Source of the DNA: Methanothrix sp. | Lineage (GTDB): Archaea > Halobacteriota > Methanosarcinia > Methanotrichales > Methanotrichaceae | NCBI RefSeq assembly: GCF_030055635.1 | Contig: NZ_JASFYM010000006.1 | Coordinates: 29,262 to 92,597, forward strand | Direction: 5' to 3' | Length of the DNA stretch: 63,336 nucleotides | Notes under the pieces: model-generated | What the model was told of the DNA's origin: nothing | The model's database searches: none | The model's input: the letters and a program-made list of their open reading frames with translations, nothing else | Part shown: piece by piece, positions 1-63,336 of the stretch | Layout of the letters: every line of letters starts with the position of its first letter | Position numbering within the stretch: the first letter of the stretch is position 1 | Program-made: the position numbers and the translations under genes

Positions 1-40
1 TGTGAGTGGATATTTAGAGCGGAGTGCAGGAGATCCCCCT

Positions 41-835
41 TCAGGGGGCGCTCTCAAACCTCCTGACCAGCTCTTCCTTGATCCTCTTTATGGCCTCGAC
101 AGCAGGCCCGCCAACATCTACGGGCGCCTTTCCTGTGAGATCTGCCTCTATCAGATTCCTGTCGAATGGTATGGTCCCGAGAACAGGTATTCCCATCTCC
201 TCGAGCTTCTCCTTCACTATTCCGGGATCGTCGGTCTTGTTGATCACGGCAAGCAGGTTAGTTATTCCTATGTTCTCGCCCAGCCTCTTGATCCGCTCCA
301 CGGTCTCTATGGATCGCAGGCCGGGCTCTACAACCACTATCATCGCATCGACGCCTCTCGCGGTGCCCCTGCCGAGGTGCTCTATGCCAGCCTCCATGTC
401 GAGTATCACGACGTCCTTCTCCCTGGAGATGACATGCCTGAGAAGGGCCTTCAGGAACGCGCTTGCAGGACACATGCATCCGCTCCCGCCCGTCTCCAGG
501 GTGCCCATGACAGCGAACCTCACACCATCCGGACCCGTGCATCCGCATCTCTCTATCACATCATCCACCTTTGGGTTCATACGGTACATGCCCATCGGCA
601 TGCTCGCCCTCTCCTCGATGAGCTCCTTGTATTCGGTGATCGGCCTCGGATTCTTCTCTATCCCAAGAGCCGATCCCAGGTTCATGTCAGGGTCAGCGTC
701 TATCGCGAGAACCCTGTAGCCATCACGGGCGAAGAGACGCGCAAGCGTTCCGGCGAGAGTTGTCTTGCCAACACCACCCTTTCCTGAGACTGCGAGCTTT
801 ATGCGACGACCCCCAGAGTCTGAGTTTATATTCAC
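41..835 (-). CDS. cooC: CooC-like nickel-insertion ATPase (CO dehydrogenase maturation)
   Basis: A MinD/ParA-type P-loop ATPase that, in the CooC family, hydrolyses ATP to load nickel into the C-cluster of CO dehydrogenase in the cytoplasm. The deviant Walker A motif KGGVGKTT lies near the N-terminus, followed by a switch region (DADPDMNLGSALG), the CxC pair in GSGCMCPASA and the DMEAGIEHLGRG segment, all typical of CooC. The start is uncertain. A GTG at 835 is the only canonical choice after the TATA-rich stretch at 849-857. The family normally begins directly at the residues preceding KGGVGKTT, where the codon is ATA at 802 with GGGGG about 8 nt upstream. It is divergent from nrdJ. The likely client is the CooS at 32-34 kb or an acetyl-CoA decarbonylase outside the window. 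Confidence 0.85.
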   Translation of the reverse strand: MNINSDSGGRRIKLAVSGKGGVGKTTLAGTLARLFARDGYRVLAIDADPDMNLGSALGIEKNPRPITEYKELIEERASMPMGMYRMNPKVDDVIERCGCTGPDGVRFAVMGTLETGGSGCMCPASAFLKALLRHVISREKDVVILDMEAGIEHLGRGTARGVDAMIVVVEPGLRSIETVERIKRLGENIGITNLLAVINKTDDPGIVKEKLEEMGIPVLGTIPFDRNLIEADLTGKAPVDVGGPAVEAIKRIKEELVRRFESAP

Positions 836-848
836 GTAAAGGATAGAG

Positions 849-857
849 GTATATATC
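849..857. promoter_or_regulatory. Shared TATA-like element between cooC and nrdJ
   Basis: A symmetric GTATATATC stretch lies between two divergent genes. At the archaeal spacing of about 26 nt it would start nrdJ transcription near 877 and cooC transcription near 827. A second AT-rich box (TTTATATTC, 825-833) could serve a cooC transcript starting near 802. These are inferences from spacing only. Confidence 0.45.
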
Positions 858-878
858 GTTTGCACCGGGGGGAGCGAG

Positions 879-2912
879 CTGGTCGAGAAGATAATAAAGC
901 GGGACGGTAGAACGGTCGATTTCGATCCCTCAAGGATATCCAGGGCGATATCCAGGGCATTCGATGCGCTGGGTATCGTGGACGAGAGAACGCCCGTGGA
1001 GCTCGCCGGAAGGGTTGTGGCTATTGTTGACGAACGCTTCAGGGATAGAATACCGTCCGTGGAGGACGTCCAGGATATCGTCGAGGAGGTTTTGATAGAT
1101 GCCGGCTACGCTCAGGTCGCCAAGGCGTACATACTCTACAGGCAGAGGCGGTCTGAGATAAGGGAGGCGAAGCACTATCTTGGAGTTTCAGATGATCTCA
1201 AGCTCAGCGTCAACGCGGTCGAGGTTCTGAAGAAGAGGTATCTGAGAAGGGATGAGCTTGGGAATGTCATCGAGACCCCTGGGGAGATGTTCGAGCGTGT
1301 CGCCTCCGCGGTATCCGCTGTGGAAAGACGCTATGGTGGGGATGCTGATGGTTTCAGGAACAAGTTCCTCTCGATGATGAGATCTCTCAGCTTCCTCCCG
1401 AACTCCCCTACGCTTATGAACGCGGGCCTCCCCCTCGGCCAGCTCTCGGCATGCTTTGTGGTTCCCGTGGAGGACTCGATCTCCGGGATATTCGACGCTC
1501 TGAAGTACATGGCGCTCATACACCAGAGCGGTGGGGGGACCGGATTCAGCTTCTCCAGGCTCCGCCCGAAGGGGGATGTTGTGAGGAGCACGGGCGGGGT
1601 CGCAAGCGGCCCGGTATCGTTCATGCGCATATTCGACGCCGCGACAGAGGTCATAAAGCAGGGCGGGAGGAGACGGGGCGCGAACATGGGCGTCCTGAGG
1701 GTTGATCACCCTGATATAACAGAGTTCATCGCATGCAAGGATCGCGGCGGCATGGAGAACTTCAACATCTCTGTGGCGATCACAGATGTGTTCATGCGCG
1801 AGTGCGAGCGCGATGGCTCTGTGGAGCTGATAAACCCCAGGACCGGGGAGGCGACCGGTGAGATGAACGCCAGGGATCTGATGGTCATGATGGCGACGTA
1901 CGCATGGCGCCGCGGTGATCCCGGGGTGATATTCATAGACAGGATAAACGCGCTGCACCCTGTGCCTGGGCTCATAGAGGCGACGAATCCGTGTGGAGAG
2001 CAGCCGCTCCTGCCATTCGAGTCATGCAACCTGGGGTCTGTGAACCTGAGCAGGATGGTTGAGAGGGGCGAGATCTGCTGGGATAGACTTGAGGAGACCG
2101 TAAGGCTGGGGGTCAGGTTTCTCGACGATGTCATAGATGCGAACAGGTTCCCGCTGAAGCAGATAGAAGAGGCAACCCTCCGCACGAGAAAGATCGGGCT
2201 TGGGGTCATGGGGTTCGCCGAGATGCTGATCCAGATAGGTGTGTCGTATGCATCCCAGGATGCCCTCAGGATCGCGGAGGAGCTGATGGCTTTCATCACA
2301 AAAACAGCACGCGAGGAGTCGTGTGCTCTGGGGAGGGAACGGGGATCGTTCCCGCTCTTCGAAGAGTCCTCTTTGAAGAACTGGGATGCGATGAGGAACG
2401 CAACCGTAACCACTATCGCCCCCACAGGCACGATAAGCATAATCGCCGGCACATCCTCTGGCATAGAGCCGCTCTTCGCCGTGTCCTTTGTTCGCCATGT
2501 GCTCGAGGGGGCGAGGCTTATAGAGAGCTCGCCGCTCTTCGAGAGGATGGCAACTGAGAGGGGAATAATGACTCCGGCACTCAGAGCAGAGGTCGCGCGC
2601 AGGGGCTCGATACAGGATATTCCAGGTATTCCGGAGGAGCTGAAGGAGCTGTTCCTCACAGCCCTGGACATAAGCCCAGAGCAGCATGTCAGGATCCAGG
2701 CAGCCTTCCAGAAGCACACAGACAATGCGGTCTCGAAGACCGTGAACCTCCCGGAGAAGGCGTCTGTGAGCGATGTCATCAGGGTATACAGGCTGGCCTA
2801 CGAGCTGGGCTGCAAGGGAATCACCGTTTACAGGTACGGCTCCAGGGAGCAGGTCCTCTACCTCGGAGAGCCCGATGCTCTCGCGAACGGCTGCAGGTTC
2901 TGCGGTGGATGA
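879..2912 (+). CDS. nrdJ: Adenosylcobalamin-dependent (class II) ribonucleoside-diphosphate reductase
   Basis: Reduces ribonucleotides to deoxyribonucleotides using a cobalamin-generated thiyl radical. Counting from the GTG at 978, the frame shows the redox Cys in LSACFVVP (159), GGGTGFSFS (185-193), the active-site NPCGE with thiyl Cys 339 and acidic Glu, the second Cys in SCNLGSVNL, and APTGTISIIAG near 477. A C-terminal CRFC pair resembles the swinging thiol tail. No ATG, GTG or TTG precedes 978 in frame, yet the 33 codons upstream (879-977) encode an ATP-cone beginning VEKIIKRDGRTVDFD, so I place the start at CTG 879, preceded by GGGGGGAG. The enzyme is B12 dependent and oxygen independent, as expected for a methanogen. 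Confidence 0.93.
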   Translation: MVEKIIKRDGRTVDFDPSRISRAISRAFDALGIVDERTPVELAGRVVAIVDERFRDRIPSVEDVQDIVEEVLIDAGYAQVAKAYILYRQRRSEIREAKHYLGVSDDLKLSVNAVEVLKKRYLRRDELGNVIETPGEMFERVASAVSAVERRYGGDADGFRNKFLSMMRSLSFLPNSPTLMNAGLPLGQLSACFVVPVEDSISGIFDALKYMALIHQSGGGTGFSFSRLRPKGDVVRSTGGVASGPVSFMRIFDAATEVIKQGGRRRGANMGVLRVDHPDITEFIACKDRGGMENFNISVAITDVFMRECERDGSVELINPRTGEATGEMNARDLMVMMATYAWRRGDPGVIFIDRINALHPVPGLIEATNPCGEQPLLPFESCNLGSVNLSRMVERGEICWDRLEETVRLGVRFLDDVIDANRFPLKQIEEATLRTRKIGLGVMGFAEMLIQIGVSYASQDALRIAEELMAFITKTAREESCALGRERGSFPLFEESSLKNWDAMRNATVTTIAPTGTISIIAGTSSGIEPLFAVSFVRHVLEGARLIESSPLFERMATERGIMTPALRAEVARRGSIQDIPGIPEELKELFLTALDISPEQHVRIQAAFQKHTDNAVSKTVNLPEKASVSDVIRVYRLAYELGCKGITVYRYGSREQVLYLGEPDALANGCRFCGG

Positions 2913-2976
2913 TCGGCTGCCTATAGGTGATCTTCTTCCCGGACTGAAGACAGGAGTTCACAACTGCTGTCCTCCA

Positions 2977-4710
2977 TCATAATCCGAGATGCTTCATGAG
3001 CTCGCCGGCGCTCAGGGTGTTTATCACATCAGATGGCTCCAGCCATCCCCGGCGTGCGACCGTGACCCCGTAGCGCATGAAGCCCAGCTGCTCAGGCGAA
3101 TGCGCGTCTGTGCTGATCGCCATCTTCACCCCGATCTCCTTCGCTCGCCTCGCCCATTCGTCACTGAGATCCAGCCTCTCCGGATACGCATTTATCTCCA
3201 TGATCGTGTCTGTTCTCGCGGCTGTCTCCAGGATGAGATCCATGTCGACCTGGTACGGCTCCCTCCTCCCTATGATCCGACCGGTGGGGTGCGCGATTAT
3301 GTCGACGTGCTCGTTCTCCATCGCGGCCACGAGCCTGCTGTTGATCTCGCGCTCCTTCTGGCTCTGCGCCATGTGGATCGCAGCCACAACCACATCGCAC
3401 CTCTCCAGGATCTCATCTGCATAGTCCAAACTACCGTCCGCCCTTATGTCCACCTCTGTGCCGGCGAGTATCCTGAATCCCTCGAGCCGCTCGTTCATCC
3501 TGGATATCTCGTCTATCTTCTCCAGCATTCTCTTATCGGAGAGGCCTCCGGCTATCCCGACGCTCGGAGAGTGGTCTGTGATTGCTATGTACTCATATCC
3601 CAGCGATCTTGCGCGGGAGACCATATCCTCGATGGATCCGATGCCATCTGACCATGTGCTGTGCACATGGAGATCTCCTCTGATGCTGGATAGATCCACG
3701 AGATGTGGAAGTCTATTGGCAAGCGCCGCCTCAATCTCACCGCGATCCTCCCTCAGCTCAGGAGGGATGTACTGCATGCCCAGAGCTCTGTACACATCCT
3801 CCTCGCGATCGAAGAAGAGCTCCTCGCCGGTATCCAGCTTCTTGAGGGAGTACTCTGAGAGGGAGTAACCGCGCTGGAGCGCTATGCTGCGCAGCTTCAC
3901 GTTGTGCTCCTTGGAGCCTGTGAAGTACTGGAGCAGGGTTCCATAGGATCTCGGCTCGACGATCCTCAGATCGACCTGAACGGTGCCCTCGACGATGATG
4001 CTCGCCTTCGTCGGCCCCTGGCCTAGGATCTCATCAACCATCGGCATGCGAACGAACGCGGCTATTGCATCTGACGGCCTTGATGAGGTCGCCAGGATGT
4101 CTATATCCCCAACGGTCTCCTTTCCCCTCCGGAAGCTGCCGGCGACGGTGATGTTGCTAAGACCCTCGATGCCCCCAAGGTAGTGCATGATTCTGTCCAC
4201 GATGCGCGCAGCAACGCTGAGCGGTATTCTTGTGGATCGCCTCCTGTACCGCTCTATCGCCTTCAGGATGTTCGTCTCCTTCGTAGGGCCCATGCCGGGA
4301 AGCCTTCGGATTCTGTGCTGCCGCGCAGCAGCCTCCAGCTCGTCGATTGTCGACACACCAAGCTTCTCGTGGAGGAGCGCGACGGTCTTGGGACCAACAC
4401 CCTGAAGCTGGAGCAGCTCCTTCATTCCCTGTGGTGTGGAGGATACAAGATCGTCATACGCTTTTATGTGGCCTGTCGTGAGATACTCAGATATCTTCTC
4501 TGCTATCGCCTTCCCGATACCGGGTATTCTGTCAAGCTCACCGCGCCTCCAGACATCCTCTATGTCCTCCTTGAGGGACTCAATCGCCCTCGCTGCTTTG
4601 CTGTACGCTATCACCTTGAAGCGGTTCTCCCCCCTCAGCTCCAGCAGCTCCCCCATCTCATAGAGTATGGCCGCGATCTCCTTGTTTCTCACAGGATTAA
4701 AATTGTGCAA
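2977..4710 (-). CDS. polX: Family X DNA polymerase with PHP domain (PolX)
   Basis: A 577-residue PolX. Helix-hairpin-helix segments (RIPGIGKAIA at 61-70, LQGVGPKTV at 102-110) precede a nucleotidyltransferase palm with GSFRRGKETVGDIDIL (191-206), whose paired Asp residues bind the catalytic metals. The C-terminal PHP domain begins at DLHVHSTWSDG (346-356) and continues with ITDHS and HPTGRIIG motifs, consistent with a metal-dependent 3'-5' exonuclease or AP endonuclease. PolX proteins fill short gaps in base-excision repair. It is convergent with nrdJ with a 64-bp gap, has normal length, and shows no missing catalytic motif. The ATG at 4710 gives the expected N-terminus. Confidence 0.93.
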   Translation of the reverse strand: MHNFNPVRNKEIAAILYEMGELLELRGENRFKVIAYSKAARAIESLKEDIEDVWRRGELDRIPGIGKAIAEKISEYLTTGHIKAYDDLVSSTPQGMKELLQLQGVGPKTVALLHEKLGVSTIDELEAAARQHRIRRLPGMGPTKETNILKAIERYRRRSTRIPLSVAARIVDRIMHYLGGIEGLSNITVAGSFRRGKETVGDIDILATSSRPSDAIAAFVRMPMVDEILGQGPTKASIIVEGTVQVDLRIVEPRSYGTLLQYFTGSKEHNVKLRSIALQRGYSLSEYSLKKLDTGEELFFDREEDVYRALGMQYIPPELREDRGEIEAALANRLPHLVDLSSIRGDLHVHSTWSDGIGSIEDMVSRARSLGYEYIAITDHSPSVGIAGGLSDKRMLEKIDEISRMNERLEGFRILAGTEVDIRADGSLDYADEILERCDVVVAAIHMAQSQKEREINSRLVAAMENEHVDIIAHPTGRIIGRREPYQVDMDLILETAARTDTIMEINAYPERLDLSDEWARRAKEIGVKMAISTDAHSPEQLGFMRYGVTVARRGWLEPSDVINTLSAGELMKHLGL

Positions 4711-4858
4711 GGTGGTATAACAAACTTGGCCATGTGTGCGGCCACACGCGGGATCTGGGACAGATCCACGCTGAGCGTAGAACTACATAACAGCGCTGGT
4801 TCTCAGCGCGATGCTCTTTGATACTCTCTTCCTGGAATTTCAGGAGCAGAACTTCAGC

Positions 4859-5320
4859 TCATCTCAGCTTGTCCAGTGCCGAGCACGATGGATATCCGCC
4901 CTGCGACTGTACTGGCGTTATCATAACGTTGGACGTCGCGATGGCGCTTCCGCCCCGGCCCATGTTGATCGCTATCACGGTGATCTTGTCCAGGGAGATG
5001 TCCATGTAGTTTATCCTGGGCGCGCTCTCCGCGATCTCACCGCCGTATGAGAGATCCCTCTCCATATTCGAGTTCATTGCAACAAGATCTCCGCTGCTGG
5101 AAGGCGCGAGCCTGGCGAAGGACGCACTTGGAATCTCAGGGACATCAGACTGCATGAGGCTTAAATTGCTGGATTTCCGGAGAAAATCCTGATGGAAAGC
5201 CCTAACGTCCTCTATGGAGAGGCTCTGCATGCTCTCCTGTGCTGATGCGTTTGCGAGAAAAATCAGTGCAACACCCGTCAGCAGAACAAGAACGCTGACG
5301 GGCGGTTGCATATCGTTCAT
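4859..5320 (-). CDS. Hypothetical secreted protein (153 aa)
   Basis: Family not recognised. A hydrophobic stretch at residues 8-27 (VSVLVLLTGVALIFLANASA) followed by QESM is a plausible signal peptide with an ASA-type cleavage site. The mature part is polar, has no Cys pair besides one near the end and no recognisable catalytic motif. RBS AGAAGG precedes the ATG. It lies 21 bp downstream of another secreted protein gene on the same strand and is almost certainly co-transcribed with it, so the pair may form a surface or extracellular unit. Confidence 0.7.
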   Translation of the reverse strand: MNDMQPPVSVLVLLTGVALIFLANASAQESMQSLSIEDVRAFHQDFLRKSSNLSLMQSDVPEIPSASFARLAPSSSGDLVAMNSNMERDLSYGGEIAESAPRINYMDISLDKITVIAINMGRGGSAIATSNVMITPVQSQGGYPSCSALDKLR

Positions 5321-5341
5321 AACCTTCTGCTACTCCCCTGT

Positions 5342-5779
5342 TCACTTCTGCTGGTCGGTTATTGTGACTGTGTTTGTGGCCCTGCTGCCAGCACCAGCGC
5401 CGAGGGCAATCTGCTGTGGGAGTCCGATCCTCTGGAGATTGATCGTCGGTGTGGCGTTACAATCACAGACATCACAGCAGGCGTTTGCATCCTGGCTCTT
5501 CGTCACGGTCTTTGTATTTGCTGCAACTGCACCGAACGCCGCAACCGCCACATCAGGTCCGGCTGCGGAGTAGATATCATTGTAGTTGTAGTTCTGTCCT
5601 GGAATGACCGGGAACGCGAAGCCAGCGCCGCCCGCGGAGTAAACTCCATTGGCAGCTATGAACGCCGTCTGAGATGTGCCCATCCCAGCCATCGGGGCAA
5701 AGTCCTGGGCCATGGCAGTGGTCAACAGCGCCAGTGTCACAGCCAGCAATATCGCTCCTTTCATGCTTTTTTTCACCAC
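5342..5779 (-). CDS. Hypothetical secreted protein with CCDVCDC cluster (145 aa)
   Basis: Family not recognised. The N-terminus (MVKKSMKGAILLAVTLALL, then TTAMAQ) is a clear Sec signal peptide. The mature protein is rich in Ala, Gly and Asn and carries a four-Cys cluster CCDVCDC around residue 101-107, which could bind a metal or form disulfides. It is the first gene of a two-gene secreted-protein operon with the gene at 4859-5320. A strong TATA box lies about 45 bp upstream of the ATG, which suggests substantial expression. Function unknown. Confidence 0.72.
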   Translation of the reverse strand: MVKKSMKGAILLAVTLALLTTAMAQDFAPMAGMGTSQTAFIAANGVYSAGGAGFAFPVIPGQNYNYNDIYSAAGPDVAVAAFGAVAANTKTVTKSQDANACCDVCDCNATPTINLQRIGLPQQIALGAGAGSRATNTVTITDQQK

Positions 5780-5816
5780 CCATACATCCTTTAGATGTAA
5801 GAGTTAGTCTACTTGG

Positions 5817-5832
5817 AATTATTTATATTTTT
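5817..5832 (-). promoter_or_regulatory. TATA box of the two-gene secreted-protein operon
   Basis: On the minus strand this reads AAAAAATATAAATAATT-like, centred near 5826. The expected start of transcription is near 5800, leaving a leader of about 20 nt before the ATG at 5779. Confidence 0.55.
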
Positions 5833-6212
5833 TGGTAACTTTCTTAAGTCCAGGTTATATATTCTAACAAAGATATCAAACGAATCTAACCACATGCCGG
5901 CAATTAAATCTGATTAATACCGGTGTATTGGACATATACCAGGACCAGATATCTCAAAAATGGTCCGTGTCGCGATACAAACAATCTTATACTATCATAA
6001 TATAATATTCTAAACTGAACAGCAAAGCTAATTCTGTTTGTTGAAGGAAAGTACCTGCGCAGCTAAAAGGCGCAAACCTCTGGAGCAATGCTGTCAATTA
6101 CCCTTCAGTGCTACCCATCCGCTCTTCTACTATGCACTCTTAGGGTATAAACTTTCCGAAAATGATGCTGAACGCCGGAAAAGCGCGGAGAATCCGCGTC
6201 TGGCTGAATAAA
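5833..6212. other. AT-rich intergenic region
   Basis: About 380 bp with lower GC than its surroundings and no convincing reading frame. It holds the upstream region of the secreted-protein operon and the 3' flank of the tRNA. I see no clear hairpin or RNA gene. Confidence 0.5.
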
Positions 6213-6306
6213 GCCGCCGATGGGATTCGAACCCATGAACTGCTGATATACCGGAGCCTGAGGCTCATACGAATCAGCCGCTCTAACCGGGCTAAGCCAC
6301 GGCGGC
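6213..6306 (-). tRNA. tRNA-Thr (anticodon CGU) with a 20-nt intron
   Basis: Acceptor arms GCCGCCG and CGGCGGC pair perfectly, and the T arm contains GGGTTCGAATCCC. The anticodon stem GCTGA/TCAGC brackets loop bases TT-CGT-A, giving anticodon CGT, if 6248-6267 is removed as an intron at the canonical 37/38 position. The intron itself folds as GAGCC-TCA-GGCTC. The discriminator base is T and the first pairs are G1-C72 and C2-G71, which fits archaeal tRNA-Thr identity. No CCA is encoded. Read without an intron it would need a long variable arm, but its D arm (AGCCCGGTTAGAGC) is not of the Leu/Ser type. Confidence 0.85.
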
Positions 6307-6402
6307 ACAGGATGGTGTTGAGGAGGATCCTGATTTAAGCGTTACGATCAAGCGTTGCGATCTACGAAGGGGGCCTGTCTGAATAAAACCCAGAGGATCA
6401 TC

Positions 6403-6499
6403 CAGGTGAATTAGCGGAATATTGAGAATGGCGAAAGGGAAGCTTCAACGGTACCGGAAATCCGGACCAATCCAGCTTTCCGATAATTCGCGGAGATGA
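6403..6499 (+). repeat. Dispersed repeat, copy 1 (second copy at 49994-50079)
   Basis: Begins with CAGGTGAATTAG and ends with TCCAGCTTTCCGATAATTC plus GC(G/A)GAGATGA; both end blocks recur at 49994-50079 with a different, shorter centre (86 against 97 bp). It directly precedes a tnpB tail remnant, so it is probably transposon-derived. Confidence 0.5.
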
Positions 6500-6757
6500 G
6501 CCAGCCGGTTCACTAAGTGGCTACTTATAGTAGCCATTGCGTCTACGATGGCAGATGCACCTGCAGGGCTGCGAGAGCAGGCCGTCGAGCTGGTTGATGC
6601 CAGGTATAAGTGGCTACTTATGGCAGTCGCTGCCTCTACGTCAGTAGAAGCATACTGGATGAACCAGATCGATGAAACCTTCGACTGCGTCGAGAGGCTT
6701 CGACAGAGTCGAAGCAAATCGAAGCGCGGGAGGGTGGAAGTCACGCCAACAACTTAA
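6500..6757 (+). pseudogene. Decayed 3' end of an IS605-type tnpB
   Basis: The plus-strand frame ends with AASTSVEAYW then DETFDCVERLRQSRSKSKR (about 6630-6725). It closely matches the tail of the tnpB remnant at 40115-40560 (STPVGAHW then DCVERLRQHRSSSKR). No start, RuvC or zinc-finger region is left. Two imperfect copies of GTGGCTACTTAT followed by CTCTACG lie in tandem here (near 6510 and 6605). The palindromic CTTCGAC/GTCGAAG segments near 6675-6725 are where a tnpB-associated guide RNA would be encoded in an intact element. Confidence 0.5.
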
Positions 6758-6814
6758 AATGCGATCCCGACACAGAGAGTGTGGAGCTCCGAAGGTGCTC
6801 ATTTCAGGTAAGAG

Positions 6815-7156
6815 GTGAGTCAGTTGCCTCCTGTCAACAAGGCGATAGTCTTCCTGGGGCCTGAGGACTGCTACGGCCCGTGTGGCTGCGGGATGGACAT
6901 GGCCATTCTGCCCGTGCTCGTGCCAAAGGACTGGTACCTTGAGGAGTGCCCTCCTGAGGTGGCGAACGATTTCTTCTGCATGGGTGAGGACTTCAGAAGG
7001 ATAAGTGGCTTCACAATAAACAATGTCTTTGAATATGAGATGAACGGAGTCGAGTACTTTGCGAACTTCTCATGCTGCAGGGAGTGCGCAGAGCGCGCGG
7101 TGAACCAGGGATATGCCATCTGGGCTGACAGGGATTACCCGATGTCTCTGAGGTGA
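6815..7156 (+). CDS. Cysteine-rich hypothetical protein (113 aa)
   Basis: Family not recognised. The protein has CYGPCGCGMDM near residues 19-29 and CCRECAERA near 87-95, an arrangement suited to binding a metal or Fe-S cluster. There is no signal peptide. It starts at GTG 6815 after the purine-rich GGTAAGAGG. The downstream glutaredoxin-like gene overlaps its stop by four bases, so the two are translationally coupled and may act together in thiol or metal handling. This functional link is inference. Confidence 0.65.
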   Translation: MSQLPPVNKAIVFLGPEDCYGPCGCGMDMAILPVLVPKDWYLEECPPEVANDFFCMGEDFRRISGFTINNVFEYEMNGVEYFANFSCCRECAERAVNQGYAIWADRDYPMSLR

Positions 7157-7398
7157 GGTGCTTGGCATGCAGGATCTACACAACGCCTGATTGCCCGAGA
7201 TGTGAACAGCTGAAGGCGTTTCTTGAGAGCAGGGGCGTGAGCTTCGAGGTTGTCGACATGACAACAGCCGAGGCTCTCACAGAGCTCAGGGTCAACGGAG
7301 TGTTCACGATGTCAGCGCCTGTGCTGGAGATGAACGGCAGGTTCTACACAACAGGAGACCTCTTCGATGGGGATCGGCTCAGGGAGCTGAAGCTCTAG
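7153..7398 (+). CDS. Glutaredoxin/NrdH-like thiol-disulfide protein
   Basis: A 78-81 residue thioredoxin-fold protein with active site CPRC in YTTPDCPRCEQLK, the cis-Pro region MSAPVLEMNG and a GDLFDG turn, the normal size for small archaeal glutaredoxins. Members reduce disulfides, for example in ribonucleotide reductase. The frame opens at GTG 7153, which overlaps the upstream stop; TTG at 7162 would give a more usual N-terminus (MACRIYTTPDC). It is convergent with the ACT-domain gene, sharing four bases with it. Confidence 0.82.
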   Translation: MRCLACRIYTTPDCPRCEQLKAFLESRGVSFEVVDMTTAEALTELRVNGVFTMSAPVLEMNGRFYTTGDLFDGDRLRELKL

Positions 7399-8075
7399 AA
7401 CTCCATGCCCCTCACCCTGTTTATATCGAACACCGCCGTCTTGGCGACGTGCATGACCGCGAAGGTCCCTGCCTGAATCGGGTCTGTGACGACGAGGTCT
7501 GCCTGCTTGGGAACTGTGCCCGCCATCTTCAGGGCTATGACGGGTATACCCTCCTTCTGGAGCTTCGCCACCTCCTCTGTTATGCGCCCGCCCATCAGAG
7601 CGCCTGCCAGAATCAGTATTGAGGCTCTGTGAAGCCGGCTCACAGCGCTCACGGCATCAGCGATCGCATCCTCTCCCACAAGCGGGATCGTGTCGACGCT
7701 TATCCTCTCCCCACGCAGGTTGTGCCTGTCGGCCTCGCTGACCGCTCCGACAGCAGCCTGGGCGACCTGGGCGCCTCCACCTATGATTATGACCCTCGAG
7801 CCGTAGATCTGGTTGAATGAGGGATGCACTGTGACTTCATAGACCATTGGCATCGATCTGAGTGCCTCAACCACTCCCTCGACACCACCACGCACATCCC
7901 CCTCGATCTCCATGTAAACAGTCCCCTTCCCCCTGTTCACGCCCCTGTCCAGGACGAACTGCTGGGTGTAGACGATGTTGCCGCCGTGCTCCGCCACCAC
8001 GCCCGCTATATCGCGCAGCATCCCGGGCCTGTCCTCGCATATTATGTTTATCGCAAAGCTCGTCTTATCCCCCAT
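7395..8075 (-). CDS. ACT-domain regulatory protein (DUF5612-like)
   Basis: The N-terminal 75 residues form an ACT domain (INIICEDRPGMLRDIAGVVAEHGGNI), a ligand-binding fold usually tuned to amino acids. The remaining 150 residues contain GSRVIIIGGGAQVAQAA and ILILAGALMGG and match the archaeal ACT-plus-DUF5612 architecture as I remember it. There are no catalytic residues I can name, so it is probably a sensor. The ATG at 8075 is followed by a standard N-terminus. It stands alone, convergent with the glutaredoxin gene. Confidence 0.75.
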   Translation of the reverse strand: MGDKTSFAINIICEDRPGMLRDIAGVVAEHGGNIVYTQQFVLDRGVNRGKGTVYMEIEGDVRGGVEGVVEALRSMPMVYEVTVHPSFNQIYGSRVIIIGGGAQVAQAAVGAVSEADRHNLRGERISVDTIPLVGEDAIADAVSAVSRLHRASILILAGALMGGRITEEVAKLQKEGIPVIALKMAGTVPKQADLVVTDPIQAGTFAVMHVAKTAVFDINRVRGMEF

Positions 8076-8230
8076 TATCTCAGACCTCCATCAGACCTCA
8101 GTGTGATAAGCACCAGATGAATCTTTAGATCATTCACCTCTGAAAAGGCTCGTTGCAGCCCATGTGCCTGGCAACCATGCGCCCCTTCACTACTGTGTCC
8201 GCTGAAAGGCATCCTGAAAGGAGGTCATTC

Positions 8231-8241
8231 ATCTATATACT
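8231..8241 (+). promoter_or_regulatory. TATA box upstream of pstC
   Basis: ATCTATATACT would place transcription start near 8260, about 28 nt before the pstC ATG at 8288. It supports that start over the longer open frame beginning at 8153. Confidence 0.45.
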
Positions 8242-8287
8242 GAATATAGATAAGGTCTTTATGCTGCACATCGATCTCTGGGGTTGT

Positions 8288-9193
8288 ATGAGTGTCTTGC
8301 CCCCTGCCCTGAGAAGGATGCACGAGAGGATCATAGAGGCCGTGCTCCTGATTACAGCAGCGACTTCCATCATTCTCATGACACTCATCTTCGCATATCT
8401 CGTAAGAGAGAGTTTGCCTGCACTCTCTGAGGTTGGTGTGCTGAACCTGGTCCTGGGCGAGAAGTGGCACTCCTCTGGAAACATCTTCGGGATGCGTCCC
8501 CTGATAGTGAACACGCTCCTGGTCTCTATCCTCGCACTGGCGATAAACATGGCGGTGGGCATACCCCTTGCCATATATCTGGCAGAGCTCTCCGGACCCA
8601 GGAGCAGAGCCGTGCTGAAGCCGGCTGTGGAGCTGCTCGCCGGGGTTCCATCGATAGTGTATGGATTTCTGGGCATCATAATTCTCGTGCCTTACCTGGG
8701 GAACACCTTCGACATGCTCACAGGCAGATCAATACTGGCTGGCGCAATACTGCTCGGAGTGATGTTCATACCCTCGATAACGACGATATGCGAGGATGCA
8801 TTGAGGGCGGTGCCGACCGAGTTCAAGGAGGGCTCGATGGCCCTCGGAGCGACGAGATGGCAGACGATAAGGTATGTTGTGCTTCCGGCAGCCTCGTCCG
8901 GCATAACAGCGGCAGTGCTTCTGAACATAGGCAACATAATCGGCGAGACGATGGCTGTGCTGCTGGTTGTCGGGAACATCGCCAGGATTCCCAGACCTAT
9001 ATACGATGTCTTCGACCGTGGCGCGACATTCACCTCTGTGATAGCAGGAGAGATGGGTGAGGTGGCACACGGCTCACTGCACTACCACGCGCTCTTCGCT
9101 GTGGGGCTGATGCTTCTCATAATAGTATCAGTACTGAGCGTGATAGGAGATCTCGCTCGCGAGCGCATCAGGAGGAGGTTCGGTGGCTACTGA
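8288..9193 (+). CDS. pstC: Phosphate ABC transporter permease PstC
   Basis: An inner-membrane permease of the PstSCAB phosphate importer, with six predicted membrane spans. GVPSIVYGFLG and the EAA-loop motif SMALGATRWQTIRYVVLPAA, which contacts the ATPase, are diagnostic of PstC/PstA. The start is ATG 8288 (MSVLPPALRR), after the TATA box at 8231. It overlaps pstA by 11 bases. The binding protein (PstS), ATPase (PstB) and PhoU are not adjacent, so they must be encoded elsewhere if the transporter functions. Confidence 0.9.
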   Translation: MSVLPPALRRMHERIIEAVLLITAATSIILMTLIFAYLVRESLPALSEVGVLNLVLGEKWHSSGNIFGMRPLIVNTLLVSILALAINMAVGIPLAIYLAELSGPRSRAVLKPAVELLAGVPSIVYGFLGIIILVPYLGNTFDMLTGRSILAGAILLGVMFIPSITTICEDALRAVPTEFKEGSMALGATRWQTIRYVVLPAASSGITAAVLLNIGNIIGETMAVLLVVGNIARIPRPIYDVFDRGATFTSVIAGEMGEVAHGSLHYHALFAVGLMLLIIVSVLSVIGDLARERIRRRFGGY

Positions 9194-10412
9194 TAAAAGA
9201 ACAGAAGCGCTCACAGCTGCAGGCGCGATTCTGCTTCTCACATCGCTGATGGCGCTGGTCATTCAGCCGCCGCTTGGACATCTCCTGGTGCTCTGGAGAT
9301 CTCTCCTTCCAGTTGCGACGCTCATGCTCATCCTGCTGGCCCTCAGGCTGAAAACCAGAAGTGCGATTGTTGTGTACCTCGATGCCCTGATCATCATCGC
9401 GATCGAGATCTTTCTTCTATTTTCACGTCCAGATCTTGTCATCAGCCCCTCAAACCTGGGTGCCTCATTCAGCTACAGGCTTCTTGCGCCATCAGCCGTG
9501 TTCATCGCGGGCGTTTTGATTTTAAAAGATGCCATCAACATGCTCTACGGTTTCGGCGCAAAGGCGAGAGAGGTTCTGGCTTTCACGCTTATCAGATGCT
9601 CGGCGGTGCTGGCCATTCTGATACTAGGCGGCATACTGTCGGTGATCCTTTACAACGGCATTGGCGCCATAAGCATCGAGTTTCTGACAGAGCCGCACAG
9701 GAACCTCGGGCAGGAGGGCGGCATTGTGACGTGCATCGAGGGCACGATGTGGCTTGTCCTCGGCGCCATGCTCGTCTCAGCCCCGCTCGGCATAGGCGCG
9801 GGAATATACCTGAACGAGTACTCGAGGAGCCACACGCTCAATCGCCTGATAACGATATCGATAAGCTGCCTCAACGGGGTTCCGTCAGTGGTCTACGGTC
9901 TCTTCGGGCTCGCATTCCTCGTCACAACATTCGGAATATCACTGCTTGCGGGATCTGTGATCCTGGGGCTCATGAACCTGCCGACGATAATTCTGACGAC
10001 GCAGGAGGCGCTGAAAGCGGTTCCTGACTCCCTGCGCGAGGGAAGCATGGCCCTGGGGGCCACAAAGTGGCAGACGATCATGAGGATAGTCATTCCCTCA
10101 GCGCTTCCGGGCATACTCACAGGTTTGATAATCGGCGTGGCGAGGGCAGCCGGAGAGACCGCGCCGATCATGTGGACAGCTGTGACCTTCACCCCAGTGT
10201 ATGTGGATAAGGTCTACGGCGTGTTTCCGGATGTGTATCAGCCTGTGAACAACCTGTGCTATCATCTTCTGCAGCTGATATACTTCCTAGGAGCGTGGGA
10301 TGTGGAGAGAAGAGCATGGGGAACGGCTCTGGTTCTCATGGGCCTGGTGCTGGCTATGAACCTCCTGGCGATAGTTGTAAGAAACCACTACAGAAAGAAG
10401 ATAAGGTGGTAG
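9183..10412 (+). CDS. pstA: Phosphate ABC transporter permease PstA
   Basis: The second permease of the phosphate importer. The C-terminal 290 residues hold the usual six spans with NGVPSVVYGLFGLAF and SMALGATKWQTIMRIVIPSA. The N-terminal 110 residues add extra membrane segments (for example SLLPVATLMLILLAL), making 409 residues against about 280-300 for most PstA. It starts at GTG 9183, preceded by AGGAGGAGG inside the end of pstC, so the two are translationally coupled. Confidence 0.9.
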   Translation: MATDKRTEALTAAGAILLLTSLMALVIQPPLGHLLVLWRSLLPVATLMLILLALRLKTRSAIVVYLDALIIIAIEIFLLFSRPDLVISPSNLGASFSYRLLAPSAVFIAGVLILKDAINMLYGFGAKAREVLAFTLIRCSAVLAILILGGILSVILYNGIGAISIEFLTEPHRNLGQEGGIVTCIEGTMWLVLGAMLVSAPLGIGAGIYLNEYSRSHTLNRLITISISCLNGVPSVVYGLFGLAFLVTTFGISLLAGSVILGLMNLPTIILTTQEALKAVPDSLREGSMALGATKWQTIMRIVIPSALPGILTGLIIGVARAAGETAPIMWTAVTFTPVYVDKVYGVFPDVYQPVNNLCYHLLQLIYFLGAWDVERRAWGTALVLMGLVLAMNLLAIVVRNHYRKKIRW

Positions 10413-10686
10413 GTGCTGCAGCTCTGATACACCCCGGTTCCCCCTGCTCAGAGCGATGCTGCGCCCATCACGGCGCGCACAACTTTGACCTCCGAGCCTC
10501 GCCGGATGCATGCCAGGCGAAAAACGCTCTCGAGGAGCATATCCTGGCTGTTCCCATCAGAGCTACAGCAAAAAAACTAATTGTAGTTATTAATACTTAT
10601 AGATTTTGGTCGGTAAGCCGGACCTCTGGGTACCGGATAATGCTGCGGTTTGCTCATGTGCTCGCATCAAAGGTCAGTTCACCGCT
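10413..10686. other. Intergenic region between convergent pstA and feoB
   Basis: About 270 bp with no supported gene. An AT-rich patch near 10565-10605 (TTAATACTTATAG) is visible but points at nothing obvious. Confidence 0.4.
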
Positions 10687-12405
10687 TCACAGAAGAACAA
10701 CCCTGAGCATGCCCCCCACCATCGCAGCCGCGATCAGTCGGAAGATCAGCGCTCTGGTTGTATCATAGGCTCCGAGCTCCTTCATCAGCACAGTCAGGGT
10801 TGCTACGCATGGGAAGTACATCGCGAGCACAACAGCCGCTATGACGAGCTGCTCCGGCGAGAGCCCAAGCGGGACGAACATGCCTATGCCGATATCCTTT
10901 CTCAGGAAGCCCAGAATTAGGGCTGTCGCAGCTTCCTCTGGGAGGCCGAGGATGCCTGAGACGACCGGCCTCGCCAGCTCCCCGATGCTCATCATGAGCC
11001 CTGTGATCTCGAAGATATTCATAACAACTATACCGATTCCTATGTAGGGGACTGCCTCTGATATGAATGTCCTGATGCGCAGAAATGTCTTCTTGAGCAG
11101 CGCACCGGCTACAGGCATCCTGTACTGAGGGATCTCCATGAATATCTCAGGCGATTCCTCGCGGATCATCCTGTGAAGAAGCATGCCCGAGATGATGAAA
11201 ACTGTTAGCAGAGTCGCATAGACTGCGAAGATGTATCTCAGGCCGTATGGGGCCAGGATTCCGAATACCATCGCGGTCTGCGATGCGCAGGGTATGCTCA
11301 TGGTCATGAGGGTTGCAGCGAGGAAGCGCTGCTTCGACGACTCCAGAACGCGCAGCCCCAGAACTCCAGGAACGCTGCAACCCATCCCGAGCACGCATGG
11401 TATTATCGCAGCGCCGTGGAGGCCAAGCCTGTGCATGAGAGCGTCCATAAGCACGCTCACCCTGGGAAGATATCCCAGGTCCTCGAGGAACCCCAGCACA
11501 AGATAGAAGGGCACGAGAAACGGGAGGACGATGCCGAATGGTATGTAGAGCCCTGTTGTCAGGAGGCCGAACGACTCCAGAAGCTCCGGAGATCTCCCCA
11601 CAAGGATGTCATGCGCGAAACCCGATGTGTATCTACCGGCCAGCGAGAAGATCCAGTAGCTGTATCTCAGGAAGAGAGGATCGCTCACTTTTTCCGTGAA
11701 GAGCTCTCCGGCTCCCACGATCAGGCTGAACGAGATGTAGAGAACCACGAGCGCCACGGGTATCCCTGTCCAGGGCCGTATCGTGAGATCCTCCAGCCGC
11801 TCGAGGTGAGAGGGATGCCGGTGATGGACCTTCTGCACCCTCGATACGATCTCGCCAACCCTCTGCCACCTCTCTCCTGGATCCAGGCTCAGCGCAGGCG
11901 GTTTTGAAGCCATGGAGCTCTCGATCGCCTCCACGAGATCGCGTATTCCAAGTCCGCTGGCAGCAACCGTGGGCACCACCCTTATGCCCAGCTCCTCTGA
12001 GAGCCTCCCGACATCTATCTCAAGACCCTTCCTCACAGCAACATCCCAGAGGTTGAGGGCTACGACCATCGGGATCCCGCGCTCCTGGAGCTCCAGGGTC
12101 AGATTCAGGTTTCTTTCCAGGTTTGTTGCGTCCACAACGTTGACTATTAGATCAGCGCCCTGATCCAGTATGAGATTCGCGACCTCCTCCGCCTTTGAGC
12201 TCGGATCCAGTGAATACACGCCGGGGACATCTATCAGCGCGGCGCTCCTCCCCAGCACATTTATGCTGCCCTCTGTGTAGCCCACAGTTGTCCCTGGGTA
12301 GTTGGAGGAGATGGCATCAGCTCCTGTCAGCCTCGAGAATATCACGCTCTTGCCCACATTCGGGTTGCCCATGAGAAGTATCTTGAGTGGCCTCTCTTCC
12401 TGCAT
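10687..12405 (-). CDS. feoB: Ferrous iron transporter B
   Basis: A GTPase-coupled Fe(II) uptake protein of the cytoplasmic membrane. The N-terminal G domain has G1 GNPNVGKS, G2 around NYPGTTVG, G3 DVPG and G4 NLWD. The C-terminal part holds the paired Gate segments (GFLEDLGYLPRV, CSVPGVLGLR) and about eight membrane spans. At 572 residues it is at the short end for FeoB. ATG 12405 follows GGAG and begins MQEERPLKILLMGNPN; the longer upstream frame has no family similarity. No feoA is adjacent. Confidence 0.93.
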   Translation of the reverse strand: MQEERPLKILLMGNPNVGKSVIFSRLTGADAISSNYPGTTVGYTEGSINVLGRSAALIDVPGVYSLDPSSKAEEVANLILDQGADLIVNVVDATNLERNLNLTLELQERGIPMVVALNLWDVAVRKGLEIDVGRLSEELGIRVVPTVAASGLGIRDLVEAIESSMASKPPALSLDPGERWQRVGEIVSRVQKVHHRHPSHLERLEDLTIRPWTGIPVALVVLYISFSLIVGAGELFTEKVSDPLFLRYSYWIFSLAGRYTSGFAHDILVGRSPELLESFGLLTTGLYIPFGIVLPFLVPFYLVLGFLEDLGYLPRVSVLMDALMHRLGLHGAAIIPCVLGMGCSVPGVLGLRVLESSKQRFLAATLMTMSIPCASQTAMVFGILAPYGLRYIFAVYATLLTVFIISGMLLHRMIREESPEIFMEIPQYRMPVAGALLKKTFLRIRTFISEAVPYIGIGIVVMNIFEITGLMMSIGELARPVVSGILGLPEEAATALILGFLRKDIGIGMFVPLGLSPEQLVIAAVVLAMYFPCVATLTVLMKELGAYDTTRALIFRLIAAAMVGGMLRVVLL

Positions 12406-12480
12406 ATCGAGACTCCTGCGGGAGGTTATCGGAAGGTTATCGAAGAGAAAGATATAGCTTCCCTGATGAGATGGGTATCG

Positions 12481-13227
12481 ATGACATACGACCACAGAGA
12501 GCATGCAGGAAATGCCGGTGATCTCTGGAAGCACTTTCTGCTATCAGCGGCTGCTGCGTATCTTCTCTCAACTTCAGATCACCTGGTGTATGCAGAATCG
12601 CATGCCGGCTACCCGGAGTACAGGCTTGAGCCCGATGGGGAATGGAGATGGGGCATAGGGCGGTGCTGGCAGCTGAGATCAGAGGTCGAGAGCCCCTACT
12701 TCGCGGTCCTGGAGGAGATGAACGGGGATCAGCTCCTGAGATACCCCGGGTCTGCACAGATCGTTCTCAGGCTCGGCAGAACTCTCGGTCGGAGGGTACT
12801 GGCAGAGCTCTGGGATATCAGCGAGGACGTCGGGAAGAGCTGGCGCAGCTGCCCTGGCGTACATTTCCATCTCGGCGATGGCTTCTCCGGCGTGATGAAA
12901 CTCCTGAAGATAAGCGCGCCGGGGTTGCTGCTCATCGACCCTCCCTCCCCGGAGGATCACGACAGGGCCATCGATCTTTTAACTGAAGCTGAAAACCGTG
13001 GCTGGTCGGCGATGAGCTGGCACATCATGGATAACGTGGAGTTTCCTGAATGCCTGGACCTGCATCCCCTGACGTTTCACGATGTGGGCCTGGAGGGCGG
13101 TAGGTGGCGGGGCTGCATCGTGGCTGTGTCATCTGGTGATGTGATTCTGAGGAGACGGCTGAGATCATGCGCGGAGAGATTCAGATCCACCCTGAGACGG
13201 CTGGTCGCAGGACAGGATGTTGTTTGA
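12481..13227 (+). CDS. RlmJ-like 23S rRNA adenine-N6 methyltransferase family protein
   Basis: The N-terminus YDHREHAGNAGDLWKHFLL matches the YxHxFHAGNxADxxKH signature of RlmJ, which methylates A2030 of bacterial 23S rRNA. Later landmarks agree: ESHAGYPEY near residues 42-50, RYPGSAQIV near 84-92, and the catalytic motif LLLIDPPSPED (family DPPY or similar), where the last aromatic is replaced by Ser. At 248 residues it is slightly shorter than RlmJ. The substrate in an archaeon is unknown. ATG 12481 is chosen because the family begins just before this motif. Confidence 0.72.
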   Translation: MTYDHREHAGNAGDLWKHFLLSAAAAYLLSTSDHLVYAESHAGYPEYRLEPDGEWRWGIGRCWQLRSEVESPYFAVLEEMNGDQLLRYPGSAQIVLRLGRTLGRRVLAELWDISEDVGKSWRSCPGVHFHLGDGFSGVMKLLKISAPGLLLIDPPSPEDHDRAIDLLTEAENRGWSAMSWHIMDNVEFPECLDLHPLTFHDVGLEGGRWRGCIVAVSSGDVILRRRLRSCAERFRSTLRRLVAGQDVV

Positions 13228-13361
13228 GAGATGGGCTCCGTGGAGGCATGCGGCTGAGACATCACCGGCCAGTGGCCGGGAAATCCCCACGAACCAGATC
13301 GAGATAGCTGCTGCTTATGGGCATCGCCATCCATCTGAGCTCAGAACTGGATATGATGTGC

Positions 13362-13589
13362 TCAGCCTTTCTCATCTCCAGTACCAACCCTGTCCAGGAG
13401 CGCCTTGAACTCTGGCCAGAGCTCTATTGGTATGCGCACGCCGTTCTTCGACCATCCAGTGTATCTCTCAGAGGTAAGATACTCCCTGATATCCACACCC
13501 ACAGATCCCCTGAACTCCGTCTTTCTGATCACAACCTCAGTGCTCTCATTCTTTCTGATCCTCCCGATCTCCTCTTCCACCTCATTCAC
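13362..13589 (-). CDS. PC4-like (transcriptional coactivator p15) ssDNA-binding protein
   Basis: A 75-residue protein whose residues 17-68 match the PC4 beta-sheet fold: EVVIRKTEFRGSVGVDIREY, then WSKNGVRIPIELWPEFKALL. PC4 homologues bind single-stranded DNA as dimers and act in transcription or repair. An acidic N-terminal extension (MNEVEEEIGRIRKNES) precedes the core. RBS GAGGTG lies next to the ATG. It is divergent from the gene starting at 13638, with 48 bp between the start codons. Confidence 0.8.
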   Translation of the reverse strand: MNEVEEEIGRIRKNESTEVVIRKTEFRGSVGVDIREYLTSERYTGWSKNGVRIPIELWPEFKALLDRVGTGDEKG

Positions 13590-13637
13590 CTCAGACCCAG
13601 ATCTCCGCTCCTGCTAAATACTTTGTGTACCCACAGA

Positions 13638-14441
13638 ATGAGAAACCTGCGAGATGTGAGCATGGACAGAGCACTCTTCGAGATGGAGTACATAAAGTGG
13701 ATACGTTCTGTTGCGGGGAAGGTCGGCAGCAGGATGGCATGCCTCTCAAAGCCTGAGCGGGATCGTCTGCTGAGCGAGTACAGGAGGCTCGAGGATCCTC
13801 TGGAGGTGTTTCGCGAGCTCTCAAGCATCGATCGTGTGAAGGGGCTGCATTGCGGGGATACTGAAAAGCATATATTTTTAGAGACAGATACGATCAACTT
13901 CTTTCCGTCGCTTGGTGGGAGGAGCAATGCGCTCGACTTCTCGATCTCTATGAGCAGGCGTATGTACTACAGGGGTCTCTGGTTCTCGATGATCTCTCTG
14001 AACAAAAGCTATGCGGAGAGGGCGACGGAGAAGATGCTTTTGTTCACGTTGGAGCACGAGCTCGAGGTGGCCAGGATATTTGAGGATATAACAAGGGAGT
14101 CAGGCTCAGAGGTCAGGACGTACGATTCAGAGCGCATAGGGAAACTGAACATCACCCCGGAGGATCTTAGGGAGGACGAGAGGCTCTTTCTGGAGCTGAT
14201 CGGGACGCAGCCCCTGCTGCCCAGACCCTACTCAGAGATGGCTCTTCTTTTGTATCTTGAGGAGAACTTCTCGATCCTGAGACGCTTCGGAACTCCCAGC
14301 AACACTGCAGATGAGGAGGCGTTCGGCGCAGGCCTCTACGAGGAGTTCATCGGCTGGAAGGGATTCACGCAGAACAGCTACCGGATATTCGTCTCCGAGA
14401 TAAGAAGCAAGATAAGAGACGCATACGCAGGCTATGCCTGA
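13638..14441 (+). CDS. Hypothetical archaeal protein (about 267 aa)
   Basis: Not recognised. A soluble, charged, mostly helical protein without signal peptide. LFTLEHELEVARIFEDI near the middle looks like the first half of a zincin helix, but the expected third ligand is missing, so I do not call it a protease. ATG 13638 fits a leaderless transcript from the TAAATACTT box about 20-26 nt upstream; ATG 13662 is an alternative. The long open frame upstream of 13638 overlaps the PC4-like gene and is rejected. Confidence 0.6.
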   Translation: MRNLRDVSMDRALFEMEYIKWIRSVAGKVGSRMACLSKPERDRLLSEYRRLEDPLEVFRELSSIDRVKGLHCGDTEKHIFLETDTINFFPSLGGRSNALDFSISMSRRMYYRGLWFSMISLNKSYAERATEKMLLFTLEHELEVARIFEDITRESGSEVRTYDSERIGKLNITPEDLREDERLFLELIGTQPLLPRPYSEMALLLYLEENFSILRRFGTPSNTADEEAFGAGLYEEFIGWKGFTQNSYRIFVSEIRSKIRDAYAGYA

Positions 14442-14455
14442 AGGCGGTTCGTGAA

Positions 14456-14467
14456 GTATTTATATAG
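14456..14467 (+). promoter_or_regulatory. TATA box of the aIF2-gamma operon
   Basis: GTATTTATATAG is a strong archaeal TATA element. Transcription would begin near 14485, leaving a leader with GAGGAG before the TTG start at 14512. Confidence 0.6.
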
Positions 14468-14511
14468 TGTATGCTGTAGGGTGCATCATCGATACTCGAG
14501 GAGATCCAAAA

Positions 14512-15741
14512 TTGCCAAAACCGGAAGTTAACATAGGCATGGTCGGCCATGTGGACCATGGGAAGACCACACTGGTCAGGGCACTGTCCGGCGTATGGAC
14601 CGATCAGCACAGCGAGGAGATAAAGAGAGGCATATCGATAAGGCTTGGCTATGCCGATGCTACCTTCAGGAAGTGCCCGAGCTGCCCAGCGCCAGACTGC
14701 TACACAGTGGACGAGGTCTGCAAGCACTGCGGATCCCAAACCACCGTTCTCAGAACGGTCTCCTTTGTGGACTCCCCCGGCCACGAGACCCTCATGGCCA
14801 CAATGCTCTGCGGGGCTGCGATAATGGACGGGGCGGTGCTGGTTATAGCGGCCAACGAGCCATGCCCCCAGCCCCAGACGAAAGAGCATCTCATGGCCCT
14901 GAACATAACAGGGATAGACAAGATAGTCATCGTGCAGAACAAGATAGATCTAGTCTCGAAGGAGGAGGTGCTGGAGCACTACAGGCAGATAAAGGCCTTT
15001 GTCAAGGGCACGGTTGCTGAGAACGCTCCTGTGGTGCCGATATCGGCTCAGCAGAACATAAACATAGACATGGTGATCCAGGCGATAGAGGAGGTCATCC
15101 CCACTCCATCGAGAGACACCAAGAAGCCGCCGCTGCTTAAGATAGCGAGATCCTTCGATGTCAACCGCCCAGGAGCATCTGTCGAGAACCTGATCGGCGG
15201 AGTAGTCGGCGGCTCCCTGAGCCAGGGCGTGCTCCGGAAGGGCGACAAGCTCGAGATAGTACCCGGCAGGCTGGTCGAGGCGGAGGGCAAGAAGCAGTGG
15301 GTTCCGATACAGACCAAGGTGACGAACCTGAGAGCTGGAGGGGAGGACGTCGCAGAGGTCACCCCTGGAGGTCTGATCGGCGTCGGAACAAACCTCGACC
15401 CTGCGATAACGAAGAGCGACAATCTGGTTGGACAGGTGGCGGGCGCTCCTGGGAAGCTTCCTCCCGTGTGGCACAGCTTCGTCATGGACATGAAGCTCCT
15501 GGACAGGGTGGTTGGGTCCACGGAGGAGGCTGCTGTCGAGCCGATACACACAAGCGAGCCTCTGATGCTCAACGTGGGCACGGCGACTACTGTGGGAGTT
15601 GTCACGAGCGCGAGGGAGAGCGGCCAGGTCCAGGTACAGCTCAAGAGGCCGGTGTGCGCAGAGGTTGGGGACAGGGTTGCGGTCAGCAGGCGCATCGGGG
15701 CCAGATGGCGTCTGATCGGGGTCGGAACCATAGTCTCCTAG
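14512..15741 (+). CDS. eif2g: Translation initiation factor 2 subunit gamma
   Basis: The GTPase subunit of aIF2, which delivers initiator Met-tRNA to the small ribosomal subunit. G1 GHVDHGKTT, switch I region, zinc-knuckle cysteines ([10 protein letters not shown] and CKHCG), G3 DSPGH, G4 NKID and G5 SAQ are all present, followed by two beta-barrel domains. I choose TTG 14512 (protein starts [13 protein letters not shown]) because GAGGAG lies 8 nt upstream; the ATG further 5' lies inside the leader. It is first in an operon with PIN, rpoE1, spt4, dephospho-CoA kinase, S24e and S27ae. Confidence 0.97.
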
Positions 15742-15754
15742 AGGTAGAGGGTGC

Positions 15755-16138
15755 TTGAAGGTTCTCCTGGATACAAACGCGCTGATGATGCCTGAGCAGT
15801 TCGGTGTCGATATATTCTCGGAGCTCGAGAGGCTGGGGTACTTCGAGTACATGGTGCCAACAGCTGTGATCAGGGAGCTCAAGGCGATCGCGAAGCTTGC
15901 AGACAGAGGAAGAGACAAGCGCGCTGCAAGCGTCGCGCTCGGCCTCCTCTCCAGATGCAGGATCCTGGATGCGGATGGAGATGCGGATGATGTCCTGGAG
16001 AGGCTTGCATCCGAGACCGGAGCCGCGGTGCTCACAGGCGATAAGGAGCTCAGGAAAAGGTTATCTAAGAGAGGCATCACGGTTATCTACCTGCGCCAGA
16101 GCCAGTACCTCGAGATCGATGCGCAGGGGAGGTTCTGA
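15755..16138 (+). CDS. PIN-domain ribonuclease-like protein (Fcf1/Utp24 type)
   Basis: A single PIN domain of 127 residues: LLDTNALMMP with the first catalytic Asp, VPTAVIRELKAIA with the second acidic position, DADDVLERLA, and VLTGDKELRKRL with the last Asp. In archaea this conserved position beside aIF2-gamma carries a PIN protein related to rRNA-processing Fcf1/Utp24, rather than a toxin, and there is no antitoxin next to it. It starts at TTG 15755 after AGAGGG and overlaps rpoE1 by one base. Confidence 0.85.
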   Translation: MKVLLDTNALMMPEQFGVDIFSELERLGYFEYMVPTAVIRELKAIAKLADRGRDKRAASVALGLLSRCRILDADGDADDVLERLASETGAAVLTGDKELRKRLSKRGITVIYLRQSQYLEIDAQGRF

Positions 16139-16752
16139 TGTACAGAAGGATGAAGCTTGAGGGTGTGGTGAGGATACCCCCTGAGGATATGGGCAACCCC
16201 TTGAATGACGCGGTGGAGATGGCCCTCCGGACCAAGTACGAGGCGAGGGTCGACAGGACGCTGGGCGCCATCGTGGCCATCCTCGGCGTCGACAGCATAG
16301 GTGAGGGTCGCATAATAGCTGGCGACGGCGCTGTGTATTACGATGTGGTATTCGATGCGATAGTCTTCAAGCCTGAGATGCAGGAGGTCGTGGAGGGGGA
16401 GGTCGTCGAGATAGTCAAGTTCGGCGCGTTCGTGAGCATCGGGCCGTTCGATGGTCTGCTCCACGTGAGTCAGATCACGGACGAGTACATGGCATACGAT
16501 GAGAAGAACGCCAGGCTTGTGAGCAAGGACACAAACAAGTTCCTGGCCGAGGGCGACAGGGTTCGTGCGAGGATAATCGCTGTGAGCCTGAACGAGAAGG
16601 ATCCCAGGGGGAGCAAGATCGGGCTCACGATGCGCCAGACAGGTCTGGGGAAGATCGAGTGGCTCGAGGCCCTGCGGCGCGGCGAGACCCAGGAGGCAAA
16701 GGAGCCTGTGAAGAAGAGCGAGAGTGCTGAGCAGAAGGCGGAGGCTGAATGA
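16138..16752 (+). CDS. rpoE1: DNA-directed RNA polymerase subunit E' (Rpo7)
   Basis: Forms the polymerase stalk with Rpo4 and helps open promoters and bind RNA. The N-terminal tip domain (residues 1-80; VRIPPEDMGNPLNDAV) is followed by an S1/OB RNA-binding domain (GEVVEIVKFGAFVSIGPFDG, then LLHVSQI). A charged, low-complexity C-terminus of about 20 residues is rich in Lys and Glu. It overlaps spt4 by four bases, the usual archaeal coupling. Confidence 0.96.
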   Translation: MYRRMKLEGVVRIPPEDMGNPLNDAVEMALRTKYEARVDRTLGAIVAILGVDSIGEGRIIAGDGAVYYDVVFDAIVFKPEMQEVVEGEVVEIVKFGAFVSIGPFDGLLHVSQITDEYMAYDEKNARLVSKDTNKFLAEGDRVRARIIAVSLNEKDPRGSKIGLTMRQTGLGKIEWLEALRRGETQEAKEPVKKSESAEQKAEAE

Positions 16753-16934
16753 CCGAGCAGGCATGCCGTGAGTGCCACAGGATCGTGGAGGGGCTGGTGT
16801 GCCCTATCTGCGGATCGTCCTCTCTGAGCAAGGACTGGGCCGGATACGTCGTGGTCATAGATCCGAAGGGCTCGGAGGTTGCCGCAAAGCTGGGCATAAC
16901 GCTGCCCGGAAGATATGCTCTGAAGGTGCGATAG
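16749..16934 (+). CDS. spt4: Transcription elongation factor Spt4 (RpoE'')
   Basis: A 61-residue zinc protein that pairs with Spt5 to keep RNA polymerase processive. Two zinc-binding pairs, CRECHRI (residues 6-12) and CPICGSSSL (19-27), are followed by WAGYVVVIDP, the family's conserved strand. The start overlaps the rpoE1 stop by four bases. Normal length for archaeal Spt4. Confidence 0.95.
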   Translation: MTEQACRECHRIVEGLVCPICGSSSLSKDWAGYVVVIDPKGSEVAAKLGITLPGRYALKVR

Positions 16935-16935
16935 C

Positions 16936-17472
16936 TTGAGAGTTCTTGTACTTCCCGAGGAGATGCGTGAGGAGCTGAAGGCGCCTCTTGGAACCCTCTA
17001 CAGGTGTCACGGGGTCGAGTGCGTCGAGATGATGGCAGAGCATCTTAGAGGCGCGGAGAGGCTGATCGCGGTTGGGGATATAACCACATTCTACATCCTC
17101 AAGGCGTCCTTCACGCCCGACCTGATGATAGTCGATCACAAGACCAAGAGGTCTCCTGTCGAGGACAGCATCAAGCGGAGACATCTCGAGGGAAGCTACA
17201 GGGTTGTGACGGTCGAGAATCCGCCCGGGACCATCACAGCTGATCTTATGGACGCGGTCCGCGAATCGCTGAACGGATGCACGCCCACCGAGATCGTAGT
17301 CGATGGCGAGGAGGACCTGGCAGCTTTGCCCGCAATACTCTACGCACCACTCGGATCTGCTGTCGTCTACGGCCAGCCGTCTGTGGGGAGTGTTCTTGTC
17401 ATGGTCACACCTGAGAAGAAGAGTGAGATCAAGGGAATTCTTGAAAGAATGATCGTTAAAGAAAAGGTTTAA
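16936..17472 (+). CDS. GTP-dependent dephospho-CoA kinase (DUF359 family)
   Basis: Carries out the last step of archaeal coenzyme A synthesis, phosphorylating dephospho-CoA with GTP. The 178-residue frame has GDITTFYILKASFTPDLMIV, IVDHKTKRSP, VENPPGTIT and VDGEEDLAALPAI, the blocks I recognise from the DUF359 family. It starts at TTG 16936 one base after the spt4 stop. Its place in the rpoE1-S24e-S27ae cluster is a conserved archaeal arrangement. Confidence 0.88.
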   Translation: MRVLVLPEEMREELKAPLGTLYRCHGVECVEMMAEHLRGAERLIAVGDITTFYILKASFTPDLMIVDHKTKRSPVEDSIKRRHLEGSYRVVTVENPPGTITADLMDAVRESLNGCTPTEIVVDGEEDLAALPAILYAPLGSAVVYGQPSVGSVLVMVTPEKKSEIKGILERMIVKEKV

Positions 17473-17498
17473 GAGATGTGGAGGAAGGTGATCCGATT

Positions 17499-17798
17499 AT
17501 GGATATAGAGATCTTGAGCGAGCGCGAGAATCCGCTGCTGAAGAGGCGGGAGATCGTGCTTAAGGTGATACACGGCGAGGGTTCGACGCCGACAAGGAGG
17601 AGCGTCCTGGAGAGGCTTGCAGCCATCAAGGACTCTAAGCCGGGACTGGTTGTCATAAGAAAGATGAACAGCCTGTTCGGGAAGAGGGAGAGCATAGCCC
17701 ATGCGAGGATCTACGAGAGCGAGGAGCGCATGAGGCAGGTGGAGAACCCGCATATAGTGAAGAGGAACGTCCTGTCAGAGCAGAAGGAGGCCAGCTAG
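17499..17798 (+). CDS. rps24e: Small ribosomal subunit protein eS24
   Basis: A 99-residue ribosomal protein with the family's start MDIEILSERENPLLKRREI and the core GLVVIRKMNSLFGKRESIAHARIYES, written here as two overlapping landmarks at residues 49-58 (LVVIRKMNSL) and 60-74. ATG 17499 follows GGAGG by about 13 nt; a longer frame from 17478 is not needed. S27ae follows immediately. Confidence 0.96.
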   Translation: MDIEILSERENPLLKRREIVLKVIHGEGSTPTRRSVLERLAAIKDSKPGLVVIRKMNSLFGKRESIAHARIYESEERMRQVENPHIVKRNVLSEQKEAS

Positions 17799-17948
17799 AT
17801 GGCCGTGCACAGATACTATCAGCTCAGCGGGGAGACCATAAAGGCGCGAAAGCCCATCTGTCCGAGGTGCGGTAATGGAGTCTTTCTAGCGGAGCACAAG
17901 GACAGGATGAGCTGCGGCAGGTGCGGCTACACAGAGTTCAAGAAGTGA
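17799..17948 (+). CDS. rps27ae: Small ribosomal subunit protein eS31 (S27ae)
   Basis: A 49-codon gene starting at the base after the S24e stop (TAG then ATG). It encodes a zinc-ribbon ribosomal protein with CPRCGNG (residues 21-27) and CGRCGYTEF (39-47), ending in KK. It is the usual last member of this operon. The kae1/bud32 gene often found next in other archaea is absent here. Confidence 0.95.
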
Positions 17949-18154
17949 AGTTTAGAGTAACATTATATTGCTTAGAAGGCAAAGGTGGAGCGCGCGCGGA
18001 CGCTCCGCCGGTTCTGCTTGATCTTTTCCGTCGGCCAGCTTGTGCCTTGATGAAGCGGTTGGTCGCGAACTTACTCTGATCTGGCATCAAAAAGCATCGG
18101 AGAAAAGCATCGGAGCATGCTTACAGTAATGCATCGCGAGTTCAGATGCTTGGT

Positions 18155-18200
18155 GTGACCTCCTCTCCGGCCTGAAAGACCGGAGCTTGCACCCTGTTGC
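18155..18200 (-). repeat. Solo IS605-type right-end hairpin
   Basis: Plus strand reads GTGACC TCCT, then the hairpin CTCCGGCCTGAAAGACCGGAG, here with one extra loop base, then CTTGCACCCTGTT. The same pattern occurs at 42207, 54382 and 60401, and inverted at 24041 and 60351. By comparison with 60016-60379 it is the right end of a tnpB element oriented on the minus strand. It lies next to the end of the subtilase gene. Confidence 0.65.
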
Positions 18201-18206
18201 GCCCTG

Positions 18207-20747
18207 TCAGATCGAGACCATCGCCCTCTTTGCTGTGAACTCATCCGGATCCATCGGGCTGCTTGACCATGCCTCATCGATCCTGTCGAGAACCTCATCT
18301 CCTGAGCTGAGGGTGAGATCTGTCAGATGCAGGCGTGAACGTTCTCCGAGCATCACGAACTTCGTCGGGTTGAACCTGAGAGCGACGGTGCTGTTCCCCT
18401 TTCTAAGTGAGGTGGTGTTCGCGATCTCTCCTATCACATCGCCATCATCGTTCCTGAGCCTGGCCCTGATCGTGTAGGTTCCGGGGACGTTGACAGTAAC
18501 CCCGACACCGATAACGATGCTGCTTATCTTGCCTCCAGCAAGCTCGCTCATATCTGTGAAGATCCTGCTGAAGTATGCCTTGGGCGGCTGGAAGTCGGAC
18601 GGGCTTCTGTCTATGATTGTCGTCTGGTTGCGCTCCTCCAAGACATCGCCATCCTCTCCGTAGAGGATGATATCTCTGAGGTGGAGAGGGCCGCATCCAC
18701 CGCTCTTCCAGATCTCTCTGCCATCGGCCCTGAGCTCGATGCTGCCGGTACCGCGGATCGGCGCGGATCCGCTCATCCATTTTATCATCCTGCCGGAACA
18801 GTCGAAGAGCCCGCCCTCAGCTCTGTAAACGCCCGGGACAGAAGCATTCACTGCGATCTTTATAGAGAGTGCATCTATAAATCCATCATTATCACCATCT
18901 TCAAAGCTGATGCCTTCCACACCCTTCACAGAGGCTCCTGCGACTGTGACCACGACAGGTATCTCGAGTGAGCTGTTATCCCCTCGAATCTCGAGATAGC
19001 CGCGGATCTCTTTTCCGGGTGCATCCGGAGGCACTCTGAGCGTGAGGTTGACGTTTGCAGCAGTGCCGGGCTGAATTTCGTCAGGGCCCAGGACATCGAG
19101 CCATCCCCATGGCTCCCTGGTGTGCAGCGTTGTTACAAGCTCGAAGTTCTGTTTATCAGAAAAGACATCATAGCCTATGACGACGACAGTCCAGCTTCCG
19201 GGAGGGGGATCGTAGACCTGTATCTCCTCGGTGCTCTCATACCCCTCTGATCGAGCCGCAAGCCTCCCGTTCGGCGCGTAAAGCCTGAGATCGAGATCGC
19301 TCTCCGGGTTATCCCAGAGCAGTCTGAGCGAGAGCCTCCTCACATCCTCAGGGACATCGAACTTTGCGGTCCAGGAGAGCCTCTCGCTCACATAACCATT
19401 TATGCTGAACGATGTGCTGTTCTCCACGATGCCGCTGTAGCTGATGTTTCTGAGCGGAAGACCCTCGTTCTCGAGCAGCATCGTGGCATACGCTTCTCCG
19501 CCGGGCATAACAGCGCCGGCGTTCCACGCACCCGGCTCGCTCCTCACAAACGACCTCTCGACCCTGAGCAGGTATCTCTCAGGGGAGCTCGCATTCCTCT
19601 GATGCACAGCCAGAATCCATCTGCCTGAGGCAGGGTTGTTGAGAACAGCCTCCTCCATGCCGTTCGGGGAGTCCTCATGATAGTACTCGCTCGTCGGCGC
19701 AAGGAGGAATAAATCCATGTCTGAGCTTCCGGACCAGCTCAGCCTGCCCCTGATCTGCTGCGTGCCGAGCGGCACATCCAGATAGTAGTAGCGCCAGGAT
19801 CCTGGGAGTATCTCGTCAGCCACCGATGCACTCCCCATCACCATGATCAGTGGCGCGGCGACCTCGACACGCACAGGCACCGAGATTATGGTTCTGCCCT
19901 TCTCGCAGATATCCACCGAACCGGTGTAAACCCCGGCTGCGGTCCCGTTAGGCACTGCGATGCTGGCTCCGAAGACGGCATGGCTGTTTTCCGCCAGAGA
20001 CTCCGGCAGATCCATGACTGTTATCCAATCCTTGACATCACCTCTCACAGCAACGCTCAGATTCTCGCGCGCTCTATCGGTGAAGAACACAAACCTGGTG
20101 GTCCAGTCCTCGTCGCCCGGCGCGAGCGCGTATATCTTCTTCTGTGGCCTGTCCGCGCCCGAATCGAGACCTGCAGAGACCGCCTTCCCACCGCTCATGA
20201 ACGCCCATCTGCCCACAATCCAGCGATCTGGCATCACACCGCACAGATCATCGCTCAGGAGCCTGTAGGAGTTGTAGGCGTTCACAAGCCCAGCTCCCTG
20301 GTAGTAGGGTTCGTACTCCTCTCCGAGCGTGTTGTTCAGACGGACCGCGCCCTTCAACAGAGCAGCCTTCACACCCGCAGGGCTCAGCGACGGATTCTTC
20401 TGGAGAAGAAGCGCAGCGACTCCTGCAACAGCCGGCGTTGACAGCGAGGTCCCCGATGATCTTGCATAGTATGTATCCACATACTTGAGATCCTTGAGAC
20501 CCAGAGGAGCTGATGCTATGACGTTGACCCCGGGGGCGACGATATCCGGCTTCGTTCTGCCATCCCTGGTCGGCCCTGAACCGCTGAAGTCCGCTATATG
20601 GCCCCTGCAATCTGTGGCTCCCACCGTTATGACCTTCACGCCATCTCCAGGGGAGTCGATGCATCCGCTGAGGGCGAGCAGCAGAACAAAGAACGCCGCC
20701 AATTTAACCGTTGTTTCCGGCTGCAACACAGACCACTGCTCCGGCAT
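18207..20747 (-). CDS. Subtilase (S8) C-terminal half with catalytic Ser, split from its N-terminal half
   Basis: Residues 35-170 are the second half of a subtilisin domain: SPGDGVKVITVGATD, TKPDIVAPGVNV and GTSLSTPAVAG with the nucleophile Ser. Two or three beta-sandwich segments follow, including PPC-like modules (DLFLLAPTSEYYHE, SDLDLRLYAPNGRL). There is no C-terminal anchor. The frame overlaps the N-terminal half (20704-21516) by 44 bases in another frame. Its own N-terminus reads TVKLAAFFVLLLALSGCIDS, which mimics a lipoprotein signal with lipobox LSGC, so it could be a separate product. The simpler reading is a frameshifted pseudogene. Confidence 0.7.
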   Translation of the reverse strand: MPEQWSVLQPETTVKLAAFFVLLLALSGCIDSPGDGVKVITVGATDCRGHIADFSGSGPTRDGRTKPDIVAPGVNVIASAPLGLKDLKYVDTYYARSSGTSLSTPAVAGVAALLLQKNPSLSPAGVKAALLKGAVRLNNTLGEEYEPYYQGAGLVNAYNSYRLLSDDLCGVMPDRWIVGRWAFMSGGKAVSAGLDSGADRPQKKIYALAPGDEDWTTRFVFFTDRARENLSVAVRGDVKDWITVMDLPESLAENSHAVFGASIAVPNGTAAGVYTGSVDICEKGRTIISVPVRVEVAAPLIMVMGSASVADEILPGSWRYYYLDVPLGTQQIRGRLSWSGSSDMDLFLLAPTSEYYHEDSPNGMEEAVLNNPASGRWILAVHQRNASSPERYLLRVERSFVRSEPGAWNAGAVMPGGEAYATMLLENEGLPLRNISYSGIVENSTSFSINGYVSERLSWTAKFDVPEDVRRLSLRLLWDNPESDLDLRLYAPNGRLAARSEGYESTEEIQVYDPPPGSWTVVVIGYDVFSDKQNFELVTTLHTREPWGWLDVLGPDEIQPGTAANVNLTLRVPPDAPGKEIRGYLEIRGDNSSLEIPVVVTVAGASVKGVEGISFEDGDNDGFIDALSIKIAVNASVPGVYRAEGGLFDCSGRMIKWMSGSAPIRGTGSIELRADGREIWKSGGCGPLHLRDIILYGEDGDVLEERNQTTIIDRSPSDFQPPKAYFSRIFTDMSELAGGKISSIVIGVGVTVNVPGTYTIRARLRNDDGDVIGEIANTTSLRKGNSTVALRFNPTKFVMLGERSRLHLTDLTLSSGDEVLDRIDEAWSSSPMDPDEFTAKRAMVSI

Positions 20748-21516
20748 CCATCGCTTTGTCCGCTGCCATCGTGACCGGAGGATTCGTCTCGCCCAGGTTA
20801 AGACCCGCCAGGCTCAGGCTCAGGACCCTTGCTCCGTTGTCAAGAGACCACTCGATCCCCGCGATTATATCTGAGACCTTTCCGTTTCCATCGCTTCCTA
20901 TGACCCTGACGTTCAGAAGCCGCGCTCCGGGCGCTATTCCCTTATACCTCCCGCCGGATGCCTTTCCGGAGCCGGCGATTATGCCAGCGCAGAGCGTTCC
21001 GTGCCCGACAAGATCCTCTGTCGTGTCCTCACCCTCCACGAAGTTCCTCTCGCCGATGACCTTTCCCGCAAGATCTGGATGGTTCTTATCGATCCCTGAG
21101 TCTATGATGGCCACGATCACCCCTGAGCCGTCTATGCCCTCTGCCCACACCCTCTCAGCATCCACCATCTCCGATGGACAGACGGAATCTCCACCCTGTG
21201 AGGAGACAGGGGCGGTGACGCTCACATCTCCGTCCAGGTATATTCCCTCCACACCATCATCCTCAGCGAGCCTCCTTATCTCATCCCCCTCGCAGACCGC
21301 AGAGATCCCGTTTATGAGATGGTATCTGTACCGAACATCTATACCACCAAGATCTGGGGAGCATCCATCTCTGAAGATCACTATCACCGGTACCGGATCG
21401 TCGCTGCTCATCATCCTCTCAACCGCGGGATCGATCTTCGAGCTCTCAGTATGCGCAAACTGCATGGAGAGCAGAAGGGCCGCAGCGAGAACCAACACAA
21501 GAGGCACACGTCTCAT
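20704..21516 (-). CDS. Subtilase (S8) N-terminal half with catalytic Asp and His
   Basis: Signal peptide (MRRVPLVLVLAAALLLSMQ), an inhibitor-like propeptide (VPVIVIFRDG, LINGISAVCEGDEIRRLAED), then the first half of the catalytic domain with Asp in VAIIDSGIDKNHPDL and His in VGHGTLCAGIIAG, ending VVCVAAGNNG at a TAA stop. The oxyanion-hole Asn is in AAGNNG. The Ser-bearing half continues in the +1 frame. RBS GGAGGAG precedes ATG 21516. As written it lacks the catalytic Ser and would be inactive alone. Confidence 0.75.
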   Translation of the reverse strand: MRRVPLVLVLAAALLLSMQFAHTESSKIDPAVERMMSSDDPVPVIVIFRDGCSPDLGGIDVRYRYHLINGISAVCEGDEIRRLAEDDGVEGIYLDGDVSVTAPVSSQGGDSVCPSEMVDAERVWAEGIDGSGVIVAIIDSGIDKNHPDLAGKVIGERNFVEGEDTTEDLVGHGTLCAGIIAGSGKASGGRYKGIAPGARLLNVRVIGSDGNGKVSDIIAGIEWSLDNGARVLSLSLAGLNLGETNPPVTMAADKAMDAGAVVCVAAGNNG

Positions 21517-21628
21517 AACTCCTCCAGGGCGCGGGGACGGAGACATCTCCAGAGTGGCTGGAACCATCCCGCCTCTCACACCTCCTGAGAGATAATGCTA
21601 AATAAACCTGCCCTTCAAGATCATAACA

Positions 21629-22390
21629 ATGACAGGCGGCATTCTCTGGCTCAGCTTGATACTGCTTCTCATCTCCTCAATCACAAGACGCCCCATGATC
21701 TCAGGCTCTGGCTGGCTGCTTCTAGGAGCCTACTGGCTCATGGAGGCCTGGCACTACACGTCGATAAAGGATTACTTCAACGTGATGGTGGTCGTCGGAG
21801 CTGCTGCAATCTCCTTCTCCTTTTGCTGGAGGATTCTCTCGGGAGGAATGTCTGACACAGCCGAATGGATCAGCATGGCAGCCGCCATCTGCGGTCTCCT
21901 CTACTTTCCATTTGCAGAGGTCCAGAGCTTATCAGAGATCCTGATAAGATGCACAACGCTTCTGACATTCTGGCTGCTTGCCGGACTGAACGTTCCCGTC
22001 TCGATGGAGAGCTGGAATCTTCTGGCGCTCAACGGCCGATCGGTGGAGATCGTGCTCGCGTGCACCGCCATAGAGAGCATCGCGCTCTTCGCAGGTGTGA
22101 TCCTCTCGGTCAGAGCCCCGAGGGCGAGAAGGCTTGGAGCCGTCATACTATCCACGGCGACGATATACACTCTCAACATTGGCAGGAACGCCTTCGTGCT
22201 CCTCGCCTACGGAGAGGAGTGGTTCGGGCAGGACAGCTTCTACCTGGCGCACAACGTTATCGCGAAGGTGGGCTCGACCCTGGCGCTGCTGCTCATAGCG
22301 TACATCGTCTTTGCGATTCTCCCAGAGCTGCTCGTGCTGATCGATGATCTCTTCGCCGAGCTAAGGGCATCGAGGAGGCCGGAGGTTTGA
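21629..22390 (+). CDS. artA: Archaeosortase (ArtA-like transpeptidase)
   Basis: A polytopic membrane protein of the exosortase/archaeosortase family, which cleaves a C-terminal sorting signal and transfers the protein to a membrane lipid. The three catalytic residues are visible: Cys145 in VLACTAIES, Arg186 in TLNIGRNAF and His208 in YLAHNVI. About seven to eight spans are predicted. A TAAATAAACC box about 25-30 bp upstream fits a leaderless ATG at 21629. It overlaps the decarboxylase gene by four bases; ArtA is known to depend on archaetidylserine/ethanolamine lipids, which the next two genes make. Confidence 0.88.
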   Translation: MTGGILWLSLILLLISSITRRPMISGSGWLLLGAYWLMEAWHYTSIKDYFNVMVVVGAAAISFSFCWRILSGGMSDTAEWISMAAAICGLLYFPFAEVQSLSEILIRCTTLLTFWLLAGLNVPVSMESWNLLALNGRSVEIVLACTAIESIALFAGVILSVRAPRARRLGAVILSTATIYTLNIGRNAFVLLAYGEEWFGQDSFYLAHNVIAKVGSTLALLLIAYIVFAILPELLVLIDDLFAELRASRRPEV

Positions 22391-22974
22391 GCTTCAGGCT
22401 CGCCCCTGGATCTATGCCATGGGTTGCGGCGCCATTTGCGGCTTCCCTTCTGGTTTATTCATTGAGCAGGGCACTTTCACTGATCCTGCTGCTCGTGACA
22501 GCCTTCATGATCCACTTCCACCGTGATCCTGAGAGGTTTCCTGAGGGCGATGGCATGGTATCGCCCGCTGATGGCAGAGTGGTGGATGCAGATGAAAAGC
22601 ACATTTACATATTCATGGGGCCGATGGATGTTCATGTGAACAGATCCCCTTTAGATGGGGTCGTGAGAAGCGTGGAGTTCAGAAGCGGAGAGCACTCGCC
22701 TGCATTCCGTCATCCGCTCAGGAACGCGCACAGCATTATTGAAATTGAGACTGAGACGGGGCGCTTCACGCTGAAGCAGATCTCGGGGATGGCCGCCAGG
22801 AGGGTTGTCTGCTGGGTATCGCCCGGCGACAGGCTGAGGCGTGGCCAGCGGATAGGCATGATCAGATTTGGGTCTGGTGTAGTGGTCACAGCCCCGCCAG
22901 GATACAGGATCACCGTACGGAAGGGGGAGCATGTCCGCGCCGGCCAGACCGTGATAGCGGAGCTGAGGGGATGA
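22387..22974 (+). CDS. asd: Archaetidylserine decarboxylase proenzyme
   Basis: Pyruvoyl enzyme converting archaetidylserine to archaetidylethanolamine. An N-terminal hydrophobic hairpin anchors it; MVSPADGRV, MGPMDVHVNRSP and GRFTLKQISG are family blocks. The self-cleavage site is Gly162-Ser163 in RFGSGVVV, where Ser becomes the pyruvoyl group. At 195 residues it is the short archaeal form. It is coupled to artA upstream and pssA downstream by four-base overlaps. Confidence 0.9.
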   Translation: MSFRLAPGSMPWVAAPFAASLLVYSLSRALSLILLLVTAFMIHFHRDPERFPEGDGMVSPADGRVVDADEKHIYIFMGPMDVHVNRSPLDGVVRSVEFRSGEHSPAFRHPLRNAHSIIEIETETGRFTLKQISGMAARRVVCWVSPGDRLRRGQRIGMIRFGSGVVVTAPPGYRITVRKGEHVRAGQTVIAELRG

Positions 22975-23612
22975 GGCTCAGAGCGCAGGATTTCCTCTCA
23001 CTTATGAACGCCATATCAGGTTTCAGCGCCACGATCTCAGCGCATCTCGGGCTCCGGGACATCTCTGTGCTCATGCTGATAGCAGCTGTGCTCTTTGATG
23101 GAGCTGATGGAATCGTTGCAAGGAGATCCGAGCAGAGCGAGCTTGGGCCACATCTGGATTCTCTCGCGGATATGGTATCCTTTGGGGTCGCCCCCGCTGC
23201 TGCAACGTTCTTCATCCACCGTGAGCCGTATCTTCTCATCATATGCGCCCTCTACATGCTCTGCGGGATGCTCAGGCTCGCGAGGTACAACATCTCTCCA
23301 GCGGAGTGGACGCACTTCGAGGGGCTCCCCATAACAGCTGCAGGACTGGTACTTGGTGTCAGCCTGCTTCTGGATTCACTCCCGCTCACGTCATTTCTGA
23401 TGATCATCCTCTCGGCCCTCATGGTGAGCACTGTGCCGTATCCGAAGCTCAGAGATCCCAGGTTGTTTCCTGTATCTCTGATGGTTGGAGCGGTTGCGCT
23501 TTCAGCGCTTTACACCTCAGGCGTGAAGGCCTCAGCGGTCGTCATCCTGATCCCAATGGCATTTTATCTGATGATGCCGGTGGTGAGATGTTGTACACTT
23601 CGAGAGAGATAG
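22971..23612 (+). CDS. pssA: Archaetidylserine synthase (CDP-alcohol phosphatidyltransferase)
   Basis: Integral membrane enzyme joining CDP-archaeol and serine. The CDP-alcohol motif is complete: DGADGIVARRSEQSELGPHLD with the spacing DG-x2-AR-x8-G-x3-D (residues 43-63), followed by DSLADMVSFGVAP. About six spans are predicted. It acts before the decarboxylase encoded just upstream. The MptD-like gene starts inside its last 25 bases. Confidence 0.9.
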   Translation: MRLRAQDFLSLMNAISGFSATISAHLGLRDISVLMLIAAVLFDGADGIVARRSEQSELGPHLDSLADMVSFGVAPAAATFFIHREPYLLIICALYMLCGMLRLARYNISPAEWTHFEGLPITAAGLVLGVSLLLDSLPLTSFLMIILSALMVSTVPYPKLRDPRLFPVSLMVGAVALSALYTSGVKASAVVILIPMAFYLMMPVVRCCTLRER

Positions 23613-23917
23613 CAGCATTCGAGGCAGGGATAAAGCTGGGCGCTCTGTACCACCAGTTCGTCGGAACGCCCGTGAGCGAGGAGACCGCGGACTCGCTGGA
23701 GCGGGCGATCGAGCGATCGATATCCCTGCAGCCGTATGTGGAATCTGTGAGCGTGCGCATAGACAGAAGCATGCTCAGGGGGAATATGTTCGGCTACTCA
23801 GAGCTCTCCGGGAAGATGATCAGGGCTGAGATCGAGATCGTTTATGAGGGGGCACGCGTGGGGGCGGTTCTTGAGTACGATCCTGAAAAAGATTATCCGA
23901 TGATGCGTCTGAAGTGA
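23588..23917 (+). CDS. mptD: MptD-like dihydroneopterin aldolase (archaeal type)
   Basis: A 109-residue protein starting MLYTSREIAAFEAGIKLGAL and continuing YHQFVGTPVS, the signature I associate with archaeal dihydroneopterin aldolase MptD of methanopterin biosynthesis. It would release 6-hydroxymethyl-7,8-dihydropterin from dihydroneopterin. It overlaps the end of pssA, so it is probably in the same transcript although unrelated in function. ATG 23588 is chosen because the family begins here; the longer frame to 23243 is a pssA shadow. Confidence 0.78.
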   Translation: MLYTSREIAAFEAGIKLGALYHQFVGTPVSEETADSLERAIERSISLQPYVESVSVRIDRSMLRGNMFGYSELSGKMIRAEIEIVYEGARVGAVLEYDPEKDYPMMRLK

Positions 23918-24040
23918 GAGATGGGTGAAGTTATCGTTGCGTGAATGTGATCTCATGATCTGCGCTCCATAATCTGGCGCCACTCCGGATCTCGGTGATG
24001 CGATGCAGAACCGGAGATGCGTAACGTAAGCCGTACCTGA

Positions 24041-24079
24041 GTTCAGGGCGCAAACCCCCGTCTTCATGCAGGGGGGTTC
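24041..24079 (+). repeat. Solo IS605-type right-end hairpin (plus orientation)
   Basis: Reads CAGGGCGCAAACCCCCGTCT then TCATGCAGGGGGGTT, the reverse complement of the pattern hairpin-CTTGCGCCCTG seen at 18155, 42207 and 60401, with the stem rewritten to C/G-rich but the spacing kept. It lies in the 260-bp gap before fbp. Confidence 0.5.
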
Positions 24080-24134
24080 GATGGCAGCATCTTCAGGATC
24101 TCACAGCACGCTGGTGCTGCAAGTGCCGTGTGGA

Positions 24135-24146
24135 TTACTTTTTTAT
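24135..24146 (+). promoter_or_regulatory. TATA-like box upstream of the FBP aldolase/phosphatase gene
   Basis: ACTTTTTTATGT lies about 40 bp before the ATG at 24179; transcription would start near 24166, giving a very short leader. Confidence 0.4.
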
Positions 24147-24178
24147 GTTCCCCTCACTTTGTAGCATTGGTGCTGATC

Positions 24179-25294
24179 ATGAGCAAGGTAACTGTGAGCC
24201 TTATCAAGGCTGATGTGGGCGGCTGGCCCGGGCACGCCTCTGTGCATCCGGCGCTGATCGACAAGGCTGAGGAGGTTCTATCTGAGGCGAAATCCGCGGG
24301 CACACTCATAGACTTCAAGGTCATGGCATGCGGCGACGATCTTGAGTTGCTGATGACACACAGGCTCGGAACAGATGAGGCGGAGATCCATGCGATCGCC
24401 TGGGAGACGTTTGAGAAGGCGACCGCAGAGGCGAAGAGCCTGAAGCTCTACGGCGCGGGGCAGGACCTGCTCTGCGATGCGTTCTCCGGCAACATACGCG
24501 GTATGGGGCCTGGCGTCGCTGAGATGCAGTTCACCGAGCGCGGCGCAGAGCCGCTGGTCGCGTTCATGATGGACAAGACCGAGCCTGGGGCGTTCAACCT
24601 TCCCATCTTCAGGATGTTTGCGGACCCCTTCAACACAGCGGGTCTTGTTATAGATCCATCGCTCCACCACGGCTTCGTCTTCGAGATATGGGATATCATA
24701 GATCACAAGAAGGTCTTCATGTCCAGCCCCGAGGAGATGTACGACATCCTGGCGCTCATCGGGGCCAAGAGCCGGTACGTCATAAAGAGGGTGTACCCAA
24801 AGCCAGGGGGCAAGCTACCATCCGAGGAGCCGGTGGCGGTCGTGAGCACCGAGAAGCTTTACCAGACCGCGGGGACATACGTCGGAAAGGACGACCCGGT
24901 TGCGCTTGTCAGGGCCCAGTCCGGGCTTCCTGCACTCGGAGAGGTTCTGGAGCCGTTCGCCCTGGGCCATCTCGTCTCAGGATGGATGCGGGGCTCGCAC
25001 AACGGCCCGCTGATGCCATGCGCCTTCGAGGACGCGCACCCCACAAGATTCGACGGCCCGCCGAGGGTGATCGCGGCTGGATTCCAGCTATGCAATGGTC
25101 TCCTCATCGGTCCTGTGGATCTCTTCGCGGATGTCGCCTTCGATCTCACCCGTATGAGGGTGCTGGAGATCACTGACTACATGAGGGCGCATGGGCCGTT
25201 CGAGCCGCACAGGCTGCCGCTTGAGGAGATGGAGTACACAACTCTCCCCCATGTGATGAAGAGGCTTGCTGAGAGATTTGAGCCTGCTGAATGA
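24179..25294 (+). CDS. fbp: Bifunctional fructose-1,6-bisphosphate aldolase/phosphatase
   Basis: The archaeal type V enzyme of gluconeogenesis that condenses triose phosphates and dephosphorylates the product. The N-terminus VTVSLIKADVGGWPGHASVH (the catalytic Asp and metal-binding His), CGDDLELLMTH, GNIRGMGPG and the C-terminal DLARM-like FDLTRMRVLE are diagnostic. The ATG at 24179 gives 371 residues, the normal length, and excludes an unrelated N-terminal extension from 24128. Expected for an organism that builds sugars from acetate. Confidence 0.95.
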   Translation: MSKVTVSLIKADVGGWPGHASVHPALIDKAEEVLSEAKSAGTLIDFKVMACGDDLELLMTHRLGTDEAEIHAIAWETFEKATAEAKSLKLYGAGQDLLCDAFSGNIRGMGPGVAEMQFTERGAEPLVAFMMDKTEPGAFNLPIFRMFADPFNTAGLVIDPSLHHGFVFEIWDIIDHKKVFMSSPEEMYDILALIGAKSRYVIKRVYPKPGGKLPSEEPVAVVSTEKLYQTAGTYVGKDDPVALVRAQSGLPALGEVLEPFALGHLVSGWMRGSHNGPLMPCAFEDAHPTRFDGPPRVIAAGFQLCNGLLIGPVDLFADVAFDLTRMRVLEITDYMRAHGPFEPHRLPLEEMEYTTLPHVMKRLAERFEPAE

Positions 25295-25342
25295 TATCGG
25301 AACGACCACGGCTCCACCAGGAGCCATTTTTAGGAGCTGTAA

Positions 25343-25957
25343 ATGAGAGAGAGTTTTGATGAGATGGGGCCCCAGCAGAGGCTGGAGTATGTGATAAACA
25401 ATCTGCGGAACCTGCCGGATGAGCTTGTGGAGCCCGCGATAGATCTCCTGCTGAGAGCAAACGAGATAGAGTACGCGGTGGTGCTCTGCAGGGAGCACGG
25501 CATGATCCAGAGGGCGGTCGATATTCTGGTTGATGCGGGAGACTACCTCTGGGCCGCTCAGATAACCAAGAGCGCAGGCTTCCCAGAGGAGGCGGAGCGG
25601 CTGCTGCGCAGCGGTCTTGAGTACTACATATCGATGGAGATGTACGGAAGGGCGATAAGCGCTGCCACCGCCCTGAACCTGCCTCCGGATCAGATAGACG
25701 CCCTCTACAGGGAGGGGATCGCCTTCGAGAGCAGGAGCATGGATCTGAGCAGGGCGCATGCAGCTCTGGAGAGCATGATGTCTGCGGTCGCGATGCTGGA
25801 GACCGATGAGGAGATGAAGAGAGAGCTCATGGAGGCGATACAGGATGAGCTTGAGAGGGAGAGGGAGCGCAGCTCGATTGATGTAGTTGCCTCGCAGGCG
25901 ACCAGACCCAGGATCCGGAGAAAAGAGGATGAGATCGATGGGGACCGGTTCTGCTGA
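25343..25957 (+). CDS. Hypothetical helical repeat protein (204 aa)
   Basis: Not recognised as a named family. Residues 10-120 form successive amphipathic helices (LRNLPDELVEPAIDLLLRAN, AVVLCREHGMIQRAVDILVD, AAQITKSAGFPEEAERLLRS) resembling TPR-like or SEL1-like pairs. The C-terminus is a charged coiled coil with basic tail (RPRIRRKEDE). No signal peptide. It follows fbp by 48 bp on the same strand. Probably a protein-protein interaction scaffold. Confidence 0.65.
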   Translation: MRESFDEMGPQQRLEYVINNLRNLPDELVEPAIDLLLRANEIEYAVVLCREHGMIQRAVDILVDAGDYLWAAQITKSAGFPEEAERLLRSGLEYYISMEMYGRAISAATALNLPPDQIDALYREGIAFESRSMDLSRAHAALESMMSAVAMLETDEEMKRELMEAIQDELERERERSSIDVVASQATRPRIRRKEDEIDGDRFC

Positions 25958-26039
25958 GGGTCTCCGCAGCGGCTGGTGGCACAGCTCCCTCTGGGAGCAT
26001 CGTTTTGTACAACTTGACGAAGCAATAGTGTGCACAGCT

Positions 26040-26157
26040 TGCTGTGTTGGATAAATTTCTCAAAATCACGTCTAAAGATTTCGATTCCGATCTATTCTCC
26101 ACACATTACATGAATCACCTTCTGCTTGCCGATATTCATGACTTATCCAACACAGCA
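26040..26157. repeat. 15-bp perfect inverted repeat enclosing 88 bp (possible mini-element)
   Basis: TGCTGTGTTGGATAA at 26040-26054 is perfectly inverted as TTATCCAACACAGCA at 26143-26157. The enclosed DNA is clearly more AT-rich than the flanks. This suggests a miniature inverted-repeat element or remnant. Confidence 0.5.
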
Positions 26158-26211
26158 GCACAGCTCGCAAAGATGTATGATGAAGGCATCAAACTGCTTT
26201 CATCACAATAA
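26044..26211 (+). CDS. Small AT-rich frame inside the inverted repeat (possible gene fragment)
   Basis: A 55-codon frame from GTG 26044 reads VLDKFLKITSKDFDSD and later MNHLLLADIHDLSNTAAQLA, ending LLSSQ. Its A/T-rich codon choice differs strongly from neighbouring genes, which hints at foreign origin. It overlaps the 3' end of the sensor gene on the other strand by 22 bases and has no clear RBS. I do not recognise the family; it may be the tail of a lost gene. Confidence 0.3.
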   Translation: MLDKFLKITSKDFDSDLFSTHYMNHLLLADIHDLSNTAAQLAKMYDEGIKLLSSQ

Positions 26212-28102
26212 CCGCCAGACCATCCCTCTTCGGGACTGCATTTTCAATATCATCTGCTATCTCTGAGGCGCTCTTCGCTCTGGATCCGCGCACAACCCCT
26301 ATGAGATGCTCCAGGTCGAAGCCCTGCACCTCTATCATGCTCTCAGAGTAGATGACGAGAACATCCCCTTCTGAGATCGATCGTTTCTCATACCCAAGAT
26401 CGAGCTCATCCCTGATCGCCATGGGTATACCATCGCCACAGAGCGTATCCACAGATCCGTTCTGGCCCACCACAAATGGCGGGGCATGTCCTGCGTTTGA
26501 GTAGATCACCTCTCCTGAGCTGTGATCGAGAACTGCGTAGAAGCAGGAGATGGGAAAGTGTGAGCTCTTTGCCAGTATGCCATTCGCACGCTTTATCACA
26601 TCGTGAGGTTGTGGGGACGAGTGCGCTCTTATAACTGCCCTGGCGGTGGCTGCGAGGGCAGCAGATTCCAGTGAATCCCCACCCGCCCTGCCCATGCACA
26701 GAGCGATCCTTCCGGGCTGGATCTCCTGAATATCATAAAAAGTGCCGCCTCTCGATATCTGTCGGACGCAGAGATCGTATCCCTCGACGGGGGGCAGGGA
26801 GTCTGTGAAAAGGAAACGGTCGAACTTTTCTAATAAAGAACTCTCCCGATCCTGAGTCCCCCTTTCATATCCCTCAGCTCTGGCACCGTCGATGAGAGTT
26901 CTTAGAGACCTGCGCATGGACTCCACGGATTCCGCGATCTCCTCGAGGTCACAGTCTGGAGGCAGACGTTTATCAAGGTCGCCCTCACCGATGCGCCTCA
27001 GCGTCTCTGATATGCATTCTGCATGTTTTCTGAACCGCCTGCGGACGGTCATCCCTGCCAATCCGAACACCACGCCGGAGATTATTATCAGGAGCAGACC
27101 TTTAGAGAAGATTGCTGATGAGATGCTGCGCATCAGTTCCGCTGACCTCTGGCTGAGGGAGTTCAAGCTGCTCTCCATCAGGCTCAGAGGCACCATCATC
27201 TGCTCAGAGGGGTATACAACAACAACAGTCCAGCCGACACTCTTCACGGGCGAATAAACCACGTACCATCTCTGTCCGTCTATAGCGAGAAAATCCGATC
27301 CGCTCTTCCCTTTTGATATAAGATCACCGAGCTCCGCGAATGCAGAGATGTTTGATCTGTAGAGGTTTCCGGAGATGAGAAGGCTGTCCCACGGGGCATC
27401 TCCTCTCCTGACCTTGGGCATCATCACAAGATCGCCGGTCCTGTTCACTATGAACGGATAGCCGCTGCCTCTGAGCCCTGAGAGATCCGAGTAGATATCT
27501 GACAGAGATACCTCTGATGCTGCAACACAGTACAGAGTTATGTTGCGGTAAGCTGGTGCTGCGCATATCAGATTCATCTCATCTCCGGGAATCCACACTG
27601 TTCCTCCGGCAGCCTGTGCTGCTGCGTACCATCTCAGCGAATTGATCTCAGATGCATTCCTGGCAGTGTTCCTGGTACCTTCCATCTCCGGCCATGAGGC
27701 GATCCTTCCATCAGCGGTCGCCAGGTAGATGTGCTCGATCGCGCTGTTTCTCTTCATCGCTCTCCTCAGAGTCTGAGACAGGGAGCTGTTCGGATCTGCC
27801 ACTCGATCGATATCATAGAAACCGGAAGCAACATAATCCGCCACTAACTGGTTGCTCTCCGCGATCCTCCTGAAGAACTCCTCGTACTGCATTGCCTTTG
27901 AGGATACAAGAAGCTCCTGATCTGTTGCGCCCGATGAGTAATTGATCACGGTGCTGTTTATGTCGCCGGGCTGAGCCTGGATCGATCCCGATATCCTGCT
28001 GACCTCCGTATGGAAAAGCAGTCCCATAAGTGCTGCAGGTACCACTGCTGCAGTCACCATTAGCACGATCATAGTCAAAGATACGGGCGATCTCATCTTC
28101 AT
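26189..28102 (-). CDS. Membrane sensor with Cache-like domain, HAMP and degenerate SpoIIE/PP2C domain
   Basis: 637 residues. Membrane span 1 is at 10-30; a roughly 300-residue extracellular double-Cache-like sensor follows; span 2 is at 333-352 (LLLIIISGVVFGLAG). A HAMP linker (353-405, RRRFRKHAECISETLRRIGE) leads to a PP2C/SpoIIE-like domain (430-637). The PP2C metal ligands are mostly altered: GGTFYD at 452 instead of GGDFYD, CMGRAGG at 469 instead of D-x-x-GHG, YSES at 585 instead of YTDG, and KRDG at 625 instead of a DD pair. YSNAGHAPP is kept. Probably a pseudophosphatase or a binding module. It stands alone without an anti-sigma partner. Confidence 0.8.
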   Translation of the reverse strand: MKMRSPVSLTMIVLMVTAAVVPAALMGLLFHTEVSRISGSIQAQPGDINSTVINYSSGATDQELLVSSKAMQYEEFFRRIAESNQLVADYVASGFYDIDRVADPNSSLSQTLRRAMKRNSAIEHIYLATADGRIASWPEMEGTRNTARNASEINSLRWYAAAQAAGGTVWIPGDEMNLICAAPAYRNITLYCVAASEVSLSDIYSDLSGLRGSGYPFIVNRTGDLVMMPKVRRGDAPWDSLLISGNLYRSNISAFAELGDLISKGKSGSDFLAIDGQRWYVVYSPVKSVGWTVVVVYPSEQMMVPLSLMESSLNSLSQRSAELMRSISSAIFSKGLLLIIISGVVFGLAGMTVRRRFRKHAECISETLRRIGEGDLDKRLPPDCDLEEIAESVESMRRSLRTLIDGARAEGYERGTQDRESSLLEKFDRFLFTDSLPPVEGYDLCVRQISRGGTFYDIQEIQPGRIALCMGRAGGDSLESAALAATARAVIRAHSSPQPHDVIKRANGILAKSSHFPISCFYAVLDHSSGEVIYSNAGHAPPFVVGQNGSVDTLCGDGIPMAIRDELDLGYEKRSISEGDVLVIYSESMIEVQGFDLEHLIGVVRGSRAKSASEIADDIENAVPKRDGLAVIVMKAV

Positions 28103-28666
28103 AATTCACGGTCTATTTTATGCTGCACAGCCTGGATGCAGCTTACAGTCTCTGTAATTCATTTACTATAAACCACTTTTCAAGCATGTGGGGTTATTGG
28201 TGGCATGCTGAACTTTGTGTGAGGCTTGTTCGGTCGGTGGCAGGCATCAATACATCTGATAGGCTGCATCTAAAGGCATTGCTATGCGAGTCGTGTGCTT
28301 GTATCATTGGAATCCGCATCACTAAAACTGTCCAGAATCGTGGGATGTATTGTCCTCAACAATCGATTCCTTCAGAACCATTCAGTGATTCAAGCCCACG
28401 ACCGTCATCCTCTCCTGGCGAGCGAATGGTGTCGGAGCCGTTCTGGAGGGCATCCAGGTTGCCGCCGCCCAATAGGAGACACTTTAGATCAGGGGGTTAT
28501 CAGATACCATAAAAACGGCCGCACAGATACCGAAATGTCCGGCTCGGTCTCTGCACCTGCTGATTCGCAGACAGCGTTCCGGCATGAAATGATGTGGGCT
28601 CAGGTTTGTTTGATGGACGCATTCCCCTTTAACCAAACAAAGACCACCGATTACCTCCCGCTCGCT
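28103..28666. other. Gene-poor region between the sensor and the CODH/FDH operon
   Basis: About 560 bp. Open frames here lack a plausible RBS or recognisable family. I see no tRNA, tnpB remnant or clear hairpin repeat. It could hold 3' regulatory RNA or decayed sequence. Confidence 0.4.
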
Positions 28667-29056
28667 TCACCTTCTTCCCCTGGTCCGGATGCAGGGCAAA
28701 GCATGCGACCTCCGCTGCCCGTCTCTGCGGCATTCCGGGCACAGATCGAGCCAGCTCATCTGGAACCCCTGCATCTGGGAGATGTGAGCTGCCACGTGCT
28801 CGATCTCCCGCTCTGTGGCGAAGGGCTCCCCGCAGGTGCTGCACCGCCTCATCCTGAATGTGAGCGTGAAGCTCTCTGCTTTTAGACCCGGTGATATCGC
28901 ACCTGCAGGGCATGCCTCGATGAGCCTCTCCGTCATGGATTCATCATGCGGATGAAACGTTATGCTGCGCACATCTGAGTCCTCTGATACAGATATGCTG
29001 CTCGATATCGCAGAGCACGCCCGGCAGCCGATGCATCTCCTCTCATCTATCTTCAT
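28667..29056 (-). CDS. 4Fe-4S ferredoxin-like protein fused to a zinc ribbon
   Basis: A 129-residue protein, last gene of the cooS-fdhA operon. The N-terminus has one cluster motif (CIGCRACSAI, residues 8-17) with the distal Cys in ACPAGAIS near 49-56; the rest of the first motif is reduced, so one 4Fe-4S cluster is likely. The C-terminal half holds CSTCGEPF and CPECRRDGQ, a treble-clef or zinc-ribbon pair around helix REIEHVAAHI. Starts at ATG 29056 after GAGGTGAG. Likely an electron-transfer or assembly partner of the FdhA/CooS unit. Confidence 0.72.
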   Translation of the reverse strand: MKIDERRCIGCRACSAISSSISVSEDSDVRSITFHPHDESMTERLIEACPAGAISPGLKAESFTLTFRMRRCSTCGEPFATEREIEHVAAHISQMQGFQMSWLDLCPECRRDGQRRSHALPCIRTRGRR

Positions 29057-29061
29057 GATGC

Positions 29062-29496
29062 TCACCTCAGCCTGGCTGCAAGGACGGCTGCAGCCCTCGC
29101 TCTGGTGGATCTTGTGACCACATCGACATCTCCAAGCACAAGAGCCTCTGCCGGACAGGTCGTGACGCAGACCGGCGTACCATTTCCACACATATCGCAT
29201 CTCTGTACCATTGAGTCTAGCTCTATCGCTCCAAAGGGGCACGCAACGAGACACAGACCACAGAGGGTGCAGAGATCTGGATTGAATTTGACCATATCTC
29301 CATCCTGCCTCAGCGAGCCGGTGCAGCAGACGGCGGCGCATGGCGCTGCGTCGCACTGGTGGCAGTAGAGGGGCACAGCTGCCAGATCACTCACAGTGCC
29401 CACGGATATGCGTGGATGCCCGTGCTCCCTCTCGCACGCGACCTCGCATGAGCGGCAGCCGATGCATCTCTCCGGGTTGAGGTATATCTTCGCCAT
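29062..29496 (-). CDS. Polyferredoxin (HycB/CooF-like, four cluster motifs)
   Basis: A 144-residue iron-sulfur protein. Four Cys groups are visible: CIGCRSCEVACE, CHQCDAAPCAAVC, CTLCGLCLVACP and CDMCGNGTPVCVTTCP, the arrangement of the electron-transfer subunits attached to molybdopterin oxidoreductases. It follows fdhA with overlapping start and stop and probably takes electrons to or from FdhA. Cytoplasmic, no signal peptide. Confidence 0.88.
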   Translation of the reverse strand: MAKIYLNPERCIGCRSCEVACEREHGHPRISVGTVSDLAAVPLYCHQCDAAPCAAVCCTGSLRQDGDMVKFNPDLCTLCGLCLVACPFGAIELDSMVQRCDMCGNGTPVCVTTCPAEALVLGDVDVVTRSTRARAAAVLAARLR

Positions 29497-31499
29497 CAAT
29501 CAGCCCTCCCGATCCTGCACGCAGCGATCTTGAGCTCGGGCATCATGGCATTCCTGTCGAGAAGCTCTGATGCTATCAGGTTCGTCTCTGGGAAGTGGAA
29601 CGGCATGAAAAGAGTCCCGCGCTTCTGTCTCGGCGTGACCCTTGCCCGCGCCCTCGCTCTGCCCCATCCTGTTTCGACCACGACTGTGTCACCATCAGCC
29701 ACGCCGAACCGCGCGGCATCATCAGGATTCACATCTACATGCATCTCCGGCTCCCGTTTCACAAGCCCTTCACTCCTCATGGTCATAGATCCCGAGTTGT
29801 AGTGGAGGACCACACGCCCCGTGAGGAGGATCAGAGGGTGCTCCGGAGATGTCCGCTCCAGCGGAGTGTGATGGACTGGGGAGATCCTCGCCCTTCCATC
29901 CGGAGTGGAGAATCTCTCTGCATGGAGAACAGGAGTTCCTGGATGGTCTGGATGCGGGCACGGCCAGATTATCCCGCCGCGCGCTCCGGCGTTGCGCCTG
30001 CTGATGCCGCGGTATGCAGGGACCGCCTGGTTTATCTCCGCCAGAACCTCCTCCGGCTCAGAGGGAAAATCAAATCCGAGGCGCGCTGCCACCTCTGCCA
30101 AGATCCAGATATCAGGCCTCGCCTCTCCAGGAGGCTCTCCTGCCCGGGATACCCACTGGACCCTCCGCTCTGTGGATGTGAATGTGCCCTCCTTCTCGGC
30201 CCATGCCGCAGCCGGCAGCACGAGATCCGCAAGCTTTGCGGTATCTGTCATGAAGATCTCCTGCACGACCATGAAACACCTCTTGAGCTTCCCCCTCCTC
30301 CGGGATACGGTGGGATCCGAGTTCACGATATCCTCGCCCATCACGTAGAGGAACCTCAGATCTGCGTCTGGCATCATATCAGCGGTCAGGCCGCGCCCCA
30401 CCGGAAGGGCACCCGCATTCCACAGACGTCTGAGCTCGTCGATCTCCCTGGAGTCATCCACAGATCTCCATCCAGGATAGAAATCAGCCAGAGCTCCCAT
30501 GTCACATGCCCCTTGAACGTTGTTCTGCCCGCGAAGTGGAAGTATACCTGCGCCGGGTCTTCCGATCTGCCCACAGATGAGTGCGAGGTTCGCGCATGCT
30601 GTCACGTTATCTGTCCCGCATGTGTGCTGGGTTATGCCCATGCAGTAGACTATTGTGGATGCGCTGGATTTCGCGTAGAGCCTCGCGGCTCTGACTATAT
30701 CTCCGGCACTCAGGCCTGTTATGGATGATACCCTGTCAGGTGTGTAATCGCTGACATCGAGCTCCTCAAATCCTCCTGTCCTCTCCTTTATGAACGACCT
30801 GTTCTCCAGCCCCTCTCTCAGTATGACGTTGATCATGCCGTTGATGAGAGCGATATCTGTGCCCGGATTGAGCTGCAGGTGGAGATCTGCGAGCCACGCT
30901 GTTGGCGTCACCCTCGGATCTGCGACGATCACAGCTGCGCCCCGATCCCTCGCTCTCAGGATCCACCTGGCGACCACAGGATGGTTCTCTGCGAGGTTTG
31001 ATCCTATCAAAAGAATGCAATCTGAGAGAGCGAGATCTGTTATCGGATTGGTCATCGCAGGGGTTCCGAGCATCCGGCGCAGCGCGACGATCGTCGGCGA
31101 GTGGCAGCGTCTCGCGCTGTTATCGATGCTGTTCGTCCCCACCAGGCGCGCGATCTTCTGGAAAAGATAGTTCTCCTCGTTGGTGCACTTCGCAGAGCCA
31201 AGGAATGCGATGGATTTTGGCCCCATCTCCCGCAGAGCTCTCTTCATCTCCTCTGCGAGCCTGTCGAGCGCCTCCTCCCACGACACCCTTATCCAGCCAT
31301 CTCCAATCCTCATCATGGGATACCGCAGCCTATCCACGTGATTCAGAACATCAAGGGCTGCGTTTCCCTTTGGACATAAAGAGCCCTCATTGACAGGGTG
31401 GTCCTGCATGTACTCAATGCCGCTCCGGGTGATGTAAAACCCGCAGCCCACAGCGCAGTAGGGGCAGACTGTGGGGGTCCTCGCGCTCATCTGCATCAC
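29496..31499 (-). CDS. fdhA: Formate dehydrogenase alpha subunit (molybdopterin oxidoreductase)
   Basis: 667 residues. The N-terminus carries a 4Fe-4S site CPYCAVGC with the last Cys in LCPKGNA. The Mo/W ligand is Cys in NSARRCHSPT, where many enzymes have selenocysteine. LIGSNLAENHPV, DPRVTPTAWLADLHL and MGITQHTCGTDNV are MGD-binding blocks, and the C-terminal MPB domain (HPLILLTGR, GDTVVVET) is complete. No Tat signal, so cytoplasmic. It sits between two ferredoxin genes and downstream of cooS, without an fdhB (F420-binding) gene, which suggests coupling to ferredoxin or CODH. The true physiological substrate needs testing. Confidence 0.88.
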   Translation of the reverse strand: MMQMSARTPTVCPYCAVGCGFYITRSGIEYMQDHPVNEGSLCPKGNAALDVLNHVDRLRYPMMRIGDGWIRVSWEEALDRLAEEMKRALREMGPKSIAFLGSAKCTNEENYLFQKIARLVGTNSIDNSARRCHSPTIVALRRMLGTPAMTNPITDLALSDCILLIGSNLAENHPVVARWILRARDRGAAVIVADPRVTPTAWLADLHLQLNPGTDIALINGMINVILREGLENRSFIKERTGGFEELDVSDYTPDRVSSITGLSAGDIVRAARLYAKSSASTIVYCMGITQHTCGTDNVTACANLALICGQIGRPGAGILPLRGQNNVQGACDMGALADFYPGWRSVDDSREIDELRRLWNAGALPVGRGLTADMMPDADLRFLYVMGEDIVNSDPTVSRRRGKLKRCFMVVQEIFMTDTAKLADLVLPAAAWAEKEGTFTSTERRVQWVSRAGEPPGEARPDIWILAEVAARLGFDFPSEPEEVLAEINQAVPAYRGISRRNAGARGGIIWPCPHPDHPGTPVLHAERFSTPDGRARISPVHHTPLERTSPEHPLILLTGRVVLHYNSGSMTMRSEGLVKREPEMHVDVNPDDAARFGVADGDTVVVETGWGRARARARVTPRQKRGTLFMPFHFPETNLIASELLDRNAMMPELKIAACRIGRAD

Positions 31500-31999
31500 C
31501 GGCTGGCAGCCACACCCCGCGCGAGCTTTAGAGCGGACGCGGCCCTCCTCGCTTCCGAGAGATCCTCAACCACCCCGTAGATCAGGGCGCGGGTGGGGCA
31601 CGCACTGACGCATGCAGGGACATCCAGCTCCGGGCACCTGTCGCACTTTATCGCAACACGCGCCCTTCTGTCCCTCCCGATCACCCCGTACGTGCAGACA
31701 GAGGCGCACGTCCAGCATCCGATGCAGACATCCCTGTTGTGACGCACCACTCCTGTGAGAGCGTCCTGCGTCAGCGCTCCTGTCGGGCAGACTGCAACAC
31801 ACGGCGCATCCTCACAGTGCCTGCATAGTATAGGCACAGCAAGCGAGTACTCCGGAACATGCTCCACGTACAGCCGCTTCTGCGGCATCTCTGATAGCGC
31901 CCTAAAGAGATCCCTGCTCACGGAGTGCTCGACAGCGCAGGCGATCTCGCATGACCTGCAGCCCATGCATCTCTCCGGCCGCACCAGTATCTCCTTCAT
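31496..31999 (-). CDS. cooF: CooF-like iron-sulfur electron-transfer protein
   Basis: 167 residues with four cluster motifs: CMGCRSCEIACA, CRHCEDAPCVAVCP, CIGCWTCASVC and CDRCPELDVPACVSACP. It lies directly after cooS (gap of three bases) and directly before fdhA (four-base overlap), so it most likely passes electrons between CooS and FdhA or a ferredoxin pool. The name follows from the gene context and motif order, as in bacterial cooF-cooS pairs. Confidence 0.87.
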   Translation of the reverse strand: MKEILVRPERCMGCRSCEIACAVEHSVSRDLFRALSEMPQKRLYVEHVPEYSLAVPILCRHCEDAPCVAVCPTGALTQDALTGVVRHNRDVCIGCWTCASVCTYGVIGRDRRARVAIKCDRCPELDVPACVSACPTRALIYGVVEDLSEARRAASALKLARGVAASR

Positions 32000-32002
32000 G
32001 AT

Positions 32003-33874
32003 CTACACCTTCAGCCCCAGGCCCTTTCTCCTGCTCTCTATGTGCTCTATGATGAGCCTGGCTGCTTTGAACGGATCCGGCTCGACCGCGAACGTCGCCC
32101 CAACAGCATCGCCAAGGTCCTTCGTCAGGATCCTCGTCACCACAGGGCTTCCGAGAACTGGCGGCACCGTGCCCAGGACCGTGTACACCCCTGAGGCCAC
32201 AACATATGCCCCTATGCTGACCGCCTTCTCGCTCATCCACTCAGGAGCTGCGCCTGCAACCGGAAGATCGCTTATGTCCACTCCAAGCCTGTTCGCGATC
32301 GCAGCCGCCACCACAAGAATCCTGCTGATGTCAACGCAAGAGCCCATGTGCAGAACCGGAGGTACACCCAGGGATTCACACACACCCCTCAGCCCGTCCC
32401 CAGCCTCCGCTGCAGCCTCAGGCCTGAGCAGACCTGCCTTCGCGCATGCGATCGCATTGCATCCGGTCGTCACGACGAGCACGTTGTTCCTGATCAGCTC
32501 CCTGACGAGGTTGATGTGACCAGAATCATGCTGAACCTTTGGATTGTTGCAGCCGACGACTGCTGCGATGCCCTTTATCGATCCATTCACCACAGCATCT
32601 ATGAGCGGCTGCGGTGATCCCCCAAGCGCATTCAGTATCGCCTCGACGCTGAACCCGACCATGCACTCGCTCTTCTCTCTTGGTATGATCACCCTGCTCT
32701 TGTCCCGGTTCCTGTAGTTCTCGACCGCTGTTCTCACGATCTCCCTTGCCATCTCTGCTGCCCGTTCCTCGCTGAACTCCATCCTGAGGGCTCCGGGGAA
32801 CTCCGCCTTCGGGGATGTTGAGATGAACTTCGTGTGATAGCACGCGGCGAGGCTTCCGAGCGACGGCATGACGCACTGCACATCGACCACCATGGCCTCA
32901 ACAGCGCCTGTTATCACGGCGAGCTCCTGCTGGAGGAAGTTTCCTGCCACTGGGATACCGTGGCGCATAAGCACCTCATTGCCGGTGCAGCATATCCCGG
33001 CGACGTTGATCCCCTTCGCCCCGAGCTTCTCTGCGAGCCTGATCATCTCAGGATCTGAAGCGGCCTCAACGATCATCTCCGATAGGATGGGCTCGTGGCC
33101 GTGGACGATTATGTTCACCTCATCCTCCCTGAGCACGCCCAGGTTCGCCTCTGATCTCTTGGGAGATGGCGTTCCGAAGAGGATATCCTGCACCTCTGTT
33201 GCAATCATCGACGCGCCCCAGCCGTCAGCGATGCTGGTTCTCAGCCCCTGGAGCAGGATGTGAAGCGGATCGTTGTCCACACCCATGTTTGTGCGGTGCA
33301 TGCACTCCACGATCTCCCTGTCGATGCCTCTGGGGATTATGCCCAGCTTCTCCCAGATCCTCTGCCGCTTCTCCGGGGCTCTGTGCGTGAGCATCACAGA
33401 TCCCTGCTGTCTTCCGAAATCCGAGAGCAGGGCGTTTGCGAGATCTGCTGCACCTCCACCCTCTCCCCAGCTCGAGATGTTGTACTCCGCTGCAAGCGCT
33501 CTGAGCTTAGCCTCATCTCTGATCTGATAGCTCCTCGCCCTTCCCTCGGATGCCTCCTTGAAAACAATGACAGCGTCTCTGGCGTGGTCTGCATGTGCGG
33601 CCGCACCTGCAGCTATCATCCTCAGGAGGTTGCGTGCAACAATGATATCCGCGGTCGCGCCACAGACGCCCTTATCAGGTCCCTCCCCGAAGGGATCTAT
33701 CCTGCACGGCCCCATGTTGCAGTTGCGGCAGCATATGCCGAGAAGTCCAAATCCACACTGAGGTTGCTGTTTGTTGAAACGATCCCAGGCAGTCTCGAGT
33801 CCAGCCCTGCGTGCCTCGAGCAGCATCTTCGTGGTGGCTGGATCGATGCTCTCAGTGGCAGGTTTGTTCGCCAT
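32003..33874 (-). CDS. cooS: Anaerobic Ni-carbon monoxide dehydrogenase catalytic subunit
   Basis: Interconverts CO and CO2 at a Ni-Fe-S C-cluster. 623 residues, the normal CooS size. The B/D-cluster region CGFGLLGICCRNCNMGPC lies near the N-terminus. C-cluster ligands are recognisable in NIIVHGHEPI (His), GICCTGNEVL (Cys), GCNNPKVQHDSG (Cys), TTGCNAIACAK (Cys) and LHMGSCVDISR (Cys). It is the monofunctional homodimeric type, not the CdhA of acetyl-CoA decarbonylase. First gene of a five-gene operon; its maturation ATPase may be the cooC at 41-835. Confidence 0.95.
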   Translation of the reverse strand: MANKPATESIDPATTKMLLEARRAGLETAWDRFNKQQPQCGFGLLGICCRNCNMGPCRIDPFGEGPDKGVCGATADIIVARNLLRMIAAGAAAHADHARDAVIVFKEASEGRARSYQIRDEAKLRALAAEYNISSWGEGGGAADLANALLSDFGRQQGSVMLTHRAPEKRQRIWEKLGIIPRGIDREIVECMHRTNMGVDNDPLHILLQGLRTSIADGWGASMIATEVQDILFGTPSPKRSEANLGVLREDEVNIIVHGHEPILSEMIVEAASDPEMIRLAEKLGAKGINVAGICCTGNEVLMRHGIPVAGNFLQQELAVITGAVEAMVVDVQCVMPSLGSLAACYHTKFISTSPKAEFPGALRMEFSEERAAEMAREIVRTAVENYRNRDKSRVIIPREKSECMVGFSVEAILNALGGSPQPLIDAVVNGSIKGIAAVVGCNNPKVQHDSGHINLVRELIRNNVLVVTTGCNAIACAKAGLLRPEAAAEAGDGLRGVCESLGVPPVLHMGSCVDISRILVVAAAIANRLGVDISDLPVAGAAPEWMSEKAVSIGAYVVASGVYTVLGTVPPVLGSPVVTRILTKDLGDAVGATFAVEPDPFKAARLIIEHIESRRKGLGLKV

Positions 33875-34236
33875 GTCTGATCCACCATTTTAATGAATGT
33901 GTCCCAAAATAGCCAGCCGCCTTGATAGGTAGCACGGTCCTGGAGAGGCACTGCAGGGTCGCCTATCGCGGGTCACCTATCGCAGTCGATTGCTGATGCA
34001 GTTTTGAGACGACTTCTCACGGATCCGCCTAGCAGGCTCTGCATTGCAGATGCGTGACTTGTGTGCGTATGTATGACATGCCTTAGTGTATCGTATAAAA
34101 AGATATGGATACTTGACAATTTTATGATAGAAGTCTCCGGCCTATGTTGCCGGCTAGATGACGCTGAATGTTGCATTTAAAAGATGTCACCTGCCATAAG
34201 TAACACTTATCTTATTGTAGCACAATAGAAATTTTT
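33875..34236. other. Long divergent intergenic region upstream of cooS
   Basis: About 360 bp between cooS and the DUF2111 gene, which are divergent. A minus-strand TATA-like CTTTTTATACGAT near 34085-34100 would give cooS a leader of about 190-200 nt, long enough to hold a regulatory structure; I see no clear riboswitch. For the plus-strand gene, AT-rich sequence at 34200-34230 directly precedes the start. Confidence 0.4.
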
Positions 34237-34620
34237 ATGCCTAAGATAGAGATTTCAGAAAACTCAGGTGCTGAGGAGCTGGCACCCATCGCAATCGCCA
34301 TAAACGAGATACTCAACCTTCCTGTCACGATGAGAAGCGCGGGAGCCAGGGGGGTGAGGGTGGAGAGGGGCATGGTGGTGGATGATGACTACACAGGTCC
34401 AGTCCTTGAGGACGTTCTCAGATCCGGAAGGGCGGTGAGGACGATACCCTCCAGCGGCGCCTTCAAGGGGGTTCCGGTATCTGTCGCCCCCATCAAGCTC
34501 AAAGATCGTGTTCTTGCAGCTGTCGGCGTGGTGGATGTTGTTGGAACCATCGATATCCCGGAGATCTTCGGAGCATACGTGGATGTCGTGAGACAGGTCT
34601 CGGAGCACAGGAAGCCCTGA
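34237..34620 (+). CDS. DUF2111 family protein
   Basis: A 127-residue soluble protein. AIAINEILNLPVTMRSAGAR followed by RGMVVDDDYTGPVLEDVL and KDRVLAAVGVVDVVGTID match the DUF2111 family of methanogens as I remember it; the function is unknown. The fold resembles a small-molecule-binding roadblock- or PAS-sized domain. ATG 34237 follows an AT-rich leader. It is five bases from rimI and probably co-transcribed with it. Confidence 0.7.
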   Translation: MPKIEISENSGAEELAPIAIAINEILNLPVTMRSAGARGVRVERGMVVDDDYTGPVLEDVLRSGRAVRTIPSSGAFKGVPVSVAPIKLKDRVLAAVGVVDVVGTIDIPEIFGAYVDVVRQVSEHRKP

Positions 34621-34624
34621 GCAC

Positions 34625-35071
34625 ATGCGGATCCGCAGAGCATGCATGGATGATCTCGACAGGATCGTGGAGATCGAGAAGCTCTGTTTCCCGGAGGATG
34701 TTCTCTTCACAAGAGGTCTCTTCTCATTTCTTCTTAGAAATGTGACAGCCCTTGTTGCATGCGATAACGATGAGATCGTGGGCTTTGTGATAGGGTATCT
34801 CACAGGCAGGACGGGCGTGATATACACGATCGATGTGCATCCTGATCACAGACGAAAGGGTGTGGGATCAGCGCTGCTGGGTGCGATCGAGAGAGAGATG
34901 CAGGCTGCCGGGGCGAGGCGGTTCAGGCTCGAGGCTGCGATCTCCAATACAGCTGCGCTGAACCTCTACCGGAAAGCTGGATATGTGGAGGGAGAGGTGC
35001 TCAGGAACTACTACGGTTACGGTAAGGATGCCGTCAGGCTCTGGAAGGAGGTATCAAATACTCCTCCCTGA
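34625..35071 (+). CDS. rimI: Ribosomal-protein-alanine N-acetyltransferase (RimI/Ard1 type)
   Basis: A GNAT acetyltransferase of 148 residues. IRRACMDDLDRIVEIEKLCF opens the fold, YTIDVHPDHRRKGVGSALL is the acetyl-CoA-binding motif A with the R-x-x-G-x-G/A signature, and NTAALNLYRKAGY is motif B. In archaea these proteins acetylate protein N-termini. The last residues (NTPP, stop) are encoded by sequence resembling an IS605 left end, which also supplies the RBS of the next gene. Confidence 0.9.
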   Translation: MRIRRACMDDLDRIVEIEKLCFPEDVLFTRGLFSFLLRNVTALVACDNDEIVGFVIGYLTGRTGVIYTIDVHPDHRRKGVGSALLGAIEREMQAAGARRFRLEAAISNTAALNLYRKAGYVEGEVLRNYYGYGKDAVRLWKEVSNTPP

Positions 35072-35108
35072 GCTCCCCACCACCCCCCCGCACCCAGGAG
35101 GTTACGCC
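35057..35108 (-). repeat. Degenerate IS605-type left end (site D)
   Basis: The plus strand reads ACTCCTCCCTGAGCTCCCC and ends CGCACCCAGGAGGTTACGCC directly before ATG 35109. It aligns with the left end at 62500-62570 read in reverse (CTCCTCC..., ...CCCAGGAGGTT...), lacking the central hairpin. It includes the rimI stop and the AGGAGG ribosome binding site. Confidence 0.4.
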
Positions 35109-35627
35109 ATGAGCAAGCAAGCTGCATTTCTGTTTCTTGTGTGCCTGCTACTGTATGTGCTCTGCTGTGATGCGTGCGCAGAGACGATCTCCCTCGGACC
35201 ACGGAGTATTTACATCGACATGAGCTGCGTGCCGGATCCGTATGTTGTAGTCCATGGGATGATCGAGGAGACGCACCGGCCAGAGGAGCTCAACTGCAAG
35301 CTCTACACAACCACCATCGGCCATGCGAATGATGTCGTTCTGGAGCTTCACAGGCTGGATGGAGAGATAAACGTGAGCATGGAGAGGCTGGTGCCGTTCG
35401 CTGAGCATCTTATTCCCCAGGGCTGGAGCACAGAGCATGGGGATTTTGAGGTGGATGGTCACAAGGGGGTACTCATAAATGCGACAGATCTCTACTATCC
35501 GAAGATGCGCCTGGTATGCTTCAGCCCTGACGGCGATGACGGCTGGGGGCGCGATATAATCGTCGGACGCTCCACGGTATGGGGCAACCGCAGCATCGAT
35601 CTCTTCAGATCGATACGGATACTGTAG
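35109..35627 (+). CDS. Hypothetical secreted protein (172 aa)
   Basis: Not recognised. The signal peptide MSKQAAFLFLVCLLLYVLCC leads to DACAETIS. The mature region has a few Cys residues and no catalytic motif. ATG 35109 is set by AGGAGG seven bases upstream, a site that belongs to a transposon-end-like repeat. A longer frame from 34983 overlaps rimI and is rejected. Likely exported or surface bound. Confidence 0.7.
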   Translation: MSKQAAFLFLVCLLLYVLCCDACAETISLGPRSIYIDMSCVPDPYVVVHGMIEETHRPEELNCKLYTTTIGHANDVVLELHRLDGEINVSMERLVPFAEHLIPQGWSTEHGDFEVDGHKGVLINATDLYYPKMRLVCFSPDGDDGWGRDIIVGRSTVWGNRSIDLFRSIRIL

Positions 35628-35891
35628 AGGCTTATGCAGTCAATTCGTCGGAGAGGTGACTCTGGTACCCAAATCAGCAGCAATAGACTCAGTATTTTTC
35701 TGTGAGTTTACCTATCCGCAAAATCACTGGGATGAGCCACTGTAGAAATCGAAGGCATGCGGCGATGCAACCAGTATCAGGTGTGATGATAAAAATCCAG
35801 CTCGCAACGGCATCAGCGGAGCCATTCTAATCTGAGGATCCCTGCACACACATCCGATCCGGTTAAGTACCCGCTCCCACAAGATGCTACC

Positions 35892-36584
35892 ATGCGATAC
35901 AGGAACGTGTGCGACAGGGTTTATGCGGTTGGAGGTCCTGATATCACAGGCGGCGACGACTGCTGTGTGTACCTTGTGGACTGCGGTGCTGATCTCGCTC
36001 TCATCGATGCAGGCCTGGGGAGGAGCGTCGATAAAATTCTGAGAAACGTCCAGTCCGCAGGATACGAGCCGTACTGCATAAAGTACATCATAGCGACACA
36101 CTGCCACATCGACCACATCGGGGGCATAGCGCCGCTGGTGAACCTCTACGGTCCCAAGGTCATTGCGCATGAGCTGGACCGGAGGGGAATAGAGGAGGTG
36201 CATGACGATCTCACTGCCGCGGACCTTTACGGCATCGAATACACGCCGACGAGGGTCGACATACCCCTGAAGGGAGAGCATGAGGTTATCCGCATAGGAG
36301 ATCTCGATTTCCACATGATACACACGCCAGGCCACACTCCCGGATCCATATCGCCCTTCATCGAGACAAAAGATGGCAGGGTCCTCTTCGGCCAGGACAT
36401 CCACGGGCCGTTCTCCCCAAAATGGGGCTCGGATCTTGCGATGTGGAGAAAATCGATGGCCAGGCTGCTTTCGCTGAACATAGATGTGCTCTGTGAGGGG
36501 CATGCAGGCGTCTACAGGGGAGAGAAGGCGAGAAGGTACATCGAGTCATACCTCAGGAGATACGGCCAGTCCCACAGCACCTAG
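35892..36584 (+). CDS. Metallo-beta-lactamase-fold hydrolase
   Basis: A 230-residue protein with the binuclear metal motif THCHIDH (residues 69-75), a later His in HTPGHTPGSIS, Asp in LFGQDIHG and His in CEGHAG, so all ligand positions are filled. The family includes glyoxalase II-like and lactonase-like enzymes; the substrate cannot be told from sequence. No signal peptide. Stands alone between a secreted protein and a small membrane protein. Confidence 0.85.
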   Translation: MRYRNVCDRVYAVGGPDITGGDDCCVYLVDCGADLALIDAGLGRSVDKILRNVQSAGYEPYCIKYIIATHCHIDHIGGIAPLVNLYGPKVIAHELDRRGIEEVHDDLTAADLYGIEYTPTRVDIPLKGEHEVIRIGDLDFHMIHTPGHTPGSISPFIETKDGRVLFGQDIHGPFSPKWGSDLAMWRKSMARLLSLNIDVLCEGHAGVYRGEKARRYIESYLRRYGQSHST

Positions 36585-36678
36585 GCGGGATGACGCGCGA
36601 TCCTGAGAGGAGCTGCTCCTCTCAGCTCAAAATGGTTAAGACCGAGGAGCGTGGAAACGAGGAGTTGGAGATGGTGAT

Positions 36679-36921
36679 GTGATCGAGCTCGGCATGGTAC
36701 TGCTGCTGATCGCAGTCGTTATTGGCATCTTCGTGATCCTCAGGTCCCTCAGAACGTTTTTGGTCAACGCGCTTATAGGCCTCTTTGTTTTGTACCTCGC
36801 AAATGCAGCCGCAGGTCTCGGCATAGGATACGACTGGTCTGTTGTATTGATATGCGCATTTGGCGGAGCGCTCGGCGCCCTGATGGTGATAGCACTTCAC
36901 ATCATGGGATGGGCGTTCTGA
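36679..36921 (+). CDS. BofA-family small membrane protein
   Basis: An 80-residue protein with three hydrophobic spans: GMVLLLIAVVIGIFVIL, TFLVNALIGLFVLYLA and VVLICAFGGALGALMVIAL. The motif LVNALIGLFVLYLAN is that of the BofA family, known in Bacillus for inhibiting pro-sigma-K processing; in archaea the role is unknown. It starts at GTG 36679 after GGAGATGGTGAT. Confidence 0.72.
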   Translation: MIELGMVLLLIAVVIGIFVILRSLRTFLVNALIGLFVLYLANAAAGLGIGYDWSVVLICAFGGALGALMVIALHIMGWAF

Positions 36922-36940
36922 GAGTCGCTCTGCGCACATC

Positions 36941-38185
36941 TCACAGAGGGGGCTGGATCTCCAGGAAGAGCCAGTAGACGGCCAGGTTCGCTGCTGTGAG
37001 GGGAATGCCGGCCTTGATGAACTCCACGAACGTTATCGTGGCTCCATCCTTCTCTGCGTTCTGAATGATTATGACGTTGCTTGCGGCTCCAAGAATCGAG
37101 AGGTTGCCAGCAATGGTGCTGCCAGCAGCCAGCGCGACCATCGCCTGGGCTGTCGCCCCGATCTGGTTGAGCACCGGCAGGTAGAGGGCGACGAAAGGCA
37201 CATTCGATACCAGCTGGCTCAGCGTGACGCTCAGCCCGAGGACCATGGGTATGGAGGCGATCTCACTGCTATCCAGATTCAGTGAGCCCTGGATGAAGCC
37301 CGACCTCCAAACAGCCTCCATGAGAACGAACATCGATGCGAAGAATATCAGCGTCTCCCAGTCGATGCCTCTGAGTATCTCCCACCTGCGGTTGCTCAGG
37401 AGGATAACCGGGAGAGCTGCTGCCACGGCGATGTATGTCAGCCTGAACGATTCCCCGATGCCCCATATCACAGCTCCCATCTTCAGCACTATGAGAATCA
37501 CGATCATCGAGAGAGAGATCCTGCATGCTCTTGCGAGATGCTCGTCCCTGAGCGCATCATTCACATGTATCTGATCCAGCCTCCTGAACTCGTTCCTGTA
37601 AAACGCCTTCATCAGGAGATATACAATGAAGAGGTTGATGCATGTCGGTATGAATAGATTCCCGAAGAAGTCTGCAAATGGGTTCTCCAGACCACCGTCG
37701 ATCGCTATGAGCAGGTTCTGTGGGTTGCCGATCGGGCTCATCGCGCTTCCTATGGTCACCGCGAACGCCAGCGAGAGGAGCATGAGACCTGGTGCGACCC
37801 TGTGGACCCTGGAGAGGTAAAGCACCACAGGTGTGCCTATTATCGCTATTGTGTCGTTCATGAGAAACGCGGAGAGCATGCCCATCCCGAAGAGCAGCAT
37901 TATGAGAAGCTCATCTGTGCTGTCAGCCCTCCCGAAGAGCCTGTTTGTGAGATGGAACAGATATCCGCTCTGGCGCATCGCCTCCCCGACCACAAACATG
38001 CCTGCAAGAAAGATCATTACATCGACGTTGATCGAGCGGATGGCATCCACGGGGGAGATCTCGCCGAGCGCGACGACAGCTATCGCTCCTACTGTCATTA
38101 TCTGCCAGATCTTCAGCCTGAGTCCGCCGACCTGCCTGAACGCTATGAGCACGAGCACGAGGATCAGAATAAGTGGTGAGATCAA
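36941..38185 (-). CDS. ArsB/NhaD-SLC13 superfamily ion transporter
   Basis: A 414-residue polytopic membrane protein with about eleven spans and an internal duplication: FLAGMFVVGEAMRQSGYL in the first half and FFASMFVLMEAVWRSGF in the second. SAFLMNDTIAIIGTPVVL and SPIGNPQNLLIA match the paired re-entrant motifs of the ArsB/NhaD family. The substrate (arsenite, Na+/H+ or dicarboxylate) cannot be assigned; no arsR or arsA is nearby. Confidence 0.85.
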   Translation of the reverse strand: MISPLILILVLVLIAFRQVGGLRLKIWQIMTVGAIAVVALGEISPVDAIRSINVDVMIFLAGMFVVGEAMRQSGYLFHLTNRLFGRADSTDELLIMLLFGMGMLSAFLMNDTIAIIGTPVVLYLSRVHRVAPGLMLLSLAFAVTIGSAMSPIGNPQNLLIAIDGGLENPFADFFGNLFIPTCINLFIVYLLMKAFYRNEFRRLDQIHVNDALRDEHLARACRISLSMIVILIVLKMGAVIWGIGESFRLTYIAVAAALPVILLSNRRWEILRGIDWETLIFFASMFVLMEAVWRSGFIQGSLNLDSSEIASIPMVLGLSVTLSQLVSNVPFVALYLPVLNQIGATAQAMVALAAGSTIAGNLSILGAASNVIIIQNAEKDGATITFVEFIKAGIPLTAANLAVYWLFLEIQPPL

Positions 38186-38357
38186 CTGTGGTCATCCTCT
38201 GGCATCGAATTTCTGGACAGAAGCGAGTCCCAGCTATTTCATGGTATATATATTTTGCTCCAAGAGTGGCGATCCGGAGGATGATCAGCTCCAGATAACT
38301 CCACTGCCCCGGGGTGCTGTTCTCAATGAATCGAGCAAATCGCTCTGCCCCCTGCTC

Positions 38358-39152
38358 TCACTCCGAGAGGCGCAGGAGTATGCCTGTGTTCCTGGCCCGC
38401 TCGATCGTTATCTCCAGGGCGATCAGTCCTGCGATCATGTACGCACTCACCATCGCCGCTCCTGTCAGGATGTGGTGATCCCCAAAGCCGTAGGCGGACC
38501 TGTAGTACTCCAGAAAGTACGTCAGCGGCACGGCACGTGCCATGAGCTGGAGCGGCTCCGGAAGAACGCTGACCGGATAGTATATCCCGCTTATGAGCAT
38601 GATCACTCCGCTCAGGCTCCATGCTGCAACATCTGCCTTCTGCCCGAAGAGGAGGATCGAGATGCAGACGATCATCCCTATTATGGCTGAGACTGCGAAG
38701 ACCCCTGTCAGAAATATCAGAACCGTGTGGATACCTCCTGCGAGGAAATCAAAGCCGAAGAGGATTCTGCTGATGACAACGAGTATCGTGAATGCAAATG
38801 TTCCCCTCACCATCCCGAAAAGGAGGGCGCCGAGCACGAGGTGGTACCCACGCACAGGAGATACGAATGTGTTCTTTATGCTCTTCGACCACATGTCGAA
38901 GAGCAGAACGTAGGCGACATCTATCTGGCATATCTGGAGGATCGTCAGCCCGATCGCACCCACTAGGAGGAACGCGACTGTGTTCCCCCCTACACCCAAA
39001 AACCTGGTCATCAGGCCGATGGAGAGAAGGCTGATCAGCGGCCAGAAGACGAGCTCGAAGACCGTGAACACGTTCCTCTTTGATATTATCCAGTTCTTGT
39101 ATGCCGCTGATAGGCACTTGTTGATCTCACCCTGCAAGCTCAATGAAAACAT
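38358..39152 (-). CDS. ABC-2 type transporter permease
   Basis: About 264 residues with six predicted spans. NWIISKRNVFTVFELVFWPL at the N-terminus and SGIYYPVSVLPEPLQLMARA near 190 are ABC-2 permease blocks. ATG 39152 overlaps the end of the ATPase gene by 26 bases, so it is translationally coupled. The pair resembles NodIJ or drug/lipid exporters; the substrate is unknown. Confidence 0.87.
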   Translation of the reverse strand: MFSLSLQGEINKCLSAAYKNWIISKRNVFTVFELVFWPLISLLSIGLMTRFLGVGGNTVAFLLVGAIGLTILQICQIDVAYVLLFDMWSKSIKNTFVSPVRGYHLVLGALLFGMVRGTFAFTILVVISRILFGFDFLAGGIHTVLIFLTGVFAVSAIIGMIVCISILLFGQKADVAAWSLSGVIMLISGIYYPVSVLPEPLQLMARAVPLTYFLEYYRSAYGFGDHHILTGAAMVSAYMIAGLIALEITIERARNTGILLRLSE

Positions 39153-40056
39153 CCTCCAGATCAGGCTCTTCCACACTAAGATCAAGAATCTCAGCGCTCT
39201 GAAATGTGCGCATGACCCTGCTGAATGTAGCCTCGTTCTTATCGATGACCAGATCGGCCCTGCCCGATGAAAGATCTGCTGATATCACTCCTGGAATCGA
39301 CCGGAGGGCATTTGCCTCTATATCTCCCGTGTACCATATCGTCAGCCTCTCTCCAAGCTTCAGGCTCCTCTTCAGCCTTGCCGGTGTGTCCTGTGCGACG
39401 ATGCGCCCCTCCTTCAGGAACGCTATCATGCCGCAGAGCTCCTCGGCCTCTGGCATGTAGTGCGTGGTCATGACCACAGAGACGCCCATGTCCCTGTGGA
39501 TTCTCCTCACCAGCGCTCTCGTCCTCTGGGCCATCTGCGGATCCAGGCCGGTCGTAGGCTCATCCAAAAACAAGAGCTTAGGCCCGTTCAGCATCGCCTT
39601 CGCAAGCGATAGTCTCTGCTTCACGCCGGTCGAGAGGTTCTCGAAGCGCGTGTCCTGATACTCGTAGAGACCGAAGCTCTCCATCGACCAGTCCACTGCC
39701 CTCTCGAGCTCCCTTCCATGGAGACCGTATAGCATGCCTGAGTGGCGCAGGTTCTCTCTGACAGTAAGGCTCCACGGAAAGTTCGGCTTGCCTGTGCTTA
39801 TGTTAATGTGCTTCCTGACCTCGTGTGTATTCCTGCGGGCGTCTATACCCAGAATCGTGAGCTCGCCCCTGTCAGGGTATATCAGAGTGGAGAATATCGA
39901 GAGCAGGGTGGTCTTACCGGAGCCGTTCGGACCGAGTATGCCGAATATCTCCTCTCCATCTATCAGGAGATTGATATCCTTGAGAACCTCTTTCCTCCTC
40001 CGGAACAGCGTGTTGAATCCCTTGCATATCCCGAGTGCACAGACCGCATCATTCAT
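39127..40056 (-). CDS. ABC transporter ATPase (ABC-2 family)
   Basis: 309 residues. Walker A GPNGSGKTT, Q-loop region, signature LSTGVKQRLSLAKAM, Walker B LLFLDEPTTGLD and switch His in TTHYMPEAEELC are complete. A C-terminal accessory region of about 80 residues is typical of NodI/DrrA-type ATPases. It powers the permease encoded downstream. Its upstream flank is a decayed tnpB element. Confidence 0.93.
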   Translation of the reverse strand: MNDAVCALGICKGFNTLFRRRKEVLKDINLLIDGEEIFGILGPNGSGKTTLLSIFSTLIYPDRGELTILGIDARRNTHEVRKHINISTGKPNFPWSLTVRENLRHSGMLYGLHGRELERAVDWSMESFGLYEYQDTRFENLSTGVKQRLSLAKAMLNGPKLLFLDEPTTGLDPQMAQRTRALVRRIHRDMGVSVVMTTHYMPEAEELCGMIAFLKEGRIVAQDTPARLKRSLKLGERLTIWYTGDIEANALRSIPGVISADLSSGRADLVIDKNEATFSRVMRTFQSAEILDLSVEEPDLEDVFIELAG

Positions 40057-40114
40057 GGCTCAAATGACCTGATCCTCCCTGATGCAAACGAAACCTGCCA
40101 TCGTTGTTCATCTC

Positions 40115-40560
40115 GTGACTTCCCTCCCAGTAAGGGAAAGGGCTTCATGCGCTTCGACGAGCTTCGATGTTGTCGAAGCCTCTCGACGCAGTCGAGAGCT
40201 GTCGAAGGCTTCATGGATCCTGTTACCCAGTGTGCTCCTACTGGCGTAGAGGAAGTGTCCTACTATATAAGTGGCTACTCTGCGTTGCGGTCTCTGTCCA
40301 GCTTGATCCCGCACCGCAGGCATTCATGGACTCTATCGTTACCATGAAAGCACGACATGGAGGGTTGACCTTACTTGTCGGGTTGTTTGGACGAAACCAA
40401 CCCGCATCTCAAACGCTTTCATCCTTTTGGCACGCCTCTAATGTCGCATGCAGCGTTTCAGCGTTTTCGGTACGATGATGCCACAACCTGAGCAGCGCTG
40501 AGATGTGCATCTGGGGTAGAAGCAGTGACCGCTATAAGTAGCCACTCGGATGCAGCCTGT
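40115..40560 (-). pseudogene. Decayed IS605-type tnpB 3' end with nested insertion
   Basis: On the minus strand, YPRCTSQRCSGCGIIVPKTL (about 40450-40510) is the first half of the TnpB zinc finger. RVHECLRCGIKLDRDRNAE (40278-40335) is the second half. About 110 bp with a palindrome GGGTTGgTTTcgtccAAAcAACCC separate them. The tail STPVGAHW and DCVERLRQHRSSSKR (about 40160-40255) matches the remnant at 6500-6757. The outer edge at 40115 reads GTGACTTCCCTCCC then a hairpin, the right-end pattern of the family. No RuvC motif is left. Confidence 0.75.
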
Positions 40561-40588
40561 ACGCCCTAACACAGAGATGCTGTTGTGT

Positions 40589-41083
40589 TCATATGTGTTT
40601 TTCACATCTGTACCGGCATGCATTATACACCTCTGAGATGATCACGTGGCTCAGCCTGTAGCCACCTCTGCTTCTGGGGATCTCCGGATAGCTCTCGACC
40701 GTCTCGATGCTCAGACAGGAAGCGCCCGAGTCGCGGATCTCCTTCAGGACAGACCAGGGTATCAGATGAGCGCTTTTCGATCTGCCTCTTCCGCCCCGGA
40801 ACTCAACCGCCAGCACCCCTGTGCGGCCTGAGAGCTCTATGAACCTGCCCTCCCTCTCGATCTGATCCGGGGAGAAGTGCTGCTTGAAATACAGTGGTCC
40901 CTCTGTGGCGAGGCTCTTGCACTCTATGGCGAGGTAGTACTCGGGGTATCTCGAGTCGACGAGCACGTCCATATGCTGCGCTGAGAACCTGGCCTGCCTT
41001 AGCCTGTAAGCGATCGCCTCGATCCCCTCCTCCTCGAAGAACGTGTTGAATGCCCTCACGAGCTCCCATTCGAACTCAGCCAA
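40589..41083 (-). CDS. PD-(D/E)XK nuclease-like protein (Holliday-junction-resolvase-like)
   Basis: About 164 residues. The core HMDVLVDSRYPEYYLAIECKS supplies Asp and ExK spaced as in PD-(D/E)XK nucleases, preceded by a helix with Glu (FEWELVRAFNTFFEEEG), as in archaeal Hjc-type proteins. It is not the canonical hjc, so the substrate is unknown. The start is taken at TTG 41083 after GGGGTC because the region upstream carries no conserved protein. It is divergent from the SAP microprotein and lies beside a tnpB remnant. Confidence 0.65.
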   Translation of the reverse strand: MAEFEWELVRAFNTFFEEEGIEAIAYRLRQARFSAQHMDVLVDSRYPEYYLAIECKSLATEGPLYFKQHFSPDQIEREGRFIELSGRTGVLAVEFRGGRGRSKSAHLIPWSVLKEIRDSGASCLSIETVESYPEIPRSRGGYRLSHVIISEVYNACRYRCEKHI

Positions 41084-41154
41084 GCAGACCCCATGTGAAG
41101 GGATAATCGATATGTTTATGATTCTTGTGATCGAAAAATAAAAGGGTGGTTTTC

Positions 41155-41307
41155 TTGGACCTGGAGGAGATAGCGGCAAAGTACACCATGAAGGATCTCA
41201 GGCCGATAGCCAAGAAGTACGGGATCCCGACCCGATGCGTTAAGAAGATCGATATAGTAAAGCAGCTCCCCCCGGAGGCGCTGGAGGAGCTGGAGAAGAA
41301 GAGCTGA
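41155..41307 (+). CDS. SAP-domain-like microprotein (50 aa)
   Basis: A short gene starting at TTG 41155 after AAGGGTGG. The sequence YTMKDLRPIAKKYGIPTRCV followed by KKIDIVKQL matches the helix-extended-loop-helix SAP pattern (L-x-x-L-x-x-x-G-x-x-x-x-G-x-K-x-x-L-v), used in DNA or RNA binding. It ends in an acidic, helical ELEKKS tail. Codon use is strongly biased in the third position, as in neighbouring genes. Divergent from the nuclease-like gene with 71 bp between starts, so the two may share regulation. Confidence 0.6.
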   Translation: MDLEEIAAKYTMKDLRPIAKKYGIPTRCVKKIDIVKQLPPEALEELEKKS

Positions 41308-41471
41308 GAGTTCCGGGGCCTGATCATACATAGCTCTGTTTCACTGTTATCCGGTGGTATCGCTGAACTCATGGTTCCGGGAGCAATGCAGTTGATGATA
41401 ACAGGTGAGGGTGTCGGAGAGCCCAAGATATCTCGATTCTTGCGAACCTCTGCGGGTTCGGGATCAGCATC

Positions 41472-42131
41472 ATGAATAGCATCGGTCGGCTTGTTCGTGC
41501 CAGAGCAGCGGATGAAGCGTGGCGCCGTGGTCTCAACATCATATGGCGGCAGGGCGCCGAGATCGAGGACGAGAGGGGCTCGAGGACGAAGGAGCTGATG
41601 AACCTCATGGTAGTCGTCGAGGACGCGAGCTCCTGCGTTGCACCCCGCGAGTACTCCTGGACAGAGGAGCGTCTGGATGAGTATGCGTCACAGCTCCTTT
41701 CCCCTGAGAACCCCGGGTTCGAGTACACCTACGGGGAGAGGCTCAGGTCGTGGAACGGAGAGGTCGACCAGATCGCTGTGATAATAAATCGCCTTAGAAA
41801 GAATCCCGGGACGAGGAGGGCGACCGCGGTGACCTGGATTCCTCCGGTGGATCACAGGAGGGATGAGGTGCCGTGCATGGTAGTCTGCGATTTCAAAATA
41901 AGATCCGGCAGGCTGAACCTCACAGTGATGTTCAGGAGCCATGACTTCGCCGGAGCTTATCCTGCGAATGTTTACGCTCTGACAAGGCTCCTCCGCTATG
42001 TCTCAGAGGAGACCGGAACGGCACCGGGGAGCATCACCACGCTTAGCGCATCAGCCCACATCTATGAGCACGACTGGGACTGGGTGGAGAGCATGATCGT
42101 GAGAGTGGGGGAGCGGCAGGCTGGTCTTTAG
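41472..42131 (+). CDS. thyA: Thymidylate synthase (archaeal type)
   Basis: Converts dUMP to dTMP using a folate or methanopterin C1 carrier. 219 residues, the short archaeal form. The nucleophile is Cys135 in the PC motif of DEVPCMVVCDF; RSHDFAGAYPANVYALTRLL corresponds to the RSND-x-x-x-G-x-P-x-N dUMP-binding block, and SASAHIYEHDWDW to the HIY motif. No second gene of the pathway is adjacent. Confidence 0.93.
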   Translation: MNSIGRLVRARAADEAWRRGLNIIWRQGAEIEDERGSRTKELMNLMVVVEDASSCVAPREYSWTEERLDEYASQLLSPENPGFEYTYGERLRSWNGEVDQIAVIINRLRKNPGTRRATAVTWIPPVDHRRDEVPCMVVCDFKIRSGRLNLTVMFRSHDFAGAYPANVYALTRLLRYVSEETGTAPGSITTLSASAHIYEHDWDWVESMIVRVGERQAGL

Positions 42132-42206
42132 GGATCGCACCAGCCCTACCCCATCTGGCGGTTGGCCACTCATGAAGACATTCATCCTCCAGATGGCGCT
42201 GCTAAG

Positions 42207-42250
42207 CGCACTCCTCTCCGGCCTGAAGACCGGAGCTTGCGCCATGTTTA
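42207..42250 (-). repeat. Solo IS605-type right-end hairpin
   Basis: GCACTCCT then CTCCGGCCTGAAGACCGGAG then CTTGCGCCATG, the cleanest copy of the family; the stem CTCCGG/CCGGAG is perfect. It lies between thyA and the thioredoxin gene. Confidence 0.65.
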
Positions 42251-42337
42251 TTATCTATAAGCCGCTCTGCTGGCGCGCCATCGAATGAAGATGCGTGATA
42301 TCGCACCGATGCGATCTCCTAGGGCGCCCGATGCGAC

Positions 42338-42760
42338 CTAATCCAGGTATTTCTTAATCCTGCTCATCAGGATCTGCTTCGGATACGCTCCAACAAGCCT
42401 GTCGACGAGCCTGCCGTTCCTGAAGACCAGGAGCGTTGGTATCGCGGTGATGCCGTACTTTCTCGATGTGAGCGGGTTCTGATCCACATTCAGCTTCCCG
42501 AACACCACGCGTCCCTTCAGCTCGCGCGCCATCTCATCTATCACAGGCGCGATGGCCCTGCAAGGCCCGCACCACTCAGCCCAGCAGTCAACCACGAATA
42601 CAGGGTACTGCTTTATTCCGGAATCCATGCTGCTGTCCGTCACCAGAACCGGCCTGTCCGGGTACTCTATTCTGGGCTCGCTCGCCACATGCGACCTCGC
42701 GGCCAGCTCGCGCTTCAGCTCCTCGAGCTTCTTTCTCCTTATCTCATCCAGCTCATCCAT
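42338..42760 (-). CDS. Thioredoxin with N-terminal extension
   Basis: 140 residues. A charged helix (MDELDEIRRKKLEELKREL) precedes a complete thioredoxin domain with WAEWCGPCRAIAPVI, NVDQNPLTSRKYGI and the cis-Pro motif AIPTLLVF. ATG 42760 overlaps the DUF1638 gene by eight bases, so the two are coupled. It probably reduces a disulfide in a partner protein; the link with DUF1638 is inference from context. Confidence 0.92.
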   Translation of the reverse strand: MDELDEIRRKKLEELKRELAARSHVASEPRIEYPDRPVLVTDSSMDSGIKQYPVFVVDCWAEWCGPCRAIAPVIDEMARELKGRVVFGKLNVDQNPLTSRKYGITAIPTLLVFRNGRLVDRLVGAYPKQILMSRIKKYLD

Positions 42761-43343
42761 AGCGGACCTCCAGCCTCTTCGCCGCATCAGATATGAGCGA
42801 TCTGAAGTGATCAAGCTTTCCAGGGATTATGCGGTACTGGAGGAGCGTGAAGTCCATGAACTCCAGGAGATCCTTCTCGTAAGCGTCTGCATTTCCCAGC
42901 GTGTCTATGAATATAACGCCCTTGAAGCATCCCATCTCGAGTCGTGCCTCCTCCATGCCCCAGCCGAGCCGTCTGAATATGTCGCGCCAGCACTCGATCC
43001 ATCCCGGGGTCAGGTAGAAGTATAGCCCCTCTGATGCGATCCTCTCAACCTCACGCCTTGTTATGAGCGCGTCTATGCAGTTCTGGCAGTCTATCAGCTC
43101 AGCTCTGTATCCTCTTAGAAGATCGTTCATCTTCGGATGGCAGGCGCCGTAGACCACGATGATTTTGCTATTCTTACAGGACTCCAGCGCCTCTCTCAGC
43201 CGGAGCGCCAGCGCATCGAAATCGACATGCAGACCCGGATCCAAATAAATTGGATCAAACGAGAAATCCAGATCCCCGGAGATACGCTCGATCTCCTTTC
43301 TGAAGACGCCGCATGCGATCATGGAGTACCCAGCGGTGCTCAT
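42753..43343 (-). CDS. DUF1638 family protein
   Basis: 196 residues starting MSTAGYSMIACGVFRKEIER, with YLDPGLHVDFDALALRLREA, IVVYGACHPKMNDLL, DCQNCIDAL and YFYLTPGWIECWRDIF, the blocks I associate with DUF1638, a corrinoid/methyltransferase-associated family of unknown activity. ATG 43343 is fixed by GGAGG six bases upstream, inside sequence resembling an IS605 left end. Second gene of a trio with the dehydrogenase-like gene upstream and thioredoxin downstream. Confidence 0.78.
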   Translation of the reverse strand: MSTAGYSMIACGVFRKEIERISGDLDFSFDPIYLDPGLHVDFDALALRLREALESCKNSKIIVVYGACHPKMNDLLRGYRAELIDCQNCIDALITRREVERIASEGLYFYLTPGWIECWRDIFRRLGWGMEEARLEMGCFKGVIFIDTLGNADAYEKDLLEFMDFTLLQYRIIPGKLDHFRSLISDAAKRLEVRYG

Positions 43344-43375
43344 AGGAACCTCCTCGGGTGCAGTGGTAGCTGATC
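43344..43375 (+). repeat. Left-end-like repeat directly upstream of DUF1638 gene (site C)
   Basis: AGGAACCTCCTCGGGTGCAG then TGGTAGC matches the first 30 bases of the left end at 60016 (AGGAACCTCCTGGGGTGTAG then GGGGAGC) with five differences, and is placed identically relative to a start codon. The hairpin that should follow is missing. Confidence 0.4.
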
Positions 43376-43396
43376 TCATATGTGTCTGAGCAAAGC

Positions 43397-44371
43397 TCAC
43401 ATGAACTCCAGCAAGGTGCCGATACTGAGCTCTCTAGCCCTTCTGTAAACCAGGCTGGCGACAGCGATGTCCTGTATTGCCAGTCCTGTGGAGTCGAAGA
43501 TTGTTATCTCCATGTCGTTTTCCCTTCCTGGAATCTTCCCGGCAACGATCTCTCCGAGCTGGGCGTGAATCTCATCGCTCCTGTACTCCCCTCTGGATAT
43601 CGGGACGTTCACCTCGCCGGAGTGGACCGCCTGGGAGAGATCATCGACGACCACCTTCGCGCGCCTCAGGAGCCTCGGGTCGAGCTCCTGCTTTCCAGGA
43701 GCGTCAGCGCCTATCGCGTTGATGTGAGTTCCATCCCTCACCCACTCCGAGAGAACAACAGGCGCCCTCGAGGGGGTGGCTGTGACGAGTATATCGCAGT
43801 CGCACGCATCCCTTGCATCGCTCACAGGAACGCACTCGCATTCCAGGAAACCACTCACATCTGAGACGAATGCCCTCGCACGCTCCTTTCTCCTGTCCAT
43901 GACCCTCACAGCCTCAAGATCGAATAGCTTTGCGAGGGCCATGATCTGGGTCCTCGCCTGCGCTCCCGCGCCGATGATGCCCACAGCGCTCGAATCCCGG
44001 CGTGCCAGGTGCTTCGCCGCTATCCCGCCTGCGGCACCGGTGCGCATGGCTGTGAGATACGTGCCGCCCATCAGGGCAAGAGGGGCGCCGGTCTCGACGG
44101 AATTCAGGATGACCACTGCCATGACAGAGGGCAGACCTATCTCCGGGTTCCCTGGGTGGGAGTTGACTATCTTGACCCCTGTCGCCTCGAGCTTTTTGAT
44201 GTACGCAGGCATCGTTCTGAGATCGCCATGCTCGTAGTAGAGATACGACTTCGGTGGCATCTGAACATTCCCCAGGCCGTGCTCTGCGAACGCAGATTCA
44301 ACAGCCGGAATAGCATCCTCCATGGTCAGAACAGATCTCACGTCATCTTCTGAAAGCCAGAGTATCTCCAA
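43397..44371 (-). CDS. Alanine dehydrogenase / ornithine cyclodeaminase family protein
   Basis: About 324 residues. The Rossmann motif AVGIIGAGAQARTQIMAL binds NAD, MPPKSYLYYEHGDLRTMPAY and VKIVNSHPGNP are substrate-loop blocks of archaeal Ala dehydrogenase (OCD family), and GADAPGKQELDP is the conserved catalytic Asp region. It could be an NAD-linked alanine dehydrogenase or a mu-crystallin-like reductase. A TTG at 44371 or 44377 is the likely start; the longer frame overlaps the divergent FAD gene. Confidence 0.82.
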   Translation of the reverse strand: MEILWLSEDDVRSVLTMEDAIPAVESAFAEHGLGNVQMPPKSYLYYEHGDLRTMPAYIKKLEATGVKIVNSHPGNPEIGLPSVMAVVILNSVETGAPLALMGGTYLTAMRTGAAGGIAAKHLARRDSSAVGIIGAGAQARTQIMALAKLFDLEAVRVMDRRKERARAFVSDVSGFLECECVPVSDARDACDCDILVTATPSRAPVVLSEWVRDGTHINAIGADAPGKQELDPRLLRRAKVVVDDLSQAVHSGEVNVPISRGEYRSDEIHAQLGEIVAGKIPGRENDMEITIFDSTGLAIQDIAVASLVYRRARELSIGTLLEFM

Positions 44372-44425
44372 GCTCAACACCGGCACACAAAAAGATGTTA
44401 TGGGAGATAATCTTAGCTCTGTGCG

Positions 44426-45586
44426 ATGGATCGCTATGACGTGGCTGTGATAGGCGCGGGTCCTGCAGGGCTCATGGCAGCGAAGCATGCGTCAATCTGC
44501 GGCGCCAGCACTGTTGTCCTGGAGGAGCACAGGGCCATCGGCCACCCTGTCCAGTGCGCGGGCCTTCTCGGCGTCAGAGCGCTTGAGGCATCAGAAATTC
44601 AGGCGGAGGGCTTTCTGCTGAACCCATTCAGGGGCGCTGTATTCGTCTCCCCCGATGGCTCCAGGCTATCATTCAGGTCATCGGATGTCCGTGCCTGGGC
44701 CGTCGACAGAAGGCTCTTCGACAGGAGCATGGCAGTGGCCGCTGTCCATCATGGAGTTGAGATCATGCTCGGCGCGCATGTGAGGTCCATGAGAAGAGCC
44801 GACGACCTCATGGTTCTGCATCTCCGCGATAAAGAGATAGCAGCGCGCGCTGTTATATCCGCTGAGGGTGTGAGGGCATCGCTGGCCAGGCGCTCCGGCA
44901 TCCCCCCTCCAAAACGCCTGCTCTCCGGCGCACAGGTTGAGGTGCCTTTTGATGTTGATGATTTAGAATCGGTGGAGGTGCATCTCGGCAGAGAAATCGC
45001 GCCAGGCCTCTTCGCATGGGTGATCCCGATATCCAGGAGCTCAGCGAGGATAGGCCTCTGCGCCACAGAGAGCGCATGCCATCACCTCAAAAGATTCCTG
45101 AGCTCAGCGAGGATAAAGGAGAGGATCCTCGGCTCTCCTGTCTCGCTTGTTGTCGGAGGTCTTCCATTAGGCCCTCCGGAGAGGACATGTGCAGATGGCA
45201 TGCTCGCCGTCGGGGATGCGGCGGCCCAGGTGAAGCCCACATCCGGCGGAGGTGTGTATCCTGGACTAGTATGCGGACGAATCGCAGGAAGGGTTGCAGC
45301 TGAGCACGCTCTGAGTGGCAGGCCGCTTGAGAGATACGAGCGCGAATGGAGATCCGCGATCGGCAGGGAGATATCTCTTGGCATGAGGGTCAACGATATC
45401 CTGAGGCGGATGAGCGATGGAGAGATCGATATGATGATAAGAAAGATCGCCTCAACGCCGGAGGCCATAAGGGCGATCGAGGAGCATGGCGATATCGACA
45501 GACCGAGCCGTGTGCTGCTCCGGCTTATGCCGATGCTGGCGCGGGATCTCTCTTTTATCAGAACGATACTAAAGGCCGTGTTCTGA
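44426..45586 (+). CDS. Geranylgeranyl reductase family FAD-dependent oxidoreductase
   Basis: 386 residues. VAVIGAGPAGLMAAKHASIC is the dinucleotide-binding fold, GHPVQCAGLLG is the PxxCGGG-like substrate motif reduced here to CAGLL, and MLAVGDAAAQVKPTSGGGVY is the FAD ribityl-binding block. Archaeal members saturate the isoprenoid chains of membrane lipids or prenyl quinones. It could be a paralogue rather than the main digeranylgeranyl-glycerophospholipid reductase. Divergent from the dehydrogenase-like gene, with about 54 bp between starts. Confidence 0.85.
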   Translation: MDRYDVAVIGAGPAGLMAAKHASICGASTVVLEEHRAIGHPVQCAGLLGVRALEASEIQAEGFLLNPFRGAVFVSPDGSRLSFRSSDVRAWAVDRRLFDRSMAVAAVHHGVEIMLGAHVRSMRRADDLMVLHLRDKEIAARAVISAEGVRASLARRSGIPPPKRLLSGAQVEVPFDVDDLESVEVHLGREIAPGLFAWVIPISRSSARIGLCATESACHHLKRFLSSARIKERILGSPVSLVVGGLPLGPPERTCADGMLAVGDAAAQVKPTSGGGVYPGLVCGRIAGRVAAEHALSGRPLERYEREWRSAIGREISLGMRVNDILRRMSDGEIDMMIRKIASTPEAIRAIEEHGDIDRPSRVLLRLMPMLARDLSFIRTILKAVF

Positions 45587-45735
45587 GGATCATTTTCTGC
45601 GGATCTGCGTGAACCCGTCTCGAAATAGCCAGCGGCACACGGTATATCGGTAGGGGCCCCGGAACCTGAATGCACTGAAGGATCACATCCTGCCGTTGGT
45701 TGCTGGTGCAGCTCTGGGACAGGATGAATGTGGCA

Positions 45736-48700
45736 TCAGCTCAGAAGCTTCAGCTGCTCCATCTCGCCCTCAAGCCTGTGCAGCTCCTTCGTGTCCAGCG
45801 CGAGCGGATCGATGTGCACGAGCATCACAGCTCCCCTCAGCGAGACCTCATCCCTCTGCGACTGTATGAACCTCAGGACGGTCTCGTAGTTGCTCTGTGT
45901 TATCAGGTATCCGATGCCCTCCATGAGTATAACAGGGTACTCAGCTCTCCTGAGGAAATCTGATATCATCGAGCTGAGCCTGGGGAAGTTTGTGGGATCC
46001 ACGGATCTGAACTTTCCCTCTTCAGTCTTCTGCGTGAGCCATATGACCCTCTCAGGAGATATCCCGTACTTCTCGCGGAGGCTCTCAGGGTTGTACCTGG
46101 ATATGCACAGTCCATCCAGCCCTGCGTGGATGAGCTCGCTGAATATCTCGAAGCACCGAACCGGCTTGTCCTCCTCGATCGCATATGTCGTTCCTGGGTT
46201 CAGTATCAGCTCGTAGATGCTGAATCCGTACTTGTCGATGAGCGGTCTCAGCGCCTTTACATAATCAAAACCAGGATCAGCTCTGCTCACGCTGGAGCAG
46301 ATGCGTCTTATTATCGCGAAGAAATGCCTCCTCGTGATCTTGCACCGCGTATCGATCTCGATCAGGCCCCTGCCGCGCATGTCTGGATCGCAGGATGCGC
46401 CCTCTGCGATCCCTGATTGCTCGCTGAGAACAGAGTTGGCGATATCCATCGCGGCCTCAGGCGATCTCGTCCCCGCGATTATGGCGAGTATAAACGTCCT
46501 GAGGAGATACGAGGGCAGCGGGCCTGCTGTGAATATCAGCCCTTTGACCTCTGTGGGCTCAGCCCCGGATACGCCGCAGAAGCCTATGAAGTCAGAAGAG
46601 TCCGCCAGGATGAGTCTTGTGTTTGTTCTGCGAACGAGATTCTCCAGCTGATTTACAAAATCCAGCACGTCCTCTTCAGGTATCACATTCTCATTGGCGC
46701 GAACAAGATGCTCGAGGTTGTCAAGAAGTATCACGCCCTTCTTGCTGGACTCGACGAACGTCTTTATCGTGAGGAAGAGCAGCGGAAGATTCGCGGGCGA
46801 TATCTGCTTCTCTCTGCCCTCCCTCTTCGGGTTCAGCCATATGATCGGAGTCTCGGTGAGACCGTGACTGCTTCTCACATCCTCTGGCGGCCTGCGTGTG
46901 ACGCACAGCCCCTCAAACCCATGCGTCACCTGATCCGTGAAGACCTCATATGCTTTCTCAGCGGAGAAGTAGATCTTTCCAGGCTCGAGTCTGAACTTCA
47001 GCGGAGCAGCTCCGGCTCTCTCGACAGCCGGCTTGAACGTGATCTCCTCCTCCACGATGAGTCTCGTTGTTGATGTGCCGAGCGAGCCTGTGAGAACCCT
47101 CTCCACGTGATCCCAGAGGTCAAGGAGATGCCTGGCATCGACCCTCTCCCTGGAGACGCCAAGCCTTGCAAGATCCGCGTCTATGAGCATCCTGGCCTTC
47201 TCCGCCCCTATGTATCTGGAGAGCATCGACTCGACCTCATCTACAGTCCCCAATCTTATGGCAGGCCTCTCGATCGGGATCGCACCCCTCCTCTCGCTGA
47301 ATATCTCGACAAATCCCTCTGCCTGGATCTTCTCCTCAGGCGTCGGGGCGCTCATCAGGGAGAACAGCACATACAGGCTCGCGTTCGCGAAGAGGCTCCA
47401 GAACACAGAGTTCGTCCATGGATCCAGATCCACGCCGAAAAGGTTCGTCGGATTTAGCGCAGATACCCCGAACGGGCCTGCGTCCAAGATCGACTGCGAG
47501 AGCCAGCCGGCCTTGACGACTGTGGGTACAAGCGCGGTGTATACCCAGAGCACAAACCCTGCGCTCATGCCTGCGATGGCCCCCTCCCTGCTGCCCTTCC
47601 TCCAGTACAGACCTCCAATAACAGCTGGCGCCATCTGGCTCGCGGCCACGAATGATATCAGACCGATATCAACCAGGCTCTGGTACTCGACAGCCCTGGA
47701 GTAGAGGTATCCGAGCATCACCACGAGAATGATGTTGATGCGCTTGGCGTTGAGCAGGAGCCCCGGGAGACCCCTTCCCCTGCCTATGTACCTCATGAGG
47801 TACGGCAGCTCGAGCTCGTTCAGCATCATATGGCCAACTGCAACACTGTCCACAAGCACCATCGCAGTGGCTGCGGACGCACCTCCTATGAAGACGAGCA
47901 GAGCGAGAGGTATGTTGCCCGTGGAGTACGGGATCTCTATCACGAACATATCCTTCACGCCGGGAACGCCCAGAATCAGGCCTGCGCCGGCTATCGCTGG
48001 AACGAATAGGTTTATAAGGAGCAGGTAAAGCGGGAAGAGCCACATCGCCTTTCTTATGTGCGATTCATCAGCGTTCTCGACAACCATCACGTGGAACTGT
48101 CTGGGGAGAAGAAACGCAGCGAAGAAGGATATCACCGTGAGCGAGAACCAGGATGTGTAATCTATGTTAATTAGATGCGAGAACTCCTCTGTTGAAAGGA
48201 CACGGTCGATTATCTCCGAGTATCCGCCGAATATCCCCCACGTTATGTATGCGCCAGCGACAACAAATGCGGTCAGCTTGACTATGGATTCAAACGCAAC
48301 AGCTGCGACAAGCCCCTCGTGCCTCTCCATCGGATCGAGATGGCGCGCCCCGAAGATTATGGCGAATATGCCTAGCAGGACTGCCACGACGAGCTTTGTG
48401 CCCCAGAATGTCTCTCCGCCGCTTATTATCTGTATAGAGCTGGAGATGGCGATGAGCTGGAGCGCAACGTAAGGTATGACGACCATCAGGCTCACAACGG
48501 TGACTATTGCGCCTATGGCGTAGCTTCTGCCGTACCTGAAGCTTATGAAGTCGCTGACAGATGTGAGACGGTACTCCTTTGATATGCGGACTATCTTGCG
48601 TATCATCACCCATCCGAGCAGCATCGCAAGTGTCGGGCCGATGTATATCGTGAGAAACTCCAGGCCGCTTGTCGCAGCCCTCCCGATGCTTCCATAGAAT

Positions 48701-48861
48701 GTCCATGCTGTGCAGTATACCGCCAGGGATAACGCATAGACATATGGATTAGAGACTATGCTCCTGCCGGCCTGCCTCTGCCTGTCCGCGTAATACGCTA
48801 TGAGGCTAAGAAGGAGGAGGTATGAGACTATGAGGGAGAATGCGAAGAGCGGCGCGCTCAA
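45736..48861 (-). CDS. SLC5-type sodium:solute symporter fused to STAC and two DUF835 domains
   Basis: About 1041 residues. Residues 1-505 form an SLC5/SSS transporter of the type found at the N-terminus of CbrA-like histidine kinases (YAVYC-like SLAVYCTAWTFYGSIGRAA, SLMVVIPYVALQLIAI). Residues 535-605 look like STAC (VESMLSRYIGAEKARMLI, RVLTGSLGTSTTRLIV). DUF835 domain one is at about 630-760 (GVILLDNLEHLV), domain two at about 885-1035 (YPVILMEGIGYLITQSNYE). No kinase or receiver domain is present. TTG 48861 is the start: AGGAGGGG lies six bases upstream and it overlaps the stop of the 70-residue membrane protein gene. Confidence 0.85.
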   Translation of the reverse strand: MSAPLFAFSLIVSYLLLLSLIAYYADRQRQAGRSIVSNPYVYALSLAVYCTAWTFYGSIGRAATSGLEFLTIYIGPTLAMLLGWVMIRKIVRISKEYRLTSVSDFISFRYGRSYAIGAIVTVVSLMVVIPYVALQLIAISSSIQIISGGETFWGTKLVVAVLLGIFAIIFGARHLDPMERHEGLVAAVAFESIVKLTAFVVAGAYITWGIFGGYSEIIDRVLSTEEFSHLINIDYTSWFSLTVISFFAAFLLPRQFHVMVVENADESHIRKAMWLFPLYLLLINLFVPAIAGAGLILGVPGVKDMFVIEIPYSTGNIPLALLVFIGGASAATAMVLVDSVAVGHMMLNELELPYLMRYIGRGRGLPGLLLNAKRINIILVVMLGYLYSRAVEYQSLVDIGLISFVAASQMAPAVIGGLYWRKGSREGAIAGMSAGFVLWVYTALVPTVVKAGWLSQSILDAGPFGVSALNPTNLFGVDLDPWTNSVFWSLFANASLYVLFSLMSAPTPEEKIQAEGFVEIFSERRGAIPIERPAIRLGTVDEVESMLSRYIGAEKARMLIDADLARLGVSRERVDARHLLDLWDHVERVLTGSLGTSTTRLIVEEEITFKPAVERAGAAPLKFRLEPGKIYFSAEKAYEVFTDQVTHGFEGLCVTRRPPEDVRSSHGLTETPIIWLNPKREGREKQISPANLPLLFLTIKTFVESSKKGVILLDNLEHLVRANENVIPEEDVLDFVNQLENLVRRTNTRLILADSSDFIGFCGVSGAEPTEVKGLIFTAGPLPSYLLRTFILAIIAGTRSPEAAMDIANSVLSEQSGIAEGASCDPDMRGRGLIEIDTRCKITRRHFFAIIRRICSSVSRADPGFDYVKALRPLIDKYGFSIYELILNPGTTYAIEEDKPVRCFEIFSELIHAGLDGLCISRYNPESLREKYGISPERVIWLTQKTEEGKFRSVDPTNFPRLSSMISDFLRRAEYPVILMEGIGYLITQSNYETVLRFIQSQRDEVSLRGAVMLVHIDPLALDTKELHRLEGEMEQLKLLS

Positions 48862-49070
48862 CTGGAACCCCTCCTGTCGAAGAGGTAAGCCCAGGTTATC
48901 ACAAGCGACCACACAAGAAGGATGTAAACCAGCCGCTCGGGGAAACCCAGTATCCTCTCAGCGGGGCTGGGTATCGAGAGTATCGGCCAGTTGAACAGAG
49001 CCACAGCTATCACGAAGGCCAGAACCCACAGTTCGACCTGCTCGAATAGTCCTTTCGTTGATATGGTCAT
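48858..49070 (-). CDS. Small membrane protein paired with the SLC5-like transporter (70 aa)
   Basis: Two predicted spans (VLAFVIAVALFNWPILSI and LVYILLVWSLVITWAYLF) joined by a short loop, ending DRRGSS. The size and position, directly upstream of and overlapping an SSS-family transporter, resemble the small companion subunits (DUF4212- or DUF997-like) of other SSS transporters, though I cannot assign the family. Translationally coupled to the transporter by a four-base overlap. Confidence 0.75.
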   Translation of the reverse strand: MTISTKGLFEQVELWVLAFVIAVALFNWPILSIPSPAERILGFPERLVYILLVWSLVITWAYLFDRRGSS

Positions 49071-49072
49071 GC

Positions 49073-49801
49073 CTAAAGTCCCGGGTAAACCGTGATGCCC
49101 TTCGATGATATATCGAGAGCATGCTTCCCAGCGCGGTGGGATGTGCCCATCATCTTGAGAATCTCCAGGGACCGCCTTCTGGTCCTGCCTATCTCCATGT
49201 TGTAGAGTATTATCACCCCATCTGTTATGCAGGCTATATCCTGGGGATACGGAGTGCTAGATCTGGACTCGGCTGTTATCAGAACCACGCTGTTCCAGCT
49301 CTTCATCATGGCGCCCAGCCTGAAGAGGAATCTGCTGTAGCCATCCCTCAGCACCGTCCTGAGGAATGGGAGGGAGTCTATGACTATTCTCCTGGGCTGA
49401 AAGCTCCTCACCTCGCGATCCATCAGCTCCAGGATCTCGTCCTCATCACCCCTCTCGATCACCTCGCCGAGATCAACGTATTTTATCAGGGTGCCGAAAT
49501 GCCTGTGGTCCACGAACTCGTAGGTGGAGATGAACCTGAGCATCAGCTCGGCAGGCTCGCTGAGGGCCATGAAGTATATCCCGCGCTCCCCAAGCTCCGC
49601 TCCCTTGAAGAGGTACTGCATGCACAGGGTCGTCTTTCCGCTGCCGGTCTCCCCTGAGATCAGAACGCTGGAAGGTACCGGTATCCCGCCCTCCAGCATC
49701 TCATCCAGCCCCGGGATTCCCGTGGGCATCTTCTCTATCTGTCCCGTCCGACCGCCTCCATTATGTGGCGGAGCATGAAAGCCTGAATCCTGAGTGATCA
49801 A
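49073..49801 (-). CDS. KaiC-like RecA-superfamily ATPase
   Basis: 242 residues. PTGIPGLDEMLEGGIPVPSS leads into Walker A GETGSGKTT; Walker B is in RRIVIDSLPFL; GIYFMALSEPAELMLRF and VVLITAES are KaiC-family blocks. It is a single KaiC domain, the archaeal form that often acts in signalling with other regulators. It starts at TTG 49801 and lies two bases upstream of the small membrane protein gene, so it is co-transcribed with the SLC5-STAC-DUF835 protein. A direct KaiC-DUF835 interaction is an inference. Confidence 0.87.
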   Translation of the reverse strand: MITQDSGFHAPPHNGGGRTGQIEKMPTGIPGLDEMLEGGIPVPSSVLISGETGSGKTTLCMQYLFKGAELGERGIYFMALSEPAELMLRFISTYEFVDHRHFGTLIKYVDLGEVIERGDEDEILELMDREVRSFQPRRIVIDSLPFLRTVLRDGYSRFLFRLGAMMKSWNSVVLITAESRSSTPYPQDIACITDGVIILYNMEIGRTRRRSLEILKMMGTSHRAGKHALDISSKGITVYPGL

Positions 49802-50215
49802 TTACCATCTTTTATTATTTCTCTTTTGTCTGTGGAGATAATCTGAAGGAGATCGTGCAGGCTTCGTATCTGGTGCAAAATTGGGGAAAACCGATGTTCA
49901 TTGGACTGATGAGCTGAAGGCATCGATAAATGCCTAAAACAGCTGGGCATCAGGAATCGACGACCTCTGACTGTACGATCAATGGGTACATCACAGGTGA
50001 ATTAGTGAGCAGCTAGAACGGCTGGAGGTGATGCTAAAAATGCCCCGAGATCCAGCTTTCCGATAATTCGCAGAGATGAACATGAATACGGGCTAAGACA
50101 GCACATCTCAAAAGTATCTACATGTCTCATTATGTGCGATCTATGGAATCGGGATCTAACAGGCTACACCTCTGCGATCCTGCGGCACTCGCCATAGGAG
50201 GAGCGCAGGCGAGCA
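49802..50215. other. Intergenic region between the KaiC-like operon and trpS
   Basis: About 410 bp with no supported gene. It contains the KaiC operon promoter region (AT-rich, 49805-49830) and the dispersed repeat at 49994-50079. Confidence 0.45.
49994..50079 (+). repeat. Dispersed repeat, copy 2 (first copy at 6403-6499)
   Basis: Starts CAGGTGAATTAG and ends with TCCAGCTTTCCGATAATTC and GCAGAGATGA, matching the ends of 6403-6499. Unlike copy 1 it has no tnpB tail next to it. Confidence 0.5.
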
Positions 50216-51514
50216 TCACAGCTTCAGCCCGAACTCCTTCAGCCTGTGGACGGCATCCCTGCGGGCGCTCTGATGCTCTCTCAGGAACTCCCTGATTCTG
50301 GCTGCAGCGATCTTCTTGCACGAGCCGCACATCTGCCTGCCGCTTCTGCACTCTCCGTACAGCTCCTCCAGCTCCCTGTCGTCCTCGGCGAGGTGGAAGA
50401 GCAGGAACTCGTAGACAGCACACCTCTCAGGCTCTCCACCATAGCGTCGCTGCTCGGCCAGAGACTGCCTCCCTCCGGTTATCGCCCTCATGATCTTGCT
50501 CGCAGCCTCATCAGGATCCTCTGTCAGCGCTATGTGGCTCTCCGGCCGGCTGGACGACATCTTTCCTCCTGTCAGCCCGGTCATGAACCTGTGGTATATC
50601 GATGCCGGCGGGATGAAGCCGAACTCGCCGTTCTTAACCTCGACCTCTCTTATGATCTCATCTATCCTATCAGCGCTCTCACCATCGAAGAGATCTATGT
50701 GCTCTGAGTACTGCTTGATCCTGTACCCTGAATCGATCAGCGCATCTGCAGCAGCCCTGATGAGATCAGGACCGGCCGCCTTCCCCCGGATGCTTATGTA
50801 TCCCTCCCTCTGCTCGACCAGGAATTTTCGCATCCGGTATGCGAGATCTCTGGTCAGCCGCATGTGCGCATCCTGGTCGGATCCCACCGGAACAACAACA
50901 GGCTTCGGACCTCCGTAGTCCGGAAGCTGCGGGTGGAGGATATCCGCGCTCTGGGCCATCACGCTCTCCATGTGGCCGATCGATGTCTCTCCGGAGAAAC
51001 CGTAGATCGCACTCACCTCCGAGAAGTTCGTCTCCGCTGCCAGTTCAAACGCGAGATCCCTCATCCTGTAGTTCTCAGACTGGAAGTATATGTGGCCGGT
51101 GGGCTCGAAGCCGAGAGCTATGAGGCTCAGGATGTAATCGTTGATCCCGAGCTCCCTGCACCTATGCCAGCTGATCCCGCGCACTGCATGCGCCTCCATG
51201 TTTGCGATGGCCACGAACGCATCCGCGCCGTGCTTCTGATGCCATATGATCTCGTTCATCACCATCATGTGGCCGAAGTGCGCCCTGCCGCTGGGCATGA
51301 AGCCGCTCATGACCGCAAAGGGCCTGTGCTCCTTCATCGCCCTGAGAACGACATCGTAATCTCTGTGCCCGAATATGATGCGCCTTCTCATGTACGGATG
51401 CGGATCTTCGATCTCCGGCAGGATCTCCTCGAACCGAGAGATGCCAAACTCCTCGAAAAGCTTTGAGTAATCTTCGATCTGAGATGAGCCCCAGGGATCC
51501 AGCTTCACTTCCAT
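50216..51514 (-). CDS. trpS: Tryptophan--tRNA ligase
   Basis: 432 residues, the archaeal/eukaryotic type. The HIGH-like motif is PSGRAHFGHMM, the KMSKS-like motif is GGKMSSSRPES, and GSDQDAHMRLTRDLA is the conserved class I block between them. The C-terminus adds a Cys pair (CRSGRQMCGSCKK) that may bind zinc. ATG 51514 (MEVKLDPWGS) follows a strong TATA box by about 28 bp. Confidence 0.95.
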   Translation of the reverse strand: MEVKLDPWGSSQIEDYSKLFEEFGISRFEEILPEIEDPHPYMRRRIIFGHRDYDVVLRAMKEHRPFAVMSGFMPSGRAHFGHMMVMNEIIWHQKHGADAFVAIANMEAHAVRGISWHRCRELGINDYILSLIALGFEPTGHIYFQSENYRMRDLAFELAAETNFSEVSAIYGFSGETSIGHMESVMAQSADILHPQLPDYGGPKPVVVPVGSDQDAHMRLTRDLAYRMRKFLVEQREGYISIRGKAAGPDLIRAAADALIDSGYRIKQYSEHIDLFDGESADRIDEIIREVEVKNGEFGFIPPASIYHRFMTGLTGGKMSSSRPESHIALTEDPDEAASKIMRAITGGRQSLAEQRRYGGEPERCAVYEFLLFHLAEDDRELEELYGECRSGRQMCGSCKKIAAARIREFLREHQSARRDAVHRLKEFGLKL

Positions 51515-51537
51515 GGCTGGGGGCAATGATCCGGACG

Positions 51538-51549
51538 TATATTTAAGTT
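51538..51549 (-). promoter_or_regulatory. TATA box of trpS
   Basis: Minus strand AACTTAAATATA, centred near 51543; the start of transcription near 51517 implies a nearly leaderless trpS mRNA. Confidence 0.55.
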
Positions 51550-51741
51550 ATCTCTCATCCGCTCTTATCGAGTGGGTTGAGACGAACTGCGATCCAGTGA
51601 GAATGCACCATGAATCCTGACAGCTCAATGCTGTGGATCTCAGTAACAGGGCATACCACATCATTCTGAATGCAAGCAGCACGGCAATGCCAAAAGTTAT
51701 GAACATGTAGGTACAGCTTCTGTAAGTCTGCGTGAGAAATT

Positions 51742-53076
51742 ATGGTGCTCGATAACCTAGGCGGATCGCTTCGAGGTGCCCTGAAGAAGATAGCCTCGGC
51801 AACACGTGTTGATAAGGCTCTTGTGGATGAGGCTGTGCGTGATATCCAGCGCGCCCTGCTCCAGGCTGATGTGAATGTGAAGCTTGTGATGAGCCTCTCG
51901 AACAGGATACGCGAGCGCGCGCTCAACGAAAAGCCCCCTGCAGGGATGAATCCCAGGGAGCACGTGATAAACATCGTCTACCAGGAGCTGATCAATCTCG
52001 TCGGCAGGGGCACAGACATCCCGCTCAAGAAGCAGACGATCATGCTTGTTGGTCTCCAGGGCAGCGGCAAGACAACGACAGCCGCAAAGCTCGCCACATA
52101 CTTCCAGAGGAAGGGTCTGAGAACAGCTGTCATATGCGCGGACACATTCCGGGCGGGGGCGTACGATCAGCTCAAGGCGCTCTGCGACCGTCAGGGGATC
52201 TTCTTCTACGGGGAGAAGGGGAACAAGAACGCGCCTGAGGTCGCGAAGAACGGCCTGGAGGCGACGAAGAAGTACGATGTGCGAATAGTGGATACGGCCG
52301 GCAGGCACGCGCTCGAGAGCGATCTGATCCAGGAGATGAAGGAGATCCATGCGGTTGTGAACGCTGATCACAAGCTTCTCGTCATGGATGCTGCTATCGG
52401 CCAGCAGGCTAGCGAGCAGGCCAGGGCCTTCAACGAGGCCGTTGGAATAACGGGAGTGATAATAACAAAGCTCGACGGCACCGCGAAGGGCGGTGGGGCG
52501 TTGAGCGCGGTCGCGGAGACGAAGACATCCGTCGCGTTTATAGGCGTTGGCGAGACAGCGGCCGACCTGGAGAAGTTCGAGGCTGACCGTTTCATATCAC
52601 GCCTTCTCGGCATGGGCGACATAAAGGGGTTGATCGAGAAGGCCCAGGAGGTGCAGATCGAGAGCGACGTCGATGTCGATGCGATGATGAAGGGCAAGTT
52701 CACCCTGAAGGACATGTACAAGCAGCTAGAGGCGATGAACAAGATGGGCCCGCTGAAGCAGATAATGCAGATGCTCCCGATCGGCGGAATGGGCATCGAG
52801 CTTTCAGACAGAGAGTACCAGGTCACAAAGGAGAGGCTCGACGCATACAGGTTCATCATGGACTCCATGACAGAGGAGGAGCTTGAGGATCCAAAGATAA
52901 TCAACGCGAGCAGGATAAAGCGAATCGCGCGCGGAAGCGGCACTCGGCCCGAGCTGGTCAAGGAGCTTCTTAAGTCGCATGCAGCAATGCAGAAGGCCAT
53001 AAAAGGGATGAGAGGGGGAATGGGGCGTATGAACGTGAAGAAGCTCATGAAGCGTCTGGGACAGCCGAAGGTCTAG
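51742..53076 (+). CDS. srp54: Signal recognition particle 54 kDa protein
   Basis: GTPase of the signal recognition particle that binds signal peptides on the ribosome. N domain at 1-90, G domain with [34 protein letters not shown] and [10 protein letters not shown], then the Met-rich M domain ([24 protein letters not shown]) that binds SRP RNA and signal peptides. 444 residues, normal. Its last four bases overlap the convergent small membrane protein gene. Confidence 0.97.
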
Positions 53077-53270
53077 ACCTTCGATTCCTCATACGCTATC
53101 CATACTATCACTATCCCCACCAGGATCAGAAGCGGCCCGATGGATCCCTTTATGATGTTCGCTGTGTACGACCACCAGTTAAGACCGTACAGCCAGCTGT
53201 TGTGTCCAGACCATGCCGGGTCGGCCATGGTCCATATGCCCACAATGGCCACCAGAATGCCAATAATCAC
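53073..53270 (-). CDS. Small two-span membrane protein (65 aa)
   Basis: Not recognised. [14 protein letters not shown] and [18 protein letters not shown] are two membrane spans joined by a Trp- and Tyr-rich loop ([14 protein letters not shown]). The short acidic/basic tail EESKV ends at the SRP54 stop, convergent with a four-base overlap. Third-position base bias resembles real genes nearby. Confidence 0.6.
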
Positions 53271-53808
53271 CTTCAGAACATCTCCAAGCTTCAGAGCAGA
53301 TCCCTCCTTTCAGATGATATTCGTGATGCAAGTGAGGGTTGATGTAGAGAATTCAATATATAACCATCTCTCTGTTATGCATAAGCGTTTGCATTAGCGT
53401 CCAGTAAGCCAGGGTCGCGCAATCGTATCACTGCATGGAGATGCGACTTTGTGGGATTCAACTGGTAGTGTGCTCGTGTGACCTCCTCCCCTAATGTGAA
53501 GGGTCTTCTGCCTCCTTTCCTGATTTGAGATCAAAAGCATCTGACCTCGCAGGATTCATGATGTATCATGCCACTGGACATCGAATTACTGACAGGCTTT
53601 TCCGATGTTCAAGCCCATGATCCGACTGGCATCCTGCCAGTGGATGAAGATTCCTAGCAGCCCGTTCAGTTATTCGATCCCGCGATCTGAGTTGGGTGAT
53701 CATATGTCCCTTCATGCCGGTGAGTCTCCGGCTCCCGGAAAGATATTTAAATGATGCTACATACTGCCACAATAAAGATTTACTTTGTGTTACCAAAAGG
53801 TGATATGA
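53271..53808. other. Intergenic region before the secreted repeat protein
   Basis: About 540 bp without a supported gene. It holds a hairpin repeat at 53477-53515 and a TATA-like AAGATATTTAAATG at 53740-53753 suited to the gene at 53809. Confidence 0.45.
53477..53515 (-). repeat. Diverged IS605-type right-end-like hairpin
   Basis: GTGACCTCCT then CCCCTAATGTGAAGGG then TCTTCTGCC keeps the outer GTGACCTCCT block and a stem-loop, but the stem sequence differs from the CTCCGG family. Probably an older or related element end. Confidence 0.4.
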
Positions 53809-54402
53809 TTGCATGCACGCCTGCCCTTCATTGCTTTGGTGCTTCTGATGATGCTCCCAGTCTCTTACGCCCAGGAGCCTCTGTGGGTTGGCCGTGGCGC
53901 CCCTGAGGATGTGGTGAATCTCGACGTGGGGGCGAGATCTCCTGGTTATGTGCCATCCTTCGGTACGAGGGGATTTGCAGCGCCTGTCTCCCCTCAGGTG
54001 ATGGCGCTGAGCCCGGGCGCGATGGTCCATCAGGCGGAATCGTTGCTCTCTGAGGCGAAGAGAGCACGAGATGATGTTCTATCCATCTACAACATGACGA
54101 GACTCCTGGTGGTTTACGCATCTGAGAACGCGAGCATCGCGAGATCGATGGCTGAATCCGCTGAGATGAACGCCGGAGCTGCCAAAACAAGCGTGTATGA
54201 ATGCAGGGCTGCTCTTAACGAGACGAGGAGCGTGAGATCTGAGGTCCTCTCCATCTACAACCTGACGAGACTCATGGCAGCTTATGCATATGAGAACGCG
54301 AGCATCGCGAGATCGATGGCTGAATCCGCGGAGACGAGCGCCAGAAGAGCTGAGACAGGCGCATACGAACGCGGGATGGCGGTGACTTCCCCTCCAGCCT
54401 GA
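53809..54402 (+). CDS. Secreted protein with two 51-residue repeats, 3' end made by a transposon end
   Basis: Signal peptide LPFIALVLLMMLPVSYAQ. Two helical repeats of about 51 residues follow (near 76-130 and 131-185), sharing the landmarks VLSIYN-TRL and ENASIARSMAESAE; they are likely coiled coils with N-glycosylation sites (NMT, NAS, NLT). The last residues (VTSPPA, stop) are encoded by the right-end repeat at 54382, so the original C-terminus is probably lost. Start TTG 53809 is chosen because AAAGGTGAT lies five to six bases upstream. Confidence 0.65.
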   Translation: MHARLPFIALVLLMMLPVSYAQEPLWVGRGAPEDVVNLDVGARSPGYVPSFGTRGFAAPVSPQVMALSPGAMVHQAESLLSEAKRARDDVLSIYNMTRLLVVYASENASIARSMAESAEMNAGAAKTSVYECRAALNETRSVRSEVLSIYNLTRLMAAYAYENASIARSMAESAETSARRAETGAYERGMAVTSPPA

Positions 54403-54424
54403 AAACCGGAGTTTACGCCCTCCT
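54382..54424 (-). repeat. Solo IS605-type right-end hairpin inside the 3' end of a gene
   Basis: GTGACTTCC then CCTCCAGCCTGAAAACCGGAG then TTTACGCCCT. It provides the stop codon (TGA of CCTGA) of the upstream secreted protein. Confidence 0.6.
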
Positions 54425-54559
54425 GCTCGCTATCAACGAGAGCAGCTCAAGCTCCTGCTCCAAGAATAATCAACGATAGATGCGATCTCCGTAAAAGGGG
54501 GCCGGTTGTCTCCGCCCATCCGGAAAGATTTTAGACTTTGGGATTCTGGGTAAAGCAGT

Positions 54560-55591
54560 GTGAACTTGAGCATCAGGCTTGGCTGGATTACCGCTGTTGT
54601 TCTCGTAGCGCTCATCGCCATAGCCTACTTCATGTTCCCACTCATGGATGGCATCATCCTCGGCACGGTCTTCGCATACATAGGAAGGCCGATACGAGAT
54701 ATGTTCGGGTCCAGGAAACGCCTGGGCTCAGCCATCGCATCCATATGGATAATAGTGCCGATCTCGCTCGTTCTGATCCTGGGCGTGATGGAGATAGCGA
54801 ACCTGTTCATGTGGATCGCCCAGAACCAGGGAAGCATAACGAGGGAGATAAGCGGCACCATCTCAGGCCTCGAGATCCCTGAGGAGATATACACGCTCAT
54901 CACGGGAAGCCTGCAGAACGTCCTCAGCTTCGTGGCAGATCTAGCTGCGAGGATGCCGATATTCGATTACGGCAGGAGAATGATCCTGCTCGCAATAAAT
55001 CTTGTGCTCTCGATACCTGTATGCTACTTCCTGCTCTGCGACGGCGAGCGTTTCGTTGAGTCCTGGTTCACCATAGTCCCTGAGGAGAGCCTGGAAACAT
55101 ACAGGGCATACTTCGAGAGGATCGACAGGATCCTGAGCGGCATATTCCTCGGCAGCATGTACACCGCGATCGTTGGAAGCGTGATCTCGGCCATAGTCTT
55201 CTACGCATTCGATGTTCCCAGGCCGTTTGCAATGGCGAGCCTGGTTTTCATAGCAGGTCTGGTGCCTGTGCTGACCGCATGGGCTGTCATTGTACCGATA
55301 TCGATATACAGATACCTTCTCCTGGGTCCAGCCGAGGCGCTCATGTTCTTCGCCGTAGCATCCGCTCTCATCTATCTCCCATCTGAGCTGATCATACGGC
55401 CGTACCTTGTGGCGGCTCGCTCCTCACTGCATCCGCTGCTTGTTATACTCTCTTTCCTGGGCGGCGCGATGGTGGCTGGAATAGGCGGTTTCTTCCTGGC
55501 CCCTGCGATCATGGGCGTGATCGTGGGCATATACCAGGTCAGAAGGGAGCAGTCTCTGGCGAAGGAGCCTCAGAGCGAGCAGGATCTCTGA
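54560..55591 (+). CDS. AI-2E family (PerM-like) membrane transporter
   Basis: 343 residues with about seven to eight spans. The family pattern is clear: a central soluble section (GSITREISGTISGLEIPEEI, then LQNVLSFVADLAARM), then YFLLCDGERFVESWF, SGIFLGSMYTAIVGS and LVPVLTAWAVIVPISIY. Transported substrates vary in this family (autoinducer export, Na+/H+). It starts at GTG 54560 and is nine bases upstream of the methylthiotransferase gene. Confidence 0.88.
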   Translation: MNLSIRLGWITAVVLVALIAIAYFMFPLMDGIILGTVFAYIGRPIRDMFGSRKRLGSAIASIWIIVPISLVLILGVMEIANLFMWIAQNQGSITREISGTISGLEIPEEIYTLITGSLQNVLSFVADLAARMPIFDYGRRMILLAINLVLSIPVCYFLLCDGERFVESWFTIVPEESLETYRAYFERIDRILSGIFLGSMYTAIVGSVISAIVFYAFDVPRPFAMASLVFIAGLVPVLTAWAVIVPISIYRYLLLGPAEALMFFAVASALIYLPSELIIRPYLVAARSSLHPLLVILSFLGGAMVAGIGGFFLAPAIMGVIVGIYQVRREQSLAKEPQSEQDL

Positions 55592-55600
55592 GGTGGAGAT

Positions 55601-56836
55601 ATGCGGTTCTGCATAGAGACATACGGCTGCACTGCGAACATCGGGAATTCCATGGAGCTCAGGGGAGCGCTGATAGCGCACGGGCATTGTGAGAGCGATC
55701 TTAATAATGCAGACGTCGTGATCCTAAACACATGCGCAGTTACATCACGCACAGAGAGGGACATGCTCCGGCGGATCGGCGAGCTCAGAGGCAGGAGGCT
55801 GATAGTGGCAGGCTGTCTGCCTGCTGCCATTCCGGAGCTGGTTGAGGGTCTCGAGGCCGTGGGCGTTCTGAACAGAGATGGCATAGACAGGGTTATCGAT
55901 GCCATTGGAAGAGCTGAGCAGCCGGAACCAGATCGCATCACATCATGCTTGCCCGGAAGCCTGTGCGGAGTTGTCAGCATCTCAGAGGGATGTCTAGGAG
56001 CATGCTCATACTGCATAGTGAAGAGGGCAAGGGGGCCTCTCAGGAGCCGAGAGCCGCGCGAAATAGAGGATGCTGCAAGACGTCTCGTGAGCAGCGGTGC
56101 TGTTGAGATCCAGCTGGCATCACAGGATGCCGGAGCTTACGGATGTGACATCGGAGCTTCACTTCCGGAGCTCCTCGATCTGCTCTCTGATATGGACGGG
56201 ACGTTCATGATACGGGTGGGCATGATGAACCCTGACTCTGTTATGAGGATTCTCGACGAACTGCTGGAATCGTACAGGAGCGGGAAGGTATACAAATTTC
56301 TCCATCTTCCGCTCCAGTCAGGCTCCGACAGGGTTCTGGAGGGGATGGGAAGGGGCTACACATCCGGTGATTTTGTTCATATCGTGAATGCTTTCAGATC
56401 GAGATTTCCGGAGATCTCGCTCACGACCGATGTGATAACCGGCTTTCCGGGAGAGACAGATCAGGATTTCGGATTGACTGAGGATGTGATAAGAACAACA
56501 CAGCCTGACAAGGTGAACGTCACTAGGTACTCGCGGAGACCTCACACCCCCGCCTTTACGATGTATGATATGCCTGACAGGATAAAGAAGGAGAGGTCGC
56601 GCAGGATGACGGAGCTCTGGAAGGAGATCGCTCTCATGCGGAACAAGCGGTACGTGGGGCAGGAGCTGGAGGTGCTGGTCACAGAGCACGGGAGAGCCGG
56701 CACCATGAAGGGGAGGACCAGGAACTACGTCGGGGTCGTGGTCCATGGCGCCAGCTCCGTTGGAAAATGGTTGAGGGCGGTGACGACAGATGCAACGCCC
56801 TTCTACATAAAGGCCAGATGCACTGAAAGTCTGTGA
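55601..56836 (+). CDS. tRNA t6A37 methylthiotransferase (e-MtaB type radical SAM enzyme)
   Basis: Converts t6A to ms2t6A at tRNA position 37. The N-terminal UPF0004 domain has its three Fe-S cysteines (ETYGCTANIGNS, NTCAVTSR, AGCLPAA), the radical SAM motif is CLGACSYC (CxxxCxxC), and a TRAM domain (GQELEVLVTEHGR, KGRTRNYVGVVV) closes the 411 residues. The sequence resembles the archaeal CDKAL1-like branch rather than MiaB. ATG 55601 follows GAGGTGGAG. Confidence 0.92.
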   Translation: MRFCIETYGCTANIGNSMELRGALIAHGHCESDLNNADVVILNTCAVTSRTERDMLRRIGELRGRRLIVAGCLPAAIPELVEGLEAVGVLNRDGIDRVIDAIGRAEQPEPDRITSCLPGSLCGVVSISEGCLGACSYCIVKRARGPLRSREPREIEDAARRLVSSGAVEIQLASQDAGAYGCDIGASLPELLDLLSDMDGTFMIRVGMMNPDSVMRILDELLESYRSGKVYKFLHLPLQSGSDRVLEGMGRGYTSGDFVHIVNAFRSRFPEISLTTDVITGFPGETDQDFGLTEDVIRTTQPDKVNVTRYSRRPHTPAFTMYDMPDRIKKERSRRMTELWKEIALMRNKRYVGQELEVLVTEHGRAGTMKGRTRNYVGVVVHGASSVGKWLRAVTTDATPFYIKARCTESL

Positions 56837-56872
56837 ACGCTCTGAGCTGACCGAAAGTCTACAGCAACTAAT

Positions 56873-57415
56873 CTACGTGAGGGCCATGAGCTCCAGCTTC
56901 ATGCGCTCACGATCGCTCATATCCGATCCGGTGCCGGATGTGAGCGAATCGTCCGGCACATACGTAAGCGTCAGCTTCCTGCGCTTGCCGTGCGTGAGCC
57001 TGACATGCTTTGGATCGAGATCTGCGGCGCGCTTCATCACTGTGATCACTGTCGTTTTATTGAGCCCCAGCATGTCCACCAGCTCTGCGGTGGTGTAGTC
57101 CCCTGGCCTCTCGCTCATGATCTCTATCAGCGCCCTTGCATGCTTGTCTATCGCACGCCCCTCGCCGTACTCAAGATCCTTTGAGGCTCTGGCATGCCTC
57201 GCCCTGAGCTGCGTCTTCAGATCTGCAACCTCTTTCGATAATCTGTCCACCTGATCGATCAGCCGGCCGAGCAGCTCAACATCCCTCCCAGACCCGACAC
57301 TTTCTGTCAGTCTGTTTACGGCGGTTATGAGCTCGATCATGGCCTGCTCTTCCTTAAGCTTCCTTTCAGTCTCAGCGGCCTTATTTTTATACAGCTCTAA
57401 AAGCTCTTCGAACAT
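56873..57415 (-). CDS. HTH-domain protein with coiled coil (180 aa)
   Basis: Residues 1-75 form a long coiled coil (YKNKAAETERKLKEEQAMIE, LIDQVDRLSKEVADLKTQ). Residues 95-145 form a helix-turn-helix with ELVDMLGLNKTTVITVMKRA, likely DNA binding, followed by HGKRRKLTLTYVPD, a possible wing. Probably a dimeric transcription regulator. Its targets are unknown; it is convergent with the methylthiotransferase gene. Confidence 0.72.
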   Translation of the reverse strand: MFEELLELYKNKAAETERKLKEEQAMIELITAVNRLTESVGSGRDVELLGRLIDQVDRLSKEVADLKTQLRARHARASKDLEYGEGRAIDKHARALIEIMSERPGDYTTAELVDMLGLNKTTVITVMKRAADLDPKHVRLTHGKRRKLTLTYVPDDSLTSGTGSDMSDRERMKLELMALT

Positions 57416-57862
57416 CTGCTTACACCTATTACTTGTATGGTTTGTTTGGATGAAGCAAAATATTATTTATCCTTAAACAGACGCTACTATATATAGATTT
57501 CGATGTACACTCTGCGGTTTCCTTAAGAGATTGCTGGGTTGCAGCGATCTGCTCGGCCCGATCAGAGTTCGCAACTCAGAGTGTTCATGCTGGCATCTGG
57601 CAATGTGGTGTTCTTTTCGCATGATCGGGCTGCATGCTGTATCGATGTGATCTGCAGTGTATGTGGATCCGTGCAGCACTACAGCATGTGAGCGCATCAC
57701 TGAACAGTCTGCCATGGAATCGATATCTATCAACACAATATATAACAACTTCTGCGAATACACATCCTCTTGGCCTCAACGATACAGGCAGACGAACGCT
57801 ATCTGGTCATCCGTCCATTTATTGGTAATCCAATCATACGATCAGACATCGCGCATATTCGT
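57416..57862. other. Intergenic region between the HTH gene and HAD phosphatase
   Basis: About 450 bp, AT-rich near 57455-57495 (promoter region of the HTH gene on the minus strand). No supported gene, tRNA or repeat seen. Confidence 0.45.
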
Positions 57863-58651
57863 TCAAAAAATACGTTCTTTCAGTGCAACCGGAAGCTGGC
57901 GTATATCTCTTATCATGATATCTGCAACCTCCAGCAGCCTGGGATGCGGGTTCGGATTCTGCTGGACTGTGAGCACCCCGAGATCCGCCTCCTCCAAGGC
58001 ATAGAGATCGTTGAGACCATCGCCGACCATCACCACCGCTCGGTGATTCTCTTTAAGCCTTCTCACGATCGCCCTCTTCCTGATCGGATCTGCAACAGAG
58101 CATATCTTTTCAGGATCTATGCCGTAATCGACAAGATGTATCAGACTCCTGGGGCTGTCGCCAGATGCTATGTATATATCCGCACCCATGGCTCGGAGCT
58201 CATCTAGGACAGATCTGACACCAGGGAACGGCACGCCTCCTGTGCTCACGATGTACGGGACGGTCATATCCAGAGAGTCCACGATTATTCCGGTTGTGTG
58301 ATACGTCTCAGGGCATCTCTGCCTGACAGCCTCGTGCGCAACCAGGAGATCCCTGACGGTCGCATCCGAGCGCCTTATAGCCTCAAGAGCATCCGAATGC
58401 GAGACCGGTGTGCTGTAGCAGCTTATCTCTATGCCCTCTGAGCACAGCTCTATCAGCCTGAGCAGATGTGTGTCCTCCGGACATCTCTGGACATCCCTCG
58501 GATCCATCTGAGGCACGACAAGCGCTCTGCCCGGCCTCTCTATGATGAGCTGCGCTGTCACTATCCTTTCCAGAATCCTCCTGTGGATGAGATCGTTGGC
58601 CACACGGTACATTCGGAGCAGAGTGCCTGCGACATCGAGAACAACTGCCAT
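57863..58651 (-). CDS. Soluble HAD-superfamily phosphatase related to P-type ATPases (MJ0968-like)
   Basis: About 262 residues. HAD motif I is VVLDVAGTLL: the nucleophile Asp is present but the usual second Asp is Ala. Motif II is in YIASGDSPRS, motif III Lys in RKRAIVRRLKEN, and motif IV VGDGLNDLYALEEADLGVL is of P-type ATPase style. This pattern matches my memory of the archaeal MJ0968-like soluble phosphatases. Substrate unknown. ATG 58651 is preferred; ATG 58660 and 58666 are close alternatives. Confidence 0.8.
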   Translation of the reverse strand: MAVVLDVAGTLLRMYRVANDLIHRRILERIVTAQLIIERPGRALVVPQMDPRDVQRCPEDTHLLRLIELCSEGIEISCYSTPVSHSDALEAIRRSDATVRDLLVAHEAVRQRCPETYHTTGIIVDSLDMTVPYIVSTGGVPFPGVRSVLDELRAMGADIYIASGDSPRSLIHLVDYGIDPEKICSVADPIRKRAIVRRLKENHRAVVMVGDGLNDLYALEEADLGVLTVQQNPNPHPRLLEVADIMIRDIRQLPVALKERIF

Positions 58652-58893
58652 CTCGCCCATTGCCATTCGATATTCACGGAAGAGGTATGAACATATCGCT
58701 CCTCTGTGCATGTCTTAGAGGTGAGAGCACGTCGCCGTCCACCCGCATTGTCAGAGGATGCGACCCTGTAGGTCCCCTATCCCGTCAGAGACCTTTGATG
58801 CTGTCTCTTTCAGAATCTGAGCTGCCAGAATGCGCTCATAGAAGGTCTGCATCGCAAAAATATATACCAGAAAAGATATTGCTATGACTGACC

Positions 58894-59319
58894 ATGAAAG
58901 ACATACCGGATCGCATCGCTGCGCTTGCTGCAAGAGCGCTCGAGCCGATCATCTCTGCGATGGATTCTCCTGCCTCGCATGAGGTGGAGGCCGGTGGCGT
59001 GATCCTGAGGCTGGAGGTGAGCGATGCCCGGGTCTCCTGCAGGTGGGGCATTGGAGACTGCCTGGAGCTCCTGGAGAGGGTAGCAGAAGAGCTGGGCGTG
59101 CCCCTGGAGGAGGAGCTGGTCGTGAGGCATCCTGAGATGGAGTTCAGCGAGAACATGGTCACCGGCTTCTTCGAGGCCTGGAGGGGAGTCTCTGTTAAAA
59201 GAAGGAACCCCATGGAGGATGTGCTTGACGCTCTTATCTCCGAGCTCGAGATGCGCGGCGTGAGCATATCTCTGGAGGAGGATTCTCTGGTGCTCTCCAA
59301 GCGGAGATCGATACGCTGA
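58894..59319 (+). CDS. Hypothetical protein (141 aa)
   Basis: Not recognised. A soluble alpha/beta protein with VEAGGVILRLEVSDARVSC and MEFSENMVTGFFEAWRGVSV as distinct segments, ending in a basic tail (LSKRRSIR). No signal peptide or Cys pair. Purine-rich TGACCATG context gives ATG 58894 after the AT-rich AAAAATATATACC box at 58856-58868, which suits a leaderless transcript. Confidence 0.6.
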   Translation: MKDIPDRIAALAARALEPIISAMDSPASHEVEAGGVILRLEVSDARVSCRWGIGDCLELLERVAEELGVPLEEELVVRHPEMEFSENMVTGFFEAWRGVSVKRRNPMEDVLDALISELEMRGVSISLEEDSLVLSKRRSIR

Positions 59320-59376
59320 GCCTCTACATTGTTTTGGCGCGGTGGAGGCCCTGGTGTTCAGAGCAGCTGCTCTCGC

Positions 59377-60015
59377 TCAGCCCTGCAGCGGGCTGCGGCC
59401 TCTGCTCTTCACATCTATAAATGTTGGGAATCCCATCGCGTTCAGCTCATCCTCGCCGAGTAGAATGCTGTGGCCCTCTGCATCAAAGGCTCTGAGCCAT
59501 GATATCCGCCATCTCCCAGGCTCTGCATCCGCTGGCATCATGATATCGCCCCGGTAGAGAGCCCCGCTGGTGTTGCCAGCGCCTGCGGTCTGGTTCAGCT
59601 GCACCACTGCCGACATCCCGCCGGATGGGCTGACGAGCTTTATCGCTGGGGGAGATGATCCGGCCTCGGAGAGAGCGAGCGATATATTGAGCGTATCCAG
59701 GCTTGCGTTCAGCACGCGTGGCTCGATCGTGAGATTCAGCAGATCAGGCCCGAGCCTGGCATCGTGGGGGGATGATGCTCTCTCCTCTGCACCACCCGAT
59801 GGATCGCCGCCCGCAAGGACGATATTCTTCTCGATGGAGAACACCCCCACCATATCATCGGTCCTGAACCCGTACATCGCGGGGTGGAGCGATGTGCCTG
59901 CGCCCTCTGCAACGCCGTATGAGATGTGCGCCCATGATAACGAGCCCTGAGTCAGAATACAAAGCACGACCAGAAGCAGCGCCCTTCTGCGCATCTTATG
60001 AGAGGTCTTCTTCAT
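59377..60015 (-). CDS. Secreted hypothetical protein (212 aa)
   Basis: Signal peptide MKKTSHKMRRRALLLVVLCI then LTQGSLSWAH. The mature region is predicted beta-rich with several Asn glycosylation sites (NLT, NAS, NIS, NQT, NTS) and no catalytic motif; PPAIKLVSPSGG and ISLALSEAG suggest an immunoglobulin-like domain. ATG 60015 directly abuts the left end of a transposon remnant, which supplies AGGAGG five bases upstream. A longer frame to 60336 runs through the element and is rejected. Confidence 0.72.
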   Translation of the reverse strand: MKKTSHKMRRRALLLVVLCILTQGSLSWAHISYGVAEGAGTSLHPAMYGFRTDDMVGVFSIEKNIVLAGGDPSGGAEERASSPHDARLGPDLLNLTIEPRVLNASLDTLNISLALSEAGSSPPAIKLVSPSGGMSAVVQLNQTAGAGNTSGALYRGDIMMPADAEPGRWRISWLRAFDAEGHSILLGEDELNAMGFPTFIDVKSRGRSPLQG

Positions 60016-60379
60016 AGGAACCTCCTGGGGTGTAGGGGGAGCGGAAACCCCGCCATTCAGGTCGGGGAGGAGCGTACCCCACGCAGAAACAATATATACC
60101 TTTGTACCTGCTATTCTCTCCTGAGATGCCTTCTGACCCCAGAAGACACTCCGTAACGGAGAAACGGTTGCAACACGGAATGACGATAGGCATTTTGGAA
60201 CGCCCCGAATCCGTAGCAATGCGGAAGCTGAAACCTGCATTTGAGGCCAGGAGCGTCCCCAGGGTCGCCGCTCTTCGGAGCTATATCCTGTGATGTCAAC
60301 CGGCCTATTGTCTCGGACATGTCGGATTCTCCGCATGGCGCCAGGGACAAGCTCCGGTCTTCAGGCCGGAGTAGTTGAC
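60016..60379 (+). mobile_element. Internally deleted IS605-type element with both ends (PATE-like)
   Basis: The left end at 60016-60090 (AGGAACCTCCTGGGG, then GCGGAAACCCCGCCATTCAG and GGGGAGGAGCGTACCCC) is about 85% identical to the left end of the intact element at 62500. The right end at 60351-60379 (GCTCCGGTCTTCAGGCCGGAG then TAGTTGAC) is the family's right-end hairpin in the matching orientation. The 260 bp between them hold no TnpB core. Such palindrome-associated elements are known IS605 derivatives mobilised in trans. Confidence 0.65.
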
Positions 60380-60400
60380 GGTAGATGAAGATTGCTCAGA

Positions 60401-60444
60401 GTGACCCCCTCTCCGGCCTGAAGGCCAGAGCTTGCGCCCTGTTA
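60401..60444 (-). repeat. Solo IS605-type right-end hairpin, opposite orientation
   Basis: GTGACCCCCT then CTCCGGCCTGAAGGCCAGAG then CTTGCGCCCTGTT. It lies 22 bp beyond the end of the 60016-60379 element and points the other way, so it marks a second insertion. Confidence 0.6.
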
Positions 60445-60462
60445 TTCTCTGTCATGTGACTC

Positions 60463-60999
60463 TCAACGTCGTCTGGATCGCCAGATGTGCATTGTGACTG
60501 TAGCAAGCAGAGACCACAGGATACCCGCTGCATGAACCTGCTTCTCTTCTCTCCCACTCACGTTACTGGTTTCAGGGTGCTCTTCAGCCTGCACATTCTC
60601 CTCAACAGCAATCCCTGCGACCCCGCTCACGTTCTCGACTACCACATGGAAGCTCCTGTAGTTTGGCGGGGAGCCCTTTGCAGAGATCCCGACCTCTATG
60701 GTGTGATTCGCAGGAGCAATATCTCCCGCTGAGAGATTCACGTTGAACGTCATCCTGCCGCCGGGATAGACCCATCTGGCTCTCGTCACATTCGAGACCG
60801 ATATACCAGGAGGCAGGCCTCTGAACACGAGCCTGGCATAGGCTCCGTCACCGCCTATGTTCTGTATGGTTATCGGAAGAGTTATTGTGGTGTTTGGCCT
60901 CATGCTCACATCGGGAGCATCAATGACCTTGAAGTACGGCGTGGCAGCTGCAGCGCTCAGAGCTGCATAAATAACCAAAATCATGGCAAGTTTTCTCAT
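60463..60999 (-). CDS. Membrane-anchored extracellular protein with NEW1/CARDB-like beta domain (178 aa)
   Basis: Signal peptide KLAMILVIYAALSAAAA; residues 20-125 form a beta-sandwich like those that carry adhesion or S-layer-associated domains (PNTTITLPITIQNIGGDGAY, LPPGISVSNV, YPGGRMTFNVNLSAGD), with several NxS/T sites; a Glu-rich spacer leads to a C-terminal span (AAGILWSLLATVTMHIW) and RSRRR. This tripartite tail resembles archaeosortase substrates, but no PGF motif is present. ATG 60999 lies at the edge of a repeat. Confidence 0.65.
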   Translation of the reverse strand: MRKLAMILVIYAALSAAAATPYFKVIDAPDVSMRPNTTITLPITIQNIGGDGAYARLVFRGLPPGISVSNVTRARWVYPGGRMTFNVNLSAGDIAPANHTIEVGISAKGSPPNYRSFHVVVENVSGVAGIAVEENVQAEEHPETSNVSGREEKQVHAAGILWSLLATVTMHIWRSRRR

Positions 61000-61034
61000 A
61001 TGAGATCACCAGGGAGACCGTCTCCTTTAGGGGA
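60996..61034. repeat. Direct repeat, copy 1 (start-codon overlapping; site E)
   Basis: TCATATGAGATCACCAGGG then AGACCGTCTCCTTTAGGGG. It contains the palindrome GGAGACCGTCTCC and, on the minus strand, ends at the ATG of the 60463-60999 gene. The second copy is at 61177-61217. Confidence 0.55.
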
Positions 61035-61176
61035 TGGGCGGCTCACGATAGTTACATTATCAAATTTTATAAAAGCATTTCCGGCCGGTGGATAATTGAC
61101 CGGAGACCAGCGAGTACAGGAGTTCAGAAGATCTAGCTGTACAGGCCAGCTGGATCAGTGATAGCAGGGATTGCGA

Positions 61177-61217
61177 TCATATGAGATCACCGTGGAGACC
61201 CGTCTCCTTTGGGGGGG
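61177..61217. repeat. Direct repeat, copy 2
   Basis: TCATATGAGATCACCGTGG then AGACCCGTCTCCTTTGGGG, about 90% identical to copy 1 at 60996-61034. On the minus strand it again ends in an ATG, here opening only a 15-codon frame. Confidence 0.55.
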
Positions 61218-61221
61218 GCAG

Positions 61222-61250
61222 GTAGCTTAAGCTGGTGGGTCCCAAGCTAC
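61222..61250 (-). terminator. Hairpin at the stop codon of the GATase-like gene
   Basis: GTAGCTT (61222-61228) pairs with AAGCTAC (61244-61250) and overlaps the TAG stop at 61247-61249. It could act as a 3' hairpin; archaeal termination does not require one, so the role is uncertain. Confidence 0.3.
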
Positions 61251-61804
61251 AGCTCGCACTTCACAAACCTCTCCAGGATCCAGCGGTTCCTGACCTCTGG
61301 GTTGAATAAAACGCCATAGAGAGGTCGATCGCGCGCCACAAAAGCCTCGCAGTTCTCCGCTACTGCAATCAGTTCGGATGGGAGCACCAGCTGGAAGCTG
61401 TGCAGATGGAACGCAGGTATGATCCGCGGTTCTCCAAGAAGCGGGGTCTCAGCGGAGATCACCACATTCTCCATCCCGATGTGAATGCCTGAAAGCACTC
61501 TTCCGCCAAGAACAGAGCATATGACAGCAGCTCCGGTCGATATTCCCAGCACCGGGCGTTTCCAGTCCTGTAGCCAGGAGAGCTGCTCTGCATCATCAAT
61601 ACAGCATCTGTCCTTGAGAGCTGTGCCGCAGAGCACCACCTTATCGTAACCAGATGGATCCTCAAGCTCCCTGTAATGCATAACATCAATCTCCGCGCCG
61701 GCCCTGCGGAGCGCATTTGCGACAGGATCGACGAACTCGTACCTGGAGAGCGAGCCATCGCGATAGCAGAGGTCCAGAACAAGGATCACGTTTATTCTCC
61801 CCAC
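61247..61804 (-). CDS. Class I glutamine amidotransferase-like protein lacking the catalytic Cys
   Basis: 185 residues with the flavodoxin-like GATase I layout: VILVLDLCYRDGSLSRYEFV at the start, KVVLCGTALKD near 55, the nucleophile elbow VLGISTGAAV near 85, FHLHSFQLVLP, and GVLFNPEVRN at the position of the usual FHPE. The elbow Cys is Ser and the triad His position is Asn, so glutaminase activity is unlikely. It follows the diphthine-ammonia ligase gene by five bases and probably forms an operon with it. Confidence 0.75.
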   Translation of the reverse strand: MGRINVILVLDLCYRDGSLSRYEFVDPVANALRRAGAEIDVMHYRELEDPSGYDKVVLCGTALKDRCCIDDAEQLSWLQDWKRPVLGISTGAAVICSVLGGRVLSGIHIGMENVVISAETPLLGEPRIIPAFHLHSFQLVLPSELIAVAENCEAFVARDRPLYGVLFNPEVRNRWILERFVKCEL

Positions 61805-61809
61805 ATATA

Positions 61810-62499
61810 TTAATTTGCGGTCTTCTCCACAAGCCTCGCTGACTCGATCACGTATTTCCCGCGGTTGCCGCTGAAGAGCCTTTCAGCTCTGAGCACCTCC
61901 AGCCGTCTCCTGAATATCGGCCCGTCCAGAACCAGCGTCTCCAGCTCGCCGCCCTCTCCTGAGGGGCTTATTCCGTATCTCTTTTGAAGCCTCTCGAGCT
62001 TTTCTATCATTCTGTCATCAATCTCCGCGCCCAGAAAGCTCTCATCCAGGGGGTACGCAAAGACGCCTGTCACAATGACCCTGAAGCCGCGGGCAGTCAG
62101 CATTCTCAGATAATCGAGCTGATCGATCTGCCAGAGCGGGTTGAAGCACCAGAGATCGAGCTCGCTGCAGATCCTCTGGATTCTCGACGACTGATAGACG
62201 GACTCGATCGCGCCCGTCACTATCCCATCGATGCTGTAGAGCCTACACGCCTCGATGATCGCCTCCCTCAGATCATTCAGCTCCATCTCCTCCACGCCCG
62301 GGGTTCGCCACTTCAGCATATCGATGCCGATAGCAGATGCCACAAGCTCCGCGAGCCCTATGTTCTGCGTGTGGAACATGTAGCTCTCCTCATTTTCAGA
62401 TATCAGGGTGATTAGGCACCGCACATCCTCCTTTTCCATCGCCCTGTAGCAGGCGAACACAGAGTCCTTGCCGCCGCTGAAGAGAACTCCAAGTTTCAT
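61810..62499 (-). CDS. dph6: Diphthine--ammonia ligase (Dph6-like ATP pyrophosphatase)
   Basis: 229 residues. The PP-loop SGGKDSVFACY near the N-terminus binds ATP; IENEESYMFHTQN-like ENEESYMFHTQNIGLAELVA, VTGAIESVYQSSRI, FNPLWQIDQLDYLRML and GEGGELETLVLDGPIF are the diagnostic blocks of the Dph6 family. It performs the last amidation in diphthamide synthesis on elongation factor 2. ATG 62499 abuts the left end of the intact tnpB element, which supplies AGGAGGTTCT upstream. Confidence 0.92.
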   Translation of the reverse strand: MKLGVLFSGGKDSVFACYRAMEKEDVRCLITLISENEESYMFHTQNIGLAELVASAIGIDMLKWRTPGVEEMELNDLREAIIEACRLYSIDGIVTGAIESVYQSSRIQRICSELDLWCFNPLWQIDQLDYLRMLTARGFRVIVTGVFAYPLDESFLGAEIDDRMIEKLERLQKRYGISPSGEGGELETLVLDGPIFRRRLEVLRAERLFSGNRGKYVIESARLVEKTAN

Positions 62500-63336
62500 A
62501 GAACCTCCTGGGGGTAGGGGTAGCGGAAACCCCGCCCTTCAGGGCGTGGAGGAGCGTACCCCACCCATATAAACTGAAATTTATATACAAAGTGAACATA
62601 TCCCTCAATACAATGCTTCAGACTCTGATGGTCCGGCTCGATCCAGACGATGAACAGTATAAGATCCTTCTGGAGACGATGCACCGTTTCAACGAGGCCT
62701 GTAACTACATCGCAGAAGTGGCGTACTCCATCGGGAAGGCCAATAAGTACGTAGTCCATAAAGCTGTCTACTATGACGTTAGGAAGCGATTCGGTCTCTC
62801 TGCACAGCTCACTGTCAGAGCGATATCCAAGGTTGTTGAGGCATACAAGCGAGATCGATCTGTTAAGCCGCAGTTCCGGCCTGATGGGGCGATTGTTTAC
62901 GACCAGCGCATACTCTCCTGGAAGGGGCTCGAAGCAGTCTCGCTGACAACACTCGAAGGCCGGCAGCTTATCCCCCTCAGGATTGGCGATTACCAGAAAG
63001 CTCGGATGGATCGGGTTCGTGGTCAAGCAGATCTGATACTCAGAAACGGTGTGTTCTATCTTGCTGTTGCTGTCGAAGCTCCAGAGGAGACTCCCTACGA
63101 GCCCAGAGGGGTTCTGGGTGTCGATCTCGGTATCAAGTATCCCGCTGTTGATTCTGATGGGGAGATACACAGCGGCGAGAAGCTTCTGGAGACCAGAAAG
63201 CGGCTTGATTCGCTCAGAGCCAGGCTCCAGAGTGTGGGTACCAGGTCTGCTAAAAGGCATCTCAAGAAGCTCTCCGGCAGGATGAAGCGATTCACCAGGG
63301 ATGTCAACCATCGCATCTCCAGGCATATAGTCGCGA
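62500..63336 (+). mobile_element. IS200/IS605-family element with intact tnpB (left part, truncated by the window)
   Basis: The left end begins exactly after the start codon of dph6 (TCAT then AGAACCTCCTGGGGG) and contains a nested hairpin: outer GGGGTA/TACCCC around inner CGCCC-TTCA-GGGCG. An AT-rich promoter (CATATAAACTGAAATTTATATAC) leads to tnpB at 62613. No tnpA is seen on the left; the right end is outside the window. Confidence 0.8.
62613..63336 (+). CDS. tnpB: TnpB RNA-guided nuclease of an IS605-type element (5' part)
   Basis: Open to the window end for 241 codons. The protein starts MLQTLMVRLDPDDEQYKILL; residues 175-185 hold the first RuvC catalytic Asp in GVLGVDLGIKYPAVDSDG, followed by the helical LDSLRARLQSVGTRSAKRHL and RMKRFTRDVNHRISRHIV, the conserved block between RuvC-I and II. 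The Glu and zinc finger lie beyond the window. In related proteins it cuts target DNA with an omega RNA from the element's 3' end. Codon use agrees with an active or recently active gene. Confidence 0.9.
   Translation, partial: MLQTLMVRLDPDDEQYKILLETMHRFNEACNYIAEVAYSIGKANKYVVHKAVYYDVRKRFGLSAQLTVRAISKVVEAYKRDRSVKPQFRPDGAIVYDQRILSWKGLEAVSLTTLEGRQLIPLRIGDYQKARMDRVRGQADLILRNGVFYLAVAVEAPEETPYEPRGVLGVDLGIKYPAVDSDGEIHSGEKLLETRKRLDSLRARLQSVGTRSAKRHLKKLSGRMKRFTRDVNHRISRHIVA

What the first reader, a model, noticed from the sequence alone, without database searches (positions are those of the whole stretch)
62500..62570. Transposon left ends abut start codons and supply their ribosome binding sites
At 62499 (dph6), 60015 (secreted protein), 43343 (DUF1638) and 35109 (secreted protein) the gene's ATG directly touches an IS605-type left end, or a degenerate form of it, which contributes AGGAGGTTCCT- or AGGAGGTTACGCC-type spacing to the ATG. 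Two further sites (60999 and 61177) have a different hairpin repeat placed the same way. In every case the base order on the element side is TCAT, the reverse complement of ATGA. If TCAT or TTCAT is the insertion and TnpB target motif, these elements would land antisense on start codons yet leave the gene translated by bringing their own Shine-Dalgarno. I know of no description of this. Caveat: TCAT is guaranteed by any ATGA start, so chance must be tested.
Basis: partly seen in the sequence, partly recalled or inferred. Interest (0 to 1): 0.72.

Follow-up and report, generated by a model that had tools for sequence, protein, structure and literature searches.

The report
Transposons that bring start-site ribosome signals
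In a group of methane-making archaea, small jumping DNA elements insert exactly at the start of genes, cutting the gene off from its own ribosome signal or promoter but carrying a replacement ribosome signal in their end, so the gene can probably still be read; this looks like an undescribed way for a transposon to make itself harmless.

Summary
The core observation is right. At all four main window sites (62499, 60015, 43343, 35109) an IS605/IS1341-type left end, or its relic, touches the ATG and supplies AGGAGG. The two extra sites (60999, 61177) are a local duplication, not a transposon family.

Orthologs in five relatives give exact empty sites. At several loci the native Shine-Dalgarno (SD) now lies beyond the insert; dph6 lost its nearby promoter. 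Across related elements a guide base beside the left hairpin covaries with the target: G with TCAT/TCAC, A with TTAT, C with TGAT. Only TCAT/TCAC lineages, whose complement is an ATGA or GTGA start, carry an SD in their tip (median pairing energy with the 16S tail -9.9 against +0.2 kcal/mol).

Among 42 unique copies in six genomes, 12-16 sit at gene starts (29-38%), against 14-18% of non-coding TCAT sites. The SD core is intact in 16/16 start copies and 13/26 others. In orthologous relics the SD is conserved while the rest decays.

So this is an IS605-family lineage that hits start codons because of its target motif and survives there by carrying a portable SD. Enrichment is about two-fold, and translation is unmeasured. 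I found no prior description.

The parts
62500..62571 (+). Left end (LE) of the IS1341-type element, outer edge touching the dph6 ATG (62497-62499, - strand)
   Evidence: sequence; 14 copies in own genome
62502..62509 (-). AGGAGGTT Shine-Dalgarno supplied by the LE tip, 4 nt after GGAGG to the dph6 ATG
   Evidence: sequence; genome spacing of GGAGG to starts mostly 4-9 nt
62523..62530 (+). GCGGAAAC guide-like motif 5' of the LE hairpin, covarying with the TCAT target
62530..62549 (+). LE subterminal hairpin CCCCGCCCTTCAGGGCGTGG
   Evidence: sequence
62613..63336 (+). tnpB, cut by the contig end; close copies L002 and L003 are intact at 368 aa
   Evidence: Pfam PF07282 and PF01385 on the L002 protein
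61810..62499 (-). dph6 (diphthamide synthase) whose ATG is the target site
   Evidence: orthologs with a different upstream region
60016..60379 (+). 364-bp non-autonomous element (LE + body + RE, no tnpB) abutting the ATG of the 60015 gene
   Evidence: alignment of copies; empty site in ortholog L141
60352..60371 (+). RE hairpin CTCCGGTCTTCAGGCCGGAG; the RE ends at GTTGAC (60379)
   Evidence: 33-34 nt identical to the RE of tnpB copies
59377..60015 (-). Predicted secreted protein gene starting at the element edge
   Evidence: gene calls; ortholog L141
35053..35108 (+). Relic of the ~58-bp ends-only element between native SD GGAAGGAGGT and the ATG at 35109; keeps CAGGAGGTTACGCC
   Evidence: model hit; G003 relic, G001 and G004 empty sites
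43344..43375 (+). Relic of the ends-only element before the DUF1638 ATG; keeps AGGAGGTTCCT (- strand)
   Evidence: relics in four relatives, empty in G002

Best explanation
This is a lineage of IS200/IS605-family elements (IS1341-type, tnpB only) with 364-bp and ~58-bp non-autonomous derivatives, living in one family of methanogenic archaea. The guide GCGGAAAC beside the left hairpin pairs with TCAT (mostly TTCAT), the complement of ATGA(A), so gene starts are among its targets. Insertion there puts the element between the gene's own SD or promoter and its ATG. The element's left tip reads, towards the gene, CAGGAGGTTCT|ATGA, so it supplies a new SD at a usable distance. Insertions at starts are therefore tolerated and even kept: the SD stays conserved after the rest of the element has decayed. 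Shown by sequence: insertion point, empty sites, guide-target covariation, SD presence and retention. Inferred: that ribosomes use this SD, that the longer copies also bring a promoter, and that a TnpA supplied in trans did the moving.
For: Exact empty sites in orthologs; native SD found beyond the insert at the RHH gene, NFACT and the 35109 gene; guide-target covariation; SD only in TCAT/TCAC lineages; SD core kept 16/16 at starts against 13/26 elsewhere; SD conserved in orthologous relics 135/156 against 604/1147; excess at starts; start-abutting copies also in two other genera (L244, L248); hosts include core genes such as O-phosphoseryl-tRNA synthetase, AglB and NFACT.
Against: More than half of the copies are not at starts, and the excess is only about two-fold. 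A G002 sub-family with a weakened SD is not at starts, which fits but is few copies. No expression data. Y1 TnpA is absent from this genome, so current movement is unlikely. SD-bearing lineages are related, so the SD-target association may rest on few evolutionary events.
Confidence: 0.78

Rival explanations
1. Plain motif coincidence: the element targets TCAT, coding insertions are lost, gene starts are a sizeable share of the tolerated TCAT sites, and the AGGAGG in the tip is an accident or serves transposition. Nothing in the element evolved for gene starts.
For: 14-18% of tolerated TCAT sites are starts anyway, and the excess is only about two-fold; many SD-bearing copies have no gene at the edge.
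Against: SD appears only in lineages whose target complements a start, with different tip sequences; SD retained at starts but not elsewhere; without an SD the separated native signals should make start insertions deleterious.
Confidence: 0.15
2. Host exaptation only: ordinary neutral insertions near starts, of which hosts kept the few that happened to make a good ribosome site. The element gains nothing from the SD.
For: Old relics shared by several species keep only the SD (DUF1638, AglB).
Against: The SD is already in the element consensus, including copies away from genes such as L038, L039 and L044, so it precedes insertion.
Confidence: 0.2
3. Not a transposon but a conserved 5'-leader RNA element or regulatory repeat.
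For: A hairpin directly upstream of start codons in unrelated genes.
Against: Presence or absence between relatives at the same locus with clean junctions; tnpB inside some copies; no Rfam family at the window sites; no unusual leader fold.
Confidence: 0.02

Closest known systems
IS608 and other IS200/IS605 elements
   Same: Subterminal hairpins, insertion 3' of a short target with no target duplication, target chosen by a guide 5' of the left hairpin (PMC5934647).
   Different: Here the target complements a start codon and the left tip carries an SD for the gene it lands on.
PATEs of Haloquadratum (IS605-derived, terminal-only)
   Same: Non-autonomous elements with near-terminal palindromes, down to 52 bp, arising by core deletion (PMC3119063).
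   Different: That paper's text contains no mention of start codons or ribosome signals (term counts zero).
IStrons
   Same: An IS-family element that limits the damage of its own insertion (PMC4227781).
   Different: IStrons do it by self-splicing of a group I intron; here by a replacement ribosome signal, with no intron found.
IS elements with outward promoters (from general knowledge)
   Same: The end of an element supplies an expression signal to the neighbouring gene.
   Different: There it is a promoter upstream of the gene; here a translation signal placed exactly at the start codon by the target motif.

Membership tests
IS200/IS605 family, IS1341 group | tnpB (OrfB) with RuvC and zinc-ribbon domains | tested here: met
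   PF07282 and PF01385 on the 368-aa L002 protein
IS200/IS605 family, IS1341 group | Subterminal hairpins at both ends, no terminal inverted repeats | tested here: met
   LE and RE hairpins seen directly in aligned copies
IS200/IS605 family, IS1341 group | Insertion 3' of a 4-5 nt target with no target duplication | tested here: met
   TCAT/TTCAT at the left flank; empty sites without duplication
IS200/IS605 family, IS1341 group | Guide 5' of the left hairpin pairs with the target | tested here: met
   covariation G-TCAT/TCAC 30, A-TTAT 13, C-TGAT 11, nine copies not fitting
IS200/IS605 family (complete element) | Y1 tnpA in the element or genome | tested here: not met
   no PF01797 match in own genome and four of five congeners; the G002 one has a different left flank
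IS200/IS605 family, IS1341 group | Active ssDNA transposition | not testable with these tools
   needs experiment
PATE (palindrome-associated element) | Too short for a transposase, near-terminal palindromes, ends related to IS605-type elements | tested here: met
   364-bp and ~58-bp forms
MITE in the strict sense | Terminal inverted repeats and target duplications | tested here: not met
   ends are not inverted repeats and empty sites show no duplication
IStron | Group I intron in the element | tested here: not met
   no Rfam intron match in 59700-63336, including the complete 60016-60379 element

The most novel reading that the evidence does not exclude
A transposon lineage that, by one base of its DNA guide, targets the complement of start codons and has evolved a portable Shine-Dalgarno in its tip, so that it neutralises the damage of landing on a start codon and uses gene starts as a safe haven; its ~58-bp derivatives act as mobile ribosome-binding sites that hosts have kept.
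Probability: 0.6. Interest if true: 0.85.

Novelty: new variant of a known kind. Interest (0 to 1): 0.74.

Why it matters
Mobile elements are known to survive by landing in safe places, by splicing out, or by bringing promoters. Here the guide that chooses the target and the repair of the damage appear matched in one end of the element: the target is the complement of a start codon and the tip supplies the missing ribosome signal. It would explain how a transposon can sit on the start of core genes, give a natural source of new 5' leaders (including for a gene whose relatives look leaderless), and make a simple prediction: moving the guide from TTAT to TCAT should pay only when the tip carries an SD.

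Tried and rejected
The hairpin at 60999/61177 as a second start-codon element family: rejected, only three places in six genomes. The Y1 transposase of G002 as the mover: its flanks do not show this left end. Exclusive start-codon targeting: rejected, more than half of the copies are elsewhere. A special leader fold: no support, z-scores between -1.1 and +0.2. Rfam: nothing near any gathering score. Model R2, built without the SD, mostly hit hairpins of another element type, so it was not used for counting. Literature: seven full-text searches and one more on PATEs found no description of IS605 ends supplying an SD at start codons; most subscription papers are not covered.

Full report
What is there. 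The window lies in a 1.76-Mb genome of an archaeon; genes such as dph6, AglB and O-phosphoseryl-tRNA synthetase fit a methanogen. A 125-bp query from the dph6 left end finds 14 copies in it and further copies in congeners. The full element is LE (hairpin CCCCGCCCTTCAGGGCGGGG), tnpB of 368 aa (PF07282, PF01385) and RE ending ...CCGGAGTAGTTGAC, with the tnpB stop codon overlapping the RE. Other copies lack tnpB: a 364-bp form sharing LE and RE, as at 60016-60379, and a ~58-bp form in which the LE tip is fused to the RE tip. Haloquadratum has the same progression from IS605-type elements to 52-bp terminal-only PATEs (PMC3119063).

The junction. In most copies the flank before the LE is TCAT, mostly TTCAT, and the LE begins AGAACCTCCTGGGG. 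Read towards the flank this is CCCCAGGAGGTTCT|ATGA, with four bases between GGAGG and an ATG. GGAGG in this genome usually stands 4-9 nt before starts, and only about 13% of genes have it.

Are these real gene starts? Orthologs in five congeners answer this. Ribbon-helix-helix gene: relatives have an SD directly before ATGAAGGCACC without an insert, and the own far flank ends GGGAGGTAC. L045 gene and the 60015 gene: the far flank matches an ortholog's upstream sequence up to the ATG. dph6: three relatives have a TTTTTAAT-like box about 25-30 nt before the ATG and no SD, suggesting a leaderless gene (inference); here the element has separated that region from the ATG. NFACT: own genome, G001 and G004 carry the short form between GCGGGGAG or GCGGGAGG and ATGAAG, while G002, G003 and G005 have GCGGAG...|ATGAAG. 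AglB: present in five species, empty in G002. DUF1638 (window 43343): relics in five species, empty in G002. 35109 gene: relic here and in G003, empty in G001 and G004. L040: relatives have AAGGAG-CCTTC (one a variant) before ATGAGATCATGACAG; the element replaces the SD at that ATGA, 8 bp before the called start. The L049 gene lacks nine bases (ATGAGACGG or similar) present in relatives, so its exact history is uncertain. Products include O-phosphoseryl-tRNA synthetase, AglB, NFACT and a nickel insertion protein and an RNA ligase, so core genes tolerate the insert.

Chance. A codon-usage gene caller was trained on the window. In 863 kb, TCAT sites outside genes or exactly at a start are called starts in 14-18% of cases (TTCAT 12-16%); of all TCAT sites in the own genome 3.5%. 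I took 42 unique copies scoring 35 bits or more with model R1 in six genomes, shared insertions counted once. Strictly at a start (-1 to +1): 13 with SD-weighted gene calls, 12 without the SD term. Within -1 to +8: 16 or 14. Binomial p is 4e-4 to 0.02 (strict) and 1e-5 to 0.006 (near) against background rates of 0.11 and 0.155 (one point higher for near); against the highest measured background (0.176) it would be weaker. So there is an excess of about two-fold over tolerated sites; many insertions at starts follow simply from a TCAT target and loss of coding insertions. The short L071/L072 gene is not called although orthologs support its start, so counts are slightly conservative. R1 includes the SD region, a mild bias.

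Does the SD matter? All 16 start copies keep an SD core, 13 of 26 others do (Fisher 5e-4; without the SD term in gene calling 14/14 against 15/28, 0.0016). In G002 a sub-family with CAGGGGTTTT has no start insertions. Among orthologous relics the six SD columns are identical in 135/156 comparisons against 604/1147 for the rest; the AglB set is slightly misaligned there, so the SD figure is an underestimate. In DUF1638 little is left but the SD.

Target choice. A wider search covered 50 genomes of the family. The guide-like motif G[CA]G-N-AA[AG]C sits just 5' of the LE hairpin. N is G in 30 copies with TCAT or TCAC, A in 13 with TTAT, C in 11 with TGAT (plus one TGAC); eight other copies do not fit, five of them TCAT copies with T in congeners. 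Three copies with TTCAC have AAGC instead of AAAC. This is the pairing logic shown for IS608 (PMC5934647). It makes TCAT, the complement of ATGA, the lineage's target independently of any start codon.

The SD goes with the target. Tips of TCAT/TCAC elements pair with the consensus archaeal 16S tail at a median -9.9 kcal/mol; tips of TTAT/TGAT elements at +0.2 (Mann-Whitney 1e-10; copies are related, so the p-value is only descriptive). The SD-bearing tips differ in sequence (AGGAGGTTCT, AGGTGATTCT, GGAGGGCGTT, GGAGCGATCT, GAGGCGTT) yet remain SD-like, which argues for selection rather than mere descent. In other genera, L244 (CBS-domain gene) and L248 (470-aa gene) also sit exactly at starts, while several other TCAT copies there do not.

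How it most likely works. Shown: target, insertion point, separation of the native signals from the ATG, a new SD, its retention. Inferred: ribosomes use it; longer copies may bring a TATA-like promoter (AT-rich TATATAAA or GATATATC beyond the hairpin); the short copies leave the native promoter about 58 bp further upstream and act as a leader insert; movement needed a TnpA now absent from this genome.

Limits. No expression data; draft genomes; one archaeal family; few independent lineages. The anti-SD was taken from general knowledge of archaeal 16S rRNA, not read from this genome.

Noticed in passing
window 60411-60460, 54392-54440, 42216-42260 (also L053-L056, L273-L275, L278): A second, more numerous repeat with the same hairpin but guide GCGCAAAC and target TGAT, often followed by CTATCA; no SD in its tip. 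Looks like a sister lineage of ends-only elements.
   Followed up: partly
L249-L258, L266-L271, L279, L281: In other genera of the family a TTAT-targeting lineage with guide GAGAAAAC has a shorter left tip; the SD bases are missing.
   Followed up: partly
L195, L197, L200, L075, L077 (upstream of AglB): Five species carry short elements at the same ATG but with clearly different hairpins; either repeated insertion at one start codon or fast turnover of the hairpin.
   Followed up: no
window 60999-61060 and 61177-61240: Local duplication of an upstream region with hairpin GGAGAC...GTCTCC and GGTGATCTCATATG; one further copy near the dph6 ortholog in G004.
   Followed up: yes
L153-L156, L164, L040: Conserved ATGAGATCATGA (or ATGAGACCATGA) before the L040 gene: a three-codon upstream frame overlapping the gene's ATG, directly after an SD; possible translational coupling.
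   Followed up: no
L073, L084 (G004): At these insertions the ATGA start appears to overlap an upstream gene's TGA stop in relatives, so the insert may also change the end of the upstream gene.
   Followed up: no
window 60090-60120 and 62571-62600: AT-rich stretches just beyond the LE (ATATATAC; TATATAAATTTCAGTTTATAT on the - strand) could be promoters reading towards the host gene.
   Followed up: no
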